Source: Gammaproteobacteria bacterium (GTDB lineage Bacteria > Pseudomonadota > Gammaproteobacteria > Eutrophobiales > Eutrophobiaceae). From it: a stretch of DNA of 64,000 nt. The notes below the pieces were generated by a model that saw only the letters and a program-made list of their open reading frames with translations, searched no databases and was not told where the DNA came from. The position numbers and the translations under genes were made by a program. The stretch covers positions 1-64,000 of the forward strand of contig JAPPLI010000002.1 in assembly GCA_028819495.1 (NCBI GenBank), written 5' to 3'. Numbering within the stretch: position 1 is the first letter of the stretch; the number at the start of each line of letters is the position of its first letter. Below, piece by piece: positions 1 through 64,000 of the stretch.

Positions 1-191
1 TCACTGAAGCGCTGGTTCATCGACGAAGTCAGGTCGTCAATACGTTTGTTTATCGAGGCGTTCTGTTCCTCGAAGCGTTTGTTTATCGAGGCGTTCTGCT
101 CGTCGAGCCGTTTGTTGATATCGAACCGGAACCAGGTGAAGATGGCGGTCATGAAGCCCGCGAGGGAAAGAAAGAGATGTAGGTTTGACAT
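1..191 (-). CDS. Small membrane-anchored coiled-coil protein (partial, runs off left edge)
   Basis: Reading the minus strand from the ATG at 191 gives about 63 residues up to the window edge with no stop. It begins with a hydrophobic segment (residues about 4-22, MSNLHLFLSLAGFMTAIF) and continues as an 11-residue repeat: INKRLDEQNAS, INKRFEEQNAS, INKRIDDLTSS, MNQRF. Hendecad repeats of this kind form right-handed coiled coils. An AGGGAGA ribosome site lies about 8 bases before the ATG. The plus-strand reading over the same bases is a shadow. Function is unknown; the C-terminus is outside the window. Confidence 0.6.
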   Translation of the reverse strand, partial: MSNLHLFLSLAGFMTAIFTWFRFDINKRLDEQNASINKRFEEQNASINKRIDDLTSSMNQRFS

Positions 192-307
192 GTGTCGGTC
201 TCCCTGTCAGTTATTATATTACAGTTGCGTACTCAAGCAAGCTCCGGCGTAACCGGGCGTAACTCAAGCTTGCCCGGTAATAATAGCGGTATGGCCGGGA
301 GGTGTCA

Positions 308-335
308 AGCGCAATATTCTCAGCGCAATATTCTC
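308..335. repeat. Perfect 14-bp tandem duplication
   Basis: AGCGCAATATTCTC occurs twice back to back in the leader of gatC. It probably arose by slippage. No function is evident. Confidence 0.8.
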
Positions 336-421
336 GGCGATTGATGAATTTGATGGGGCATCAGGGATTCGAGCCCCGGCATCTCAGGAAATATGCCGGC
401 AAATATGATAGATTGCAGTTA

Positions 422-709
422 ATGTCGATTGAGAAAACACAGGTGCGGGAAATTGCCTGGCTTGCAAGGCTGGCCATAGAAGATGAAGCCATGGCCGGGT
501 ATGCGAAGGATATGGCTGATATCCTGGCCCTGGTCGAGCAAATGCAGGCTGTCGATACGTCTGCCGTCGAGCCGCTGGCCCATCCACTGGAAATTGCGGC
601 GCAGCTCCGGCCGGACAGGGTAAACGAGGAAGACCGGCGGGACGACTTTCAGGAAACGGCCCCATTGACCAGGGACGGTTATTACATTGTGCCCAGGTTC
701 GTGGAATAG
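422..709 (+). CDS. gatC: Aspartyl/glutamyl-tRNA amidotransferase subunit C
   Basis: This 95-residue protein is the small subunit of GatCAB, which converts Glu-tRNA(Gln) and/or Asp-tRNA(Asn) to the amidated forms in the cytoplasm. It has the usual GatC length and layout: an N-terminal helix with VREIAWLARLAI, then VEPLAHPLE, the acidic DRVNEEDRRDDF region and a C-terminal DGYYIVPRFVE tail. The start at 422 (MSIEKTQVREI) fits the family. An upstream in-frame start at 302 would add 40 residues that do not look like GatC. gatA follows after 31 bases. Confidence 0.93.
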   Translation: MSIEKTQVREIAWLARLAIEDEAMAGYAKDMADILALVEQMQAVDTSAVEPLAHPLEIAAQLRPDRVNEEDRRDDFQETAPLTRDGYYIVPRFVE

Positions 710-740
710 CGCTTGTTCATATAAGGAGATACCCTGATTT

Positions 741-2195
741 ATGTCTGGATATACGCTTGCGGAGTTATCCCGCATGCTGCGCGCCCGGGAAATCAGCAGT
801 ACGGAGATTGTACAATCCTGCCTGGACCGCGCACAACGATGCAACGATGACCTGAACTGCTTCATTTCCCTGTTCCCCGAACATGCGCTGGAGCAGGCAA
901 AAGCGGCGGATTCGGTGATTGCCGCCGGCGAGGCCGGACCTTTGACAGGGCTGCCGGTGGCGCACAAGGACATATTTTGCACGGCAGGTTACAAGACGAG
1001 CTGCGGATCGAAAATGCTGGACAGCTTCGTCGCCCCTTACCAGGCAACCGCCATGGCAAAGCTTGATGCGGCGGGAATCGTGATGCTCGGCAAGACTAAT
1101 ATGGACGAGTTTGCCATGGGTTCATCCAATGAGAACAGCTGTTACGGTCCGGTGCGGAATCCGTGGGATGCGGAGCGGGTCCCCGGCGGTTCTTCGGGCG
1201 GCTCGGCCTGCGCAGTCAGCGCCAGGATAGTGCCGGCTGCGACCGGAACGGATACCGGGGGATCGATCAGGCAGCCTGCCGCATTGTGCGGTGTTACCGG
1301 GTTGAAACCCACTTATGGACGGGTGTCGCGTTACGGCATGATTGCATACGCCTCCAGCCTGGACCAGGGCGGTCCTATTGCGCAAACCGCGCAGGATGCG
1401 GCTATGCTGCTGGGCGCCATGTCGGGACATGACCCGCGGGACGCAACCAGCGCAGATGCCCCGGTGGATGACTACCTGGATGCATTGAATAACGACATCA
1501 GGGGACTGAAAATCGGCCTGCCCAAAGAATATTTCAGCTCCGAACTGGAGCAACCCATTACGGATGCCATCACTGCCGCGCTGAATTTGCTGGAACAGGC
1601 AGGCGCGTCGGTTATCGACGTCGAACTTCCCCACACCGACTTGTCCATTCCGGTGTATTACGTGATAGCATCAGCCGAATGTTCGTCGAACCTGTCCCGT
1701 TACGACGGGGTGCGATTCGGCCATCGCTGCCCTGACCCCGAGGATATCAACGACCTGTTCTGCCGCTCCCGCGGCGAAGGTTTCGGTGACGAGGTCAAGC
1801 GCAGGATAATGATCGGCGCTTATGTCCTGTCCGCAGGGTATTACGATGCGTATTATCTCAAGGCGCAACGGTTGCGGCGCATGTTGCGGGATGAGTTCCG
1901 TGCGGCGCTGGACCGCGTGGATGTCATCGTGACGCCCACCACGCCGACGACCGCGTTCCCCCTGGGCTCCCGTATCGACGATCCGGTATCCATGTACCTG
2001 TCCGATATCTATACCGTGTCCGTCAATCTTGCCGGGTTGCCGGCCATTTCCGTCCCTGCAGGGTTCAGTGACGGCCTGCCGATCGGCATGCAGATCATCG
2101 GCAACTATTTCCAGGAAGCCAGGTTGTTGAATGTCGCTCACCGGTACCAGCAGATGACCGACTGGCATAAACAGGCGCCGGCAGGCTGGCTGTAA
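741..2195 (+). CDS. gatA: Glutamyl-tRNA(Gln) amidotransferase subunit A
   Basis: This 484-residue amidase subunit hydrolyses glutamine and passes ammonia to GatB. The amidase signature is intact. The Ser-cis-Ser-Lys catalytic set is visible as Lys76 (in AHKDIF), Ser151 (in PGGSSGGSA) and Ser175 (in [10 protein letters not shown]), with the same spacing as characterised GatA proteins. An AAGGAG ribosome site lies about 12 bases upstream of the ATG. It sits in gatC-gatA-gatB order, and its stop is two bases before a decayed copy of the gatB start. Confidence 0.96.
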
Positions 2196-2197
2196 CC

Positions 2198-2245
2198 ATG
2201 CAAAGGGAATCCGTCATCGGCCTGGATTCCGGGGACAGACTTTAA
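2198..2245 (+). pseudogene. Decayed duplicate of the gatB 5' end
   Basis: From GTAACC and an ATG at 2198 the sequence reads MQRESVIGLD, then runs into a palindrome and a TAA after 15 codons. The true gatB start 90 bases downstream is also preceded by GTAACC and reads [11 protein letters not shown]. The two stretches match closely at base level (GGGAATCCGT.ATCGG). The upstream copy sits two bases after the gatA stop, where gatB would be expected to begin. I infer a local duplication linked to the inserted palindrome. Confidence 0.7.
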
Positions 2246-2255
2246 GTCTGTCCCC
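2231..2255. repeat. 25-bp perfect palindrome (GGGGACAGACTT family)
   Basis: GGGGACAGACTT is followed by one base and its exact reverse complement. It belongs to the same style of element as the palindrome at 5618-5641 and the imperfect one at 29473. It lies between the decayed and working gatB starts and can form a hairpin in the operon mRNA. Confidence 0.85.
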
Positions 2256-2290
2256 AAGCGGATGAAAGTTTAAGTGATGAGGTAACCGGA

Positions 2291-3736
2291 ATGAATGTGC
2301 AATGGGAATCCGTTATCGGGCTTGAGTTGCACGTGCAACTGGCAACCCGGAGCAAGATTTTCTCCGGCGCGGCCAACCGTTTCGGCGCCCCCCCCAACAC
2401 CCAGGCATGCGCCGTTGACCTGGGCCTGCCCGGCGTGTTGCCGGTTGCCAACGAGGAAGTGATACGCATGGCGGTGATGTTCGGCCTGGCCGTCGATGCA
2501 AGCATTGCCAGGCAGTCCGTGTTTGCCAGGAAAAATTATTTCTACCCGGACCTGCCCAAAGGCTACCAGATCAGCCAGTATGAACTGCCTATCGTGAGCG
2601 CAGGCAGGGTGCAAATCCGGATTGACGGCGCCACCCGGGAAATCGGTATCACCCGGGCGCATCTCGAAGAGGACGCCGGCAAGTCCGTCCATGAGGGCTT
2701 TGCCGGGTCCACCGGGATTGACCTCAACCGCGCCGGGGCGCCGCTTATCGAAATCGTTTCCGAGCCGGATTTGCGTTCCGCAGGGGAAGCGGTGGCGCTG
2801 ATGAAAAAAATCCATGCCCTGGTGCGTTACCTGGAAATCTCCGACGGGAACATGCAGGAGGGTTCGTTCCGTTGTGACGCCAACGTATCCATCAGGCCCG
2901 CGGGCGACGGCGGGCTGGGAACCCGCACGGAGACAAAGAACATCAACTCCTTCCGCTTCGTGGAACAGGCGATCAACCATGAGATCGGCAGGCAGATCGA
3001 ACTTGTCGAAGCGGGGCGCGAGGTGGTACAGGAGACCCGCCTGTACGACCCGGACCGGAATGAAACCCGTTCGATGCGGGGCAAGGAGGAGGCGAACGAT
3101 TACCGCTACTTCCCCGACCCGGACCTGCCGCCGGTTGTCATTGATAATGACTACATTGAAGCCATCCGGCGGCAACTGCCGGAATTGCCGGAACAGAAAC
3201 AGCAACGCTTCATGGAGACATACGGCCTTTCGGAGTATGACAGCGGCTACCTGGTGGCGAACAGGGAGACGGCGGATTATTTTGAGTCCGCGGTGACCGG
3301 GGTCCCAGGCCAGGCCAAGCCGGTCGCGAACTGGATCATGGGTGAGCTGGGCGCGGCCCTGAATCGTGAGAGTATTTCCATCAACGACAGCAAGGTAAGC
3401 GCGTCCATGCTGGCCGGACTGGTTAAACGGATTGCCGACGGCACCATCTCGAACAAGCTGGGCAAACAGGTATTCGAGGCCTTGTGGAATGGCGATGGCG
3501 ACGTCGATGGCATCATCGAGAAGCAGGGACTGAAACAGGTCACCGATGCCGGCGAAATAGGCCGGCTGGTGGAAGACGTGATTGCTGAAAACGACGCGCA
3601 GGTGCGGCAATACCGCAACGCCGCGCCGGAAAAACGCGGGAAGATGATCGGCTATTTCGTGGGGCAGGTGATGAAAAAGTCCGGGGGCAAGGCCAACCCG
3701 AAGCAGGTCAACCAACTACTGACAGAAAAGCTGTGA
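2291..3736 (+). CDS. gatB: Aspartyl/glutamyl-tRNA amidotransferase subunit B
   Basis: This 481-residue GatB phosphorylates and amidates the mischarged tRNA. It shows the GatB signature regions: [10 protein letters not shown] at the N-terminus, [27 protein letters not shown], the [10 protein letters not shown] motif and FPDPDLPPV. The C-terminal YqeY-like tail (residues about 330-481) is complete. The start at 2291 gives the normal N-terminus. The leader between gatA and this start contains a 25-bp palindrome and a vestigial gatB start, so gatA-gatB coupling is looser than in most genomes. Confidence 0.96.
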
Positions 3737-3742
3737 AATTCA

Positions 3743-3807
3743 CATGGATGCACAGGATGGACAGGATATATGAAAAAGAATCATCCTGTATATCCTGTCC
3801 ATCCATG
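3743..3807. repeat. Inverted repeat (CATGGATG..ACAGGAT family) between convergent genes
   Basis: The left arm starts CATGGATGCACAGGATG and the right arm is the complement of CATGGATGGACAGGATATA. The same ACAGGAT motif family forms the large inverted repeat at 43033-43206. It lies between the convergent gatB and acyl-CoA synthetase genes and could act as a bidirectional terminator. Confidence 0.8.
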
Positions 3808-3823
3808 TAAATAACAAACCCGG

Positions 3824-5515
3824 TCAGGCAGTCTCCCGGATCGTCAAGCCCAACTCTTCGATCATCCTGTCCCGCATGATGAACTTCTGCAGCTTGCCGG
3901 TGACCGTCATGGGAAAATCATCGACGAACCGGACATAGTACGGCACCTTGTAATGGGCAAGGCTGTCCTTGCAGAACGCCCTGATTTCAGCCTCGTCCGC
4001 TTCCTGCCCCTGCTTCAGTCTTATCCAGGCACACAGTTGTTCCCCGTACTTGTCATCCGGCACGCCGAATACCGACACGTCCTGTATCTTTTCGTGGCCG
4101 AACAGGAACTCTTCAACTTCGCGCGGGTAGATATTCTCCCCCCCGCGGATCACCATGTCTTTCACGCGCCCGACGATATTGCAATAGCCTTCCGCGTCGA
4201 TGGTGGCCAGGTCGCCGGTGTGCATCCATCCGGCTGCATCGATGGCTTCCCGTGTCCTGTCGGGGTCATCCCAGTATCCTGACATGACGTTGTAACCCCG
4301 GGTACACAGTTCCCCCGTCTCGCCCACAGACACCGTGCGCCCCTCCGGGTCGATAATCTTCACCTGCACGTGGGGATGTATGCGCCCCACGGTGGAGACA
4401 CGCCGCTCCAGCGGATCATCGGTGCTGCTCTGGAAACTGACCGGGCTGGTCTCCGTCATGCCGTAGGCGATGGTGATCTCGCTCATGTTCATCTCGGCCA
4501 CTACCCTTTTCATGACCTCAATGGGGCAGGAAGATCCAGCCATGATACCGGTGCGCAGGCTGGACAGGTCATATTCCCTGAAATCCGGCAGGTCCAGTTC
4601 GGCGATGAACATCGTCGGCACACCGTACAGGGCCGTGCACTTCTCCTCGCTGACGGCAGCCAGGGTCAGGGCCGGGTCGAAACCATCGTTCGGTATGACC
4701 ATGGCGGCGCCGTGAATGGCGCAGTTGAGGTTGCCCATCACCATGCCGAAGCAGTGATAAAAAGGCACCGGGATACAAAGCCGGTCTGCTTCGGTGAACT
4801 TCATGGCCTGGCCGACGAAATAGCCGTTATTGAGGATATTGAAATGGGTCAGGGTCGCGCCCTTGGGAGAGCCGGTCGTACCACTGGTGAACTGGATGTT
4901 TATCGCATCGTCCGGTTGCAGCAGGGTGGATAACTCATCCAGGCGCTGCCGTTCGGCAGTGCCGCCCATGGTTGATACGGCACCGAAGTTGTAGCAGCCC
5001 GAGGTATCCTCATCTCCCAGGCGGATGACGGTCCGCAGGTGCGGCAACCTGCCGGATGACAACAGTCCCGGTCCGGCGGTGTTCAACTCCGGCGCCAGTT
5101 GCGCCAGCATGGCCAGGTAATCGCTGCTCTTGAACCTGGAGGCCGTCACCAGCCCCTTGCAGGCTACCTTGTTCAGGGCATATTCAAGTTCGTGGGTACG
5201 GTATGCCGGGTTGATGTTCACCAGGATGAGGCCGGCCCGCGCCGTGGCAAACTGGGTGAGCACCCATTCGGCGCAGTTGGGCGCCCAGATACCGACCCGG
5301 TCGCCGGGCTGAAAGCCCAGGGCAATCAAACCGCTGGCAAGATCATCCGCACGTTGCAGCAATTCCGCGTAGGTCCAGCGTATCTCCTGATGGCGAACGA
5401 CCAGGGCCTCGCGCTGCGGAAACCTCTGCGCGGCCTCCACCAAGGCATTGCCGATGGTCTGGTAGATCAGCGGTTTTTCGCCGGCGCCGCTGACAAAGCT
5501 GAGTCGTGTAGTCAT
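3824..5515 (-). CDS. Acyl-CoA synthetase (AMP-forming), ACSF2-like
   Basis: This 563-residue ANL-superfamily ligase activates a carboxylic acid as acyl-AMP and then acyl-CoA. The AMP-binding core motif [16 protein letters not shown] (residues about 210-225), the YGMTE motif, the GWMHTGD motif and the C-terminal [11 protein letters not shown] hinge/lysine region are all present. Length and N-terminal style ([17 protein letters not shown]) resemble ACSF2-type medium-chain acyl-CoA synthetases, which are often found near branched-chain amino acid catabolism genes. The liu operon is about 35 kb away. The substrate cannot be read from sequence. Confidence 0.88.
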
Positions 5516-5552
5516 CTGCGTCTTGCGGTCTCATATATCAGGCATATCCGAG

Positions 5553-5590
5553 ATTATGATATACCACGGCGATTAGGACAAGTATCCTAA
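5553..5590 (-). promoter_or_regulatory. Predicted sigma-70 promoter with operator-like palindrome for the acyl-CoA synthetase
   Basis: On the minus strand a -35 TTGTCC (5576-5581) and -10 CATAAT (5553-5558) are separated by exactly 17 bases, about 40 bases before the synthetase ATG. A perfect inverted repeat TTAGGA-6-TCCTAA (5573-5590) overlaps the -35 box, a typical repressor position. TAGGAC/GTCCTA arms also occur in the TetR-receptor intergenic region near 25190. Confidence 0.5.
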
Positions 5591-5617
5591 CCCGGCCAAG
5601 CAAGAACCAAGTACTGC

Positions 5618-5641
5618 GGGGACGGATTTAAATCCGTCCCC
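5618..5641. repeat. 24-bp perfect palindrome
   Basis: GGGGACGGATTT is followed directly by its reverse complement. It is of the same family as the palindrome at 2231-2255 and lies between the divergent acyl-CoA synthetase and flavoprotein genes. Confidence 0.85.
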
Positions 5642-5703
5642 TGATGACGTAGATTAGAATGATATTTCGTATTACGTTAAGATCAAAAGAAACTGACAGC
5701 GCC

Positions 5704-7275
5704 ATGAAAAAGATACTTCCACCGGATGTCACTGACAAGCAGTTCGACCGGGTACTTGCCGCTTTCCGTGAAGTGGTGGGAGACAACTGGGTGTTCGCTG
5801 AAGAAACAGCTGAACTCATCAGTTATCGCGACCCCTACGCAATAGTCGATGAAGCGCATTTTCGTCCATCGGCGTCCATCGCGCCCGATGGCGTTGACGA
5901 AATTCAGGCCATTCTGAAAATCGCCAATGATTTCAACATCCCGCTCTGGCCGGTTTCCTGCGGGAAAAACCTCGCCTACGGCGGCGCGGCGCCGCGCCTG
6001 CCGGGCAGTGTCGTGCTGGATCTGAAACGCATGAACCGGGTGCTGGAGGTCAATGAAAAGTTCGGTTATGCCCTGGTTGAACCCGGGGTCAGTTTTTATG
6101 ACCTGTACAATTACATCCAGGCGCGTGGCATCAAACTCTGGCTGGACGTGCCGGACCCCGGCTGGGGCAGTGTGGTCGGTACAACCCTGGAACGGGGCGC
6201 CGGTTACACGCCTTATGGCGACCATTTCATGCGCCAGTGCGGCATGGAGGTGGTGCTGGCCGATGGCGACGTTGTCCGTACCGGAATGGGCTCCATGCCG
6301 GGCAATAACACCTGGCAACTGTTCAAGTACGGCTTCGGTCCCTACCATGACGGCATATTCACACAGTCCAACTACGGAGTTGTAACCAAACTGGGAGTCT
6401 GGCTGATGCCGGAACCTCCCGGTTACCGGCCTTACATGATTACTCTTCAACGGGATGAGGATATCGAGCAGGCCGTGGAGGTCATTCGCCCGCTCAAGGT
6501 CAACCTGGTAATACAGAATGCCGCGACCATCCGCGACCTGCACCTGGTCGCGTCACTGAACACCAGCAGGACGGAATATTACGATGGTGACGGACCCTTG
6601 CCGGACAGCGTCCGCAGGAAGATCATGGCCGACCAGGACATCGGCGCATGGAATTTTTATTCCGCGCTGTACGGTCCGCCGAAGATCATGGACACCCACC
6701 TGGAGATAATCCGGGATTCGTTTGCCCAAATCCCGGGCGCGCGATTTTTCTTCCCGGAAGATCGAAAAGACAAAAACGACGTCCTGCACCATCGCGCCAA
6801 GACCATGGCCGGGATTCCCACCCTGACCGAGTTCGGACTGGTGAACTGGGTCGGCGGCGGCGGTCATATCGATTTCTCTCCTGTCTCTCCCACTACCGGC
6901 GAGGATGCCATCAGGCAATTCAACATGGTGAAGCAGCGGGCCCATGAACATGGCTTTGATTACATGGGCGTGTTTATCGTCGGCTGGCGCGAGATGCACC
7001 ATATTTATACGCTGGCATTTGATAAAAACGACCCGGAGAAGAAACAGCGCGCCTACAGGTTGTTCGATATCCTGATCCGCGAAGCCGCGGCAGCCGGCTA
7101 TGGTGAATACCGGACCCACCTCGCGTTCATGGACCAGATTGCCGCGACCTACAACTGGAACGACAACTCCCTGGCGCGGTTGAACAACAAGCTCAAGGAT
7201 GCACTGGACCCGAACGGCATACTGGCGCCGGGTAAACAGGGGATCTGGCCGAAACACCTGCGGGACAAACGATGA
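5704..7275 (+). CDS. FAD-linked 4-alkylphenol (p-cresol type) hydroxylase flavoprotein subunit
   Basis: This protein of 523 residues belongs to the VAO/PCMH flavoprotein family. Its N-terminal FAD domain has LWPVSCGKNLAYGGAAPR and the C-terminal cap ends with LDPNGILAPGKQGIWP, the ending typical of p-cresol methylhydroxylase PchF and eugenol hydroxylase. Such enzymes oxidise the benzylic carbon of 4-alkylphenols and pass electrons to a small cytochrome c, which is the next gene here with a 4-base overlap. I prefer the ATG at 5704 because it gives the family length; an upstream in-frame ATG at 5659 would add 15 residues with no signal character. The substrate is an inference from family and partner. 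Confidence 0.85.
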   Translation: MKKILPPDVTDKQFDRVLAAFREVVGDNWVFAEETAELISYRDPYAIVDEAHFRPSASIAPDGVDEIQAILKIANDFNIPLWPVSCGKNLAYGGAAPRLPGSVVLDLKRMNRVLEVNEKFGYALVEPGVSFYDLYNYIQARGIKLWLDVPDPGWGSVVGTTLERGAGYTPYGDHFMRQCGMEVVLADGDVVRTGMGSMPGNNTWQLFKYGFGPYHDGIFTQSNYGVVTKLGVWLMPEPPGYRPYMITLQRDEDIEQAVEVIRPLKVNLVIQNAATIRDLHLVASLNTSRTEYYDGDGPLPDSVRRKIMADQDIGAWNFYSALYGPPKIMDTHLEIIRDSFAQIPGARFFFPEDRKDKNDVLHHRAKTMAGIPTLTEFGLVNWVGGGGHIDFSPVSPTTGEDAIRQFNMVKQRAHEHGFDYMGVFIVGWREMHHIYTLAFDKNDPEKKQRAYRLFDILIREAAAAGYGEYRTHLAFMDQIAATYNWNDNSLARLNNKLKDALDPNGILAPGKQGIWPKHLRDKR

Positions 7276-7589
7276 GCCGGCTTGCAACCGTCATCATTAT
7301 CTTTATGGTGATGATCCATCCACTCCGGGCGGAAGACGTTGCCATGGGAGAACGGGTATTCCAGCAGTGGTGCATCCACTGCCACGGCGAAGACAACAGC
7401 GGTCCCGGCACTCTGCGCCTGGCCTGGGACAAGGGTGAGGACAAATCACTGTTGACCGAACGGCATGATCTCAACCGCGAATATGTCCGGGTGGTAGTAC
7501 GTCGCGGACTGGACGAAATGCCCTCATTCCGCATCACCGAGATCAGCGAAACGGAATTGAATGCCCTGGCGGACTTCCTGGGCCGGTAG
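7272..7589 (+). CDS. Cytochrome c subunit of the alkylphenol hydroxylase
   Basis: This 105-residue exported monohaem cytochrome has a signal peptide (residues 1-20, cleaved after PLRA), a CIHCH haem site (Cys34, Cys37, His38) and a likely axial Met83 in DEMPSF. It overlaps the flavoprotein gene by four bases (ATGA), as in pchF-pchC pairs where the cytochrome accepts electrons from the flavoprotein in the periplasm. The flavoprotein itself has no evident signal peptide, so co-export or docking is unresolved. Confidence 0.88.
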   Translation: MSRLATVIIIFMVMIHPLRAEDVAMGERVFQQWCIHCHGEDNSGPGTLRLAWDKGEDKSLLTERHDLNREYVRVVVRRGLDEMPSFRITEISETELNALADFLGR

Positions 7590-7594
7590 AGACC

Positions 7595-8206
7595 ATGCCT
7601 ACGAGAAGAGCAGTATTAAAAGGTACAGCATTATCGCTCATCGGTTCGGCCTTGCCCGTCTCCGTTATCGCGAAACAGGCACTATCGGCGCCGGTCAAAG
7701 TCGTCTATGAAAGCGGTATTGCGGAAAGTGTTGCCTTCAGAGATGCATTGAAGCACCGGGCATCCGGCATTTATGCTCTCAAACAGGACCCGGCGGAAAC
7801 TTTCCGCGAGTTATCCGGCCCCGATCACACAGAGACGATGATACTCGGTTGTACCAAAGGCGCCGCCGCATTCGTCCTGGGAGAACTGGCTCGGGGGCAG
7901 GGCGGCAAGATGCTGATTTTCGGTGAGCATCGCTACCTGCCGGGCGCTGAAGTGCAACACTCCCTGCGATTACATGATGCGGGCACACAGATGATCAGTC
8001 AGGCAAAAAACTGGAGCAAGGCAATGGCTTCGGCTCTCAACACGGGCTTGTTCCACACCGTGCCAGCAAAAAAACAGGTGATCACCACAACCATGAGCAG
8101 ACCTGCAAACAGCCCTGATTACCTGATTACTTGGGGCATTTTGCACTTGAATGACAAGGCCCCAGAAAAATTATGGGATGAGGAAGTGGAGCGTCGATAT
8201 TACTGA
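7595..8206 (+). CDS. Exported protein of unknown function, third gene of the hydroxylase operon
   Basis: The 203-residue product starts 5 bases after the cytochrome gene, so it is almost surely co-transcribed. It has a Tat-like leader: TRRAVLKGTALSLIGSALP, ending near AKQALSA. The mature part contains an alpha/beta-looking core with MILGCTKGAAAFVLGELA and a GGKMLIFGEHRYLPGAE segment. I do not recognise a family. It could be an accessory for the flavocytochrome (assembly or electron transfer). Function is unknown. Confidence 0.7.
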   Translation: MPTRRAVLKGTALSLIGSALPVSVIAKQALSAPVKVVYESGIAESVAFRDALKHRASGIYALKQDPAETFRELSGPDHTETMILGCTKGAAAFVLGELARGQGGKMLIFGEHRYLPGAEVQHSLRLHDAGTQMISQAKNWSKAMASALNTGLFHTVPAKKQVITTTMSRPANSPDYLITWGILHLNDKAPEKLWDEEVERRYY

Positions 8207-8219
8207 AGAATCTCTACAG

Positions 8220-8252
8220 TACGCCTCAGCGCGCACATAGGTGGCGGTGAGA
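8220..8252. repeat. 33-bp dispersed repeat, copy 1
   Basis: TACGCCTCAGCGCGCAC followed by ATAGGTGGCGGTGAGA matches 14093-14125 at 29 of 33 positions in the same orientation. Nature unknown. The remaining 8207-8321 gap holds nothing else I recognise. Confidence 0.6.
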
Positions 8253-8321
8253 CTGAGCGATTTGCCACTATCATTGTCCGTCGTGAAAAAACCGATACCA
8301 GTTATTCATTACGTTACCTCT

Positions 8322-8762
8322 TCATGAGTACGCGGGTTCTGGCTCATGTACCCGTTTTACAATACCCAATCTGCGTTCCCTCGCATTATTTATAACCTGC
8401 TTAATGGCGGTCTGAATAAGCCGGTGCGGTAGGTAACCATAAGCATGCTCACCTGTCTGTGTTTCTCTGACATCCGGGCCTTTCCACTTGAAAAGGTTAA
8501 CTTCGTTGGTAATTATCCAGGATCGTTGATTATCCAGCTTCAGTCGTTGTTTGGTTGCCAAGGGAATCTCTATTGACTGGCCGGACGTTTCAGGCAGGGT
8601 ATGCGTGATGGGGCAGACAAGTACCTCTGTTTCGCCATATTTATTCAACCGCTTATGGATGATTAAACATGGCCGGGCTTTTCTTCCTTCAATTTGCCCT
8701 CGCTTATGTTCATCCCGCCACAGGTAAATGTGGCGAATGACCAGGCCGACCTCCGGTGTCAC
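8322..8762 (-). CDS. PemK/MazF-like toxin
   Basis: The protein has 146 residues and a GTG start at 8762. The segment EGRKARPCLIIH followed by ETEVLVCPITHT resembles the N-terminal beta-barrel of PemK/MazF-like mRNA interferases, and the middle ATKQRLKLDNQRSWIITNE fits the same group. It lies 21 bases downstream of a Phd/YefM-type antitoxin gene, the standard antitoxin-first order. The antitoxin probably neutralises it and represses the operon. Catalytic residues were not assigned, and the family call rests on overall pattern. Confidence 0.7.
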   Translation of the reverse strand: MTPEVGLVIRHIYLWRDEHKRGQIEGRKARPCLIIHKRLNKYGETEVLVCPITHTLPETSGQSIEIPLATKQRLKLDNQRSWIITNEVNLFKWKGPDVRETQTGEHAYGYLPHRLIQTAIKQVINNARERRLGIVKRVHEPEPAYS

Positions 8763-8769
8763 TGTATTT

Positions 8770-9109
8770 GTCGCGATCAGTGGTTATGTATGATGATATT
8801 CGTCATCAAACTTGTGGGTTTCTTCCGGAATGGGTACTGTACCTGGTTCTTCGATAACCGCTTCCGGCAATTCATGCGCGTACAGCGCTTTCAGGTCCAG
8901 TTGGCTTAGCCGATTGTATTCATCTGCAGAAATGAGCACTACATCATCCTGGCCGTGACTGGTGATGACGACCGCCTCCCTGTGGGCTTTAGCCTTGTAA
9001 GAGGCAAACTTCTTTTGAAACTCATCTGATGTTACCCTGTTCATGTCAACTCTCTGGACCATCAAGTACAAATTTTAAATCGTCTGCATTATACAAGAAT
9101 TAACACGCC
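8770..9109. repeat. 340-bp direct repeat, full copy (antitoxin gene plus promoter region)
   Basis: This segment recurs at 16727-16964 in the same orientation. Outside one 102-base deletion I found only one base difference (C/T near 9087). The repeat spans the entire antitoxin gene and its upstream region but stops before the toxin start. Confidence 0.9.
8784..9044 (-). CDS. Phd/YefM-family antitoxin
   Basis: Starting at the ATG at 9044 the product is 86 residues (MNRVTSDEFQKKFASYK). It has the Phd/YefM N-terminal DNA-binding fold pattern (EFQKKF, VVITSHGQDDVVLISADEYNRL) and an acidic C-terminal tail that would wrap the toxin. An in-frame ATG at 9071 adds nine residues but lacks family support. 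A second, internally deleted copy lies at 16741-16899. Confidence 0.82.
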   Translation of the reverse strand: MNRVTSDEFQKKFASYKAKAHREAVVITSHGQDDVVLISADEYNRLSQLDLKALYAHELPEAVIEEPGTVPIPEETHKFDDEYHHT

Positions 9110-9167
9110 GTAGCAGCACCAAGGCGGTAGTACGACAATAAGGACATGTGTTAATGCCATACAGTAG

Positions 9168-10742
9168 TCAGGCAGATAACACATCAACCTTCCCCGCCTC
9201 TATCACAAGTTCCTTGAGGCTTGAGCCTGGAGAATTCGGATCCTGTACGTCCGCTATCGCGCGAAACTCAGTATGCCAGCGTTGATGGTTTACATTACAT
9301 AGCGCATAACCTCGAACCCGGTTTTCGAAAAAGCGGGCAAAAGGATTTTCGGAGAACAGGTCCAGCGTTTTATGGTAGCGTTCGTCACCACCACCGCCGG
9401 ATGAGATCGACGTACAAATAAGTTCACTGAGGACGGGTGGAGAAGCAAGGTCAAAGGCATTGGCATTCACTACACCCGCATAAAACGCGTGAATCTCGCC
9501 GCCGATAGAGACCGGGTTATCTATGTGCTTATTTACTATCATGTCGAGAATTCGCTGGCGCGAGGCCGCATACCCGTCCCAGCCATCGGTTTTGTAGCTG
9601 GTATCCGCGCCTTTAACATAATCGAACGGCGCCATGTAGGTTGTTTGTACCAATGTATTCCATTTTGTGCCTGAGGTTCCAAACCCTCGCCTTAACCAAT
9701 CTTCCTGTTCCCGGCCCAGCATGGAACGATCATGGGACAACGCTTCCTCGCAGGACTTGATCTGAAGCGGCGCACGGCCGGTCTCGTCCAGACATGGTGG
9801 TTGGTCACGGTATTGGCGGCAATCCAGGAGATTAAATTCAATCAGGTCTCCGATAACCGTACGCTGATGAATACGCGAACGGCCACGCTGCAATTTTGCA
9901 GACAAACGCAGCGGCATGTGTTCGTAATAGGTCTTAATCGCTGCTGCTTTCCGTCTCAGGAATTTCTCCGGGTCGGAGATGCTTTCGGAATAACTGCCGC
10001 CCCAGTCGTTCTCTACTTCGTGGTCATCCCAGATCAACAACCAGGGCGCTGCGGCATGCGCCTCCTGTAAATGGGGGTCCAGTTTATAGCAGGCATGCAG
10101 GAGTCGGTAATCATCCAGGGTCATAGCCACCGGTACGGGAATACGCCGTACACCCTCTTTGTAAATACTTTCGTAGATGTAATCGCCGGTGTGGACAATG
10201 AGTTGGGGGTCCTGGCGTACCATATCCTGGTAAGCAGCAAAATAACCGTTCGTAATATCCTGACAGGAGGCAAAAGCAAAACGAAAGTCCTGGAGAGGCT
10301 TACCTGACAGGGGAAGGGTACGTGTCCTGCCCACCGGACTTTTTTCTTTGCCTGCAATAAAACAGTAGAAATATTCCCTGTCAGGTCGGAGACCGTGGAC
10401 TTCTACATGCACTGAGTGTGCGTGTTCGCCGTGGGCAAGACTGGTCCCCGATTGCACCACCTTGTGCATTTTCTCATCTTCGGCCACCAGCCAGGCAACC
10501 GGGATCGATTTTTGTGGCAAAGCGGAAAGGTCATACGGCTCGGGAGCGAGTCGAGTCCACAGCACAAAACCGTCCGTGACAGGATCGCCGGATGCGATTC
10601 CAAGCTTGAAAGGATAATCTGTAAAATTTATGGATGGACTCGCAAGGACTTGCCTCACGGGACTGATGAAGGAACCCGCAGCGAGCATTGACGCGTACTC
10701 AAGCAATTGTCTGCGCGAAAGACTCTTTTTACTCCGCAACAT
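9168..10742 (-). CDS. phoD: Alkaline phosphatase D (PhoD-like) phosphodiesterase/phosphomonoesterase
   Basis: This 524-residue protein has a Tat signal (SRRQLLEYASMLAAGSF, residues about 9-25). It carries PhoD-family motifs in order: FKLGIASGDPVTDGFVLWTRLAPEP, FRFAFASCQDITNGYFAAY, HTGDYIYE, WDDHEVENDWGG and the late GGEIHAFY. These supply the metal-binding Asp, His and Asn residues of the Fe/Ca PhoD centre. It would release phosphate from organic phosphoesters in the periplasm. A TonB receptor lies 113 bases upstream on the same strand, so import and hydrolysis may be linked. Confidence 0.9.
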   Translation of the reverse strand: MLRSKKSLSRRQLLEYASMLAAGSFISPVRQVLASPSINFTDYPFKLGIASGDPVTDGFVLWTRLAPEPYDLSALPQKSIPVAWLVAEDEKMHKVVQSGTSLAHGEHAHSVHVEVHGLRPDREYFYCFIAGKEKSPVGRTRTLPLSGKPLQDFRFAFASCQDITNGYFAAYQDMVRQDPQLIVHTGDYIYESIYKEGVRRIPVPVAMTLDDYRLLHACYKLDPHLQEAHAAAPWLLIWDDHEVENDWGGSYSESISDPEKFLRRKAAAIKTYYEHMPLRLSAKLQRGRSRIHQRTVIGDLIEFNLLDCRQYRDQPPCLDETGRAPLQIKSCEEALSHDRSMLGREQEDWLRRGFGTSGTKWNTLVQTTYMAPFDYVKGADTSYKTDGWDGYAASRQRILDMIVNKHIDNPVSIGGEIHAFYAGVVNANAFDLASPPVLSELICTSISSGGGGDERYHKTLDLFSENPFARFFENRVRGYALCNVNHQRWHTEFRAIADVQDPNSPGSSLKELVIEAGKVDVLSA

Positions 10743-10855
10743 GACAGAAGTTTACTGTATATGAGAGGCAAAATTACGTCGGGATAAAGAATTTCCCGAA
10801 GCGAACATTATTCGGCGGATTGGGAAGTATGGCAACTACTTATGCTGCAGTCACT

Positions 10856-13018
10856 TCAATAATTAAATGTCAGCGTTGCCCCATAAGTGCGTGGCGCTCC
10901 ATAATATTCGCCAATTGCGCCACTTGTGCCGCGAATCAATACGTACTCTTTATCCGAGAGATTGTTGCCCCAGAGATTGATACGCCAGCGACCATCACTG
11001 GTTTCAAAGCCGATACTTGCATTGACCAGGCCATAGCTGTCAATCAGGAAATTCGGACTGTTGCTGGCGCCGGTAAAGTAATCATCCTGCCATGCATAGC
11101 TGGCATTCAACAATAAATTCCCTACGTCTTTAATGGGATGTCGGAAATTAAACCCGGCAGAAAACGTGTTTTCCGGCGCTGTCTGCAACCGGTTCCCGGT
11201 AAAATCCGCGCCGCCGGGAATAACAAACCGCTCATATTCAGTATCAAGCCAGGAATAGCTGAAATTTAATGCCAGGCTATCCGTCGGATGCCAGAATGCT
11301 TCGATTTCAATGCCATCCATGCTCGCTTCCGAGGCATTAAAGATGCTGAAAAACCGTTCGGCCACGTTGAAAAAGCCTTCCTGCTTGTCTTCAAAATCCT
11401 GGATAAAACCGGTGATGTTGAAAGTGAGGCTGCCGTCCAGCCACTGGGTTTTTGCGCCTATCTCATACGCCGTAATCGTCTCGGGGTCGAAACCGAGGTT
11501 AATTGCCGTTGCCGAATTTGTCTCCGTGTTGAATCCACCGGCGGTAAAACCTTCGGTGCGGCTGGCAAACAGGTTGATATTTTCCGTAGCGCGCCAGTTA
11601 ATGGCGACACGTGTCGTAAATTCATCGAAATCAGCCTGTGGAGTTACCAGAAAATTACTTGTGGGCCTGCGCTTGTCTGTAAAGTCCACCGTTACTTCCT
11701 TGTCTTCGTTGGTATAGCGACCACCAAAACTGATGTCAACCGTGTCGAAAAGGTGAATCGTTGCATCGGCATAAAAAGCATAACTTTCCGTGTCAACGTT
11801 GACATCAAAGCTGCGTTCAACAAAAGTTACAAACCCGCTGATCCCAAGTAACAGATCGTCAACGATGCGGTCCGTATCCTCATTGTAATAATAAAAGCCA
11901 AGAATATAATCGAACGTTTCCCCCTTGGCGCTGACAAAACGCAACTCCTGGCTGAACATCTCCGGTTCATCAACTTCATTTTTAATAAACTGGGTCGATA
12001 CAGTAGGCAAGGCGACCGCGCCTGCGCCCAGGCTATAGTACTCGGTAGCATCCGATTCCCGGTATGCCGTAACGGATGACACCGTGCCGAGCGGCAAATT
12101 CCAGTAGGCGCGTAACGAAGCTCCCCAGATTTCCCGGTCAAAATCCTGCGGTAAATCCAGTTCCGCGGTCTCTATATCACCATCATTATCAGAAAAATCC
12201 GTCCCGGCTGAATTCGAAACCAGGGTGTAACCGCGACTGTTTGTGTCATCCTTGGTGTAATCAACGGAGGCGATCACTTCAAGATCTTCGGAAATTTCGA
12301 AAAGCAACTGCCCGCGAATGCTGAGAGTTTCGATATCGTTGTAATCAAGATCGTTGAAGCGGTCCGTGATGTAACCATCCCTGTTCTTGTAGCTGAATGA
12401 AACTTTCCCTGCAGCATTGTCGGACAACGGCATACTGGCCAACCCGGCAGCTTCGATGTATTCCAGGTTTCCGCCGCCCAGTTTCAGCTTTAACTCCGGT
12501 TTCTCCAGGGAGGGTCTGGCCGTAGTGATTTGCAGAGCGCCGCCGGTGACATTCCTGCCGAACAAAGTGCCTTGTGGGCCGCGCAGCACTGCAACCTGCT
12601 CCAGGTCAAACAAATCAAAGTTGGCAGCGCTGTTCCTGGGGATAAATACTTCGTCAATGAATACTCCCACCGGTTTACTGGCGCCGGCTTGGGAGAATGT
12701 GTTGTTTGCCCCGCGCACAGCAAAAATCGGGTTCGAACTGTTGAAGCTGGAACCGGTAAATCCCGGGGTAAAGCGCGCTATGTCGTGTAAGGAAAACAGA
12801 CGGAAGTCTTCCATGTCCTCACCACTGAAAGCCGTTACCGATACCGGGACATCCTGGAGATTTTGCTCACGCAACTGGGCGGTGACTATCACTTCTTCCA
12901 GCACGGGCGCCTCCCCGTCTGTCACGGTATCCTGTGAGACGACCCCCTCAGAAGCCAGGGTACCGAAAATCAATAACGCTGCTTTTGACAACAGAGACGG
13001 TTTTCGTTCTTTTTTCAT
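10856..13018 (-). CDS. TonB-dependent outer-membrane receptor
   Basis: From the ATG at 13018 the product is 720 residues: a signal peptide (MKKERKPSLLSKAALLIFG, cleaved near VVSQ), a TonB-box-like EEVIVTAQLREQN, a plug domain (VPVSVTAFSGEDM, FAVRGANNTFS, LRGPQGTLFGRNVTGGA) and a 22-strand-type barrel ending in TLTFNY. The reading frame stays open upstream to 13210 and encodes an STN-domain remnant (separate entry). I therefore choose the start that has its own signal peptide. The adjacent PhoD suggests, but does not prove, an organophosphate substrate. Confidence 0.88.
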   Translation of the reverse strand: MKKERKPSLLSKAALLIFGTLASEGVVSQDTVTDGEAPVLEEVIVTAQLREQNLQDVPVSVTAFSGEDMEDFRLFSLHDIARFTPGFTGSSFNSSNPIFAVRGANNTFSQAGASKPVGVFIDEVFIPRNSAANFDLFDLEQVAVLRGPQGTLFGRNVTGGALQITTARPSLEKPELKLKLGGGNLEYIEAAGLASMPLSDNAAGKVSFSYKNRDGYITDRFNDLDYNDIETLSIRGQLLFEISEDLEVIASVDYTKDDTNSRGYTLVSNSAGTDFSDNDGDIETAELDLPQDFDREIWGASLRAYWNLPLGTVSSVTAYRESDATEYYSLGAGAVALPTVSTQFIKNEVDEPEMFSQELRFVSAKGETFDYILGFYYYNEDTDRIVDDLLLGISGFVTFVERSFDVNVDTESYAFYADATIHLFDTVDISFGGRYTNEDKEVTVDFTDKRRPTSNFLVTPQADFDEFTTRVAINWRATENINLFASRTEGFTAGGFNTETNSATAINLGFDPETITAYEIGAKTQWLDGSLTFNITGFIQDFEDKQEGFFNVAERFFSIFNASEASMDGIEIEAFWHPTDSLALNFSYSWLDTEYERFVIPGGADFTGNRLQTAPENTFSAGFNFRHPIKDVGNLLLNASYAWQDDYFTGASNSPNFLIDSYGLVNASIGFETSDGRWRINLWGNNLSDKEYVLIRGTSGAIGEYYGAPRTYGATLTFNY

Positions 13019-13210
13019 GGGTGTCGTATCCCCCCCGTTCAGTTTCGATTGGTCCGGATTGAGCGTCACCATGATGACTCCACTGTCGGTCAAGTCTGTG
13101 GCCAGCCCGGTGCCCTCCAGCGCCAATCTCAGCGCCTCCGCCAGCGTATGCTCGCCACGGAGACCGTTCGCCTCAATGGACTTTACTTTATCGAAAGGAA
13201 AGAGTACTAG
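13019..13210 (-). pseudogene. 5'-truncated STN (secretin/TonB N-terminal) domain fused in frame to the receptor
   Basis: In the receptor frame, directly upstream of its signal peptide, the translation reads LVLFPFDKVKSIEANGLRG, then EHTLAEALRLALEGTGL and GVIMVTL. This is the second half of an STN domain. An in-frame TGA at 13211-13213 cuts it, and I found no first half or signal peptide in any nearby frame. Intact STN domains sense TonB-receptor occupancy for FecR/sigma signalling. This copy is probably not expressed as a working domain. Confidence 0.65.
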
Positions 13211-13326
13211 TCAACCCATGAGGAATTACAAGAAATGGATGCGTAGTTGGTAACGATGCAACGAGTTAGTAAAATAACGTTTGACTGGACGATGTATCAC
13301 ATAGTATTCTCAGCATACAGTTTCTA

Positions 13327-13366
13327 ACCCCCCCCGGGACTATGCCGTTTACGGCTCCCCGGGGGT
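13327..13366. other. GC-rich hairpin with T-rich plus-strand tail
   Basis: CCCCCGGGA pairs with TCCCCGGGGG, with an inner GCCG-TTTA-CGGC stem, followed on the plus strand by ATTTTATTTT. It resembles an intrinsic terminator but lies 12 bases before the NYN gene and has no plus-strand gene upstream. It may be a relic or a leader structure. The rest of 13211-13378 shows nothing recognisable. Confidence 0.5.
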
Positions 13367-13378
13367 ATTTTATTTTGC

Positions 13379-14056
13379 ATGATTATGGACGATCGAAAGG
13401 AAAGAGCAGCCTTCTTCATTGATGGAAGCAACTGGTACCACGCTGCGAAGAAATCCAGAATTAGCACATCCGCGATAGATTATCGCAAATTCGCCCGAAA
13501 ACTTTCCCAGCAACATCGTGAAGTTGTTCAAATCCGATATTACATCGGCAGAGTATCAGGAGATTTGAGCCGTTCCAGGAGTCAAGCCAGCTTTTTAAGT
13601 TTAATTAAAAAGCAAGGCGTGAAGGTCATTTTAGGTCATTTAGAGAAAAAGCGAATTCGGCCGGAAAATAATGAGATTCAGAAAGATCTTCAAGCGCTTC
13701 TGTCTGACTACGGACATTTAATAAAACACCCGGTTGTATTGAGCAGGCTGAAAAAGCTCACTCACCAGGATACTTATTCTTATACAGAAAAAAGAGTGGA
13801 TGTAAATATTGCGGTTGATTTGGTATCAGCCGCAATGAAAGATGAGTTTGACATAGCTTACCTCATATCTGCGGATGGAGATTTTATTCCGGCAGTTGAG
13901 ACAGTCAGAAAGACAGGCAAGAAGGTTTTTGCCGCTATTCCCGCCAGCGGATATGAGTTAAAAAAAGCCGTAAACAAATTCATTTATCTCAAACCGGAAT
14001 GGTTTTCTGATGATATATTTCTGAAGAAGCATGAAAGTGAATTCTTCAAGTTATGA
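13379..14056 (+). CDS. NYN-domain (LabA/DUF88-like) putative RNase
   Basis: This 225-residue PIN-like NYN-domain protein has the expected acidic motifs FFIDGSNWYH (Asp15, Asn18), an Arg-Val-Asp motif in KRVDVNIAVDL and LISADGDFIPAV. The last two contribute the metal-binding aspartates of the fold. Members are thought to be nucleases acting on RNA. The gene is A+T-richer than its neighbours, which suggests transfer. Its stop overlaps a possible start of the next reading frame (ATGA at 14053). Confidence 0.85.
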   Translation: MIMDDRKERAAFFIDGSNWYHAAKKSRISTSAIDYRKFARKLSQQHREVVQIRYYIGRVSGDLSRSRSQASFLSLIKKQGVKVILGHLEKKRIRPENNEIQKDLQALLSDYGHLIKHPVVLSRLKKLTHQDTYSYTEKRVDVNIAVDLVSAAMKDEFDIAYLISADGDFIPAVETVRKTGKKVFAAIPASGYELKKAVNKFIYLKPEWFSDDIFLKKHESEFFKL

Positions 14057-14092
14057 ATGAAATATCAGAAATAGGGAATGCTGGCGGGACAA

Positions 14093-14125
14093 TACGCCTC
14101 AGCATGCACACAGGTGGCGGTAAGA
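14093..14125. repeat. 33-bp dispersed repeat, copy 2
   Basis: Matches 8220-8252 (29 of 33). It lies between the NYN gene and the receptor's likely start, inside the optional N-terminal extension of the receptor frame. Confidence 0.6.
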
Positions 14126-14139
14126 GAGAGTTAAACCGG

Positions 14140-16692
14140 GTGAAACACACAATACAACAGGGATGGTATGCCAGCGCCTGTCTGCTACTGTTCACCGTGC
14201 AGTTCGCGTACGCGCAAACGCTGTCGGCACAGGCCATCGAAGAGATCATTACCATTGGTTCCCGCAGTACCCGGCCGCGCGCATCCGTTGATTCAATCGT
14301 GCCCATTGACGTGTTTGCGGCGGAAGAGTTCCTTAAAGTCGGCAATGACTCGGGGCTCACCGATAACCTTAAAGCCCTGGTGCCCTCTTACAATGCCGTC
14401 ACCGCGGCGGGCGACCAGGACACCTTCGTCCGGTCCACCTCCTTACGCGGCCTGGCGCCGGACCAGACCCTGGTGCTGGTTAACGGCAAACGCCGCCACC
14501 GGGCGGCGCTGATTGCGGAGTCCGTGCCCGGCGCCGGCAAGGGCGCGCACGGCCCCGACATCAGCCTTATTCCCGCGATCGCCCTGAAAAGCGTGGAAGT
14601 ACTGCGCGACGGCGCCGCCGCCCAGTACGGCGCCGACGCCATCGCCGGCGTGATCAATTTCCGGATGAAGGACGCCGCCGAAGGGGGTGATCTGCGTGCG
14701 CAGTACGGGGAGTTTTACCAGGGCGAACAAAGTTACAAGGTGGAAGGCAACGTGGGCCTGCCGCTTGGCGGCGCCGGCTTTGCCAACCTCAGCGTAGAAT
14801 ATTCGCGCAACGATGCGCTGTCCCGGGGCCACCAGCGGCCCAATGCCCAGGTCCTGATTGATAACGGGGTGCAGGGGGTCGGCGCCGACACCCCGTTTCA
14901 CGACGCTCCATTGGTCCAGACCTTTGGCCGTCCACAAACCGAGAACATGCTGCTGTTTGTCAATGCAGGCGTCCGTATCAGCGAACATGCCGAACTGTAC
15001 CTGCACGGCAATTACGCACAGACCGGCGGGCGTTACCGTTTTTTCTTCCGCAATCCGGAATACCCTCTCGGTTGCAGCCTCAGCACCAGTACCGAGACCT
15101 GCATAGTGGAACCGCACTCCCACCTCAGACCCTTGCGGGAAGCCGGGCTGCGGGGCCTGGAGGCCGGCTTCACGCCGTTCTTTGACGGCGACCACACCGA
15201 TTTCAGCATTGTCGGCGGCGCCAGGGGCGAACTGGCCGGTGACATAACCTGGGATTTCAGCGTTGGGTACGGGGAGAACGAGCTGGATTTTTTCCTGAAC
15301 AACACCATCAGCCGGGACCCGGAGTTGTCCAAAAACGCCGACGGCAGCCCCGGTCAGAGAGATTTTGACGTGGGCGCCTGGGGACAGGAAGAAATCAATA
15401 TCAACCTGGACCTGGGGAAGCAGCTGACGGACCGGCTGCATCTCGCCCTCGGCGCGGAGTGGCGGGAGGAAACCTTTCTTCAAATCCCCGGCGAGCCGAG
15501 TTCGTATTCGGGCGCTGGCGCCAGCGGCTTCAAGGGTTTTCCCCCGGACAGTTCGGGCGCCTGGTCGCGGCATAATTATGCGGTATACAGCGAGATGGCG
15601 GTGGACGTCACGGAGAGGATGCGGATGCAGTATGCCGTGCGCTATGAGGATTTTTCCGATTTCGGCCATACCCTCAACGGCAAGGTCGCCGCCGGTTACG
15701 GCTTGCTTGACTTCCTGACCCTGCGCGGCGCTGTGTCCACCGGGTTCCATGCGCCCACGCCCGGCCAGTCCAATGCCCGCAAAGTGACCACCACCTTCAG
15801 CGCCAACCTGAATGTCTCGGTGGAGGAAGGCACGCTGCCGCCGGACCACCCCCGGGTGCTGGCGGCCGGCGGCGCGCCCCTGAAGGAAGAGGAATCCGTC
15901 AACCTGAGCCTGGGGTTTGTCGCGGACCTGGCGGAGTTGCCGGGTCTGGCCGACACGTCATTGACGGTGGACTTCTACCGCATCCTCGTCGATGACCGCA
16001 TCTACAAGACCAGCGGCAGCTTTCTCACGCCCTTTCCCGAGAGCATCACTACGGATTGCACCGACGTGCGCGCATTGTGCTCGAATATTTCGTTTTTCAC
16101 CAATGCGCTGGATATGGAAGCCAAAGGCGTGGATATCGTGCTTGCCACCAGCATGCACTGGACAGAACGGGTCCGCACCGACCTCCGGTTCGCCTTCAAT
16201 TACAACCAGGTGACCGTCACCGGACAACGCCGTATCAACGACGTGCTGCCGGTATCAAAAGCGGACGTGGAGGATATCGAGAAAAGCTACCCGAACGAGC
16301 GGTTTTCCCTGACTGCCACCACGCAGTTTAACGACAGCCTGGCACTGATGCTGCGCGCCGGCTATCACGGGCCGCACTACGACCAGTTGGGCGAGATTGG
16401 CGGCGGCCTGGATGCGGACGGTAATCCCCGGCCCGGCAGCGCGTCCGCCAAAGTGGGTTCGGTCCTGTACCTTGACCTGGAACTTGGCTACGACATCAGC
16501 GACAACTTGCGCTTCACCGTGGGCGCGGCAAACGTATTGGATACTTTTGTCGATAAAATCCGTCCCGCGGATATCTGTGAAAACGGCGTGCCCTGCGCCA
16601 GCCGCTGGAGCCAGGGCATGCCCTATCCCCGTGAATCCCCGGCGAACTATGAAGGCGGTTCCTGGTACCTGCGCAGCAGTTACAGTTGGTAA
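14140..16692 (+). CDS. TonB-dependent outer-membrane receptor
   Basis: From the GTG at 14140 the product is 850 residues with a signal peptide (about VKHTIQQGWYASACLLLF, ending FAYAQ). The plug domain contains SLRGLAPDQTLVLVNGKRRH and EVLRDGAAAQYGADAIAGVINF, and a large barrel ends in SYSW. These plug motifs fit the large TonB receptors seen in proteobacteria with broad carbohydrate or aromatic ligands. The frame is open up to an ATG at 14053 that overlaps the NYN stop, but that extra stretch is not signal-like and contains the 33-bp repeat. The ligand is unknown. Confidence 0.87.
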   Translation: MKHTIQQGWYASACLLLFTVQFAYAQTLSAQAIEEIITIGSRSTRPRASVDSIVPIDVFAAEEFLKVGNDSGLTDNLKALVPSYNAVTAAGDQDTFVRSTSLRGLAPDQTLVLVNGKRRHRAALIAESVPGAGKGAHGPDISLIPAIALKSVEVLRDGAAAQYGADAIAGVINFRMKDAAEGGDLRAQYGEFYQGEQSYKVEGNVGLPLGGAGFANLSVEYSRNDALSRGHQRPNAQVLIDNGVQGVGADTPFHDAPLVQTFGRPQTENMLLFVNAGVRISEHAELYLHGNYAQTGGRYRFFFRNPEYPLGCSLSTSTETCIVEPHSHLRPLREAGLRGLEAGFTPFFDGDHTDFSIVGGARGELAGDITWDFSVGYGENELDFFLNNTISRDPELSKNADGSPGQRDFDVGAWGQEEININLDLGKQLTDRLHLALGAEWREETFLQIPGEPSSYSGAGASGFKGFPPDSSGAWSRHNYAVYSEMAVDVTERMRMQYAVRYEDFSDFGHTLNGKVAAGYGLLDFLTLRGAVSTGFHAPTPGQSNARKVTTTFSANLNVSVEEGTLPPDHPRVLAAGGAPLKEEESVNLSLGFVADLAELPGLADTSLTVDFYRILVDDRIYKTSGSFLTPFPESITTDCTDVRALCSNISFFTNALDMEAKGVDIVLATSMHWTERVRTDLRFAFNYNQVTVTGQRRINDVLPVSKADVEDIEKSYPNERFSLTATTQFNDSLALMLRAGYHGPHYDQLGEIGGGLDADGNPRPGSASAKVGSVLYLDLELGYDISDNLRFTVGAANVLDTFVDKIRPADICENGVPCASRWSQGMPYPRESPANYEGGSWYLRSSYSW

Positions 16693-16726
16693 CGGTTACG
16701 GGGAGGGGGTCACCACCCAGAACAAC

Positions 16727-16964
16727 GTCGCGATCAGTGGTTATGTATGATGATATTCGTCATCAAACTTGTGGGTTTCTTCCGGAATGGGTACTGTACC
16801 TGGTTCTTCGATAACCGCTTCCGGCAATTCATGCGCGTACAGCGCTTTCAGGTCCAGTTGGCTTAGCCGATTGTATTCATCTGATGTTACCCTGTTCATG
16901 TCAACTCTCTGGACCATCAAGTACAAATTTTAAATCGTCTGTATTATACAAGAATTAACACGCC
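16727..16964. repeat. Direct repeat, deleted copy of 8770-9109
   Basis: It is 238 bases long and matches 8770-9109 except for one substitution and the loss of 102 bases. The deletion joins two 7-base TCATCTG copies found at 8920-8926 and 9022-9028 in the full copy. Confidence 0.92.
16741..16899 (-). pseudogene. Internally deleted Phd/YefM antitoxin copy without toxin
   Basis: Reading frame is kept: MNRVTSDE joins directly to YNRLSQLDLKALYAHELPE and the intact acidic tail. The missing 34 residues form most of the DNA-binding half. No toxin gene lies beside it. If translated it could still bind the toxin encoded at 8322 but not the operator. More likely it is decaying. The remaining bases up to 17015 contain nothing else I can support. 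Confidence 0.75.
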
Positions 16965-17015
16965 ATTGTCTCAAGCTTCTCAAGGGGTCCGACCCTATCT
17001 TTCCTGTGTCGAAAA

Positions 17016-17423
17016 TCATGATCTGCGCCAGAGTTGAAGTGGTGTCCAATCTGCTATGTGATTGAAATCCTGGTCAGTCGACAGCATAGTCAGATTCCGG
17101 CTAACGCAAAGCTGGGCAAGCAAAGCGTCTATAGTACCGACCTGAACCCCGTGTTGACGGCACTTGTTGCGTAATTCAGCAGCTTTGACATAATCGTCGC
17201 GACCCGGGACCAATAAGGGCAGCGCCCTGAAGCGTTCGACAATCCGCTCCCAGGCCTTCGGTCCGCGGCAGCCTTGTAACAACTCCTGAAGTACGATTCC
17301 AGCCGTATGAATCGATTCGCCGCCACGCAGGGCATCCCGCAGACGCTGCACCTCGGGCTCTTCAGGCGCCGAATCCCGCCGCAAAGCCAGCGACCAGACG
17401 CTGGTATCCACGAAAAGCGCCAC
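17016..17423 (-). CDS. vapC: VapC-type PIN-domain toxin
   Basis: This 135-residue PIN-domain RNase has LFVDTSVWSLAL (first catalytic Asp), LQELLQG (Glu), GTIDALLAQL (Asp) and STDQDFNHIA (last Asp). All four acidic positions are present. It starts with a GTG that overlaps the vapB stop by one base (TAGTG), so translation is coupled. VapC toxins cut tRNA or rRNA. Confidence 0.9.
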   Translation of the reverse strand: MALFVDTSVWSLALRRDSAPEEPEVQRLRDALRGGESIHTAGIVLQELLQGCRGPKAWERIVERFRALPLLVPGRDDYVKAAELRNKCRQHGVQVGTIDALLAQLCVSRNLTMLSTDQDFNHIADWTPLQLWRRS

Positions 17424-17620
17424 TAACGGGTCCGTTCCCGCTTGTAGTCAAATTCGTCGTCCCAATCGAATTCTCCAAAAAGCTCCAACAGCCGCTCCTG
17501 CTCCCGGCGCGTAACGAATTCACGCAACGCCTTGTTAACGGTCGCTCTCTTCGTTTTCTCGCCACTGAGTTCCAGTGCTTTATCAAGCAATTCAGGATCA
17601 ATTGAAAGGTTTGTTGCCAT
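17423..17620 (-). CDS. vapB: VapB-type antitoxin
   Basis: From the ATG at 17620 the product is 65 residues. It has MATNLSIDPELLDKALELSG, a ribbon-helix-helix-like N-terminus with KRATVNKALREFV, and then an acidic tail (FGEFDWDDEFDYK) that would block the toxin. It matches the common VapB/DUF2191 pattern. A longer in-frame reading from 17734 has no family support. Confidence 0.88.
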   Translation of the reverse strand: MATNLSIDPELLDKALELSGEKTKRATVNKALREFVTRREQERLLELFGEFDWDDEFDYKRERTR

Positions 17621-17703
17621 TGTGTCACCATCCACACATAGAATTACACATAAATTACTACCTGTGAATGTCGCAGTCAAGCGCTGAGAACCGTCAGAAT
17701 TTG

Positions 17704-18861
17704 TTATAGTTGCTGAAGAATCTCCCCATCCCAAAGCCCCTTGAGGAAATCCAGTACAGGCATGATATGGATGTCATCCCAAAGCGCAGGCCGGTCGCCC
17801 AGGTAGATGCCGTAACAGGTTGTTTTACCCTTGCCCAGGGCTTCCCTGACCCGGCGCAGGCCGCGGTTAAAGCGCTTGTCCCAGCGCGATGAAGCTTTGA
17901 TTTCAATGGCAGCGAAACCTGTGGCGGTCTCGCACAGCACGTCCACCTCCGTGCCGTCGTAGTTGCGCCAGAAATAGAGAGGATAATGTTTTCCGGTATA
18001 ACTGAGGCAGGCGCGCAACTCATTCAGGATAAAAGTTTCCAGCAGGGGTCCCAATTCTTCGGGCGCGGGCGGATAAGGCAACCTGCCGGTCAAGGCCCGG
18101 GCGACTCCGCAATCAAAGAAATAGAATTTGCTCTGTCTCACCTGCTTTGTCGAGGATTTCAATTTCCAGGCGGGCAACCAGTAACCAAGCAGCGTATCCG
18201 TCAATATCTCAAAATGATTCTGCACGGTCTGGCGATTAATACCTGCGTCGCGGGCAATCCCGGTAACATTGGTCACCTGGGCATTCTGCCGTGCGGCTAT
18301 CTCGAGAAAGCGCGCAAAAGCGCCCAGGTTGCGGGTCAATGCTTCTGCCTGCACTTCCTGGATGAGATAAGTCTCGGCGTATGTGCGCAGGTACTCCTGT
18401 GGGTTGTCATCCGTGACCGCTACCGGCAGGGTGCCGAAGGGTAAAACCCGCTCCAGCTCAAGCTTGAAATCCAGTTCGGCGGATACTAACGGGAACAAGG
18501 AAGTCGTAATGGCGCGGCCGGCCAGCAGGTTCACGTCACGACCGCGTCGGAGTTTGCGGGCGCTGGAACCGGAAAGCACGAACCGGAGGTGGTTGGACTC
18601 AATAAGGCGATGGACTTCATTCAGTAATTGAGGCGCTTTTTGCACCTCATCAATGACCACCCAGCTACCGGCAGGCAACGTTGCAAGTTCACTGTACAGA
18701 ACCTGGGGATCTTTATTGAGCCTCAGTACTTCGCCCGTATCAAGCAGGTCGTAAGTGGCAGCATTCGGAAAACGCGAGCGAATCCACGTTGACTTGCCGG
18801 TTCCGCGAGGGCCGAACAGGAACACGGACTGGATGGGGTTTGGCAGTAATCTTGTGTACAT
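17704..18861 (-). CDS. AAA_14/DUF4143 ATP-binding protein
   Basis: This 385-residue protein has an N-terminal AAA domain with Walker A FGPRGTGKSTW (residues about 17-27), Walker B WVVIDEVQKAP, and the sensor segment RFVLSGSSARKLRRG. The C-terminal DUF4143 nuclease-like domain has GTEVDVLCE...AAIEIKAS, a PD-(D/E)XK-type pattern. Many such genes are scattered in bacterial genomes, often beside toxin-antitoxin genes as here. The biological role is not established. Confidence 0.88.
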   Translation of the reverse strand: MYTRLLPNPIQSVFLFGPRGTGKSTWIRSRFPNAATYDLLDTGEVLRLNKDPQVLYSELATLPAGSWVVIDEVQKAPQLLNEVHRLIESNHLRFVLSGSSARKLRRGRDVNLLAGRAITTSLFPLVSAELDFKLELERVLPFGTLPVAVTDDNPQEYLRTYAETYLIQEVQAEALTRNLGAFARFLEIAARQNAQVTNVTGIARDAGINRQTVQNHFEILTDTLLGYWLPAWKLKSSTKQVRQSKFYFFDCGVARALTGRLPYPPAPEELGPLLETFILNELRACLSYTGKHYPLYFWRNYDGTEVDVLCETATGFAAIEIKASSRWDKRFNRGLRRVREALGKGKTTCYGIYLGDRPALWDDIHIMPVLDFLKGLWDGEILQQL

Positions 18862-18919
18862 AGTTAGCGATTTTACCGGAAAAACGCTAACTATACAAGC
18901 ATATTTCCGAAAAAATGCC

Positions 18920-19015
18920 GGGGTCAGAGTAAAATCGCCACCGATCGTGCTATCGGCAATGTCCTTCAGGATTTTACTCTGACCCCACCCATCTCATGGG
19001 TTTTACTCTGACCCC
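18920..19015. repeat. Palindromic element, GGGGTCAGAGTAAAA family (copy 1)
   Basis: GGGGTCAGAGTAAAATC at 18920-18936 is answered by its exact complement at 18970-18986, and a second right arm (TTTTACTCTGACCCC) ends at 19015. The outer TTTAGCGGGAA nearby is also seen in the 40421-40531 element. It looks like the REP/RAYT-associated class of hairpins. The 18862-19200 gap otherwise holds no gene I can support. Confidence 0.85.
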
Positions 19016-19200
19016 GACATTTAGCGGGAACTGCTGGCTGTTTGCCGCTTCAGTGAAGTTTAAGTCGCGGCCGCGTGCGCGCCGCAAAGAAGTTTGCGAG
19101 GCACAAATATAATGACAACCTCGTGTGTAATCCGCCTGGCCGGCATTTTGATGCTACCATTCACGTTTCCGACATTAACACAGTCAGGCAGATTGAACCA

Positions 19201-20169
19201 TTGACGAAAGTATTGAAAGGAGGGCGTAACACTGATAAAGAGGCCGTTTGCGTACTGGGTTCGATCAACCAGGATGTCGTTGCCTTTGTGGATAAGTTGC
19301 CGCATCCGGGTGAGACGGTTGTCGCCCGGCGCTTTGCGCACTTTCCGGGGGGCAAGGGCGCCAACCAGGCGGTTGCCGCGGCGCGTATGGGGGCCGAGAC
19401 AGTGATGATCGGGGCGACAGGCGCCGATGAAGCGGGCAGCATGATGCGGGCTTTTTTGCAGGATAACGGTGTGGATACCGGAATGGTCGGGATCAATCCC
19501 CGGCAGCCTACCGGGCAGGCCTTTATCAATGTATCCGCAAACGGTGAGAATGCGATCGTTATCGTTCCGGGCGCAAATGCCGACTTGACACCGGCCGATA
19601 TTCGACCCGGGAAGCTGGCAGGCTGCGGTATATTCCTCGCCCAGTTGGAATGCCCTGTCGAAACAGTAAAATCACTCTTCTCCAGTGATACCGCCCGGCG
19701 CGGGACAACCATACTGAATGCCGCGCCTGCTCTCCCGGAAGGCGCCGAATTGTTTTCACTGACCGATATCCTTATCCTCAATGAGTCCGAGCTTGCCGCT
19801 TACGCAAAGCTGCCTGATCCGCCTGATGACGTGGAGATGGCGATTGAAAGCGCAGGAAAATTAATCGGGCGGGACGGACAGGCCGTAATCGTCACCCTGG
19901 GTGAGAAGGGCGCTGTTGTTGTTAATCGTGAACAGGGCGAACTGATCCCGGTCAGGCGGGCGAATGTAACGGACACTACCGGCGCCGGCGATTGTTTTTG
20001 CGGAACGCTGGGCGCCGCCCTGGGCGATGGTTATGCATTGAATGAGGCAGTCCGGTTCGCGGTAACGGCAGCATCAATATCCGTTGAACGTTCCGGGGCC
20101 GCTACCTCCATGCCTACCCGTGCGGAAGTCGAAACGGCATTACTCATCAATACCAGCTATTCCCGTTAA
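19201..20169 (+). CDS. Ribokinase-like PfkB sugar kinase
   Basis: The PfkB-family kinase core begins at VCVLGSINQDVV (near 19240). It has the N-terminal FPGGKGANQAVAAARMG motif, NEDSELA-like NESELAAYAKL, and the C-terminal DTTGAGDCFCGTLGAAL with the catalytic Asp and anion hole. It would phosphorylate ribose or a related sugar. The start is unclear: a perfect AAAGGAGGG site at 19215-19223 is not followed by ATG, GTG or TTG in frame, so I give the upstream TTG at 19201. It converges on a ribose-type ABC permease gene. Confidence 0.8.
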   Translation: MTKVLKGGRNTDKEAVCVLGSINQDVVAFVDKLPHPGETVVARRFAHFPGGKGANQAVAAARMGAETVMIGATGADEAGSMMRAFLQDNGVDTGMVGINPRQPTGQAFINVSANGENAIVIVPGANADLTPADIRPGKLAGCGIFLAQLECPVETVKSLFSSDTARRGTTILNAAPALPEGAELFSLTDILILNESELAAYAKLPDPPDDVEMAIESAGKLIGRDGQAVIVTLGEKGAVVVNREQGELIPVRRANVTDTTGAGDCFCGTLGAALGDGYALNEAVRFAVTAASISVERSGAATSMPTRAEVETALLINTSYSR

Positions 20170-20174
20170 ATTCC

Positions 20175-20263
20175 GGGGTCAGAGTAAAATCGCCGAGAAC
20201 GTCGGCAATGGCAGGACCGGTGGTGATTTTACTCTGACCCCACCCATCTGACCGGGGTCAGAG
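20175..20263. repeat. Palindromic element, GGGGTCAGAGTAAAA family (copy 2)
   Basis: Left arm 20175-20191 and right arm 20225-20241 are exact complements (17 bases), with an extra GGGGTCAGAG at 20254-20263. It lies between the convergent kinase and permease genes and may end transcription from both sides. Confidence 0.85.
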
Positions 20264-20275
20264 GCAACCGCTGCG

Positions 20276-21232
20276 TCAATACCTGTCCCTTCTCCGCAAA
20301 CGCCAGTGGTCAAACAGGACGGCGGCGATGATAACCCCGCCGGTGATTAACCGCTTGACCGGTTCCGTTGCCCCGAGTTGGGCCAGGCCGTTCTGCAACA
20401 CGGCGATAATCAGTACTCCCATAAAAGCGCCGGCCACCGAACCCCTGCCCCCCATCAGGCTGGTGCCTCCGATCACGGCGGCGGCGATAGCCGACAATTC
20501 GAGGCCGATGCCGGCATTGGGGTCAGCGGCGCCCAGGTATGCGGCGTTGAACAAACCGCCCAGCCCTGCCAGGCACCCGGATAAGGCCAGCACCGAGATG
20601 CGGTAAGGATGTATCGGGATGCCGGACATACGCGCGGCAGTCTCGTTGGTGCCGATGGCGATAATATACCGGCCGAACACGGTGTTTCTCACAAGGAAGT
20701 GGGCCAGAATTACTATTGATATTGCAATAATCAGGGCGGGCGATACGCCGATGCCTGTTATGGGCAACGATAATTTCTGAATGGAGGCGCCGATAAACAG
20801 GGTTTGCGAATTGGTGGTCATATAAGCCAGGCCGCGCGCCATTTCCAGCATGCCAAGGGTGACGATAAACGACGGCAACGCAAAAAAGCTGCTCAAACAA
20901 CCATTGACCAGTCCACACAGGGTCCCTGTTATGAGACCGAGCATAAAGGCAAGCGGCAACGGCAGCCCATATACCACGGCGGCCACTCCAGCCACCGCAG
21001 AGCTCAGCCCGACGACCGATCCGACAGACAGGTCGATACAGCCGACAATCAATACCAGGGTCATGCCGACCGCGACAACCGTCAGTGCCGGAAGCTGGTT
21101 GAGTATTGAAGCAAAAGTCGTCAGGGAAAAAAAGTTGTCCGATGCGATGCCGAAAAAGACGATTAACAGCGCCAGCGAACCGGCGGTAAAGTATTTCTCC
21201 AAACGTTGTTGAACCGTCTTGACGAGCATCAT
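20276..21232 (-). CDS. Ribose-type ABC transporter permease
   Basis: This 318-residue multi-span inner-membrane protein is of the RbsC/BPD_transp_2 family. Typical segments are GMTLVLIVGCIDLSVGSVVG, GLVNGCLSSFFALPSFIVTLG and the cytoplasmic loop GTNETAARMSGIPIHPYR that contacts the ATPase. About nine or ten membrane segments are visible. It follows the ATPase gene after 12 bases. No periplasmic binding protein gene lies in this cluster, so the transporter is incomplete locally. Confidence 0.9.
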   Translation of the reverse strand: MMLVKTVQQRLEKYFTAGSLALLIVFFGIASDNFFSLTTFASILNQLPALTVVAVGMTLVLIVGCIDLSVGSVVGLSSAVAGVAAVVYGLPLPLAFMLGLITGTLCGLVNGCLSSFFALPSFIVTLGMLEMARGLAYMTTNSQTLFIGASIQKLSLPITGIGVSPALIIAISIVILAHFLVRNTVFGRYIIAIGTNETAARMSGIPIHPYRISVLALSGCLAGLGGLFNAAYLGAADPNAGIGLELSAIAAAVIGGTSLMGGRGSVAGAFMGVLIIAVLQNGLAQLGATEPVKRLITGGVIIAAVLFDHWRLRRRDRY

Positions 21233-21244
21233 CAGGGTATGTAG

Positions 21245-22789
21245 TCAGTGCAGGCGGCCGGTGCTCTTTCCGGAGGTATATTCACTGAATGCCGCTGCCA
21301 GGATGGCGTTATAATCCCATTCGTCCCGGTCAAACATTTTGACCGGTTTGCGATTGGAGAAAACCAGGATGCGATGGCAGAGTTTCATCAGTTCCTCGAT
21401 TTCACTGGAGACGATGACCAGTGTCCTGCCCCGGGCGGCCAGCTCCGTGAAAAGTTCATGGAGGAAGTGTTTTGTGGGTATATCAACCCCGCGCGTGGGT
21501 TCGTTCAGAAGAAAAATATCGGCGCCTTTGTGCAGCCAGCGGCTCACCAGGACTTTTTGCTGGTTGCCGCCGCTCAGCAGCTCGATGTGCTGGTCTGCGT
21601 CCACGCGTTTTACCGATAATTGATTCAACTGCTCCTCCGTTGCAAGGTCTTCGTGGGAGGACCGGATAATGCCGAACTTGCCGGCATGCCTTTCCAAGCC
21701 CGGAAGAGTCAGGTTCAGGCGGATGGACTGGCCGGCGAATATGCCCTGCCGCTTTCGGTCTTCAGGCAAAAACCCGATGCCCAGGTCTATTGCCTGGCGC
21801 GGGTTATGCAACGTAATCCGTTCATTACCGAGATAACGCGTGACCGTGCCGCTCTCCGCCCGTTTCAGCTTGAAAATCGTTTCCAGCAACTCCGACTGCC
21901 CGGAACCGGCCAGACCGCCAATACCGATGATTTCACCTGCAAAACAGTCGAAGGAAACGGGATGGGGAAGTTGCCTGGATTCCAGCCGATCAATCCCCAG
22001 GGTTATCCTGCCGCGGCTGACGGAACCGGAGGGGCTCGCGGCGTTATCCCTGCTTTCCCGTCCTGACATCAGGCGGATCATTTCATCCATTGTGACGGTT
22101 CCGGCCGGAGAGCTGTCCACCACCTGTCCATCCCGTAATATGGAAATGGTGTCCGAGACGTCAAGCACGTCCTTCAGCCTGTGGCTGATGTAAATTACGG
22201 ATGTTCCCCCGGCGGCAAGATCCCGTATGATCTCGTGCAGCCGTTGCGCCTGCGGTTCAGTCAATGCTGCGGTGGGTTCATCCAGGATCAAAAGCCGGCT
22301 GTCGAAAGCCAGCGCCTTCGCCAGTTCAGTAAGCTGGCGTTGCGCCAGGGGGATCCGGTTGACAGGTGTATCCGGGTCAAGAATTTCCATGCCGACCAGC
22401 TTCATCATCTTCCCCGCCTTGTCCAGCAATTCCGGGTAGCGGATGACAGCCTTCCGGTCAGGCAGGCGTCGCAGAAAAATATTCTCGGCAACAGACAGGG
22501 TGTCGATGAGACTGAGTTCCTGGGCCGCCAGGGTGATGCCGCGGCGCAGGGCGTCCCCGGCATTCCCGGGCGTATAGCTTGCGCCATCCAGAAAGAGTTC
22601 GCCCCGGTCCCAGGGAAGTAACCCGGAGAGGATATTCATCAAGGTCGACTTGCCGGCCCCGTTTTCCCCGATCAACCCGTGGACTTCTCCCGGTTTGACG
22701 GTCATGTTGACACCGGACAATACGGGTGTCGAAAAGGATTTATACAGCTCGTTTACACTGAGGCGGGAAGCCGGGAGTTCTGGGGACAC
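21245..22789 (-). CDS. Ribose-type ABC transporter ATPase (two nucleotide-binding domains)
   Basis: This 514-residue RbsA-like protein has two ABC domains. Domain 1 has a proper Walker A (GENGAGKST), an unusual signature (LAQRQLTELAKAL) and Walker B LLILDEPTAAL. Domain 2 has a degenerate Walker A (GLAGSGQSE), a good LSGGNQQKV signature and LLNEPTRGVD with Asn where Asp is usual. One working site is common in this family. The GTG start and the first residues MSPELP lie inside one arm of an inverted repeat (22774-22801), so the native start may have been replaced. Confidence 0.88.
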   Translation of the reverse strand: MSPELPASRLSVNELYKSFSTPVLSGVNMTVKPGEVHGLIGENGAGKSTLMNILSGLLPWDRGELFLDGASYTPGNAGDALRRGITLAAQELSLIDTLSVAENIFLRRLPDRKAVIRYPELLDKAGKMMKLVGMEILDPDTPVNRIPLAQRQLTELAKALAFDSRLLILDEPTAALTEPQAQRLHEIIRDLAAGGTSVIYISHRLKDVLDVSDTISILRDGQVVDSSPAGTVTMDEMIRLMSGRESRDNAASPSGSVSRGRITLGIDRLESRQLPHPVSFDCFAGEIIGIGGLAGSGQSELLETIFKLKRAESGTVTRYLGNERITLHNPRQAIDLGIGFLPEDRKRQGIFAGQSIRLNLTLPGLERHAGKFGIIRSSHEDLATEEQLNQLSVKRVDADQHIELLSGGNQQKVLVSRWLHKGADIFLLNEPTRGVDIPTKHFLHELFTELAARGRTLVIVSSEIEELMKLCHRILVFSNRKPVKMFDRDEWDYNAILAAAFSEYTSGKSTGRLH

Positions 22790-22859
22790 AATACTTAATT
22801 CTGAAAGTGGAGAATTGTGAATGCCGGGTCGGAATTAAGTACTGTGTCCCCAGAACTCC
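22774..22859. repeat. Inverted repeat with 28-bp arms, one mismatch
   Basis: Arms 22774-22801 and 22832-22859 (GGAGTTCTGGGGACACA then TACTTAATTC) pair with one mismatch around a 30-base loop. The element separates the TrpB2 gene end from the ABC ATPase start and overlaps the latter's first codons. Confidence 0.92.
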
Positions 22860-22879
22860 TGTCTCGCCGCCGGGATTTA

Positions 22880-24250
22880 TCAGGCGGCGGCTGCCACCGA
22901 GGGCAGGCCGGACAGTGCCATGGCGAGTTCTTCCTCGGAATATTCCTGGTCGTACAGTTTGCCGGCAAAATAGTCCATATAGGCCTGCATGTCGAAATTT
23001 CCATGGCCGCAGAGGTTGAACAGGATCGCCTTGCTGCTGCCCTCTTCCTTGCATTTTATTGCTTCTTCAATTGCGCCGACGACCGCGTGATTGGCCTCCG
23101 GCGCCGGAATAATCCCCTCAGCCTTGGCGAATTGCACGCCGGCATCGAAACACTCGGCTTGCGTATAGGAGCGCGGATGCACCAGGCCGAGTTCCGCCGT
23201 CTGGCTTACCAGCGGCCCCATGCCGTGATAGCGCAGGCCGCCGGCATGAAATCCCGGTGGCACGAATGTCGATCCCAGGGTGTGCATCTTGACCAGCGGC
23301 GTAAGGTGTCCCGTGTCGCCGAAATCATAGGCATACCTGCCCTTGGTCAGGGTCGGGCAGTTGGCCGGTTCCACCGCGATGATATGCACGTCCTGCCCGC
23401 CGCGCAGTTTCTCTCCCAGGAAAGGAAACGCGATGCCGGCGAAATTGCTGCCCCCGCCGGTGCAGCCGACGATGATATCGGGGTAGTCATCGGCCATCTC
23501 CAGTTGCTTCATGGTTTCCTGGCCGATGACCGTCTGGTGCAGCAGGACATGGTTCAGCACGCTGCCCAGCGCGTAACGGGTGTCGTCCCGCTGTACTGCC
23601 CGTTCCACCGCTTCACTGATGGCGATGCCCAGGCTGCCGGTGCTGTCCGGATTTTCCGCGAGTACCGCGCGCCCAGACTCCGTGGTATCGCTGGGACTGG
23701 CGATACAGGTGGCGCCGAAACTCTCCATGAAGGCGCGGCGGTAGGGCTTCTGGTTGAAACTCACTTTCACCATGTAGACTTCTATTTCCAGTCCGAAAAA
23801 TGCGCCTGCAAACGCCAGCGCCGAACCCCACTGGCCGGCGCCCGTTTCGGTGGTGATGCGCTTCACGCCTTCCTGCTTTGAATAAAATGCCTGGGCTACG
23901 GCGGTATTGGGTTTGTGGGACCCGGCCGGGCTCACGCCCTCGTACTTGTAGTAGATGCGCGCCGACGTATCCAGGGCCTGCTCGAGCCTGCGCGCCCGGT
24001 ACAGGGGCGACGGCCGCCATTGCTTGAGGATGTCCCGTACCGGTTCAGGGATATCGATATAACGTTCGCTGCTGACTTCCTGCTCAATTACCGCCATTGG
24101 AAACAGGGGGGCAAGGTCGTCTGGCGTGATGGGCTGGCCCGTCCCCGGATGCAGCACCGGCGGCGGCGCTTCCGGCAAGTCCGCGATGATGTTGTACCAG
24201 GCGGTGGGTATGTCGGATTCCTGTAACAGGTATTTTATTGAGTCGCTCAT
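22880..24250 (-). CDS. TrpB2-type tryptophan synthase beta chain-like PLP enzyme
   Basis: This 456-residue PLP fold-type II enzyme has an extended N-terminus typical of TrpB2. Visible are [12 protein letters not shown], the PLP lysine in AGSHKPNTA (Lys113), [14 protein letters not shown], and the phosphate-binding [11 protein letters not shown]. TrpB2 enzymes use indole plus serine (or phosphoserine) without needing TrpA. No trp genes are adjacent. The gene sits between a ribose-type ABC operon and a TetR regulator; its stop is 21 bases from the inverted repeat at 22774-22859. Confidence 0.9.
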
Positions 24251-24281
24251 ATCGGGTTTTCCTTTATGCCCCCCCTTCGTC

Positions 24282-24359
24282 CCCGCGCAGGCGGGAATCC
24301 AGTGGACAACAAAACTCCTTGTAATGAATGTTTGCTTACTGGATTCCCGCTTTCGCGGG
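24282..24359. repeat. Inverted repeat, CCCGCG..GCGGGAATCCAGT family
   Basis: CCCGCGCAGGCGGGAATCC (arm 24282-24303) faces the complement of CCCGCGAAAGCGGGAATCC (24338-24359), 22-base arms with three mismatches. It lies between TetR and TrpB2 genes on the same strand and may end TetR transcription. Confidence 0.85.
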
Positions 24360-24428
24360 AGAACAGGGCGCGTTTTATGTTGTTACGTATAGTTTGCGTA
24401 GTGTGTCACAGATACAAGAGAAGGCAAG

Positions 24429-25151
24429 TCATAATGGCTGTTCGGCAACTTTGTCCGCGCCGCCCTGTCTGCGCTTGCCTTTCGTATTCTTGATCATGTC
24501 CAGAAAATTCCGGATGGTGATCCGCTTTATCTCCTCGATCTGGCCGGCCCAGGCCTTGTCATTGCCCACAAACACGGTCAGGCCTTCCATCGCCGCGCAC
24601 ATGTACAAGGCCATGCGTTCCGCTTCCTTCCTGGTCAGGGTCGGGTTGATTTGCGGTATGAGTTCGTTCAACGGCAGCCGGGCTTTTGCGTACAGTTCGT
24701 CGACCAGTTCGGCGATACGTGGTTCATGGTTTCCCAGCGCCCAGAGTTCCGGGAAGAAAATGGTGGTCTCCTGGGTGCCCAGGTCATCTATCCAGAATTT
24801 CAGCACCGCCAGCAGTTGTTTTTCGGGAGAGTGCCCGGCAATCTGCCGGCGGCGTTCGAATTCCACCAGGTAATCATTAATGATGTATTCCAGCAGGTCC
24901 TGCAACAGGTCTTCCTTGGTCCGGTAATAATAGTTGAGGTTGCCGATGGTGATGCCGGCGCGGGAAGCGATCCTGCGCAGGGTGAAGCCGCCATACCCGG
25001 CCTCCATGAAGATTTCCCTGGCCGCGTCCAGGATACTGATCAGGCGCGTGATGCCTTTCTCCTGTGTGGCCGTCCCGGACCGGTTCAGGGCCTTGCGTTC
25101 TCGTATCAACATGACTGTTTGTCTAGCGGATTTGCCAGGATATATCGACAT
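24429..25151 (-). CDS. TetR-family transcriptional regulator
   Basis: This 240-residue protein has a TetR helix-turn-helix (ILDAAREIFMEAGYGGFTLR, then IASRAGITIGNLNYYYRTKEDLL; residues about 40-83) and a helical ligand domain. The DNA-binding part is preceded by about 39 residues; an internal ATG at 25112 is an alternative start. It is divergent from the TonB receptor at 25290, with a palindromic promoter region between them, so it probably controls that receptor, the amine dehydrogenase genes, or both. Confidence 0.88.
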   Translation of the reverse strand: MSIYPGKSARQTVMLIRERKALNRSGTATQEKGITRLISILDAAREIFMEAGYGGFTLRRIASRAGITIGNLNYYYRTKEDLLQDLLEYIINDYLVEFERRRQIAGHSPEKQLLAVLKFWIDDLGTQETTIFFPELWALGNHEPRIAELVDELYAKARLPLNELIPQINPTLTRKEAERMALYMCAAMEGLTVFVGNDKAWAGQIEEIKRITIRNFLDMIKNTKGKRRQGGADKVAEQPL

Positions 25152-25187
25152 TCTAGAGTATCGGATAATTTTTTCATAATTTTGGTA

Positions 25188-25224
25188 TAGGACTATTGAC
25201 CTAATAAGACATATGTCCTAGAAT
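25188..25224 (+). promoter_or_regulatory. Predicted sigma-70 promoter with palindromic operator upstream of the TonB receptor
   Basis: A -35 TTGACC (25196-25201) and -10 TAGAAT (25219-25224) are separated by exactly 17 bases, 65 bases before the receptor ATG. The spacer contains the perfect palindrome GACATATGTC (25208-25217), and TAGGAC (25188-25193) is inverted at GTCCTA (25215-25220). This is the expected position for repression by the divergent TetR protein. Confidence 0.6.
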
Positions 25225-25289
25225 TAGCTGTACCAGTACATCCGGACCCAGAAATTGTTTCCTTCAACAGGTGTCCGAGGGGGTATAAA

Positions 25290-27683
25290 ATGGCAAAAAG
25301 AAGCATACTCATCCTGATGGTTTTCGCCATTGCCGGGCCGGTCAATGCCCAGGTGCTTGAGGAAATCATCGTTACCGCGCAGAAACGCGAACAGAATATC
25401 CAGGACGTCGGCATCGCCATTACCGCATTTTCCGGCGAGCAGATGCGGCAACTGGGTTATACCAACGCCCAGCAGATCACCGCGCTGGCGCCCGGCGTGC
25501 ACACCGTACAGCCGAACGGTGAAGCCAACTATGCCCTGGCCATTCGCGGCGCGGCCAACAGCGACTTCGTCGCCAACCAGGAAAGTCCCGTGTCACTCTA
25601 CGTGGACGAAGTGTATATCTCGCAGATGTCCGGCGCCGGATTCATGCTGTTCGACATGGAACGGGTGGAGATCCTGCGCGGGCCGCAAGGCACCTTGTAC
25701 GGCCGCAACGCCACCGGCGGCCTGGCCCATTTCGTCACCAACAAGCCCGAACAGGAATTCGGCGGTTACGGTCAGGTCACGGTGGGCGAATACGACCAGG
25801 TGAAATTTCAGGGCGCTGTCACCGGCGCATTGACGGATGGGCTGTCCGCCCGGCTGTCCGTTTCCACCCACCACAACAGCGGTTACGTGGAAAACCGCCT
25901 GGACCCCGGCAACGACCTGAATAATGCCAATGACTATGCCGGCAGGATGCAACTGCTGTTTGAGCCCAACGAGGATTTTTCCCTGTTGTTGAACGCCCGT
26001 TATTCACTGCAGGAGATCCGTACCGGTTTCTTCGAGAATGTCAGCGGCTCGCTCGATGAAGTGGGTAACGGCGTTAAGGAGGACAATTGCGCGCTGTACA
26101 CGAACTTCAACGGCTATTGCGATGACGACGGCGACAACTTTGCCGGCGACTACGACAAACTCGGCCACAATGACCTGGAAACCTACGGGTTCACCGGCAC
26201 CCTGAAATGGCAACTGGGCGACAACCAGCTGACCGTGGTCATGGACCGCCAGGGCGTGGAACGCGACTATATCGAAGATTCGGACGCCAGCCCCCATGCC
26301 GATTTCAACTTTTTCCTCAATACCGACGCCGAGCAGTGGTCCACCGAGATCCGCCTGGACGGGGAGACGGACCGCTTGCGCTGGGTGGCCGGTTATTATT
26401 ACCTGGATATCGATATCGCCGACGCCAACGGCGCGGAGATACCGGGGCTGGGCACAGATCCCGCGGGCACGGGTGGCAATCCGGTGGGAGTCGGTCTTTT
26501 TGAGGGTTTTGGATTTGACCCCGTCAGCGCCTTTCTTGCAGCCGGACTGTTTGGGCTGTCCGGGCCGGCGCTGGGTGTTCCCGACCCGGCCGATGCGTAC
26601 GTCGGCGTTGACAATCCCTACCAGCAACAAAAGGACTCCTGGTCGCTGTTCGGGCAACTCGAGTACGAACTGACCGAGCAGTTTACCTTGCTGGGCGGAT
26701 TTCGCTGGATTGACGAGACGGTGGATTTCCACTACGAAAGCAACGTGGTCTGGTTCCCCAATGACGGCAGCGTGGAACGCAACGGTAATCCCAACATCGC
26801 CGTTCCCACCGCGGCGTTTATCGAAATCCTGGGTTATCCGCCCCTGTCTGTGCTTGATTACACCGGCGCCTATAATGAGGGTCTGTGGTCTGCCAAGGTG
26901 GAACTGGACTGGCGGCCAAACGATGACCTGCTGGCTTACGCCAGTTGGAACAGGGGCGTAAAAGGCGGAGGCTTTAACGCGCCGCTGAATCCCCTGCTGG
27001 TGTTGGCTCAACCGCAAGGGGTTGTATCATCCCAGGATGAATTTGACGCGCAATTCTCTTTTGGAGAGGAAGAGTTGAATGCCTTCGAGGTCGGCTTCAA
27101 ATCAACCTTGATGGATGGTTTGGCGCGCCTGAACGCCTCCGCCTACTACAATGATTACAAGGATTTCCAGGCGTTCACCATCGTCAGCCTGGCGACCAAC
27201 GTGGTCAGCGCTCCGGACGCGGAAAGCATCGGCTTCGAAACCGAGCTGTTCCTGACCCCGGCGGAGGGCCTGGACGTGGCTTTCGGCCTTTCCTATAACG
27301 ATATGGAAGTTACCCTGGCGGACGGCAGCAAGACCACGTCCATCCAATCGCCGAAATGGAACGTGAACGGCCTGGTTCGTTATGAGTGGCCGGCATTCAA
27401 CGGCGGTTCAATGGCCATACAGGGAGACATCCATTATCGTTCAAAGCACCATCATTCCGTGACGCGGGCTGATGCCGTTACCGAAGACGGCTACCACATA
27501 GCCAACGCTCGCCTTTCCTGGTCATCCGCGGACACCAGGTGGGAAGTAGCCGTGTTTGCCGAGAATATCACCGACGAGAACTACGTGGTCCAGTCCTTCG
27601 ACATTGCCGCGGTGCTGGGATGGATCGAGGAATACTATGGCCGGCCGCGCTGGGTAGGTGGTAGTATCGCCTATAATTTCTAG
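25290..27683 (+). CDS. TonB-dependent outer-membrane receptor upstream of amine dehydrogenase genes
   Basis: This 797-residue receptor has a signal peptide (MAKRSILILMVFAIAGPVNA), a TonB box EEIIVTAQKREQN, a plug (IAITAFSGEQM, VEILRGPQGTLYGRNATGG) and a barrel ending in GGSIAYNF. A GAGGGGG ribosome site precedes the ATG. The amine dehydrogenase heavy-chain gene starts 38 bases after its stop, which suggests one transcript and import of an amine-bearing ligand. The ligand is inferred only from context. Confidence 0.9.
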   Translation: MAKRSILILMVFAIAGPVNAQVLEEIIVTAQKREQNIQDVGIAITAFSGEQMRQLGYTNAQQITALAPGVHTVQPNGEANYALAIRGAANSDFVANQESPVSLYVDEVYISQMSGAGFMLFDMERVEILRGPQGTLYGRNATGGLAHFVTNKPEQEFGGYGQVTVGEYDQVKFQGAVTGALTDGLSARLSVSTHHNSGYVENRLDPGNDLNNANDYAGRMQLLFEPNEDFSLLLNARYSLQEIRTGFFENVSGSLDEVGNGVKEDNCALYTNFNGYCDDDGDNFAGDYDKLGHNDLETYGFTGTLKWQLGDNQLTVVMDRQGVERDYIEDSDASPHADFNFFLNTDAEQWSTEIRLDGETDRLRWVAGYYYLDIDIADANGAEIPGLGTDPAGTGGNPVGVGLFEGFGFDPVSAFLAAGLFGLSGPALGVPDPADAYVGVDNPYQQQKDSWSLFGQLEYELTEQFTLLGGFRWIDETVDFHYESNVVWFPNDGSVERNGNPNIAVPTAAFIEILGYPPLSVLDYTGAYNEGLWSAKVELDWRPNDDLLAYASWNRGVKGGGFNAPLNPLLVLAQPQGVVSSQDEFDAQFSFGEEELNAFEVGFKSTLMDGLARLNASAYYNDYKDFQAFTIVSLATNVVSAPDAESIGFETELFLTPAEGLDVAFGLSYNDMEVTLADGSKTTSIQSPKWNVNGLVRYEWPAFNGGSMAIQGDIHYRSKHHHSVTRADAVTEDGYHIANARLSWSSADTRWEVAVFAENITDENYVVQSFDIAAVLGWIEEYYGRPRWVGGSIAYNF

Positions 27684-27721
27684 GCTAAACTGTTCATCTT
27701 GGAAGTAATGGGGAGGCAACA

Positions 27722-28870
27722 ATGAGACGCTCCATTCTCGGCCTGATACTCGGGTTCATATATACAGTGTCCCCGGCGGAACTGCCGGTGGAAACGATCC
27801 CGAATGTGGAGACGTTGCCGGCAAGTTACCCGGACACCTGGGTGTATGCCCACGACACCAATTTCTTCTCGCTGAGCGACGCCAAGGTGGTCCTGATCGA
27901 TGTGGCGGCCGAAAACCGGAATTACAAGGGATCCATCCCCTCGTCGCATTTCCCGTCCTTTCTCGCCGCAACGACCCGCCCGGAAGTATACGTCGCCGAA
28001 TCCCTGTACTCCCGGCGCATGCGCGGTGAGCGTACGGACCTGGTTACCATCTACGACAAGGTCAATCTCGCCCCCGTCGGCGAGGTCGTCCTGCCCGGCG
28101 CCAAACGCGGCATGATCGTCACCCACAAGAACACGCTGCAGTTCCTGGACAACGAAAAATTGCTGCTGGTGTACAATTTCACCCCGAGCACGTCCGTCAG
28201 CGTGGTTGATATCGAGAATCGTGCGTTCCTTGCGGAAGTCGGTATTGGCGGCTGCGTCATGATCTACCCGTCACAGCAACGCAGTTTCGGCAGCCTGTGC
28301 AACGATAACACCATGCTGGTCACGCACCTGGATGAAAAGGGAATGATCTCGAAACAGGAGCGCACTCCCGCCTTTTTCGACGCCGACACCGACCCGATTT
28401 TCGCCAAACCGGCGGTTATTGACGGTGTCTATTATTTCCCCTCGTTCAAGGGCATGGTGCACCCGGTCGATATGAACGCGGCCGACCCCGGGATGGTTGA
28501 CGCCTGGTCATTGTTGCAGGAGCAGGACCGGCAGGAGAACTGGCGCCCCGGCGGCTGGCAGATTGCAACGGCCCACGAGGCCAGCGGACGGTTGTTTATG
28601 CTCATGCACCCGGACGGAGAAGACGGTTCGCATAAAGGAGGCGGTACCGAAGTCTGGGTCTTCGACGTGGATGCAAAAAAACGTGTCGGTCGTATCGTCC
28701 TCAAGGAATGGGGCGTATCCATTGAAGTGACCAAGGGTGAACACCCTTACCTGGCCGTGACCAACGGCAATATGGACCTGGATGTTTACTCCGTTGACAC
28801 CGGTGAATGGCTGCGTTTTATCGGCGGCCGGGCGTTTGAGACGCCGTTTATTCTCCATGCGTCGAGGTAA
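27722..28870 (+). CDS. Methylamine/aromatic amine dehydrogenase heavy chain
   Basis: This 382-residue periplasmic beta-propeller subunit has a short signal peptide (about MRRSILGLILGFIYTVSPA). Family-like segments are VYAHDTNFF.LSDAKVVLID, VYVAESLYSRRMRGERTD, LLVYNFTPSTSVSVVD and WRPGGWQIATAHEASGRLFMLMH. A GGAGG ribosome site lies before the ATG. It pairs with the light chain encoded 26 bases downstream to form a TTQ quinoprotein that oxidises primary amines to aldehydes and ammonia. The substrate (aliphatic or aromatic) cannot be decided. Confidence 0.9.
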   Translation: MRRSILGLILGFIYTVSPAELPVETIPNVETLPASYPDTWVYAHDTNFFSLSDAKVVLIDVAAENRNYKGSIPSSHFPSFLAATTRPEVYVAESLYSRRMRGERTDLVTIYDKVNLAPVGEVVLPGAKRGMIVTHKNTLQFLDNEKLLLVYNFTPSTSVSVVDIENRAFLAEVGIGGCVMIYPSQQRSFGSLCNDNTMLVTHLDEKGMISKQERTPAFFDADTDPIFAKPAVIDGVYYFPSFKGMVHPVDMNAADPGMVDAWSLLQEQDRQENWRPGGWQIATAHEASGRLFMLMHPDGEDGSHKGGGTEVWVFDVDAKKRVGRIVLKEWGVSIEVTKGEHPYLAVTNGNMDLDVYSVDTGEWLRFIGGRAFETPFILHASR

Positions 28871-28896
28871 CGGATCAGCTACAGAGAAATAACGTC

Positions 28897-29457
28897 ATGT
28901 ATTGGTTGGACAAGATTACCGAAAAATTTTCCCGGCAGGTCGCGAACAGCACGTCACGCCGGCACCTGTTGAAGCGCATAGGACTGACCCTGGCCGGCGG
29001 CGCTGCGGTGCCGCTGTTGCCGGTGGCCCGGGCCGCGGACACAGGTGGCGGCAGCGGCTACCACGGGGTGGCGCCGCAGACCAGCGACAACCCTGCCGCA
29101 GACCCGGGCGATCCGGCCTCCTGCGATTACTGGCGCTATTGCGCCGTAGACGGCTTCCTCTGCAGTTGCTGCGGCGGCACCCACGTTTCCTGTCCCCCGG
29201 GCACCGGGATGAACCCCATGACCTGGATCGGCACCTGCAAAAACCCGGCGGACAACCTGAACTACATCATTTCCTACAACGACTGCTGCGGCAAGACATC
29301 CTGCAGCCGTTGCCTTTGCAATAACAACGTGGGGGACACTCCTCCTTACCGCGCCTTTTCCAATAATGACATCAACTGGTGCGTGGGCATGGAGAACAGC
29401 ACGATTTATCACTGCACCACGGCCATCATCCTGGGCGTCGCTACAGAAAAAAGCTAA
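28897..29457 (+). CDS. Methylamine/aromatic amine dehydrogenase light chain (TTQ subunit)
   Basis: The 186-residue precursor has a twin-arginine leader (TSRRHLLKRIGLTLAGGAA). The mature part is very rich in cysteine (14 residues; classical light chains have 12). The two tryptophans that become tryptophan tryptophylquinone align as Trp110 and Trp161, 51 residues apart as in MADH (57 and 108). Asp129 matches the catalytic Asp76 by spacing. TTQ formation and disulfides normally need MauG, MauE and MauD; none is encoded next to it. Confidence 0.92.
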   Translation: MYWLDKITEKFSRQVANSTSRRHLLKRIGLTLAGGAAVPLLPVARAADTGGGSGYHGVAPQTSDNPAADPGDPASCDYWRYCAVDGFLCSCCGGTHVSCPPGTGMNPMTWIGTCKNPADNLNYIISYNDCCGKTSCSRCLCNNNVGDTPPYRAFSNNDINWCVGMENSTIYHCTTAIILGVATEKS

Positions 29458-29472
29458 CTGTCCTGTCAGAAC

Positions 29473-29496
29473 GGGGACGGAACTAACACCGTCTCC
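29473..29496. repeat. Imperfect palindrome, GGGGACGG family
   Basis: GGGGACGG-8-CCGTCTCC follows the light-chain stop by 15 bases. It is a degenerate member of the palindromes at 2231 and 5618 and marks the left border of the methyltransferase island. Confidence 0.6.
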
Positions 29497-29548
29497 ATTG
29501 GTTGGTATATCTCAACACGGACGTTAATCAAACTGGTGTTCTTCAAAT

Positions 29549-29577
29549 TTGATAAGATGCTCAGACCTTTGTACATT
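29549..29577 (+). promoter_or_regulatory. Predicted sigma-70 promoter of the defence operon
   Basis: TTGATA (29549-29554), 17 bases, TACATT (29572-29577), followed by ATAG, 63 bases before the methyltransferase ATG. The remaining bases of the 29458-29640 gap show no gene. Confidence 0.45.
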
Positions 29578-29640
29578 ATAGAGAGTCGGGAGAAGCTCAC
29601 GGTCTGATAGCTCTGCAGAGGCTTGACACGGTCTAAAGGA

Positions 29641-31194
29641 ATGAACATCAATCAAACAAAATATCCTGTTGTGGATGTTTTTGCAGGTCCAGGAGGGCTT
29701 GGGGAAGGGTTTGCATCAGCATATATGGGCAGGGCATGCCCCCCCTTCCAGGTTGTTTTATCTCTTGAGCGGGATGAATTTGCGCACAAGACATTATTTC
29801 TCAGGCATTTTCTCAGGTATTTCCCCGCGGACCAATTTCCTGACGAATACTATGCTTATCTGAAGAGTAGTATTACTCTGGACGAGGTTTATGGCAGGTA
29901 TCCGAATGAGTTCGCCAAAGCGCAACGAAGCGCTCCGCGATTATCAATCGAGAAAAAGACTCACGGATTAGTCACTGAACTCATCAAACAACGTCTTGCA
30001 GACAAAAAAAAATGGGTGCTCGTCGGAGGCCCTCCATGTCAGGCGTATTCGCTGGCAGGCCGCTCACGAATGATGAATAAGCCTGGTTTTGAAGATGACC
30101 CGCGTCATTTTTTATACCGTGAATATCTGGCAATCATTAGTAGTCATCGACCGCCCGTATTTGTTATGGAAAACGTAAAGGGCTTACTATCTGCCAAGGT
30201 CGATGACGAATCTATTATCCAACGAATTGTTTCAGACTTATCATCTCCAAAATCCGTTAATGGCATGGATGCCAATGGTCTGAGTTACCGGCTTTATTCA
30301 TTATCAGAGCAAATATCATCTAACGAAGACATTGACCCCCGTATGTTTCTGGTAAAGGCGGAAGAGTATGGCGTTCCGCAAGCCAGACATCGCATGTTCA
30401 TCGTTGGAGTTCGGAATGATCTGAAAGTAGAACCGTGTCGGCTGCGCCGGGACACGCCACTTTCAGTTGATGAAGTTATTGGAGACTTTCCTAAAATTCG
30501 CAGCGGTCTTTCTCGCGGCAACGACAGTTACCAGAACTGGCAAAATGAAATTTTGAAACTTTCCGGTTCAGGGGTGCTAAAGCAACTTAACGGCCACGCT
30601 TATGCCAAGGATGTAGCTAACGGGATTCATTTCGGGTTGAATGATTCGACATATCCTCAAGAACGTGTATCGACGAGGTACCCTGGAAAGTTGAGAATAA
30701 ATCACCCGACCGCTGATGTGTTTTTTGATCCCCGTCTGAATGTTCTGACGGGCCATGAGTCAAGAGGGCACATGGCGTCTGATTTGCGACGCTACAGGTA
30801 CGCTTCAGTCTTCGCACAGGTGACCGGGAAATGTCCCAGGTTAACTGATTTTCCTGCGTCTTTGCTTCCAACTCATCAGAATGTCAATTCTGAAACACCC
30901 AATTTACCATTTTCTGACCGCTTCCGGGTTCAGTTGCCGAATCAGGCAGCCACTACCATCACTTCCCATATTTCCAAGGACGGCCATTATTATATCCACT
31001 ATGATCCGACACAATGCCGAAGTCTGACAGTTCGTGAGGCGGCGCGTCTTCAAACATTTCCGGACAACTACAGCTTCGAGGGACCGAGAACTGCCATGTA
31101 CCACCAAGTAGGGAATGCTGTGCCCCCATATCTCGCACGCCAGATAGCGGAAATCATAGCTGATACCTTGGACGCTATGGGAAATCCGGACTGA
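29641..31194 (+). CDS. C5 cytosine DNA methyltransferase
   Basis: This enzyme of 517 residues methylates cytosine C5. Motifs in order: I VVDVFAGPGGLGEGF, IV GGPPCQAYSLAGR with catalytic Cys133, VI FVMENVKG, VIII PQARHRMFIVG, then a target-recognition region, IX-like RSLTVREAARLQTFPD and X YHQVGNAVPPYLARQIA. I use the ATG at 29641; a TTG at 29623 is possible. It is the first gene of a tightly packed defence operon and overlaps the vsr gene by one base (TGATG). The recognition sequence cannot be read. Confidence 0.93.
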   Translation: MNINQTKYPVVDVFAGPGGLGEGFASAYMGRACPPFQVVLSLERDEFAHKTLFLRHFLRYFPADQFPDEYYAYLKSSITLDEVYGRYPNEFAKAQRSAPRLSIEKKTHGLVTELIKQRLADKKKWVLVGGPPCQAYSLAGRSRMMNKPGFEDDPRHFLYREYLAIISSHRPPVFVMENVKGLLSAKVDDESIIQRIVSDLSSPKSVNGMDANGLSYRLYSLSEQISSNEDIDPRMFLVKAEEYGVPQARHRMFIVGVRNDLKVEPCRLRRDTPLSVDEVIGDFPKIRSGLSRGNDSYQNWQNEILKLSGSGVLKQLNGHAYAKDVANGIHFGLNDSTYPQERVSTRYPGKLRINHPTADVFFDPRLNVLTGHESRGHMASDLRRYRYASVFAQVTGKCPRLTDFPASLLPTHQNVNSETPNLPFSDRFRVQLPNQAATTITSHISKDGHYYIHYDPTQCRSLTVREAARLQTFPDNYSFEGPRTAMYHQVGNAVPPYLARQIAEIIADTLDAMGNPD

Positions 31195-31826
31195 TGGTTG
31201 ACCGTATATCGGAGGAACGAAGAAGCTGGAACATGTCTCGCATCCGGGGTAAAAACACATCCCCGGAACTCCGACTCAGGTCACTGCTTCATGGCGCCGG
31301 CTATCGTTTCCGGCTGCACGGCCCGAAGTTGCCTGGCCGCCCGGACATAGTTCTTAAGAAATACCACGCAGTTATATTTGTTCATGGATGTTATTGGCAC
31401 AGACATCCCGGTTGTTCGAATGCCACTACTCCGGGCACCCGGACAGAGTTTTGGCAAGCCAAGTTTGATGGGACTGTGAAAAGGGACAAACGTAAGGCCA
31501 AGGAATTGAGAGCTTTGGGCTGGCGTGTAATTACTGTCTGGGAGTGTGAACTGGAACAAAGCCCTCAAGTTGTACTTGAAAATATCCATCGGGAACTGGA
31601 TAGAACTTCCCGCAGCACTTTTAACGAGGTGAAAACGATGACTATAAATCGTATAAATGTCGGCGATTATGTTGTTGATCCCATAGATGGCAGTATCCGC
31701 CGGATCATCCTCATCGATAACGACGGATCGGATCACTGGGATGATTCGGTCTATCTTGCCGATGGTGGCGTTATGCGGAGGAGCGAATGCACGGATATAC
31801 TTCTTGAATCTGAAGTTACAGGATGA
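31194..31826 (+). CDS. vsr: Vsr-type mismatch endonuclease with C-terminal extension
   Basis: The 210-residue product has a Vsr core in residues 1-140 with catalytic residues at the E. coli positions: Asp51 in GRPDIVL, His64 in FVHGCYWHRH, and His69. Zinc ligands are Cys66, His71, Cys74 and Cys118. Vsr nicks T:G mismatches caused by deamination of methylcytosine, so it pairs naturally with the preceding methyltransferase. About 62 extra residues (149-210, from MTINRINVGDYVVDP) form an unrecognised small domain that could also be a separate gene starting at 31638. The frame stays open for 48 codons past the TGA. Confidence 0.88.
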   Translation: MVDRISEERRSWNMSRIRGKNTSPELRLRSLLHGAGYRFRLHGPKLPGRPDIVLKKYHAVIFVHGCYWHRHPGCSNATTPGTRTEFWQAKFDGTVKRDKRKAKELRALGWRVITVWECELEQSPQVVLENIHRELDRTSRSTFNEVKTMTINRINVGDYVVDPIDGSIRRIILIDNDGSDHWDDSVYLADGGVMRRSECTDILLESEVTG

Positions 31827-31973
31827 CAAAAGCTGCTTGAGCTAACAGCTACGCCGCTCGTTCAGCGATTTGGCAGATCTGACCCGCAGACTGGACGGGT
31901 AAGAATGCGGATATACTGCTATCGGGACAAGTTCGATATGTGGGACGCTCATCCTGAAAAGAGAGAGAAGTAA
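31827..31973 (+). other. In-frame open stretch after the vsr stop
   Basis: Directly after the vsr TGA the same frame runs 48 codons to a TAA at 31971-31973, reading LLELTATPLVQRFGRSDPQ and ending in DAHPEKREK. It could be a cut-off end of the vsr extension, a readthrough tail or chance. The rest of the gap to 32044 shows no other gene. Confidence 0.3.
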
Positions 31974-32044
31974 TCAAAACCCCGGACAGGTGAGGACTGC
32001 CAAGACTCGTGGCTATTTGCAACGCCGCCGGATAGGGAACTATA

Positions 32045-33523
32045 TTGACACACGAAAAAAGACTGCCACCGAGCGCTTCCACACTTTCCGCTTCAATGCG
32101 CGACCTGGGTTATTCGCTTGAGACCGCTGTCGCAGATTTACTGGATAACAGTATTTCAGCGGAGGCGACCGAGATCCATATCTATTGTGACCTGACGCGG
32201 CAAAGCCCGGTCCTCGCAGTCATCGATAACGGAAAAGGTATGGATGCCGATGAGCTTCTTGAAGCAATGCGTTACGGCTCGTCAGGTCCTGCTGAGCAAC
32301 GATTACCTGGCGATTTGGGCAGGTTCGGCCTGGGTCTCAAGACCGCATCTTTGTCGCAGTGTAGATGCCTGACTGTCGTGAGCGCCCAAAATAATGTTCT
32401 GCATTCAGCAGAATGGGACCTTAATCTTATCGATGAAAAGGATGACTGGTTGATTTCAGTTCTGAGCGAGGATGAGATCGGGAAACTCCCTTTTGTTGAG
32501 ATACTTGGTAAGAACGGAACATTAATACTTTGGAGAGACTTGGATCGACTTCTTGAAGACGTGACCGGTCCAAAGCAGCAAGAAGTCATCAATGAAAAAC
32601 TTGATGCTCTCGGAAAACATCTCTCCCTTGTGTTTCACAGGTATCTGTCAGGTGAGATACGAGGGAGAAAAAAACTGGCTGTCTTTGTTAATGGTCACAA
32701 CCTGGAAGCTTTTGATCCTTTTTGCCGGAGCAATTCAGCAACTCAAAGGCTCCCTGAGGAAATCATTCGGATTGACGGTGCCCGTGTGAAGATGCAACCT
32801 TATATTTTGCCTCACCACAGTAAACTATCCGTAACTGAGTATGACTACTATCAGAGCCGTAGTGATTTTATATCAAACCAGGGAGCTTACATTTATAGGG
32901 ATGGACGGCTGATGGCATGGGGTGATTGGTTCAGGCTGATACCAAAAGGGGAAAACACCAAGCTGGCGCGTGTTCAGATAGATTTTCCCACCAGGCTTGA
33001 TGAATCCTGGACAATAGACATCAAGAAATCTCGCGCCAATCCCCCACTTCAGGTCCGAAATCGACTGAAGCGGGTCATACACAAAATTTCGGACAGAAGC
33101 ACCACTGTTCATCGAGGGCGGGGAAAAAAGTTATTTGATGAAATCAATACTCCAGTTTGGGAACGCTACGCCGACCAGGGGCAAATCAGGTATTCTCTGA
33201 ACAGGAAACACCCGCTTATAGTAGCTCTGGAAACCAATCTTGAAGATGGAGCACGAAACAGCCTCAATATTCTTCTTGAAGCAATCGTAGCATCACTTCC
33301 CGTAGAAATGATTTATTCGGATTGTTCTACTGACCTGAAGGATGTCCAACAGTCTCAGGTTACAGAGGATGAAGTAATTGATAAGCTTGAAGCATTGAAA
33401 GATGTTCTTTTCAATGGAAAGAAAATTGATGCAGAAAGTTTTCGCGAAGTGATAAATTCCTCACGATTTTTTGAAGCTCGTTCAGACATGGTTGAGCAGT
33501 TTATTAAGGAGAAATTGATATGA
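32045..33523 (+). CDS. MutL/Hsp90-like (GHKL) ATPase of an Mza-type defence system
   Basis: This 492-residue GHKL ATPase has N-box ETAVADLLDNSI (Glu26, Asp31, Asn35), G1 DNGKGMD (61-67) and G2 GRFGLGLKTAS (92-102). The middle region resembles the transducer part of MutL-like proteins, with KKSRANPPL as a likely catalytic-lysine region. The start is a TTG with GGGA upstream; it gives the expected N-terminus before the N-box. It overlaps the Z1 gene by four bases. In Mza systems this ATPase is thought to sense or clamp DNA with the Z1 helicase. Confidence 0.88.
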   Translation: MTHEKRLPPSASTLSASMRDLGYSLETAVADLLDNSISAEATEIHIYCDLTRQSPVLAVIDNGKGMDADELLEAMRYGSSGPAEQRLPGDLGRFGLGLKTASLSQCRCLTVVSAQNNVLHSAEWDLNLIDEKDDWLISVLSEDEIGKLPFVEILGKNGTLILWRDLDRLLEDVTGPKQQEVINEKLDALGKHLSLVFHRYLSGEIRGRKKLAVFVNGHNLEAFDPFCRSNSATQRLPEEIIRIDGARVKMQPYILPHHSKLSVTEYDYYQSRSDFISNQGAYIYRDGRLMAWGDWFRLIPKGENTKLARVQIDFPTRLDESWTIDIKKSRANPPLQVRNRLKRVIHKISDRSTTVHRGRGKKLFDEINTPVWERYADQGQIRYSLNRKHPLIVALETNLEDGARNSLNILLEAIVASLPVEMIYSDCSTDLKDVQQSQVTEDEVIDKLEALKDVLFNGKKIDAESFREVINSSRFFEARSDMVEQFIKEKLI

Positions 33524-36180
33524 AATCAAATCCGGTAGCAGATGAAAAAGAATTTGTGAACCTGCTGATTTCCTGGATTTCCAGACAGGAAGGAACCCCC
33601 ACAAGAAATGAAGTTGAGGAAACCGCAGAGAAACTTGCTGGCATATACGATTTTAAGACCAATCTGGAACCTGTCATCACAGAAGCCTTAACCGCTGTTG
33701 ATACCCGCATGGGAGCCGGTGTCTCTCTGGTAGATAATGAAGCTCCACATGATGACGAATGGGTATCCAAGCGTAATGACATCACTTGGACTTACTCAGG
33801 TGCTTATGAAGAATACCTCAAAGGAGAGCGCTGGGCGCCGCCGGTTATTCAATCCCTGAGTGATGTTTCAGCCAGGATTCTAGGTCATCTACAGGATCCC
33901 GCCAGTGAAGGTGACTGGGACCGTCGCGGCCTTGTAATCGGTCACGTTCAGTCGGGTAAAACTGCTAACTACATGGGTGTTATTGCCAGAGCAGCTGACG
34001 CGGGTTACAAGTTCATTATTGTTATCGCAGGCATACATAATAATCTCAGAAAGCAGACACAGGAACGCATTGATGAAGGATTTGTAGGACGTTCAAGCGA
34101 ACCGGGTAACCGTGTCAGCGTTGGAGTGGGCATCAAAGAGGGCTATCCCTATCCCGCCACTCTCACAAACATACACCACGATTTTAAAAAAAACACCGCA
34201 GCGCAAAGTGGCTGGAAAATTAATGATTTCACGAAGCCGGTCATACTCGTTATTAAAAAGAATGTGCGGACATTGGATTCTTTGCACAACTGGTTGAAGG
34301 ATATGAATGCACAAGGCCGCGGTAGAATCTCCGATGTGCCGATGCTGATGATCGATGATGAAGCGGATCATGCTTCGATAAACACCAACAGGGAAGATAT
34401 AGACCCCACGCGAACTAACGCAATGATTCGCAAGATATTGAGACTTTTTGCGAAATCATGTTACGTGGGTTACACCGCTACTCCATTCGCAAACATTTTT
34501 ATCAATCCTGAATCATACGGTGACGAAGAAGTTTATAAGGAATTGTTTCCTCGTGATTTTATCTATTGCTTAGACCCACCTTCTACCTATTTCGGGCCGG
34601 AAAGGGTTTTTCTTGATGAAGATGATAGTGCGGAAGAAATTCTGGAACCAATAATTGATTGTGAAAACTATCTGCCACAGACTCACAAGAACTATTATGA
34701 AATTCCAGATTTGCCGCCCAGCCTTTACCAGGCCATCGATCAGTTTATTGTTGCCAGGGCTATTCGAAATCTTCGGGGTCATGCGAACAGACATTGCTCG
34801 ATGATGATAAACGTTTCTCGCTTTGTAGTAGTGCAACAGTCAGTGAGAAATTTAATCAGTGTCTATTTAAAGAAAATGCGTGAAGCGGTCAAAGCCAATT
34901 ACAAGATGCCGGATGCTGTTGCCGACCATAACGAGTATATGCAAGCGTTGAAGGAAAGGTTTATCCAAGACTACAAGCGTTGTGGTGCTGATTGGAGAGA
35001 TGTGAAAAAAGAATTATTTGTAATTTGGGAGCATCTTGGCATTTACACGATAAATAGTAAATCTGATGAAGTGTTGGATTATAAGAAATATGAACGGGAA
35101 GGTCATGGGCTGACTGCTATAGCGGTAGGGGGGCTCAGCCTTTCCCGAGGCCTTACCATTGAAGGGCTGTGTGTCAGTTATATGTATCGCAATACTCGGA
35201 TGTATGACACCCTGATGCAGATGGGCCGTTGGTTCGGTTTTCGTCCAAGTTACGAAGACCTGTGCAGGGTTCACCTGTCAGATGATTCAATAAACTGGTA
35301 CGCTCATATTGCAGATGCTTCCAAAGAACTGCGACAGCAGATCCGAAGAATGCGCCAAGCCGATCTCAGCCCCACACAATTTGGACTCTACGTGAAAGCG
35401 CACCCTGATAGTTTGTTGATTACTGCGCGGAATAAAATGCGTAGCGGCGAATCGGTAAAACTCAAACTGAATCTCAGCGCAAAGCTTATCGAAAGTTATA
35501 CTTTACCTGTACACGGTGATATAAATCAGAGAAATGAGAAGCTGATCGCGAAATATTGGCAAGCTGGATTTGGGCGACAAGAGATAGAGCGTACTGCTAA
35601 AGGCTGGATTGTAAGAGACGTTCCCACCGGGGTCATAGAGGAGTTTCTGTTTGAATTTGTGACTCACCCCTCCTTTACGGATCGAAAAAATCATGCCAAT
35701 CAATATCTTCAAGCACTCTCCGCCCGGTATACAAAGGGTGATGTTTTATTGATCTCGCTTCAAAACAATGACGAAGATGCCAAGCAATATCGCCTTGGTG
35801 TACAGGAGCGGGGAAGCGCTCAAAACAAGGGGGATGCTTGGAGAATGAGTAAGGATCGCGTGGCAAGTCGTGGAGATGAGAAACTTGGCCTTACCCCCCA
35901 ACAAGAGGAAGACGCGGAGGCATTGTCGCTTAAGGATGATCCCCCTCCAAAGGCACCTTCGGACATCCATTTTCGAATAGTGCGTAACAAACCTTTATTG
36001 ATGCTTCATGTGATTAACCCGAGTCGGACAGAACAGCAACGTGTTCCGGCCTTTGGTATCAGCTTCCCCGAAAATAACTATGAAACGGAAATTGAGGTGG
36101 TGGCTAACACTGTATGGATAGAGCAAATGTACGATACTTCTACCGACAGCCCCGACCAGGAAGATGACTATGACGAGTAA
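33520..36180 (+). CDS. Z1-domain superfamily 2 helicase-like protein
   Basis: This 886-residue protein has Walker A GHVQSGKTANYMG (141-153), Walker B MLMIDDEADHAS (Asp279 to Asp283), motif III YTATPFANIFINP, and the late motifs VGGLSLSRGLTIEGL and DTLMQMGRWFGFR (Arg570). This is the Z1 pattern found with MutL-like ATPase, DUF4420 and AIPR genes. It starts in an ATGA overlap with the preceding gene and ends inside the next gene. It probably remodels or tracks DNA for the nuclease subunits. Confidence 0.92.
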   Translation: MKSNPVADEKEFVNLLISWISRQEGTPTRNEVEETAEKLAGIYDFKTNLEPVITEALTAVDTRMGAGVSLVDNEAPHDDEWVSKRNDITWTYSGAYEEYLKGERWAPPVIQSLSDVSARILGHLQDPASEGDWDRRGLVIGHVQSGKTANYMGVIARAADAGYKFIIVIAGIHNNLRKQTQERIDEGFVGRSSEPGNRVSVGVGIKEGYPYPATLTNIHHDFKKNTAAQSGWKINDFTKPVILVIKKNVRTLDSLHNWLKDMNAQGRGRISDVPMLMIDDEADHASINTNREDIDPTRTNAMIRKILRLFAKSCYVGYTATPFANIFINPESYGDEEVYKELFPRDFIYCLDPPSTYFGPERVFLDEDDSAEEILEPIIDCENYLPQTHKNYYEIPDLPPSLYQAIDQFIVARAIRNLRGHANRHCSMMINVSRFVVVQQSVRNLISVYLKKMREAVKANYKMPDAVADHNEYMQALKERFIQDYKRCGADWRDVKKELFVIWEHLGIYTINSKSDEVLDYKKYEREGHGLTAIAVGGLSLSRGLTIEGLCVSYMYRNTRMYDTLMQMGRWFGFRPSYEDLCRVHLSDDSINWYAHIADASKELRQQIRRMRQADLSPTQFGLYVKAHPDSLLITARNKMRSGESVKLKLNLSAKLIESYTLPVHGDINQRNEKLIAKYWQAGFGRQEIERTAKGWIVRDVPTGVIEEFLFEFVTHPSFTDRKNHANQYLQALSARYTKGDVLLISLQNNDEDAKQYRLGVQERGSAQNKGDAWRMSKDRVASRGDEKLGLTPQQEEDAEALSLKDDPPPKAPSDIHFRIVRNKPLLMLHVINPSRTEQQRVPAFGISFPENNYETEIEVVANTVWIEQMYDTSTDSPDQEDDYDE

Positions 36181-37141
36181 GGTAATTCCATGGGATGAAA
36201 TCCAAATTCCAGAAGCGGAATACAATGTCCGTCTGATAGCGACTAATAGTTCCATCCCTCTTTACTGGGGTAAGGATACAGCAGGTCATTGTCTGTTCAT
36301 AATAGAACTGGAGGGCGACCATATTGACCAGTTTCGGAAAGACAGCACTTCAGTGCAAGGGATTAGTCTCGACCTTAGGGGATTCGGTGCCGCCACTAAA
36401 CAGGGCATTGTTCTGACGCTGGAAAAGCATATCGATAAGGATCTTTTTCTAAGCCTGTGTGAAACTCTCGTTACCAGCCTTCAGCCTGTAACAGACTCCG
36501 GAACAGCACTTGCAGTTACCCTGACTCACATCAACCGATGGAAGCTGTTCATGTCGGGCAGAAAAAGTCGTGTTCTTTCTACTGAGGAGATCAGGGGGCT
36601 TTTCGCTGAGTTGCAGTTTCTCCGATTTTTGTACAAGAACAGATTGAGCGAAGTTGCAGCAGTTGAGTCTTGGGTAGGACCGGGAGGCAGCCACCAGGAT
36701 TTTATATTTGGCAATACAGCAGCGGAGATTAAATCAGTATCAGGAAGAGAGCGGAGCACAGTTCGGATTTCTTCTGAAGAGCAATTGGAGACTCTTTGCG
36801 ACAATCTTTTTCTGATAATTTATCGTCTGAATGCAGTGCCTGAGTCTGGCCAGTCCGTATCGTTAAATGAGTTGGTTCGACTCGTTGAGCAGGAATTGAA
36901 CGATGCATCCGCAGTTGAAGAATTACTGAGACGTCTTGCAGCGTACGGTTATGTGGATATTGCTGAGTACGATACACCTAAGTTCGTAGTAGCCTCACGA
37001 GATGCTTATTTCGTTGAAAAAGACTTTCCTCGCCTTGTCCGTTCCCGGATACCCGATGGGATTGTGAGAACAACGTATGAAATTGAGTTGGAAAAAATCG
37101 CGGTATTTAAATGTGATATCACTAGAGCGGTAGAGAATTGA
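36164..37141 (+). CDS. DUF4420 PD-(D/E)XK-motif protein
   Basis: The protein is 325 residues. The nuclease core is visible as GSHQDFIFGNTAAEIKSV, giving Asp179, Glu188 and Lys190 in the order expected for PD-(D/E)XK enzymes. It overlaps the Z1 gene by 17 bases (an alternative ATG at 36170 reduces this to 11) and the next gene by one base. In Mza-type loci this is the candidate DNA-cleaving subunit. Confidence 0.86.
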   Translation: MTMTSKVIPWDEIQIPEAEYNVRLIATNSSIPLYWGKDTAGHCLFIIELEGDHIDQFRKDSTSVQGISLDLRGFGAATKQGIVLTLEKHIDKDLFLSLCETLVTSLQPVTDSGTALAVTLTHINRWKLFMSGRKSRVLSTEEIRGLFAELQFLRFLYKNRLSEVAAVESWVGPGGSHQDFIFGNTAAEIKSVSGRERSTVRISSEEQLETLCDNLFLIIYRLNAVPESGQSVSLNELVRLVEQELNDASAVEELLRRLAAYGYVDIAEYDTPKFVVASRDAYFVEKDFPRLVRSRIPDGIVRTTYEIELEKIAVFKCDITRAVEN

Positions 37142-39204
37142 TGCAACAGACAGTACAGGAATTTTTCCACGACTTCAGACAGGAACTGCTGGCCGGGACT
37201 GATGCGGGGAATCAGTTTCAGATTGCAGAATTTATGGAATTGATCACGGAGGAGCTTACAGAGACAGGGTTTGTGGAAGGGTTTGATTTCTGTCATTATC
37301 GTGCACTGCGCGGAATGCGCGTTGACGGATACTGGTTCAATGACGAAAATGCATTGTATCTGTTTATCGCAGACTTCGATAACAGGGATGAACTTGAATC
37401 ACTTACAAGGACGGAAGTGGAGGCAGTATTCAAGCGGGTGACAAACTTCTTTGAAGCCAGCAGGAATAGGGAGTTGTATCGTGAGCTTGAAGAGACATCA
37501 CCCGAGTACGGACTTTCCCGTGAAATTGCGGACCGCAAAGGCCAGATACTCAGCGTCAACTTTTTTCTTCTATCAGAACGTGTTTTGAGTGACCGGCTTC
37601 AGATTCTTGATGATAATGTAATAGCAGATACTCCTGCCACTTACGCCATCTGGGATATCTCACGCCTGCAGCGCCAACGGGCATCTCGCGGGCACAAGGA
37701 ACCCTTGGATATCGATTTTCAGGAGATGTTTGACACGGGAATCTCTTGCCTGCGGGCAGATTTAGGCTTGGATTCCTACCAATCCTACCTCATTGTCATA
37801 CCGGGTGAAATTCTTTCAACCCTGTATGAAAAGCATGGTTCAAGATTATTGGAACAGAATGTCCGTTCATTCCTTCAAGCAAGAGGTAAGGTAAACAGGG
37901 GTATCCGAACGACTATTATCAGTGAACCAAACAACTTCTTTGCTTATAACAACGGTATTACAGCGACCGCTCAGGAAGTGGAAACCATTGAGAACGGGAC
38001 CGGTTTGCAAATTATGCGAATCAAAGATCTGCAAATTGTCAACGGCGGGCAGACCACGGCCTCGTTGTTCCATACTCGGCGGAAGGATAAAGCGTCTCTT
38101 GAAAAGATCTTCGTACAGATGAAGCTCTCTGTTATTGATCCCGAGGAAAGTGAGAAGATGGTGCCTCGTATTTCCGAGTATGCCAACACACAGAACAGGG
38201 TGAGCGCAGCTGACTTTTATTCCAACCACCCGTTCCATATACGCATGGAGGAATTTTCGCGAAGAATTTGGGCACCTGTTCAGCATGGAGAGCAAAGGGA
38301 GACTAAATGGTTTTATGAACGAGCAAGAGGACAATACGCCGATGCGCAGTCGAAAATGACACCATCTGAGCAACGGCGCTTCAAAGCAGAATACCCAAGG
38401 CCTCAAATGTTTACCAAAACTGATTTGGCAAAGTTTGAGAATGTCTGGGAAGATCATCCAAAATGGGTCAATCTTGGAGCGCAAAAGAACTTTGTACAAT
38501 TTGCCGGACGCATCGCAAGGCAATGGGATAAGTCCCCTAATACCTTCAATGAATTTTACTATAAACGAGCTATCGCCCGCGCGCTTGTTTTTAGACGAAC
38601 TGAAAAACTGGTATCTGCCCAATCATGGTACGACGGTGGATACAGGGCAAATATTGTTGCTTACACGATTGCTGTCATCCGTGAAATATGTGAAAGGCAG
38701 CAAAAAACTGTTGATTTTTTAGGAATATGGAAAACTCAGGAACCGCCTCAGATGCTTATTGACAGTCTCGCTGTTGCAGCGAAGTTTGTAAATGAACGTA
38801 TCGTACATCCTCCGTCTGGTATTTCGAATGTTACCGAATGGTGCAAGAAGGATGCCTGTTGGACAGGGTTGCAGTCAGACATTGAGATATTGAAAGCTTC
38901 TCTCCCTGCTGGAATTTGGGATGTACTCATTTCTATCGACGAGAAAGATGAAAAAATGAGAGAAGCTAAGAAAACACAAAAGATTGATAATGGAATTGAT
39001 GCACAAAAAAAGTCTTTAGAAATCGGAGCTGATCAATGGTCAACAATTTTTCAGGGACTGTCAGAAAAAGGAGACTTATCACCTAAAGAGGCCGGAATTC
39101 TGAAGATAGCACAACAGATACCAGCCAAGATTCCATCAGAAAAACAGAGCATGATTCTTATGGATATACTGGAAAAAGCGCGAGACGAAGGGCTGTATGC
39201 CTGA
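37141..39204 (+). CDS. AIPR-family abortive phage infection protein
   Basis: Starting at the ATG that overlaps the previous stop (TGATG), the product is 687 residues. AIPR signature stretches are clear: RTTIISEPNNFFAYNNGIT, LQIVNGGQTTASLFH, YANTQNRVSAADFYSNHPFH and TKWFYERARGQY. AIPR proteins occur in phage-resistance loci and probably act as effectors. It closes the island; the stop is only 22 bases from liuA. Confidence 0.93.
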   Translation: MQQTVQEFFHDFRQELLAGTDAGNQFQIAEFMELITEELTETGFVEGFDFCHYRALRGMRVDGYWFNDENALYLFIADFDNRDELESLTRTEVEAVFKRVTNFFEASRNRELYRELEETSPEYGLSREIADRKGQILSVNFFLLSERVLSDRLQILDDNVIADTPATYAIWDISRLQRQRASRGHKEPLDIDFQEMFDTGISCLRADLGLDSYQSYLIVIPGEILSTLYEKHGSRLLEQNVRSFLQARGKVNRGIRTTIISEPNNFFAYNNGITATAQEVETIENGTGLQIMRIKDLQIVNGGQTTASLFHTRRKDKASLEKIFVQMKLSVIDPEESEKMVPRISEYANTQNRVSAADFYSNHPFHIRMEEFSRRIWAPVQHGEQRETKWFYERARGQYADAQSKMTPSEQRRFKAEYPRPQMFTKTDLAKFENVWEDHPKWVNLGAQKNFVQFAGRIARQWDKSPNTFNEFYYKRAIARALVFRRTEKLVSAQSWYDGGYRANIVAYTIAVIREICERQQKTVDFLGIWKTQEPPQMLIDSLAVAAKFVNERIVHPPSGISNVTEWCKKDACWTGLQSDIEILKASLPAGIWDVLISIDEKDEKMREAKKTQKIDNGIDAQKKSLEIGADQWSTIFQGLSEKGDLSPKEAGILKIAQQIPAKIPSEKQSMILMDILEKARDEGLYA

Positions 39205-39226
39205 TTTACTTTTCTGTTAATATTTT

Positions 39227-40399
39227 ATGATAAATTCCGATTATCCCGGCCTGAATTTTAACCTAGGCGAGACCGCGGAAATGCTGCGCGAATCAGTGCA
39301 TGACTTTGCCCAAGCGGAAATCGCGCCGTTGGCAGCCGAAATTGACAGGACCAATGAATTTCCCGCGCATCTCTGGCGCAAATGTGGCGACATGGGATTA
39401 TTGGGCATTACCGTTGAGGAAGACTACGGCGGCGCAGGTATGGGGTACCTGGAGCACGTGGTGGCTATGGAAGAGATCAGCCGGGCTTCCGCTTCCGTGG
39501 GCCTGTCTTACGGCGCCCATTCCAACCTGTGTGTCAACCAGATACGGCGCAACGGCGATGAGCGGCAGAAACGTAAATACCTGCCGGGCTTGATCAGCGG
39601 CGAGCATCCCGGCGCGCTGGCCATGTCCGAAACGGGCGCTGGTTCCGACGTGGTGGGTATGCGCCTGCGCGCGGATAAACAGGGCGCTAAATACATTCTC
39701 AACGGCAGCAAGATGTGGATAACCAATGGGCCCGATGCGCATACCCTGGTTGTCTACGCAAAGACAGACCCTGCCGCAGGTCCGCGGGGCATCACCGCGT
39801 TCATCATAGAAAACGGCTTCACGGGTTTCTCCACGGCGCAGAAGCTGGACAAACTGGGAATGCGGGGCTCCAACACCTGTGAACTGGTGTTCGAGGACTG
39901 TGAGGTGCCGGCAGAAAATGTACTGGGCAAGGTCAACGAAGGAGTCAAGGTGCTGATGAGCGGCCTGGATTACGAGAGAGCCGTGCTCGCAGGAGGACCC
40001 CTGGGCATCATGCAGGCCTGCATGGACGTGGTCATCCCTTATATCCACGAACGCAAGCAGTTCGATCGGCCAATAGGCGAGTTCCAGCTCATGCAGGGAA
40101 AGATCGCCGACATGTACACCACCATGAATGCGTGCCGCGCCTACGTTTATGCGGTTGCCATGGCCTGCGACCGCGGGGAGACGGCCCGCAAGGATGCCGC
40201 GGGCGCCATCCTCTATGCCGCAGAGAAGGCCACCTGGATGGCGCTGGAGGCTATCCAGGCCCTGGGCGGTAATGGCTACATCAACGAATTCCCTGCCGGA
40301 CGCCTGCTGCGCGATGCGAAACTGTACGAGATCGGCGCCGGCACCAGCGAAATCCGGCGCATGCTCATCGGCCGGGAACTTTTCGAGGAATCGGCCTGA
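39227..40399 (+). CDS. liuA: Isovaleryl-CoA dehydrogenase
   Basis: This 390-residue acyl-CoA dehydrogenase oxidises isovaleryl-CoA to 3-methylcrotonyl-CoA in leucine catabolism. The catalytic base is Glu250 in [14 protein letters not shown], the position specific to isovaleryl-CoA dehydrogenases, and [23 protein letters not shown] and [14 protein letters not shown] are present. No ribosome site or promoter is evident in the 22-base AT-rich gap after the AIPR gene, so its expression may depend on readthrough from the defence operon or a promoter inside it. Confidence 0.95.
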
Positions 40400-40420
40400 T
40401 GACTATCCATAGATCAGCAG

Positions 40421-40531
40421 TTCCCGCTAAATTCCGGGGTCAGAGTAAAAACCCATCGGAATATGCAGTTTTATCGTACATCACCATGGGTTTTTACTCT
40501 GACCCCACCATCTGACCGAGGTTAGCGGGAA
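40421..40531. repeat. Palindromic element, GGGGTCAGAGTAAAA family (copy 3, complete)
   Basis: This is the most complete copy. Outer arms TTCCCGCTAA (40421-40430) and TTAGCGGGAA (40522-40531) enclose inner 21-base arms, 40436-40456 and 40486-40506 (GGGGTCAGAGTAAAAACCC...). It fills most of the liuA-liuB gap. Confidence 0.9.
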
Positions 40532-40545
40532 CCACTGATAATTTC

Positions 40546-42144
40546 ATGACTAGTATAAAATCAGCGATGAATCCTCATTCCGAAGACTTCAAGGCGAACG
40601 CCGCTGCCATGCGCTCACTGGTCGATGATCTGAACGACAAGGTCGGTATCGTAGCGAGGGGCGGGGATGAAAGAGCCCGCAAGAAACACCAGTCACGCGG
40701 AAAACTGTTACCCCGTGACCGGATAAAACACCTGTGTGACCCGGGTTCGCCCTTCCTGGAACTGTCCCAGCTTGCCGCTTGGGACATGTATGACAATGCC
40801 GTGCCGGCCGCGGGGGTCATCACCGGCATCGGCCGCGTGGCAGGGCGCGAATGCATCATTGTCGCCAACGATGCCACCGTCAAGGGTGGCACCTATTACC
40901 CGCTCACGGTGAAGAAACACTTGCGCGCCCAGGAAATTGCCGGGATGAACCATTTGCCGTGTATCTACCTGGTGGATTCCGGCGGCGCGTTTCTGCCGAA
41001 ACAGGACGAGGTGTTCCCGGACCGGGACCACTTCGGTCGCATCTTCTACAACCAGGCCAACCTGTCGGCCAGGGGCATCCCGCAGCTCGCCGTAGTGATG
41101 GGTTCCTGCACTGCCGGCGGCGCCTATGTGCCGGCCATGTCCGACGAGAGCATCATAGTCAAAAACCAGGGAACGATATTTCTCGGCGGCCCGCCCCTGG
41201 TCAAGGCGGCGACCGGCGAGGTGGTCAGCGCGGAAGACCTGGGCGGCGCGGACGTGCATTCGCGCCGGTCGGGCGTTACGGACCACTACGCGCTGAACGA
41301 CCGGCATGCCCTGGAGCTCGCCAGGCGTTCCGTGAGCCACTTCAACATGCCGGAACGTGCGGTTCTTCAGACCCGGGAGACGGTTGAACCGGAATATGAC
41401 ATCGAAGAGATCGACGGCGTGATCCCCCCGGATACGCGCAAACCCTTCGAGGTGCGGGAGGTCATTGCCCGGCTCGTGGACGGCAGCGAATTTGCCGAGT
41501 TCAAGGCCTTGTACGGCACCACCCTGGTATGCGGGTTTGCCCGTATTTACGGCTACCCGGTGGGCATTATCGCCAATAACGGCATCCTGTTTTCCGAATC
41601 GGCCCTGAAGGGGACGCATTTCATCGAGTTATGCAGCCAGAGGCGGATACCCCTGGTATTTCTCCAGAACATCACCGGTTTTATGGTGGGACAAAAGTAC
41701 GAGGCCGGCGGCATAGCAAAGGACGGCGCCAAGATGGTGACGGCCGTCGCTACTACCTCCGTGCCCAAGTTCACCGTGATCATCGGCGGCAGTTTCGGCG
41801 CCGGCAACTACGGCATGTGCGGGCGCGCCTACAACCCGCGCCTCCTGTGGACCTGGCCCAATGCCCGGATCTCGGTCATGGGCGGCGAACAGGCGGCCAA
41901 TGTGCTGGCGCAGGTGAAGCTGGACAACCTGAAAGGCGACTGGCCGCAGGCGGAACAGGAATCCTTCAAGCAGGAAATCCGGCAACAATACGAAACCCAG
42001 GGGCATCCGTATTACGCCAGCGCCCGCCTGTGGGACGACGGTATCATCGCGCCGCGGGACACACGCCGGGTCCTGGGCCTGGGCATTTCCGCATCCCTCA
42101 ACGCGCCGCTGGAAGACACCCGTTTCGGGTTATTCCGCATGTAA
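40546..42144 (+). CDS. liuB: Methylcrotonoyl-CoA carboxylase beta (carboxyltransferase) subunit
   Basis: This 532-residue biotin-dependent carboxyltransferase transfers CO2 from carboxybiotin to 3-methylcrotonyl-CoA. Typical segments are [84 protein letters not shown] and [16 protein letters not shown]. The long family form with the ATG at 40546 is used; 40567 (MNPHSED) is an alternative. Second gene of the liu operon; its alpha partner is liuD. Confidence 0.95.
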
Positions 42145-42163
42145 CGGGACATCCGGAATACTC

Positions 42164-42204
42164 GGGGTCAGAGTAAGTGTCGTCAGAATTTTTACTCTGA
42201 CCCC
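42164..42204. repeat. Palindromic element, GGGGTCAGAGTA family (copy 4, short)
   Basis: GGGGTCAGAGTA (42164-42175) and TACTCTGACCCC (42193-42204) are exact complements around a 17-base loop, in the liuB-liuC gap. Confidence 0.9.
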
Positions 42205-42238
42205 AAATATCAACCAGCGTGAGAATAACGAAAAAGCC

Positions 42239-43027
42239 ATGCCATACACATTTATTACTTATAAAACCGATCATCGGAACGTAACCACGATTACCCTGAA
42301 CCGTCCCGATAAACACAATGCCTTTAACGAGGATTTTATTGCGGAATTGAGCAATGTCCTGGACGACATCCGCCGGGACCGGGACTGCAAGCTGATGGTT
42401 TTGCGCTCCAACGGCAAAAATTTCTCCGCAGGCGCGGACCTGGACTGGATGAAACGCATGGCCGGTTACACGCGCGCAGAGAACGTCCGGGACGCCAATG
42501 CCCTGGCGGAATTGCTCTACAGGCTTAATTTCCTTCCCGTGCCCACCATCGCCAGGGTACAGGGCGCGGCCATGGGCGGGGGCTGCGGCCTGGTGGCGTG
42601 CTGCGACGTGGCCCTGGCGGCGGACAATGCCGTGTTTGCCTTCAGTGAAGTGAAGCTCGGCCTGATCCCGGCCACCATCAGCCCATACGTGATACGCGCA
42701 ATCGGGGAGAAACAGGCGCGCCGCTATTTCCAGACCGCGGAACGCTTCGGCGCCGTACAGGCCAGGGAACTGGGCCTGGTTTCCGAGGTCATGGAAGAAT
42801 CAGGGCTGGATGATGCCTTGGGAAAAACCGTCGATCTGATATTGTCCAACAGTTCCGAAGCGGTAAAAGCGGCGAAACAACTGGCGTTTGACGTGGCAGG
42901 CCGGCCGGTAACCCCGGAACTCCTGCAACAGACCAGCGAGAGCATCGCCGACATACGCGCATCCGAGGAGGGCAAGGAGGGCTTGTCCGCGTTCCTGGAA
43001 AAGCGTAAACCGGCGTGGCTGAAGTGA
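42239..43027 (+). CDS. liuC: Methylglutaconyl-CoA hydratase
   Basis: This 262-residue enoyl-CoA hydratase/crotonase-fold enzyme would hydrate 3-methylglutaconyl-CoA to HMG-CoA. Oxyanion-hole segments NGKNFSAGADLDWM and VQGAAMGGGCGLVACCD, plus FAFSEVKLGLIPATISPYV, fit this subgroup. The assignment from general hydratase to methylglutaconyl-CoA hydratase rests on its place between liuB and liuD. Confidence 0.9.
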   Translation: MPYTFITYKTDHRNVTTITLNRPDKHNAFNEDFIAELSNVLDDIRRDRDCKLMVLRSNGKNFSAGADLDWMKRMAGYTRAENVRDANALAELLYRLNFLPVPTIARVQGAAMGGGCGLVACCDVALAADNAVFAFSEVKLGLIPATISPYVIRAIGEKQARRYFQTAERFGAVQARELGLVSEVMEESGLDDALGKTVDLILSNSSEAVKAAKQLAFDVAGRPVTPELLQQTSESIADIRASEEGKEGLSAFLEKRKPAWLK

Positions 43028-43032
43028 TCAAA

Positions 43033-43206
43033 ATTGAACATGGATGTACAGGATATACAGGATAATTATGATTTCTTTTACAACACAGTCGATGGTTCCG
43101 TTGATTAAGGACATTCGTATGCTTTGCGAATAAGATCGTATTCCATGTTTTTCACAAGACATTTTTATTCTTCCTATCCTGTATATCCTGTACATCCATG
43201 TTCAAT
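43033..43206. repeat. Large inverted repeat with perfect 32-bp arms; right arm contains the liuD start
   Basis: Arms 43033-43064 and 43175-43206 (ATTGAACATGGATGTACAGG then ATATACAGGATA) are exact complements around a 110-base loop without a gene. The right arm includes the liuD ATG and its next two codons. The element is related to the 3743-3807 repeat. Confidence 0.95.
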
Positions 43207-45222
43207 AAAATACTGATCGCCAATCGAGGGGAGATAGCCTGCCGCATTATCCATACGGCAAAACGCCTGGGTGTCGGGACGGTCGCGGTGTATTCCGAGG
43301 CGGACGTCAATGCGCGCCATGTGAGTCTGGCCGATGAAGCCGTGGCCATCGGGCCGGCGCCGGCCCGGGACAGTTACCTGGCCGCGGAGAAACTGATCGC
43401 CGCGGCTGAACGCACCGGGGCAGAGGCAATACATCCCGGTTACGGCTTCCTCTCGGAGAATGCCGGTTTTGCCGAAGCCTGCGGGGACGCCGGGGTCACC
43501 TTCATCGGTCCGTCGTCCCGGGCAATCGAGGCCATGGGATCCAAAAGCGCGGCCAAAACCATTATGCGGCAGGCCGGCATCCCCCTTGTCCCGGGTTACC
43601 ACGGTGACAACCAGGACGAGATGTTCCTCCTGGGCGAGGCGGAAAAAATCGGTTTTCCGGTCATGCTCAAGGCATCGGCGGGCGGCGGCGGCAGGGGCAT
43701 GCGGGCAGTGAACGGCGCGGCGGAATTCAGTGAAGCGCTGCGTTCGGCAAAGCGGGAGGCGCTGGGCGCGTTCAATGACGACAGGATGCTTCTGGAAAAA
43801 TACCTGGAACAGCCCCGGCACATCGAGATCCAGATCTTCTGCGATCAACATGGCAATGCGGTACACCTGTTCGAACGAGACTGCTCGATCCAGCGGCGCC
43901 ATCAAAAGGTTCTGGAAGAAGCCCCGGCGCCCGGCATGACGGATGAAACGCGCGGCGCAATGGGCGACGCCGCGATCAGCGCAGCCCGGGCCATCGATTA
44001 CACCGGGGCCGGCACGGTTGAATTCATTGTCGATACGGACGGCAGGTTCTATTTCATGGAGATGAACACCCGCCTGCAGGTCGAGCACCCGGTGACCGAA
44101 TTTATCACCGGCCAGGACCTGGTCGAATGGCAGTTGCGGGTCGCCGCGGGCGAACGCCTGCCGGCAAGCCAGGACCAGCTTGCCATCGACGGCCACGCCC
44201 TTGAGGCGCGTATCTACGCAGAGGACCCGGATAACGGTTTCCTGCCGTCCACCGGCAGCCTGGGTCACCTGCGATTCCCGGCGGAAACCCCACAGGTGCG
44301 GGTGGATACCGGTGTGCGGCAGGGGGACACCATCTCCGTTTATTATGATCCGCTGATCGCAAAACTCATCGTCCGGGCCGGCGATCGCAGGAACTGCCTA
44401 CGGCGCATGCTCGAGGCTTTGAGACAAATACAGGTGGCGGGGGTCACAACCAATATCGATTTTCTGACCTCGGTGATTTCCCATAAAGCGTTCCATGCCG
44501 CGGATTTCGACACCGGTTTTATTGACCGTTACCGGGCCGAACTGGTACCGGATAAGGCGCCGGCAAGCCCCGATATCCTTGCCCTGGCCGCGCTGTACCA
44601 GACGCTGTGGCGCGACTCCCGGTCCTGCCGGGAAGCCGCAACCTCGGACGATCCGACGTCACCCTGGTGGGCAACCGACAACTGGCGGCCCAACCTTGTG
44701 GAGGAAGAACATTTCAGTTTCCACGACGGCACCGGGGAATATGAAGTGGGAATGGCCATTGCAGGCAACAGGCGTGAGCATTCGGAGCGGGATTACGTCA
44801 TCCGTACCGGCGGGCAGGTCATGAGCGCATCTGGCCGGCTTGAAGCGGACGGCAGACTGGCGGCAATACTGGACGGAATGCAACGGCGTATCGACGTAGC
44901 CGAAGACCATAACCACCTGGTAATCTTCGAAGCGGGCAATACCTGCCGGTTGAAGCGGTTATCGGATGGCAGCCATTCCACGGAAGAGGAAGCGGCCGGC
45001 AACCTCATCTCCCCCATGCCCGGCACGATCATCGAAGTGATAGCAAGCGAAGGGCAACAGGTCAGCAAAGGCGACACGCTGCTGGTACTGGAGGCGATGA
45101 AGATTGAACACACCATAGTCGCGCCCCACGATGGCACGGTGCAGGCCCTGCACTACCGGGCAGGGGACATGGTGGAGGAGGGGGTGGAGTTGCTGGTGCT
45201 GGCAGAAATTAGCTCGATATAA
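43198..45222 (+). CDS. liuD: Methylcrotonoyl-CoA carboxylase alpha (biotin carboxylase/biotin carrier) subunit
   Basis: This 674-residue protein has an N-terminal biotin carboxylase domain (ILIANRGEIACRI; ATP-grasp glycine loop KASAGGGGRGM; EMNTRLQVEHPVTE) and a C-terminal biotinyl domain with biotin lysine Lys635 in VLEAMKIEH. It works with liuB. The ATG lies inside the right arm of a 32-bp perfect inverted repeat, so the start could be masked in an mRNA hairpin. HMG-CoA lyase (liuE) and a LiuR regulator are not in the window. Confidence 0.95.
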   Translation: MFNKILIANRGEIACRIIHTAKRLGVGTVAVYSEADVNARHVSLADEAVAIGPAPARDSYLAAEKLIAAAERTGAEAIHPGYGFLSENAGFAEACGDAGVTFIGPSSRAIEAMGSKSAAKTIMRQAGIPLVPGYHGDNQDEMFLLGEAEKIGFPVMLKASAGGGGRGMRAVNGAAEFSEALRSAKREALGAFNDDRMLLEKYLEQPRHIEIQIFCDQHGNAVHLFERDCSIQRRHQKVLEEAPAPGMTDETRGAMGDAAISAARAIDYTGAGTVEFIVDTDGRFYFMEMNTRLQVEHPVTEFITGQDLVEWQLRVAAGERLPASQDQLAIDGHALEARIYAEDPDNGFLPSTGSLGHLRFPAETPQVRVDTGVRQGDTISVYYDPLIAKLIVRAGDRRNCLRRMLEALRQIQVAGVTTNIDFLTSVISHKAFHAADFDTGFIDRYRAELVPDKAPASPDILALAALYQTLWRDSRSCREAATSDDPTSPWWATDNWRPNLVEEEHFSFHDGTGEYEVGMAIAGNRREHSERDYVIRTGGQVMSASGRLEADGRLAAILDGMQRRIDVAEDHNHLVIFEAGNTCRLKRLSDGSHSTEEEAAGNLISPMPGTIIEVIASEGQQVSKGDTLLVLEAMKIEHTIVAPHDGTVQALHYRAGDMVEEGVELLVLAEISSI

Positions 45223-45275
45223 TCGACTTAATTAAGATTATAAGAATTTCTTATCATCCCGCGTACCTGCGACTC

Positions 45276-45375
45276 GTCACTCATTGCATCCTTCCTGGGA
45301 TGCAACCCTGCGGGCGGCTATCGCCGTGCAAATCGGCTATCCTGCCGATTTGTCCCGCGCAGGCGGGAATCCAGT
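45276..45375. repeat. 100-bp dispersed repeat, copy 1
   Basis: The reverse complement closely matches 61921-62020. It ends with the same GCGGGAATCCAGT motif as the 24282 element. It occupies most of the gap between the convergent liuD and hsdR genes. Confidence 0.82.
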
Positions 45376-45396
45376 CAAACAACTTTCCTTATAACT

Positions 45397-48519
<3,123 letters not shown>

Positions 48520-48523
48520 GGAA

Positions 48524-49210
48524 TTACTCTATCTGTCGCAATGGCGGAAGGGACTCCATGCGCGTTAACCACTTGTCGAAATGGCGGCACTCGGCGCGGA
48601 TGCGGTCGAGACCAATTCGAGAAGATATTGCTTGGCCGTGTCTCACCTTTTTATAGGGGGGACGGAGATGGCGCAAACGAGCTGAGGGATGCGTATCATG
48701 CCCATCGTTAATATGCTCAGGACTGGAGACCGATTGTCGAATCGCTTTAAGCTGGCCGATGAACCCTTTCCATGCGGACTGAACCTTCGCAAACTGCGCG
48801 ATATCCGAAAAAAGCAACGACTCGAATTCGTAAGGCTGAATATGGGGAAGAAACCGGTCCTGGCGACACCCCACTTCTTGAATAACCCTTGCATGAAAGC
48901 CGGCTTCAATAGCCGCGGACCGATCTAACGGGTCGGCTTGGGCAGTGGCTTCGGAAAGGCCCGGGAAATTAGATGGCAAGGCATATAGATCGAAGAATGT
49001 AGTCACATAAATGTCACGTCGTTCCCTTAGAGTATTCCGAAGAAAGCGTAGTACCCGTTGTTCGTTGAGCGCTCCCCCGCTCGCACGTTTTGACGTCGCA
49101 ATGAGTCTCGGCTGGACAAATATATCTCGGACTGCCAAGGGGGGCCCAAGAACCCTATTCACAAAGTACTCTTCAATCTGGCCCTCGCAGACGATAATTG
49201 CGTTTATCAC
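48524..49210 (-). CDS. DUF4276 (TOPRIM-like) protein paired with an OLD-like ATPase
   Basis: This 228-residue protein has an N-terminal [12 protein letters not shown] motif (Glu9, Glu13), then [14 protein letters not shown] and [13 protein letters not shown]. This acidic pattern matches DUF4276, a TOPRIM-like fold. It overlaps the ATPase gene by four bases (ATGA). ATPase plus TOPRIM pairs resemble a split OLD nuclease, as in PARIS-like defence pairs. A defence role is inference. Confidence 0.8.
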
Positions 49211-50301
49211 CGTCCGGGTCTACCGCCAAATATGTTCATTTTCCATAGATCACCAAGCGCGTAGTCTTCAAGCCAGTCTTTCAGGTTATCACGATCCAGT
49301 CTCTCGAAACAGGATGCTCCGTCCTTACGGTCGACCACTACGATATCCTCGGGCTCAAGCTGGTTAACAAGGTCAGCGGACTGCGTTGAGACAATAAGTT
49401 GTCGTGAATCGCTGGCTTGCTGAAGCATTTCGGCTAACAAGGTAAGCGCGGAGGGATGCAGACCCAACTCAGGTTCGTCAATGAGTATCAGGTCCGGTTG
49501 AAGTTGCACTGGCTGCAGAAGCAAGGTCGCGAGGCAGATGAAACGTAGAGTGCCATCGGATAGCTGACGCGGCCCCAATACCGTATTATCAGGGTCGTTC
49601 GTATGGAACCATTCCAATTCCATGCGCTCGTGCGTATCCCTGCGATAGTTCGTCTCACCGAAGAATGGGGCCGCTAGCCGAACCGTTTCAATGATCTGCT
49701 GATAGTGTTCTGGGTATTGCTCGCGCAAATGACGTAGAAATGGCCCAAGATTTCCGGCATCGGGTTTCAAAAGGAGATTATCTCTGACTGCCTGTGGCTG
49801 ACGTACAGGTGCTGTCGTACTGGTGTCGTGGAAATGGTACACGCGCCATCCGGCAATCGCTGTCCGTACATAAGGGGCAAAACTATCCTCTCCTGTTTCA
49901 TCAACGTCCTTCAGTTTCGATTCATCGTAACCGCTACCCAGAAAATGTGTGGGTGTGCTCCAATCACCAAAAAAACGTGTTTCCTCCCGGCCGAATATAA
50001 AGTGGTCTCCAGTCGGGACAAGGGAGAAACGGTAGCCGTTACTTCCAAAGGAGAGCTCGGCTTCTATACCATTGGTTCGCTTTATACCGCCAAAAAGCAA
50101 AGCATCCGGTCCGCCCTGTTCAGCAACAAAGACTTGAAGACGCTTCTCGACCAAGCGAGCCAGCATGTGAAACAGATCAATGAAATTACTCTTGCCAGCG
50201 CCATTTGCTCCGATCAGAACATTCAATTGTCCGGGCTTGAAGTCTTCAAGCGAACGGATGGATTTGAAGCCGCGTACGGTGAGACTTTCCAGTTTAGCCA
50301 T
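49207..50301 (-). CDS. OLD/RecF-like AAA (ABC-type) ATPase
   Basis: This 364-residue ATPase has Walker A LIGANGAGKSNFIDLF (residues about 31-46), the signature-like LSDGTLRFICLATLLL, Walker B LILIDEPELGLHPSAL and the H-loop STQSADLVN. There is no built-in nuclease; the DUF4276 partner follows. Its start lies about 60 bases after a truncated DUF4411 gene, suggesting that this pair was inserted into an older toxin locus. Confidence 0.88.
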   Translation of the reverse strand: MAKLESLTVRGFKSIRSLEDFKPGQLNVLIGANGAGKSNFIDLFHMLARLVEKRLQVFVAEQGGPDALLFGGIKRTNGIEAELSFGSNGYRFSLVPTGDHFIFGREETRFFGDWSTPTHFLGSGYDESKLKDVDETGEDSFAPYVRTAIAGWRVYHFHDTSTTAPVRQPQAVRDNLLLKPDAGNLGPFLRHLREQYPEHYQQIIETVRLAAPFFGETNYRRDTHERMELEWFHTNDPDNTVLGPRQLSDGTLRFICLATLLLQPVQLQPDLILIDEPELGLHPSALTLLAEMLQQASDSRQLIVSTQSADLVNQLEPEDIVVVDRKDGASCFERLDRDNLKDWLEDYALGDLWKMNIFGGRPGR

Positions 50302-50359
50302 GATTTATCGTGATATTTGCACGTTTGGTCATAGTGTGTCACAAAATGAGGAATATTTG

Positions 50360-50566
50360 CTAAACGGCTTGCAGGACGAACCTTGCCCATTCGGAAAGTT
50401 CATCCTCTCCCGTATGTAGTTCATCTGCAACCTTTTCAATACTGGCAACTATCCCAACTTGATTCTGTTGAAGCAGCCAGTCCCAAAATGCTGGGCAGAA
50501 ATCAAAACCGTAATGCAGCCTCTTTGCTTGGATAAACACGTTTGCATCAAGCAGGTAGGGGGTCAT
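50360..50566 (-). pseudogene. Truncated DUF4411 PIN-domain toxin
   Basis: Only the first 68 residues remain: MTPYLLDANVFIQAKRLHYG and IVASIEKVADELHTGEDEL. This is the start of a DUF4411 protein, which is normally about 160 residues. The PIN aspartate and glutamate of the first half are present, but the second half with the other acidic residues is missing from all nearby frames. Its ATG overlaps the stop of the ImmA/IrrE gene, the usual partner order. Confidence 0.75.
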
Positions 50567-51717
50567 CCCATCACTCCCACTTCACGCCCCAGATTATTGA
50601 AGGTCTCAGTTTTTGCAACACCGAGCATCCTATAGGCATCGCGAAAAAGTGTCTGACCCTCCAGCGTGTTGCTAATCAACGCATGCGCAAAACGGGGGCT
50701 TACACGGGCTACGGTAGTTTTGTAAAAATTACCACCACTGCTACCCTTCTGGGAGATCTTTCTCAAGCGGTCACATTCCTGCTTCCAGGCTTCTTCAAAG
50801 GAAGAGCGATCCAGTTGGCCGGCATCAAGAAGTCGTCGCAGGATAACCAGGGTGCTTACTTTGAACCTCCTTGCAAGGCGCGACAGCGTATCGGTTAGCA
50901 TCTCACCGGTATGTAATTCTGTCCGGAGGCTCGTAATGGGCACTAGCAGTTCAGCGGCCACGGCATTACACCAGACCTCTTCCCTTGGAAAACCTTGTCG
51001 TGGCGCAGCTTCAATGTTGGAAAGAGCCGAATCACCTAGCCACAGGTGCGCCAGTTCGTGGGCTAGCGTGAATATCTGCGCCGCCTTGGTGTCCGCTCCA
51101 TTTATAAAGATCAACGGCGCCAGGGGATCGGAAATTGCAAACCCACGAAATTCAGATGGATCAAGCTTGCGGCGGGTATTGCTCATGACAACACCACTGA
51201 CCATCACAAGCACGCCGATCTTGTCAGCTTGACGGATGAACAACCTGAGCGCGTCGGTCCACGTCTGACAACCTTTCCAGGCGTCAAGATCAAAACCGAG
51301 GGTATTCCGCATATGAGTCGCCACTTCTTCAGGGGACGTATCAATTGTGGCGCTGCCGATGAATTCAAGTTCAGGAGCCTGTGTGATACGGGCAAAATCG
51401 CGATACCAACTCTGCCGTTCCTGGCAGGCATAGATGGTGTCCAGCAGGTTTGGACTGGGGCGGAGCATTGGCTGGCCGGCAAACGTCCGGAAGTCAGGTA
51501 TTGGCAAAGACTCTTCAGGGGGTTCCGTGAGAAACAGGTAGCCAACAGGCACATGAACCGCTCGGGCAAAATCTTCTGCCTGTTTGAGTGTGGGCTGCAG
51601 TTCTCCGGCTTCCCACTCAGGCAGTTTCTTGAATTTGCCGACCAGCGCATCCTGCTCCAACCCGGCGCGTTTGCGTGCCCAGGATAGGAGTTCTTTTTTA
51701 ACGGAGGCGCGTATCAT
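50563..51717 (-). CDS. HTH-ImmA/IrrE metallopeptidase antitoxin-like regulator
   Basis: This 384-residue protein has an XRE-like N-terminal helix-turn-helix (LLSWARKRAGLEQDALVG, residues about 9-26) and a C-terminal ImmA/IrrE peptidase domain with zinc motif TLAHELAHLWLGD. Such proteins normally pair with DUF4411 PIN toxins; here that toxin is truncated. It overlaps the HsdS fusion gene by four bases, so it is part of the restriction operon and may regulate it or respond to damage. Confidence 0.87.
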   Translation of the reverse strand: MIRASVKKELLSWARKRAGLEQDALVGKFKKLPEWEAGELQPTLKQAEDFARAVHVPVGYLFLTEPPEESLPIPDFRTFAGQPMLRPSPNLLDTIYACQERQSWYRDFARITQAPELEFIGSATIDTSPEEVATHMRNTLGFDLDAWKGCQTWTDALRLFIRQADKIGVLVMVSGVVMSNTRRKLDPSEFRGFAISDPLAPLIFINGADTKAAQIFTLAHELAHLWLGDSALSNIEAAPRQGFPREEVWCNAVAAELLVPITSLRTELHTGEMLTDTLSRLARRFKVSTLVILRRLLDAGQLDRSSFEEAWKQECDRLRKISQKGSSGGNFYKTTVARVSPRFAHALISNTLEGQTLFRDAYRMLGVAKTETFNNLGREVGVMG

Positions 51718-53361
51718 AAGACGGAATTTACCTTCTGCTCAGCGTCACGGACGCGTATTTCACCGGAGATGAGTTTGGGGAGTAGGGTGTTGCGTAGACT
51801 GTCGAGCATCTGGCATTCTTGAGTAGCTTTACTCACTCGTGCAAGAAGCGACTGAGCAATTTTTCCAAAACTTATCGTTATTTTTTCTGGTGGCAGAGGG
51901 AACAAAAACTCTGACAACGCCTTGGAAGGCACGCGTTGACGACCGCTGGTTCCGGTCATATTTTGGATTGCGAATTCACGGAATCCGGTGCTACGCGCAA
52001 GATAGTAGGCAAATTCATCAGGGAGTGGCGGTATTGGTTTCAAAACGATGTACTCAGTTGAGCCCCAACCTGTTTCTCCATCTTTAAGAAAGTCGACATA
52101 TGCCGTTTTTCCGTTTTCAAGACACGGAGTAATCCGAGCCACAAGTGTATCTCCGTTGATGAAGCGCATGCCTGAACCATATGGACGTTCTCTAACGACA
52201 TCAGGCACATGACCATTGGCTGGCATGTTCGCCATATCAAGATAGGGGGCGAGTTTTCCGTTTTGAAGAGGTCTCTTGGGGTTAAGATCGATCATCTCAG
52301 ATAACTTTCTAACCTCCCATCCCTCCGGTATTTCACCTAATTCGGAGTCCACCATCCGGCCAGGAAAAAGGTCGGCTATATGTTGGGGCAGGCCGGTATC
52401 ACTGCCTTCCATCTTGACACGGGCAGGATCGAAATCGATGAACCAGGATTTGAACAGTGCGCGCGCCATAGCCTCCAGTGTTATATTCATGCGCCGGTTT
52501 AACTCAATCTTGTCGTCTAGGGTGCCAAGTATATGGGCAATCGCGCGTTGTTCGGAAATGGGCGGGAGAGGGATTCCGATTGTACGTAAATAAGTTACCG
52601 GTTGTGCAATGGAAGGAACACCTACTTGGGCTGCGTTAGCAAGAAGTTGATGTTGTCCTTCCCGCGACTTGAAATATAAGGCGACAAACTCCGGGATGAC
52701 CTTCGAGCGATCACAACGCATATAGAATTGACGTTGTGAAATGATGTAACGATCAAATTTTGATTGCTCTGGAATATAGGCAACCTGTCCAATGTTGCCG
52801 GCGTGAGTGAAAATTACATCACCACGTTGAACATTAGCATTGGAGAGGCGCTGTGCATGTTCAAGGCTAATGAAATTAAAGCCAGGGGAATCGTTAACCC
52901 TGATACCGTGAAGGTGTTGTCCGCTAATGATGGGAATTCCCTCAGGCACAAAGGTCGAAACCTTGATTGATGATCCGAACGGTCCCATTGCGACCTTTTC
53001 AGATATGTCATCTATAGCAGCAGTGGTCCATGCCGATCTTGAAAAAACATTCAGTGTTTTCTCACACAACACCACATAATCCCTCTCAATCTCCCGGTGA
53101 AACCGTTCCGGCAGACGCGCCCAGTCGCGGGCTTCTACCAGGAATGGTATCGGCGATTCACGCAATGCTTCCTCAAAATCCGTGAGATTTTCGATGGGGA
53201 TTTTCTTGAGATCAGGCCCGCGCAGAACCAGGTCGAGGTCGCTGCCGTCGTGGCTGCGACCGGTTATGCGGCTGCCGTAGGCCCAGACTTCCACTTGGGG
53301 CAGGTGTTCCTGCAATAATTCTTCCAATATCTGGCGATGTTTGGGTTGCAGGTGTAGCCTG

Positions 53362-53384
<23 letters not shown>
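51714..53384 (-). CDS. hsdS: Type I specificity subunit HsdS with N-terminal nucleotidyltransferase domain
   Basis: The product is 556 residues (552 from an internal ATG at 53372). Residues about 10-110 form a minimal nucleotidyltransferase domain: [20 protein letters not shown], with the GS motif (37-38) and metal-binding Asp49 and Asp51. Residues about 118 onward are an ordinary HsdS: target-recognition domain 1 ([22 protein letters not shown]), central repeat ([26 protein letters not shown]), and target-recognition domain 2 ([13 protein letters not shown]). The gene overlaps hsdM by 11-23 bases. The fused nucleotidyltransferase is unusual; it could modify RNA or protein by AMP transfer. 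Confidence 0.9.
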
Positions 53385-54990
<1,606 letters not shown>

Positions 54991-54993
54991 TTC

Positions 54994-55161
54994 TTAACCG
55001 AATAGATTGTCAACTTCACCCTGACCTGAAGGTGTTTCGCCACGGTAACTGATTGTAGCATCCGATTCCTTTGAAACTACCTGTTTTGTGAGTATCTGGC
55101 TGCAATACGGGCATGAAATATTATCCAGGTGAATCACTTTGTTGTGCGGCAGTTTGTTCAC
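54994..55161 (-). CDS. 55-residue CPYC-motif small protein between protease and hsdM
   Basis: A GTG at 55159-55161 overlaps the protease stop (GTGA), and the frame ends at a TAA three bases before hsdM, so it fills the gap exactly. The product begins MNKLPHNKVIHLDNISCPYC, continues SQILTKQVVSKESDATISYR and ends EVDNLFG. CPYC resembles half a zinc ribbon or a thioredoxin-like redox pair. The precise fit at both ends supports a real gene. Function is unknown. Confidence 0.65.
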   Translation of the reverse strand: MNKLPHNKVIHLDNISCPYCSQILTKQVVSKESDATISYRGETPSGQGEVDNLFG

Positions 55162-56066
55162 ATATTCTTAACCCACATCCGCCCATTGCTGCTCAGGACT
55201 GTTTTCATTGCCGGACCTTGTTCAAAGGCTATTGTAGACAGGTGGTACAAGGAAAGTACTTCTTCCTGTAAACCCTGATCATCTTCCAAATCAATAATCT
55301 TCAGATGTTGAAGCTTTGCCTCTTCGCGATCAATCCTTTTTCCATGGCTCCCATGTGTATCACTTCCAAAATATTCAGCAACTCGCTCTGCTAATGCAGG
55401 GGTATTTTGCGAATCTGCAAACATGTATTTCTCTAACCAATTTTGCACAAGGGTTTGTCCATATGAAATAGATTTTCTGGCTTCCTGCAGCAAGGCCGGC
55501 CCGAATGATCTCAGCACCGGAGCCCAAGCATGAGCCAATACTGGGTTACCGGCGATATTTATTTTCGCCTCCTCAAATTGCTCGACGATTGAATGTGCTG
55601 AGAACGGCCTGTTGCCAACGATAAGTTGCGGGTCTGTTGGCCCGAGTTGACTTTGCCTGCCCAGAACAATCCGATCACATCCCAGAGCAATCATAGTGCC
55701 TGCTGACATTGCGTAAGTAGGAATAACAATATCTATTGCGCGGAATTTACTCCGCAGGTAATCGAAGATCGTTTGTGCGGCTTCAGCCATACCGCCTGGC
55801 GTATGCAAGATTAAGAGGAGCCCCTTATTGAAGTCATGACCGTGAACACCAGCCATGAAGCCGTTTACATCTTCCATATTAATGGAAGTAAAAAGACCGG
55901 GGACCTGTGGCTTTTGAAGAAAACCCGATGCGTAATACAGGACGTTGCGTTGGTAGCGTTCTGCGATCTGAGAGATGTAATCCAGGGATGCCCCGGCCAG
56001 GAATGAGCCTCTGTCTTCAGGCTCAATAGAATTCAACCGGTCTTGAAGTTCAGACCAGGCCGGCAT
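55158..56066 (-). CDS. SDH_sah-family ClpP-like serine protease in the restriction operon
   Basis: This 302-residue protein of the SDH_sah/DUF114 family (ClpP-SppA fold) has LLLILHTPGGMAEAAQTIFD (oxyanion Gly-Gly at 91-92), TYAMSAGTMIALGCD with likely nucleophile Ser121, and GRQSQLGPTDPQL. There is no signal peptide or membrane span, unlike membrane-bound relatives. It overlaps its upstream small gene by 17 bases and the CPYC gene by 4, so it is co-translated with the restriction operon. It may degrade restriction subunits or phage proteins; this is inference. Confidence 0.88.
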   Translation of the reverse strand: MPAWSELQDRLNSIEPEDRGSFLAGASLDYISQIAERYQRNVLYYASGFLQKPQVPGLFTSINMEDVNGFMAGVHGHDFNKGLLLILHTPGGMAEAAQTIFDYLRSKFRAIDIVIPTYAMSAGTMIALGCDRIVLGRQSQLGPTDPQLIVGNRPFSAHSIVEQFEEAKINIAGNPVLAHAWAPVLRSFGPALLQEARKSISYGQTLVQNWLEKYMFADSQNTPALAERVAEYFGSDTHGSHGKRIDREEAKLQHLKIIDLEDDQGLQEEVLSLYHLSTIAFEQGPAMKTVLSSNGRMWVKNM

Positions 56067-56286
56067 CTGAACTTCCTGTTATGACGAGCCCGATAGGGTT
56101 ATTCCATTTATATTGTGGATAGCAATTTTGTGGAGAACCAACAGAATCAGCAAAATCGGCAAGTTGCATGATTTCCTCGTACTGTTGTGTCAATCCTTGA
56201 AGATGTTGCAACATATCTGTTTCATTCTCCGGGGTGTTCACGATACGCATATTTTGTGAATCCGGGATGGTTTCAGTGCCTTTCAT
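56050..56286 (-). CDS. Small protein of unknown function, first gene of the restriction operon
   Basis: The 78-residue product (MKGTETIPDSQNMRIVNTPE, ending ITGSSDAGLV) overlaps the protease gene by 17 bases. Its middle (MLQHLQGLTQQYEEIMQLAD) is predicted helical. I recognise no family. The overlap and the lack of another candidate leader support it as a real gene. The 56287-56505 gap upstream holds no other gene; a promoter must lie there but I could not pick one with confidence. Confidence 0.5.
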   Translation of the reverse strand: MKGTETIPDSQNMRIVNTPENETDMLQHLQGLTQQYEEIMQLADFADSVGSPQNCYPQYKWNNPIGLVITGSSDAGLV

Positions 56287-56505
56287 AATACAGTCTTTGA
56301 TTAGCTTCAGTTTTTCTTGCCAAACCTTACCAAACAGTGTCTAAGTTATCGATCTGGTTCCAGTCGCCTGAAAAATATAACAACTATATGTTAATCATAT
56401 GCCCCTTGAATCAAATGTTCAAGAGACAAGAAAGAAGTACATTGAATTTACTATGGATTCACGCTAATTTGTTAGCTGGATTAGGTGCAACCAAGGTGCG
56501 GCGCC

Positions 56506-56739
56506 ATGCTTGTCGTTAATGTTCATCAAGCTAAAACCCAGCTTTCCCGGCTGCTGGCGCGGGTTGAGGCTGGCGAGGATATTATGATTACCCGCGGGGG
56601 TGAGCCCGTTGCGCGACTCGTTGGCTGTAAGCCCCGAGGTAAGAGACAGGCTGACATTCTCAAGGGAAAGATCGTCGTTCCCGATAGCTTCTTCGACCCG
56701 CTACGAGAAAAAGATCTGGCGGCATGGGAAGGCCGATAG
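56506..56739 (+). CDS. Phd/YefM-type antitoxin without toxin
   Basis: From the ATG at 56506 (AAGGTG site upstream) the product is 77 residues: MLVVNVHQAKTQLSRLLARV, IMITRGGEPVARLV and a C-terminal VVPDSFFDPLREKDLAAWEGR. This is the standard antitoxin partner of VapC-like PIN toxins, which would normally start within a few bases of its stop. Here an LLM monooxygenase gene follows and no PIN reading frame is found, so the antitoxin is orphaned. Confidence 0.85.
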   Translation: MLVVNVHQAKTQLSRLLARVEAGEDIMITRGGEPVARLVGCKPRGKRQADILKGKIVVPDSFFDPLREKDLAAWEGR

Positions 56740-56795
56740 CAGAGCTACGCTATCCCGGAGTTTGGTTTCATAATACTATATCCTGGTTTGCCGAA

Positions 56796-57890
56796 ATGTC
56801 TGCTCTACGGGATAGCAACAACAAACTGAAACTTGGCATCTTTTCCGCCAACTGCTCCAGCGGGCAGGCCATGACTAAAATTGAAGAACGCTGGGACAGT
56901 TCCTGGGATAACAACCTGAAACAGGCACAGCTCAGCGACGAGGCCGGCCTGGAGTTCCAGTTGCCCATCGCCCGCTGGATTGGTTACGGCGGCGCCACCA
57001 ATTTTCAGCACAACGTTCTGGAAACCCTGACCTGGGCCGCGGGCCTGCTGGCGCAGACGAAAAACATTACGATATTCGCCACGACCCACACCGGGTTCCA
57101 CAACCCCGTCATTGCCGCCAAGCAACTGGCTACCCTGGATCAGATCGGCCACGGTCGGGCCGGCGTCAATATCGTCTGCGGCTGGAACAAACCGGAATAC
57201 GAAGCACTGGGGTTCAAGTTGCCCGACGATCACGAGACGCGTTACCGCCTGGGCCAGGAATGGTATGACATCGTAAAGAAATGCTGGTCGGAAAGTGATG
57301 GTGATTTCGACTGGGACGGCGAGTTCTACCAGCTCAAGGGCGTGCACAGTTACCCCAAACCGGTCAACGGCATTATTCCCGTATTCAATGCGGGCGGCTC
57401 AAGGGAGGGCAAGGCGTTTGCCACCCGCAATGCCAACTACCTGTTCACGCCGGTCATCGAACATGAAAAATCGAGAACTGACATCCGGGAACTGAAACAA
57501 CAGGCCGGGGCCCTGGGGCGCGAGGTCGGTGTTTTCGCCCTGACCTACGTCGTCTGCCGGCCCACGCAAAAAGAGGCGGACGATTTCCACGACTGGTACG
57601 CCCGTGACAATGCCGACTGGACCGCGGTGGACCGCGTCATCGAACTGATGTTCGCGAATGCAGAGTCCTTTCCCAAGGATGTGATCAAGATGTTACGCGA
57701 GAGGATGGCCGGCGGACACGGCGGAATGCCCCTGGTCGGGACACCGGACAACGTTGTGGCTGAACTGGAAAAACTCCATGAAATTGGATGCGCAGGCGCC
57801 ACCCTGTCATTCGTGGACTTTGCCGGGGAATTCCCTTATTTCCGCGACGAAGTGCTGCCCAGGCTGGAAGAGAAGGGCTTACGGGGATAA
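56796..57890 (+). CDS. LLM-class flavin-dependent monooxygenase (RutA/SfnG-like)
   Basis: This 364-residue bacterial luciferase-like (beta/alpha)8 FMNH2-dependent oxygenase shows LKLGIFSANCSSG, FQLPIARWIGYGG, TIFATTHTGFHNP, GRAGVNIVCGWNKPEYEALG and FNAGGSREGKAFATRNANYLF. The layout resembles RutA (pyrimidine ring opening) and SfnG (dimethylsulfone monooxygenase). I use the ATG at 56796; upstream in-frame sequence overlaps the antitoxin gene and does not fit the family. It may act with the amidohydrolases that follow. The substrate is unknown. Confidence 0.88.
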   Translation: MSALRDSNNKLKLGIFSANCSSGQAMTKIEERWDSSWDNNLKQAQLSDEAGLEFQLPIARWIGYGGATNFQHNVLETLTWAAGLLAQTKNITIFATTHTGFHNPVIAAKQLATLDQIGHGRAGVNIVCGWNKPEYEALGFKLPDDHETRYRLGQEWYDIVKKCWSESDGDFDWDGEFYQLKGVHSYPKPVNGIIPVFNAGGSREGKAFATRNANYLFTPVIEHEKSRTDIRELKQQAGALGREVGVFALTYVVCRPTQKEADDFHDWYARDNADWTAVDRVIELMFANAESFPKDVIKMLRERMAGGHGGMPLVGTPDNVVAELEKLHEIGCAGATLSFVDFAGEFPYFRDEVLPRLEEKGLRG

Positions 57891-57944
57891 CATTAAGTCC
57901 TTCCATGTCAAATGATAACTTCAACGAGAAAGCGATAATAAGAA

Positions 57945-59360
57945 ATGTATAACCGGCTTGGAATACCAGGATTCTGCGCTGCATTGCTTGTAGTAACGTT
58001 GAGTAACGCCTGCACGGAAAAAACAACCAATCCGGACGCCATCACCGGGCAGGAAGACCCTTTCCCCAGTACCTATGCGCCGGCAGCAACCAACCCTGTC
58101 TTGTTGGAAAATGCCACGTTACTGACCGGAACCGGCATGCAGCTTGATAACACATCCATTTTACTCGTTGATGGAAAGATAAGCGCACTCGGGCAGGAAA
58201 TCGATGCGCCCGAAAGCGCCGTTACCATCGATGTTTCGGGCAAGTGGATAACACCCGGATTGATCGACGTGCACTCGCACCTGGGCGTCTATCCGGCGCC
58301 GAGCCATGAAGCGAACCTTGATGGTAATGAAATCACCAATCCGAACACGGCCCAGGTCTATGCGGAACACTCCGTCTGGACGCAGGACCCGCAATTTACC
58401 CTGGCATTGGCCGGCGGGGTCACCACGTTACAAATCCTGCCGGGTTCCGCGAACCTGTTCGGCGGCCGGGGAGTTACCCTGAAAAACATTCCTTCACGTA
58501 CCGTCCAGGCGATGAAATTCCCGGGAGCGCCTTACAGTTTGAAAATGGCCTGTGGTGAAAATCCCAAGCGTGTCTATGGGGGAGAGCTGAAACAGGCTCC
58601 GGCATCAAGGATGGCCAATGTTGCCGGTTATCGAACGGCATGGATAGCGGCCGCAGACTACATTGACAAACAGGACGCCCATGCCCGGAAACAGGCGCAC
58701 GGAGAAGAGACCGATCCGCCTCTAAGAGATCTGCAACTGGAAACCCTGGCCGAAGTCTTGCGCGGAAACATCCTGGTGCACAATCATTGTTACCGGGGTG
58801 AAGAGATGGCGGTGATGATCGATATCGCCAGGGAGTTTAATTACGAGGTTACGGCTTTTCATCATGCCGTTGAGGCTTACAAGGTTGCAGATATCCTGGC
58901 TGAGCATGATATTTGCGCGGCGATGTGGCCGGAGTGGTGGGGGTTCAAGCACGAAGCGTATGATATGGTGGAGGGTAATGTCGCCATGGTGGATGCGGCC
59001 GGCGCCTGCGCCATCGTGCACTCCGATTCTGCGATAACCGTGCAGCACCTGAACCAGGAAGCGGCAAAGGCAATGGCTGCCGGCATCGATGCGGGGTATC
59101 ACATTACCCGCGCCCACGCCATAAACTGGATTACCAGTAATCCCGCCAGGGCATTGGGCATCGATGCCCTGACCGGCAGCCTGGAAGCCGGAAAAATGGC
59201 CGACCTGGTGGTATGGGAAGGCGATCCCTTCAGCGTCTACACGAAAACGGAGAAGGTATTCATTGACGGGGTTCTGGTTTTTGACCGGCTGGATGAAACC
59301 CGTCAACCGGTCACGGATTTTGATCTTGGCATTATCGACCCGATGGATGAACGGTTATGA
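57945..59360 (+). CDS. Exported amidohydrolase, probable lipoprotein
   Basis: This 471-residue imidazolonepropionase-like amidohydrolase has an N-terminal signal with lipobox-like LSNAC (Cys23). The metal site is intact: the HxH pair in GLIDVHSHLG, further His in NILVHNHCYRGEE and TAFHHAVEAYK, and the late Asp in IVHSDSA. The C-terminal GSLEAGKMADLVVWEGDPF is typical. It would hydrolyse a cyclic amide or peptide-like bond in the periplasm. It overlaps the next gene by four bases. Confidence 0.87.
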   Translation: MYNRLGIPGFCAALLVVTLSNACTEKTTNPDAITGQEDPFPSTYAPAATNPVLLENATLLTGTGMQLDNTSILLVDGKISALGQEIDAPESAVTIDVSGKWITPGLIDVHSHLGVYPAPSHEANLDGNEITNPNTAQVYAEHSVWTQDPQFTLALAGGVTTLQILPGSANLFGGRGVTLKNIPSRTVQAMKFPGAPYSLKMACGENPKRVYGGELKQAPASRMANVAGYRTAWIAAADYIDKQDAHARKQAHGEETDPPLRDLQLETLAEVLRGNILVHNHCYRGEEMAVMIDIAREFNYEVTAFHHAVEAYKVADILAEHDICAAMWPEWWGFKHEAYDMVEGNVAMVDAAGACAIVHSDSAITVQHLNQEAAKAMAAGIDAGYHITRAHAINWITSNPARALGIDALTGSLEAGKMADLVVWEGDPFSVYTKTEKVFIDGVLVFDRLDETRQPVTDFDLGIIDPMDERL

Positions 59361-60640
59361 GATACGGCATCAGGCTAATCGTTTCCATTGCTCTTGTCTT
59401 GCTCACGTTTCCCGTACCAGCTGAGGAGATATTGATAAGAAATGCCACTATCCATACCTTGTCCGACGCCGGAACCCTGGAAAATGCAGACATACTGATC
59501 AGCAATGGAACCATCTCCGCCCTGGGTACGGATATTGCTTCATCATCCGCCGGGAAAGTCATGGATGCAAGCGGCAAACAGGTCACACCGGGTTTAATCA
59601 ACGCTTATACCTACCTCGGCGTCAGGGAAATAAGCGCGGTCGAAGGGACGGATGACGTATCGACCGGGGATGAGCAATTCAGCGCGGCTTTTACTATTTT
59701 TTCTGCCGTCAATCCCAGTTCAACATTGTTGCCGCATAATTTAATTCATGGATTGACCCATGGGATTGTCGCGCCCGAATCGAAACATCACGTGTTTGCG
59801 GGACAAGGCATCGTTCTTCAACTTGGAATGCCGTCATCGATTTTGAATAAGTCGGCGGCAATGTTTGCGCGCCTGGGTGGTAGTTCAAGCGAAGCGGATG
59901 GTGGCTCCCGGGCATCTTCGTATTTAAACATGCAGCAAGCCCTTGCGGATACACAGGAGTACGAGGCAAACCGTCATGCCGTAAGGACAGGTAACTGGCG
60001 GGATTTGTCACTGGAAGTTCATGACCTGGAAGCGCTCATACCCGTTATCGCCGGGAATTTGCCCCTGGTGGTGACTGTGCACCGCGCCAGTGATATCAAT
60101 GTGCTGCTGGAGTTGAAAAAGCAATTTGGTTTTAAACTGGTCATAGCCGGAGCCAGTGAAGCATGGCGCATGGCCGATAAGTTAGCCAGGGAAGATGTCG
60201 CGGTCATTATCGATCCCATGGCTAACCTGCCGATTGATTTTGACCAACTGGCGGCAAGGCTGGACGCGGCAGCCTTGCTCGATGCGGCCGGGGTAACGGT
60301 ATTGTTTACCGGGGTTGATTTCCGGCATACCCACAGTGCATTTCTGGTGCGCCAGGCCGCGGGTAACGCGGTTGCCTATGGCATGGATAAGACAGCTGCG
60401 CTCAAGGCCATGACGTTAAACCCGGCCACCGTATTTGGATTTGCCGATAAGGCAGGCAGCCTGGAACCGGGAAAACAGGCCAACCTGGTGTTATGGGATG
60501 GCGACCCCCTGGAAATCATGACCCTGGCAGAGCAGGTGATCGTGAACGGGAAAGTTATTCCGATGGTATCCAGATCAACCCGGCTTCGTGATCGTTATCT
60601 GGATCTGGATAACGAGCGGGAGATATTTTACCGGAAATAG
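59357..60640 (+). CDS. Exported amidohydrolase-like protein lacking metal ligands
   Basis: This 427-residue paralogue of the preceding protein has a signal peptide (RLIVSIALVLLTFPVPAEE) and the family's ends (VTPGLINAYTYLG; GSLEPGKQANLVLWDGDPL). Where the upstream enzyme has HSH, this one has AYT, and the second histidine motif reads AGASEAW. Only VHRAS and GVDFRHTHS remain as possible ligands. It is probably a catalytically inactive partner of the upstream enzyme, with which it is translationally coupled. Confidence 0.85.
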   Translation: MRYGIRLIVSIALVLLTFPVPAEEILIRNATIHTLSDAGTLENADILISNGTISALGTDIASSSAGKVMDASGKQVTPGLINAYTYLGVREISAVEGTDDVSTGDEQFSAAFTIFSAVNPSSTLLPHNLIHGLTHGIVAPESKHHVFAGQGIVLQLGMPSSILNKSAAMFARLGGSSSEADGGSRASSYLNMQQALADTQEYEANRHAVRTGNWRDLSLEVHDLEALIPVIAGNLPLVVTVHRASDINVLLELKKQFGFKLVIAGASEAWRMADKLAREDVAVIIDPMANLPIDFDQLAARLDAAALLDAAGVTVLFTGVDFRHTHSAFLVRQAAGNAVAYGMDKTAALKAMTLNPATVFGFADKAGSLEPGKQANLVLWDGDPLEIMTLAEQVIVNGKVIPMVSRSTRLRDRYLDLDNEREIFYRK

Positions 60641-60643
60641 GTG

Positions 60644-61903
60644 TTACTTTTCCCTGCGGGTGTACTGGTCGTACCTCCCCAGAAACGCGAACAATACCGT
60701 GGACAGGGCCAGCAGACCGAGGCATACCTGGAGTATGGGGATATAGTTGCCGTGGATATCGAAGGAGCTGCCCATGATATAAGGCCCCAGGCTGGTGCCG
60801 GTCATGTGGGCGATGAAGACCCAGGAAAAGATCGTGCCGAAGTGGCGCAAACCGAAATAGCGGCCGGTCAGGAACACCATGAGGTCGCTTTCCGTTCCGA
60901 TACCGATTCCCATCAAGATGGCGGCGATAATGTATAAAGTCAGGTGTTGCCCGTAGATCAGCAAGCCGACGCCGGCTAACACCAGAATGAACACCGCGAC
61001 CGCCACCATGGGCGCAAACAGTTTGTCGATAATATAACCGACGACAACACGGGCGACGGCCATGCTGATGCCCATGGTGGAGACCACCAGGGCAGCCGTG
61101 GTCATGTCGATGCCCCGGTCGGTGAGCAGGGCCGCCAACTGGCTGAAGATGCCGTTCAGGGAAAAGGCGATACAGGCCATGATGATGATCATCAGCCAGA
61201 ACACGCGGGTCCTCAGCGCCTCGCCCAGCGACAGGTGGCCGCTCGTATCTGTAGCCTGCTGCTGGTTCGAGGCGCTTATCGGTGCGCCGTCCGGCAACAT
61301 GCCCACGTCTTCGGGTTTATCGATGAGGAAGAAATACACTGTGGGAAATACGATGAACAGCAGGAACAGGCCCAGGCTGACATACCCCGCGCGCCACCCG
61401 CCGACGCCCACGGCCCAGTTGCATACCAGGGGCGCGAGGGTAAAACCCAGGCCGATACCGGCTGAATTAATGCCGATGAACAGTCCCCGGCGCTTGTCGA
61501 ACCAGTCGGAAATCACGCGCGCATAGCCGATCGTGTTGGTCGGCGCGCCGACCAGCGCGGCAAGCAGCATCATGGTGTAAAACAGGGGCAGGGTGGCGAT
61601 GTACAACGGCCCTGTCAGTATGACCAGCAGGGATAACAGAATGGATGCGCAAAGCACCCGCCTGGAACCGTACCGGTCTATCAGCTTGCCGCTCACCAGC
61701 ACCCCCACGGCAATGCCGACGGTGAGCAGGGTCAGGGCCAGCGATACGTCGCCGCGACTCCAGCCGAACTCCTCGGTCAGGGGCTTGATCAGCACACCTG
61801 TCCCGGCAAACAGGAGCACTCCCGTATTGCCGATCATGCCGACGAAGCAGGCCAGGGCGATGGTGGAGCCGAAGAAGAATCTGAACTTTGGTTGAGATTG
61901 CAT
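60644..61903 (-). CDS. MFS transporter, oxalate/formate or monocarboxylate type
   Basis: This 419-residue 12-span carrier of the OFA/MCT group has FGWSRGDVSLALTLLTVGIA, the loop LIDRYGSRRVL, ARVISDWFDKRRGLFIGINS and RYFGLRHFGTIFSWVF. These signatures fit monocarboxylate or oxalate-like substrates. It lies downstream of a hydantoinase-B/carboxylase-type gene on the same strand, so it may import that pathway's substrate. It converges on the amidohydrolase gene with a 3-base gap. Confidence 0.85.
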   Translation of the reverse strand: MQSQPKFRFFFGSTIALACFVGMIGNTGVLLFAGTGVLIKPLTEEFGWSRGDVSLALTLLTVGIAVGVLVSGKLIDRYGSRRVLCASILLSLLVILTGPLYIATLPLFYTMMLLAALVGAPTNTIGYARVISDWFDKRRGLFIGINSAGIGLGFTLAPLVCNWAVGVGGWRAGYVSLGLFLLFIVFPTVYFFLIDKPEDVGMLPDGAPISASNQQQATDTSGHLSLGEALRTRVFWLMIIIMACIAFSLNGIFSQLAALLTDRGIDMTTAALVVSTMGISMAVARVVVGYIIDKLFAPMVAVAVFILVLAGVGLLIYGQHLTLYIIAAILMGIGIGTESDLMVFLTGRYFGLRHFGTIFSWVFIAHMTGTSLGPYIMGSSFDIHGNYIPILQVCLGLLALSTVLFAFLGRYDQYTRREK

Positions 61904-61920
61904 ATAAGGAATTATTGTCT

Positions 61921-62020
61921 ACTGGATTCCTGCATTCACAGGACAAATCGGCAGGACAGCCGATTTGCACAGCGACAGCTGCCCGTAGGGTTGCGTCCAG
62001 GGAAGGACGCAATGAGTGAC
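61921..62020. repeat. 100-bp dispersed repeat, copy 2 (inverted relative to copy 1)
   Basis: ACTGGATTCC...GGACAAATCGGCAGGA...AATGAGTGAC matches the reverse complement of 45276-45375 over its whole length with scattered changes. It lies between the hydantoinase-like gene and the MFS gene. Confidence 0.82.
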
Positions 62021-62033
62021 GATGAGAGGTATA

Positions 62034-64000
62034 TCACAAGTGTTTTTCCGGAGATACCCAGCGGGCGATTTTGAGGTCGTGCAACGGCGCCGCGCCGCGT
62101 TCCTTCACGTCCAGGGAGTGTTGCCGTCCGCAGGCGGGGCATAGGTACCCGACCAGTTCCATAGTTTCGTGCAGTCTAATCCCCGGCGGCAGTTCGCCTT
62201 CTTCCAGGCTGTGCCGTGCGGCATGTTCCTTCCAGTTCTCTCCGGCGCCGCAGAATACGTGGCCGCACTCGCATTCGAATTGCAGTTGTTCCCGTTCGTC
62301 GCGCGCCAGCACCAGGCCGGCGCCGAAACGGGACAACGCCGCGCCTGTTTCATAATCATTCGCGGTTCCATGCAGGGGAGGGGAAGCGTTCGCCAGGCGC
62401 TCCCGGCGCATGCGTTCGCGCCGCAGCTCTGTTGCTGCCGGGGATTCGCCAGGGACCACGCCGTAAACGTCCAGTGCCCGCCGCGCCGAGACGTACCCGG
62501 ACGCCACGTCGGCTGCCACCGCGTCCGGCGCACGCTGCAGCGGGTCGCCGTAACCGCCGCCGCCCTGCCAGGTGTATTGCACGATATCGCCGGGGTACAG
62601 CGGTAATTCGTCCTGCTTGGCCTCGAGCACCTGTGCCCGGCCTCCCAGTTCATCCAGGTCTATGGGAGCGCGCACGTCGTCCAGTTTCAGCGGCATGCGT
62701 CCCCGGGCAAATTTATCCCGGACGTCCGACTCGTGGATGATCATGGCATTGCTGCACACCCCCGGGTAACCGCCGAACTGGCCGTATGATATAGGCACTT
62801 CAACGCCATGGGAGGTAAGGGAACAACGCAGCCGTTCCACGCCGTGAGGTGTCCAGGCAGTCCCGGCCGCGCGGCCCCCGCGCTGTTCGCCGTCTCCCCC
62901 CGTGTCCGGGAAGAAGGAACGGTACAGGAACAGCATGGGACTGTGAATCTCGTTGTATTCAATGTTGGGGATATGGGGCCTGGGTGATACGAAGCAGCCG
63001 GTCTGATCCAGGCCGTCGCCGAACGGGTTGGCGCCGCCGCCGCCGATCTGCGCGTCGATCAACTGGTTGCCGAAGGGTTCTCCATGCTGGTTGGTGTCGC
63101 CGGTGAACAGCGCCGCCATGGTGCCGTGGGTCACGCCCTGGGAGTGCTTGCGGCTGTCTTCCGAAAGCGCGAGCAATTTCGATATGGCATGGGCGGTCGT
63201 CAGAGTAATGATCCAGCCCTGGCCGATGGTTGCCGCGCCGGTAGCCGCCGGCGCCACGGCATTGCAGATCAGGCCCCTGGGCGCGATAACCTCGATACTG
63301 TTCAGGATCCCCTGGTTCCAGGGAATGCCCGAACCCAGCAGGGGCGCCACGCCGCCGAACACGGCGCCCACCAGGCAGCCCTCTGTACAGTTGATATACC
63401 CGGATGCCTGCGGCGATGAGGCTGACATGTCTATGGTCAGCCGGTCGCCTTCCTTGATGATTTTGACGTCGGTGCGGTAAACTTTGTTCTCCCTGCCGTC
63501 GTGATCGAGATAGCCACAGGTCCTCACCTCGCCATCCGGCAATGTCTGCAGGTGCTCTCGGGTTTTTCGTTCTGAATAGCGGATCAGCTCTTCCATCACG
63601 GTCAGGATGGTGTCCGCGCCGTACTGCTCCATGAGTTCCGTCAGCCGGTCCCGGGCCACCACGTTGGAGGCGATGAATCCGCTGAGATCCAGGCCAACCA
63701 TCTGCGGCTGGCGGGTCATGTTCATGATCATACGCCAGACGTCTTTTCGCAATTTACCTTTTTCGATGATGCGCATGGGCGGCATCATCAGGCCTTCCTG
63801 CTGTTTTTCCGTGGCCCGCACCGAAACGGAACCGACAGCCATGCCGCCCATATCCACTTGGTGCGCGGTCACACCCGCCCAGGCAACCAGGCGGCCCTTG
63901 AAGAACAGCGGCGCCATGATGCTCACGTCGGGATGGTGCACCGCGCCCTTGTAGGGATCGTTGACGATATACATGTCCCCATCGGCAAACTCCTCGTCGG
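62034..64000 (-). CDS. Hydantoinase B/acetone carboxylase alpha-like subunit with C-terminal zinc-finger domain (partial)
   Basis: The frame is open to the right edge (EFADGDMYIVNDPY spans the edge region), so the N-terminus is missing; about 655 residues are visible. The HyuB core shows YIVNDPYKGAVHHPDVSIM, CTEGCLVGAVFGGVAPLLG and YTWQGGGGYGDPL. The last about 90 residues carry CECGHVFC and CPACG, a four-cysteine site like the gamma (zinc) subunits of acetone or acetophenone carboxylases. A HyuA-type partner would lie to the right. Whether it hydrolyses a hydantoin or carboxylates a ketone is open. Confidence 0.85.
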   Translation of the reverse strand, partial: DEEFADGDMYIVNDPYKGAVHHPDVSIMAPLFFKGRLVAWAGVTAHQVDMGGMAVGSVSVRATEKQQEGLMMPPMRIIEKGKLRKDVWRMIMNMTRQPQMVGLDLSGFIASNVVARDRLTELMEQYGADTILTVMEELIRYSERKTREHLQTLPDGEVRTCGYLDHDGRENKVYRTDVKIIKEGDRLTIDMSASSPQASGYINCTEGCLVGAVFGGVAPLLGSGIPWNQGILNSIEVIAPRGLICNAVAPAATGAATIGQGWIITLTTAHAISKLLALSEDSRKHSQGVTHGTMAALFTGDTNQHGEPFGNQLIDAQIGGGGANPFGDGLDQTGCFVSPRPHIPNIEYNEIHSPMLFLYRSFFPDTGGDGEQRGGRAAGTAWTPHGVERLRCSLTSHGVEVPISYGQFGGYPGVCSNAMIIHESDVRDKFARGRMPLKLDDVRAPIDLDELGGRAQVLEAKQDELPLYPGDIVQYTWQGGGGYGDPLQRAPDAVAADVASGYVSARRALDVYGVVPGESPAATELRRERMRRERLANASPPLHGTANDYETGAALSRFGAGLVLARDEREQLQFECECGHVFCGAGENWKEHAARHSLEEGELPPGIRLHETMELVGYLCPACGRQHSLDVKERGAAPLHDLKIARWVSPEKHL

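What the first reader, a model, noticed from the sequence alone, without database searches (positions are those of the whole stretch)
43033..43206. liuD start codon inside a perfect 32-bp inverted repeat
The right arm contains ATG TTC AAT of liuD, and the left arm is its exact complement just after liuC. The mRNA could hide the liuD start in a long hairpin, separating its expression from liuB although the two subunits must be balanced. A protein-coding start mirrored in the repeat also suggests the arms were copied from one another.
Basis: partly seen in the sequence, partly recalled or inferred. Interest (0 to 1): 0.55.

Follow-up and report, generated by a model that had tools for sequence, protein, structure and literature searches.

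The report
Hairpin mobile element donates start codon
The mirrored sequence in front of liuD is one copy of a family of short DNA hairpins scattered through this genome whose full-length relatives, found across many phyla, carry a tiny nuclease-like gene between the same kind of ends and appear to move as a unit, and here the end of the hairpin supplies the first codon of a host gene.

Summary
The 32-bp perfect inverted repeat is real, but it is not private to liuD. Its arms belong to a dispersed family: 77 copies in the genome against 0 for the reversed control, mostly head-to-head pairs around short, mostly unrelated loops. The arm is WTTM-ACATGGAT-NN-ACAGGAT-NN-ACAGGAT; variation sits in the 2-nt spacers, and the two arms of one element are no more alike than arms of different elements, so they were not copied from each other. 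In congeners the liuC-liuD junction is empty (G369, G371) or holds another hairpin (G373). The genome's only GxxExxY gene (PF13366/TIGR04256) lies between the same arms, its first codons inside the left arm. GxxExxY genes elsewhere are flanked by inverted arms in 44 of 49 class loci and 49 of 78 loci from many phyla, against 7 of 776 control windows. Arm motif follows protein clade, and two pairs of copies match exactly arm to arm with unrelated flanks. Best reading: a MITE-like, non-autonomous member of an apparently undescribed mobile element built on a minimal PD-(D/E)XK protein. That the nuclease does the moving is inferred.

The parts
43033..43064 (+). left terminal arm of the hairpin element (family consensus WTTM-ACATGGAT-NN-ACAGGAT-NN-ACAGGAT)
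43065..43174 (.). 110-nt loop; no match listed elsewhere in the own genome or in the 30 genomes searched beyond the arms
43175..43206 (-). right terminal arm, exact reverse complement of the left arm
43198..43200 (+). liuD start codon, the ATG of the outward-reading CATG in the right arm
42239..43027 (+). liuC-like enoyl-CoA hydratase; stop 5 nt before the element
43198..45222 (+). liuD-like biotin carboxylase subunit (methylcrotonyl-CoA carboxylase alpha)
3742..3808 (.). second element of the same family in the window (arms 3742-3767 and 3783-3808, 15-nt loop)

Best explanation
The inverted repeat is a short non-autonomous (MITE-like) copy of a mobile element. The full element is about 450-475 bp: a single gene for a GxxExxY protein (130 or so residues, PD-(D/E)XK nuclease fold) between terminal inverted arms, each made of about three heptamers at 9-10 bp spacing. 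The protein most likely reads the heptamers, cuts or resolves the hairpin ends, and moves its own element and gene-less hairpins with the same arms. Shown by sequence: the family, the gene inside the same arms, arm-to-arm bounded copies at different sites, arm motif following protein clade. Inferred: that GxxExxY is the moving enzyme, that gene-less hairpins move in trans, and the cutting step. Here such a hairpin inserted between liuC and liuD, and its outer TTMACATG end now supplies the liuD ATG. The mRNA hairpin would pair that ATG; a ribosome ending liuC would melt the foot of the stem and free it, so coupling to liuC is my preferred guess for expression (untested).
For: 77 arm copies, 0 control; 34 head-to-head pairs and 12 single arms read out. 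Empty junction in G369 and G371, and in family member G380; a different hairpin (CACAGAG type, with an ACAGGAT arm remnant in it) in G373. More empty sites for other copies, e.g. L055:1991, L057:7701, L067 in G369. Only PF13366 hit of the genome is at C60:4126-4467, inside these arms, ORF MDVQDKQD... beginning in the left arm. Same in congener G370; 89% identity over 454 bp exactly arm to arm, flanks unrelated. G277 has two copies, 90.5% over 464 bp ending at the arms, flanks unrelated. IR score >=15: 44 of 49 class loci, 49 of 78 loci of a set spanning 17 phyla, against 7 of 776 same-locus windows. Heptamer pair near the gene: 109 of 132 GxxExxY loci, 1 of 30 S23-IVP loci, 60 of 788 control windows. 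Arm label changes on the protein tree 19 against shuffled mean 37.4; three-state 3 against 17.4. CACAGAG pairs in 26 of 62 gene-bearing genomes and 28 of 307 others, Fisher p 3e-9. Fold: SSO0001 (recalled as a Cas4) Z 10.0, Holliday junction resolvases about 7; invariant E34, D74, E84, near-invariant K86.
Against: No target-site duplication was found (best z 1.6), so a transposition product is not proven at base level. The window loop resembles neither the GxxExxY gene nor other loops by eye or by the genome search, so descent by internal deletion is not shown. Ten of 24 genomes with 6 or more CACAGAG pairs have no detected gene. Arm-protein correlation is also expected if the gene is only a passenger of arms moved by another enzyme. 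The protein's activity is untested and no solved relative exists by sequence. The gene-bearing contig C60 ends 3 nt past the right arm, and the assembly is a draft of 221 contigs, 5.95% contamination.
Confidence: 0.75

Rival explanations
1. The GxxExxY gene is a passenger or domesticated cargo; another enzyme or host recombination copies the arms.
For: 10 of 24 genomes with many CACAGAG pairs lack a detected gene; most ACAGGAT copies carry no gene; no TSD.
Against: Only one of the 34 pairs read holds a long loop, and its gene is GxxExxY; arm motif follows protein clade, also between paralogs of one genome (G277, G084); nuclease fold. The genome's one Y1 transposase lies among GGGGTCAGAG hairpins, with no ACAGGAT pair in the 3,327 bp held.
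Confidence: 0.2
2. The hairpin is a fixed RNA regulatory element (attenuator, processing site or start-codon mask) evolved for the liu operon.
For: Very stable stem holding the start codon.
Against: Absent at the same junction in G369, G371 and G380; the same arms lie at some 45 other places; no Rfam match; no terminator-like site.
Confidence: 0.05
3. Arms arose locally, one copied from the other by fold-back synthesis at the liuD start.
For: Perfect 32/32 match, including the outer ATTGA/TCAAT.
Against: Both arms match the family consensus; within-element identity is no higher than between elements, p 0.88, outer 5 nt p 0.11.
Confidence: 0.03

Closest known systems
MITEs (miniature inverted-repeat transposable elements)
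   Same: Short, gene-less, terminal inverted repeats, many dispersed copies, a larger gene-bearing element with the same ends in the genome
   Different: Partner is a PD-(D/E)XK protein rather than an annotated transposase; arms are tandem heptamers at 9-10 bp; no target-site duplication found
REP/REPIN sequences with RAYT (Y1) transposase
   Same: Dispersed hairpins with a single-copy small partner gene flanked by the same hairpins; this genome has such a pair, GGGGTCAGAG hairpins around its one Y1 gene
   Different: Partner here is GxxExxY, not Y1; no ACAGGAT pair in the Y1 locus
23S rRNA intervening-sequence elements (S23-IVP, PF05635)
   Same: Small single-gene unit between inverted tandem-unit arms, 20 of 30 loci with IR score >=15
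   Different: Four-helix protein family (recalled), 7-bp period or its double in all 40 arms of those 20 loci, heptamer-pair pattern in 1 of 30
GxxExxY protein family (TIGR04256 / PF13366)
   Same: The gene in the full element is a member: 145.3 and 145.2 bits, cut-offs 35 and 22
   Different: No paper found in the searched library links the family to mobile elements or repeats

Membership tests
MITE | terminal inverted repeats, under about 600 bp, no full ORF of a transposase | tested here: met
   window element 174 bp with perfect arms; loops read
MITE | same ends as a gene-bearing element of the genome | tested here: met
   C60 GxxExxY element
MITE | target-site duplication | tested here: inconclusive
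   no direct-repeat signal, best z 1.6; species too diverged at junctions for base-exact empty sites
REP/RAYT | Y1 (RAYT) transposase partner with the same hairpins | tested here: not met
   one Y1_Tnp gene, flanked by GGGGTCAGAG, no ACAGGAT pair
GxxExxY (TIGR04256) | score above curated cut-off, for the gene of the full element | tested here: met
   145.3 bits, cut-off 35
PD-(D/E)XK nucleases | core fold and D...ExK residues | tested here: met
   invariant D74, E84, 90%-plus K86 in 73 sequences; model pLDDT 92.7; SSO0001 Z 10.0, rmsd 3.0, 98 aligned
PD-(D/E)XK nucleases | nuclease activity | not testable with these tools
   needs purified protein
S23-IVP elements | PF05635 gene and its arms | tested here: not met
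   no PF05635 hit in the own genome; 9-bp against 7-bp period
known RNA families (Rfam 15) | match at gathering score | tested here: not met
   0 matches in 40000-46000

The most novel reading that the evidence does not exclude
GxxExxY elements are an undescribed class of bacterial and probably archaeal mobile element, run by one minimal Cas4/RecB-like nuclease that reads heptamer arrays at its hairpin ends. Their gene-less offspring would be a source of the CACAGAG-, CGCAAAG-, CACGAAA-, CGCAGAT- and ACAGGAT-type repeats, and their ends can serve as ready-made stop-start junctions (TTAACATG) for host genes.
Probability: 0.6. Interest if true: 0.9.

Novelty: new variant of a known kind. Interest (0 to 1): 0.8.

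Why it matters
GxxExxY proteins are curated in two databases under names that state no role, and no paper of the searched library gives one. If they move the hairpins around them, one small nuclease accounts for dispersed repeats seen here with the gene in loci of many phyla, and offers a minimal system to study hairpin recognition and transposition by a PD-(D/E)XK fold. The start-codon donation (liuD, and 8 further genes with homology support) shows how such insertions can be tolerated at tight gene junctions.

Tried and rejected
Rejected: RNA regulator origin (Rfam 0 matches; empty junctions). RAYT as partner. Arm copying. Excess of in-frame start donation: ends that face a gene start fall 14/5/13 over frames 0/1/2, so the nine donated ATGs may be chance plus tolerance. 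TSD search negative. Phage or plasmid origin: a 24-nt arm core has 0 exact matches in viral contigs; the own GxxExxY protein has relatives in 0 of 50,697 phage records and 8 of 72,556 plasmid records. No relative with a solved structure by sequence. Literature: six 16-mers of arm type were found only in two unrelated papers, listing seen only; ACCACAGAG with inverted repeat 0; MITE and IVS searches gave listings and abstract starts only, nothing linking GxxExxY. For PMC8934634 and PMC12085832 one passage each was seen.

Rows dropped: L140, L162 (too little flank); L076, L235, L236; L074 (same locus as L066), L052:4082, L065, L069, L073; L074, L052:4082 and L043; L121, L169, L196 (IR without heptamers), and L196's label; four genomes with weak PF13366 hits (G037, G177, G231, G284) from the gene-positive set. 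L085 and L128 are the same record, L082 and L098 are orthologs, and L078/L231 share flanks; these were not removed from counts. In one search three loci (L082, L089, L098) were mis-framed; one search replaces it.

Full report
Observation. The inverted repeat is as described: arms 43033-43064 and 43175-43206, 32 of 32, loop 110 nt. The upstream ORF (enoyl-CoA hydratase, liuC-like) stops at 43027 and the downstream one (biotin carboxylase with a methylcrotonyl-CoA carboxylase BT domain, liuD-like) starts at 43198 in the right arm.

The arms are a dispersed family. The 26-nt arm with up to 3 mismatches has 77 matches in the 4.97-Mb genome, none for the reversed control; two of them form a second element in the window at 3742-3808. 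Reading the copies out gave 34 head-to-head pairs and 12 single arms. Loops range from about 13 to 150 nt apart from one of 383; most are unrelated, a few share sequence by eye (L052:21 with L065; L055:1991 with L066). In 29 pairs the units ACATGGAT, ACAGGAT, ACAGGAT are nearly invariant while the 2-nt spacers vary, and the two arms of an element are no more alike than arms of different elements (2.34 against 2.19 mismatches, p 0.88).

Insertion. In G369 (same genus) only a few bases separate liuC from a TTG-started liuD; G371 and family member G380 are also without an element; G373 has a CACAGAG-type hairpin at that place with an ACAGGAT arm remnant in it, and its own ATG outside. A query of joined flanks from 12 other copies found G369 without a hairpin at L055:1991, L057:7701, L058, L064 and L067, other hairpin families at L045, L047 and L054, a decayed arm at L062, and one intact shared element, L064, in G373; at the remaining sites the loci held did not span both flanks or were not informative. 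Since G371, G373 and G380 start liuD with ATG, the element may have replaced a native ATG rather than a TTG.

The full element. The one long loop (L052:4082-4516) holds the only PF13366/TIGR04256 gene of the genome. Its ORF opens with M-D-V-Q-D-K-Q-D read from the left arm. Congener G370 has the same gene between the same arms at another place: 89% identity over 454 bp, arm to arm, with unrelated flanks. In G277 two copies agree over 464 bp, again ending at the arms; one has a stop codon.

Generality. 66 of 369 genomes of the class have PF13366. An automatic alignment of the two flanks scores 15 or more at 44 of 49 class loci, and at 49 of 78 loci of a separate set of 80 from 17 phyla, against 7 of 776 windows elsewhere in the same loci and 1 of 390 shuffles. 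Among loci with arms the best repeat period is 8, 9 or 10 in 162 of 180 arms. Heptamer pairs lie near 109 of 132 genes; near S23-IVP genes, 1 of 30, whose own arms have a 7-bp period; in control windows 60 of 788. In the archaeal locus (Methanothrix, L173) the heptamer pair, not the IR score, was met.

Link of protein and arm. On a tree of 131 domains, arm-encoded N-termini trimmed, six arm labels on 86 rows need 19 changes, shuffled mean 37.4, lowest 31 of 300; three merged states need 3, shuffled mean 17.4, lowest 15. The tree is poorly resolved (114 columns, 70 of 127 inner branches open), and co-inheritance of arm and gene as one unit would give the same signal. Among the 369 genomes, CACAGAG pairs occur in 26 of 62 with the gene and 28 of 307 without.

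Protein. An AlphaFold2 model of one member (73-row alignment, pLDDT 92.7) matches PD-(D/E)XK proteins: SSO0001 (recalled as a Cas4) E 2.5e-4 by Foldseek and Z 10.0 by VIA-align, with Hjc resolvases near 7, a level that can also be a common arrangement. E34, D74 and E84 are invariant; K86, Q98 and Y102 are in 90% or more.

Host genes. Both ends read TTAACATG or close to it, with a TAA inward and an ATG outward. Of 75 ends, 39 face a gene end, 32 a gene start, 4 neither, by a simple ORF rule. In nine, the arm's ATG is the first codon of a long ORF with a family match: liuD, hemH, a molybdopterin oxidoreductase, lolA (signal peptide seemingly shortened), two MFS proteins, a MATE transporter, moeA and gluQRS. 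Frames are 14/5/13, so no clear excess over chance.

Expression at liuD. The whole hairpin pairs the AUG. With 43033-43042 left out, as if covered by a ribosome at the liuC stop, the AUG is unpaired in the best and the centroid fold. This supports only that coupling is possible.

Verdict. The repeat is most likely a non-autonomous hairpin of a GxxExxY mobile element. That it is a mobile unit is well supported; that GxxExxY is the mover is the likeliest reading and needs the bench.

Noticed in passing
window 42158-42210, 40436-40506, 18913-19022, 20175-20241: Another hairpin family, GGGGTCAGAGTAA..TTACTCTGACCCC; the genome's one Y1 transposase gene (L280) is flanked by it, so these look like REP sequences of a RAYT.
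   Followed up: partly
L250-L279: S23-IVP (PF05635) genes are also flanked by inverted tandem arms, with a 7-bp period (20 of 30 loci with IR score >=15); whether they lie in rRNA genes was not checked. A second, analogous small-gene element.
   Followed up: partly
L222 and L108: In G373 hairpins of one family sit inside or around remnants of another at the same junction, as if junctions with hairpins are re-used.
   Followed up: partly
L199: G373 has a truncated GxxExxY gene between CGCAGAT-type arms, the type of hairpin found at orthologous junctions in G369 and G373.
   Followed up: partly
window 22762-22871 and 24282-24359: Two further long hairpins (GGGGACACAATACTTAATTC.. and CCCGCGCAGGCGGGAATCC..) of unknown family.
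   Followed up: no
L066 and L074: The same locus appears on two contigs of the draft genome (C160 and C216, opposite strands), so the assembly holds strain variants, a duplication or contamination.
   Followed up: no
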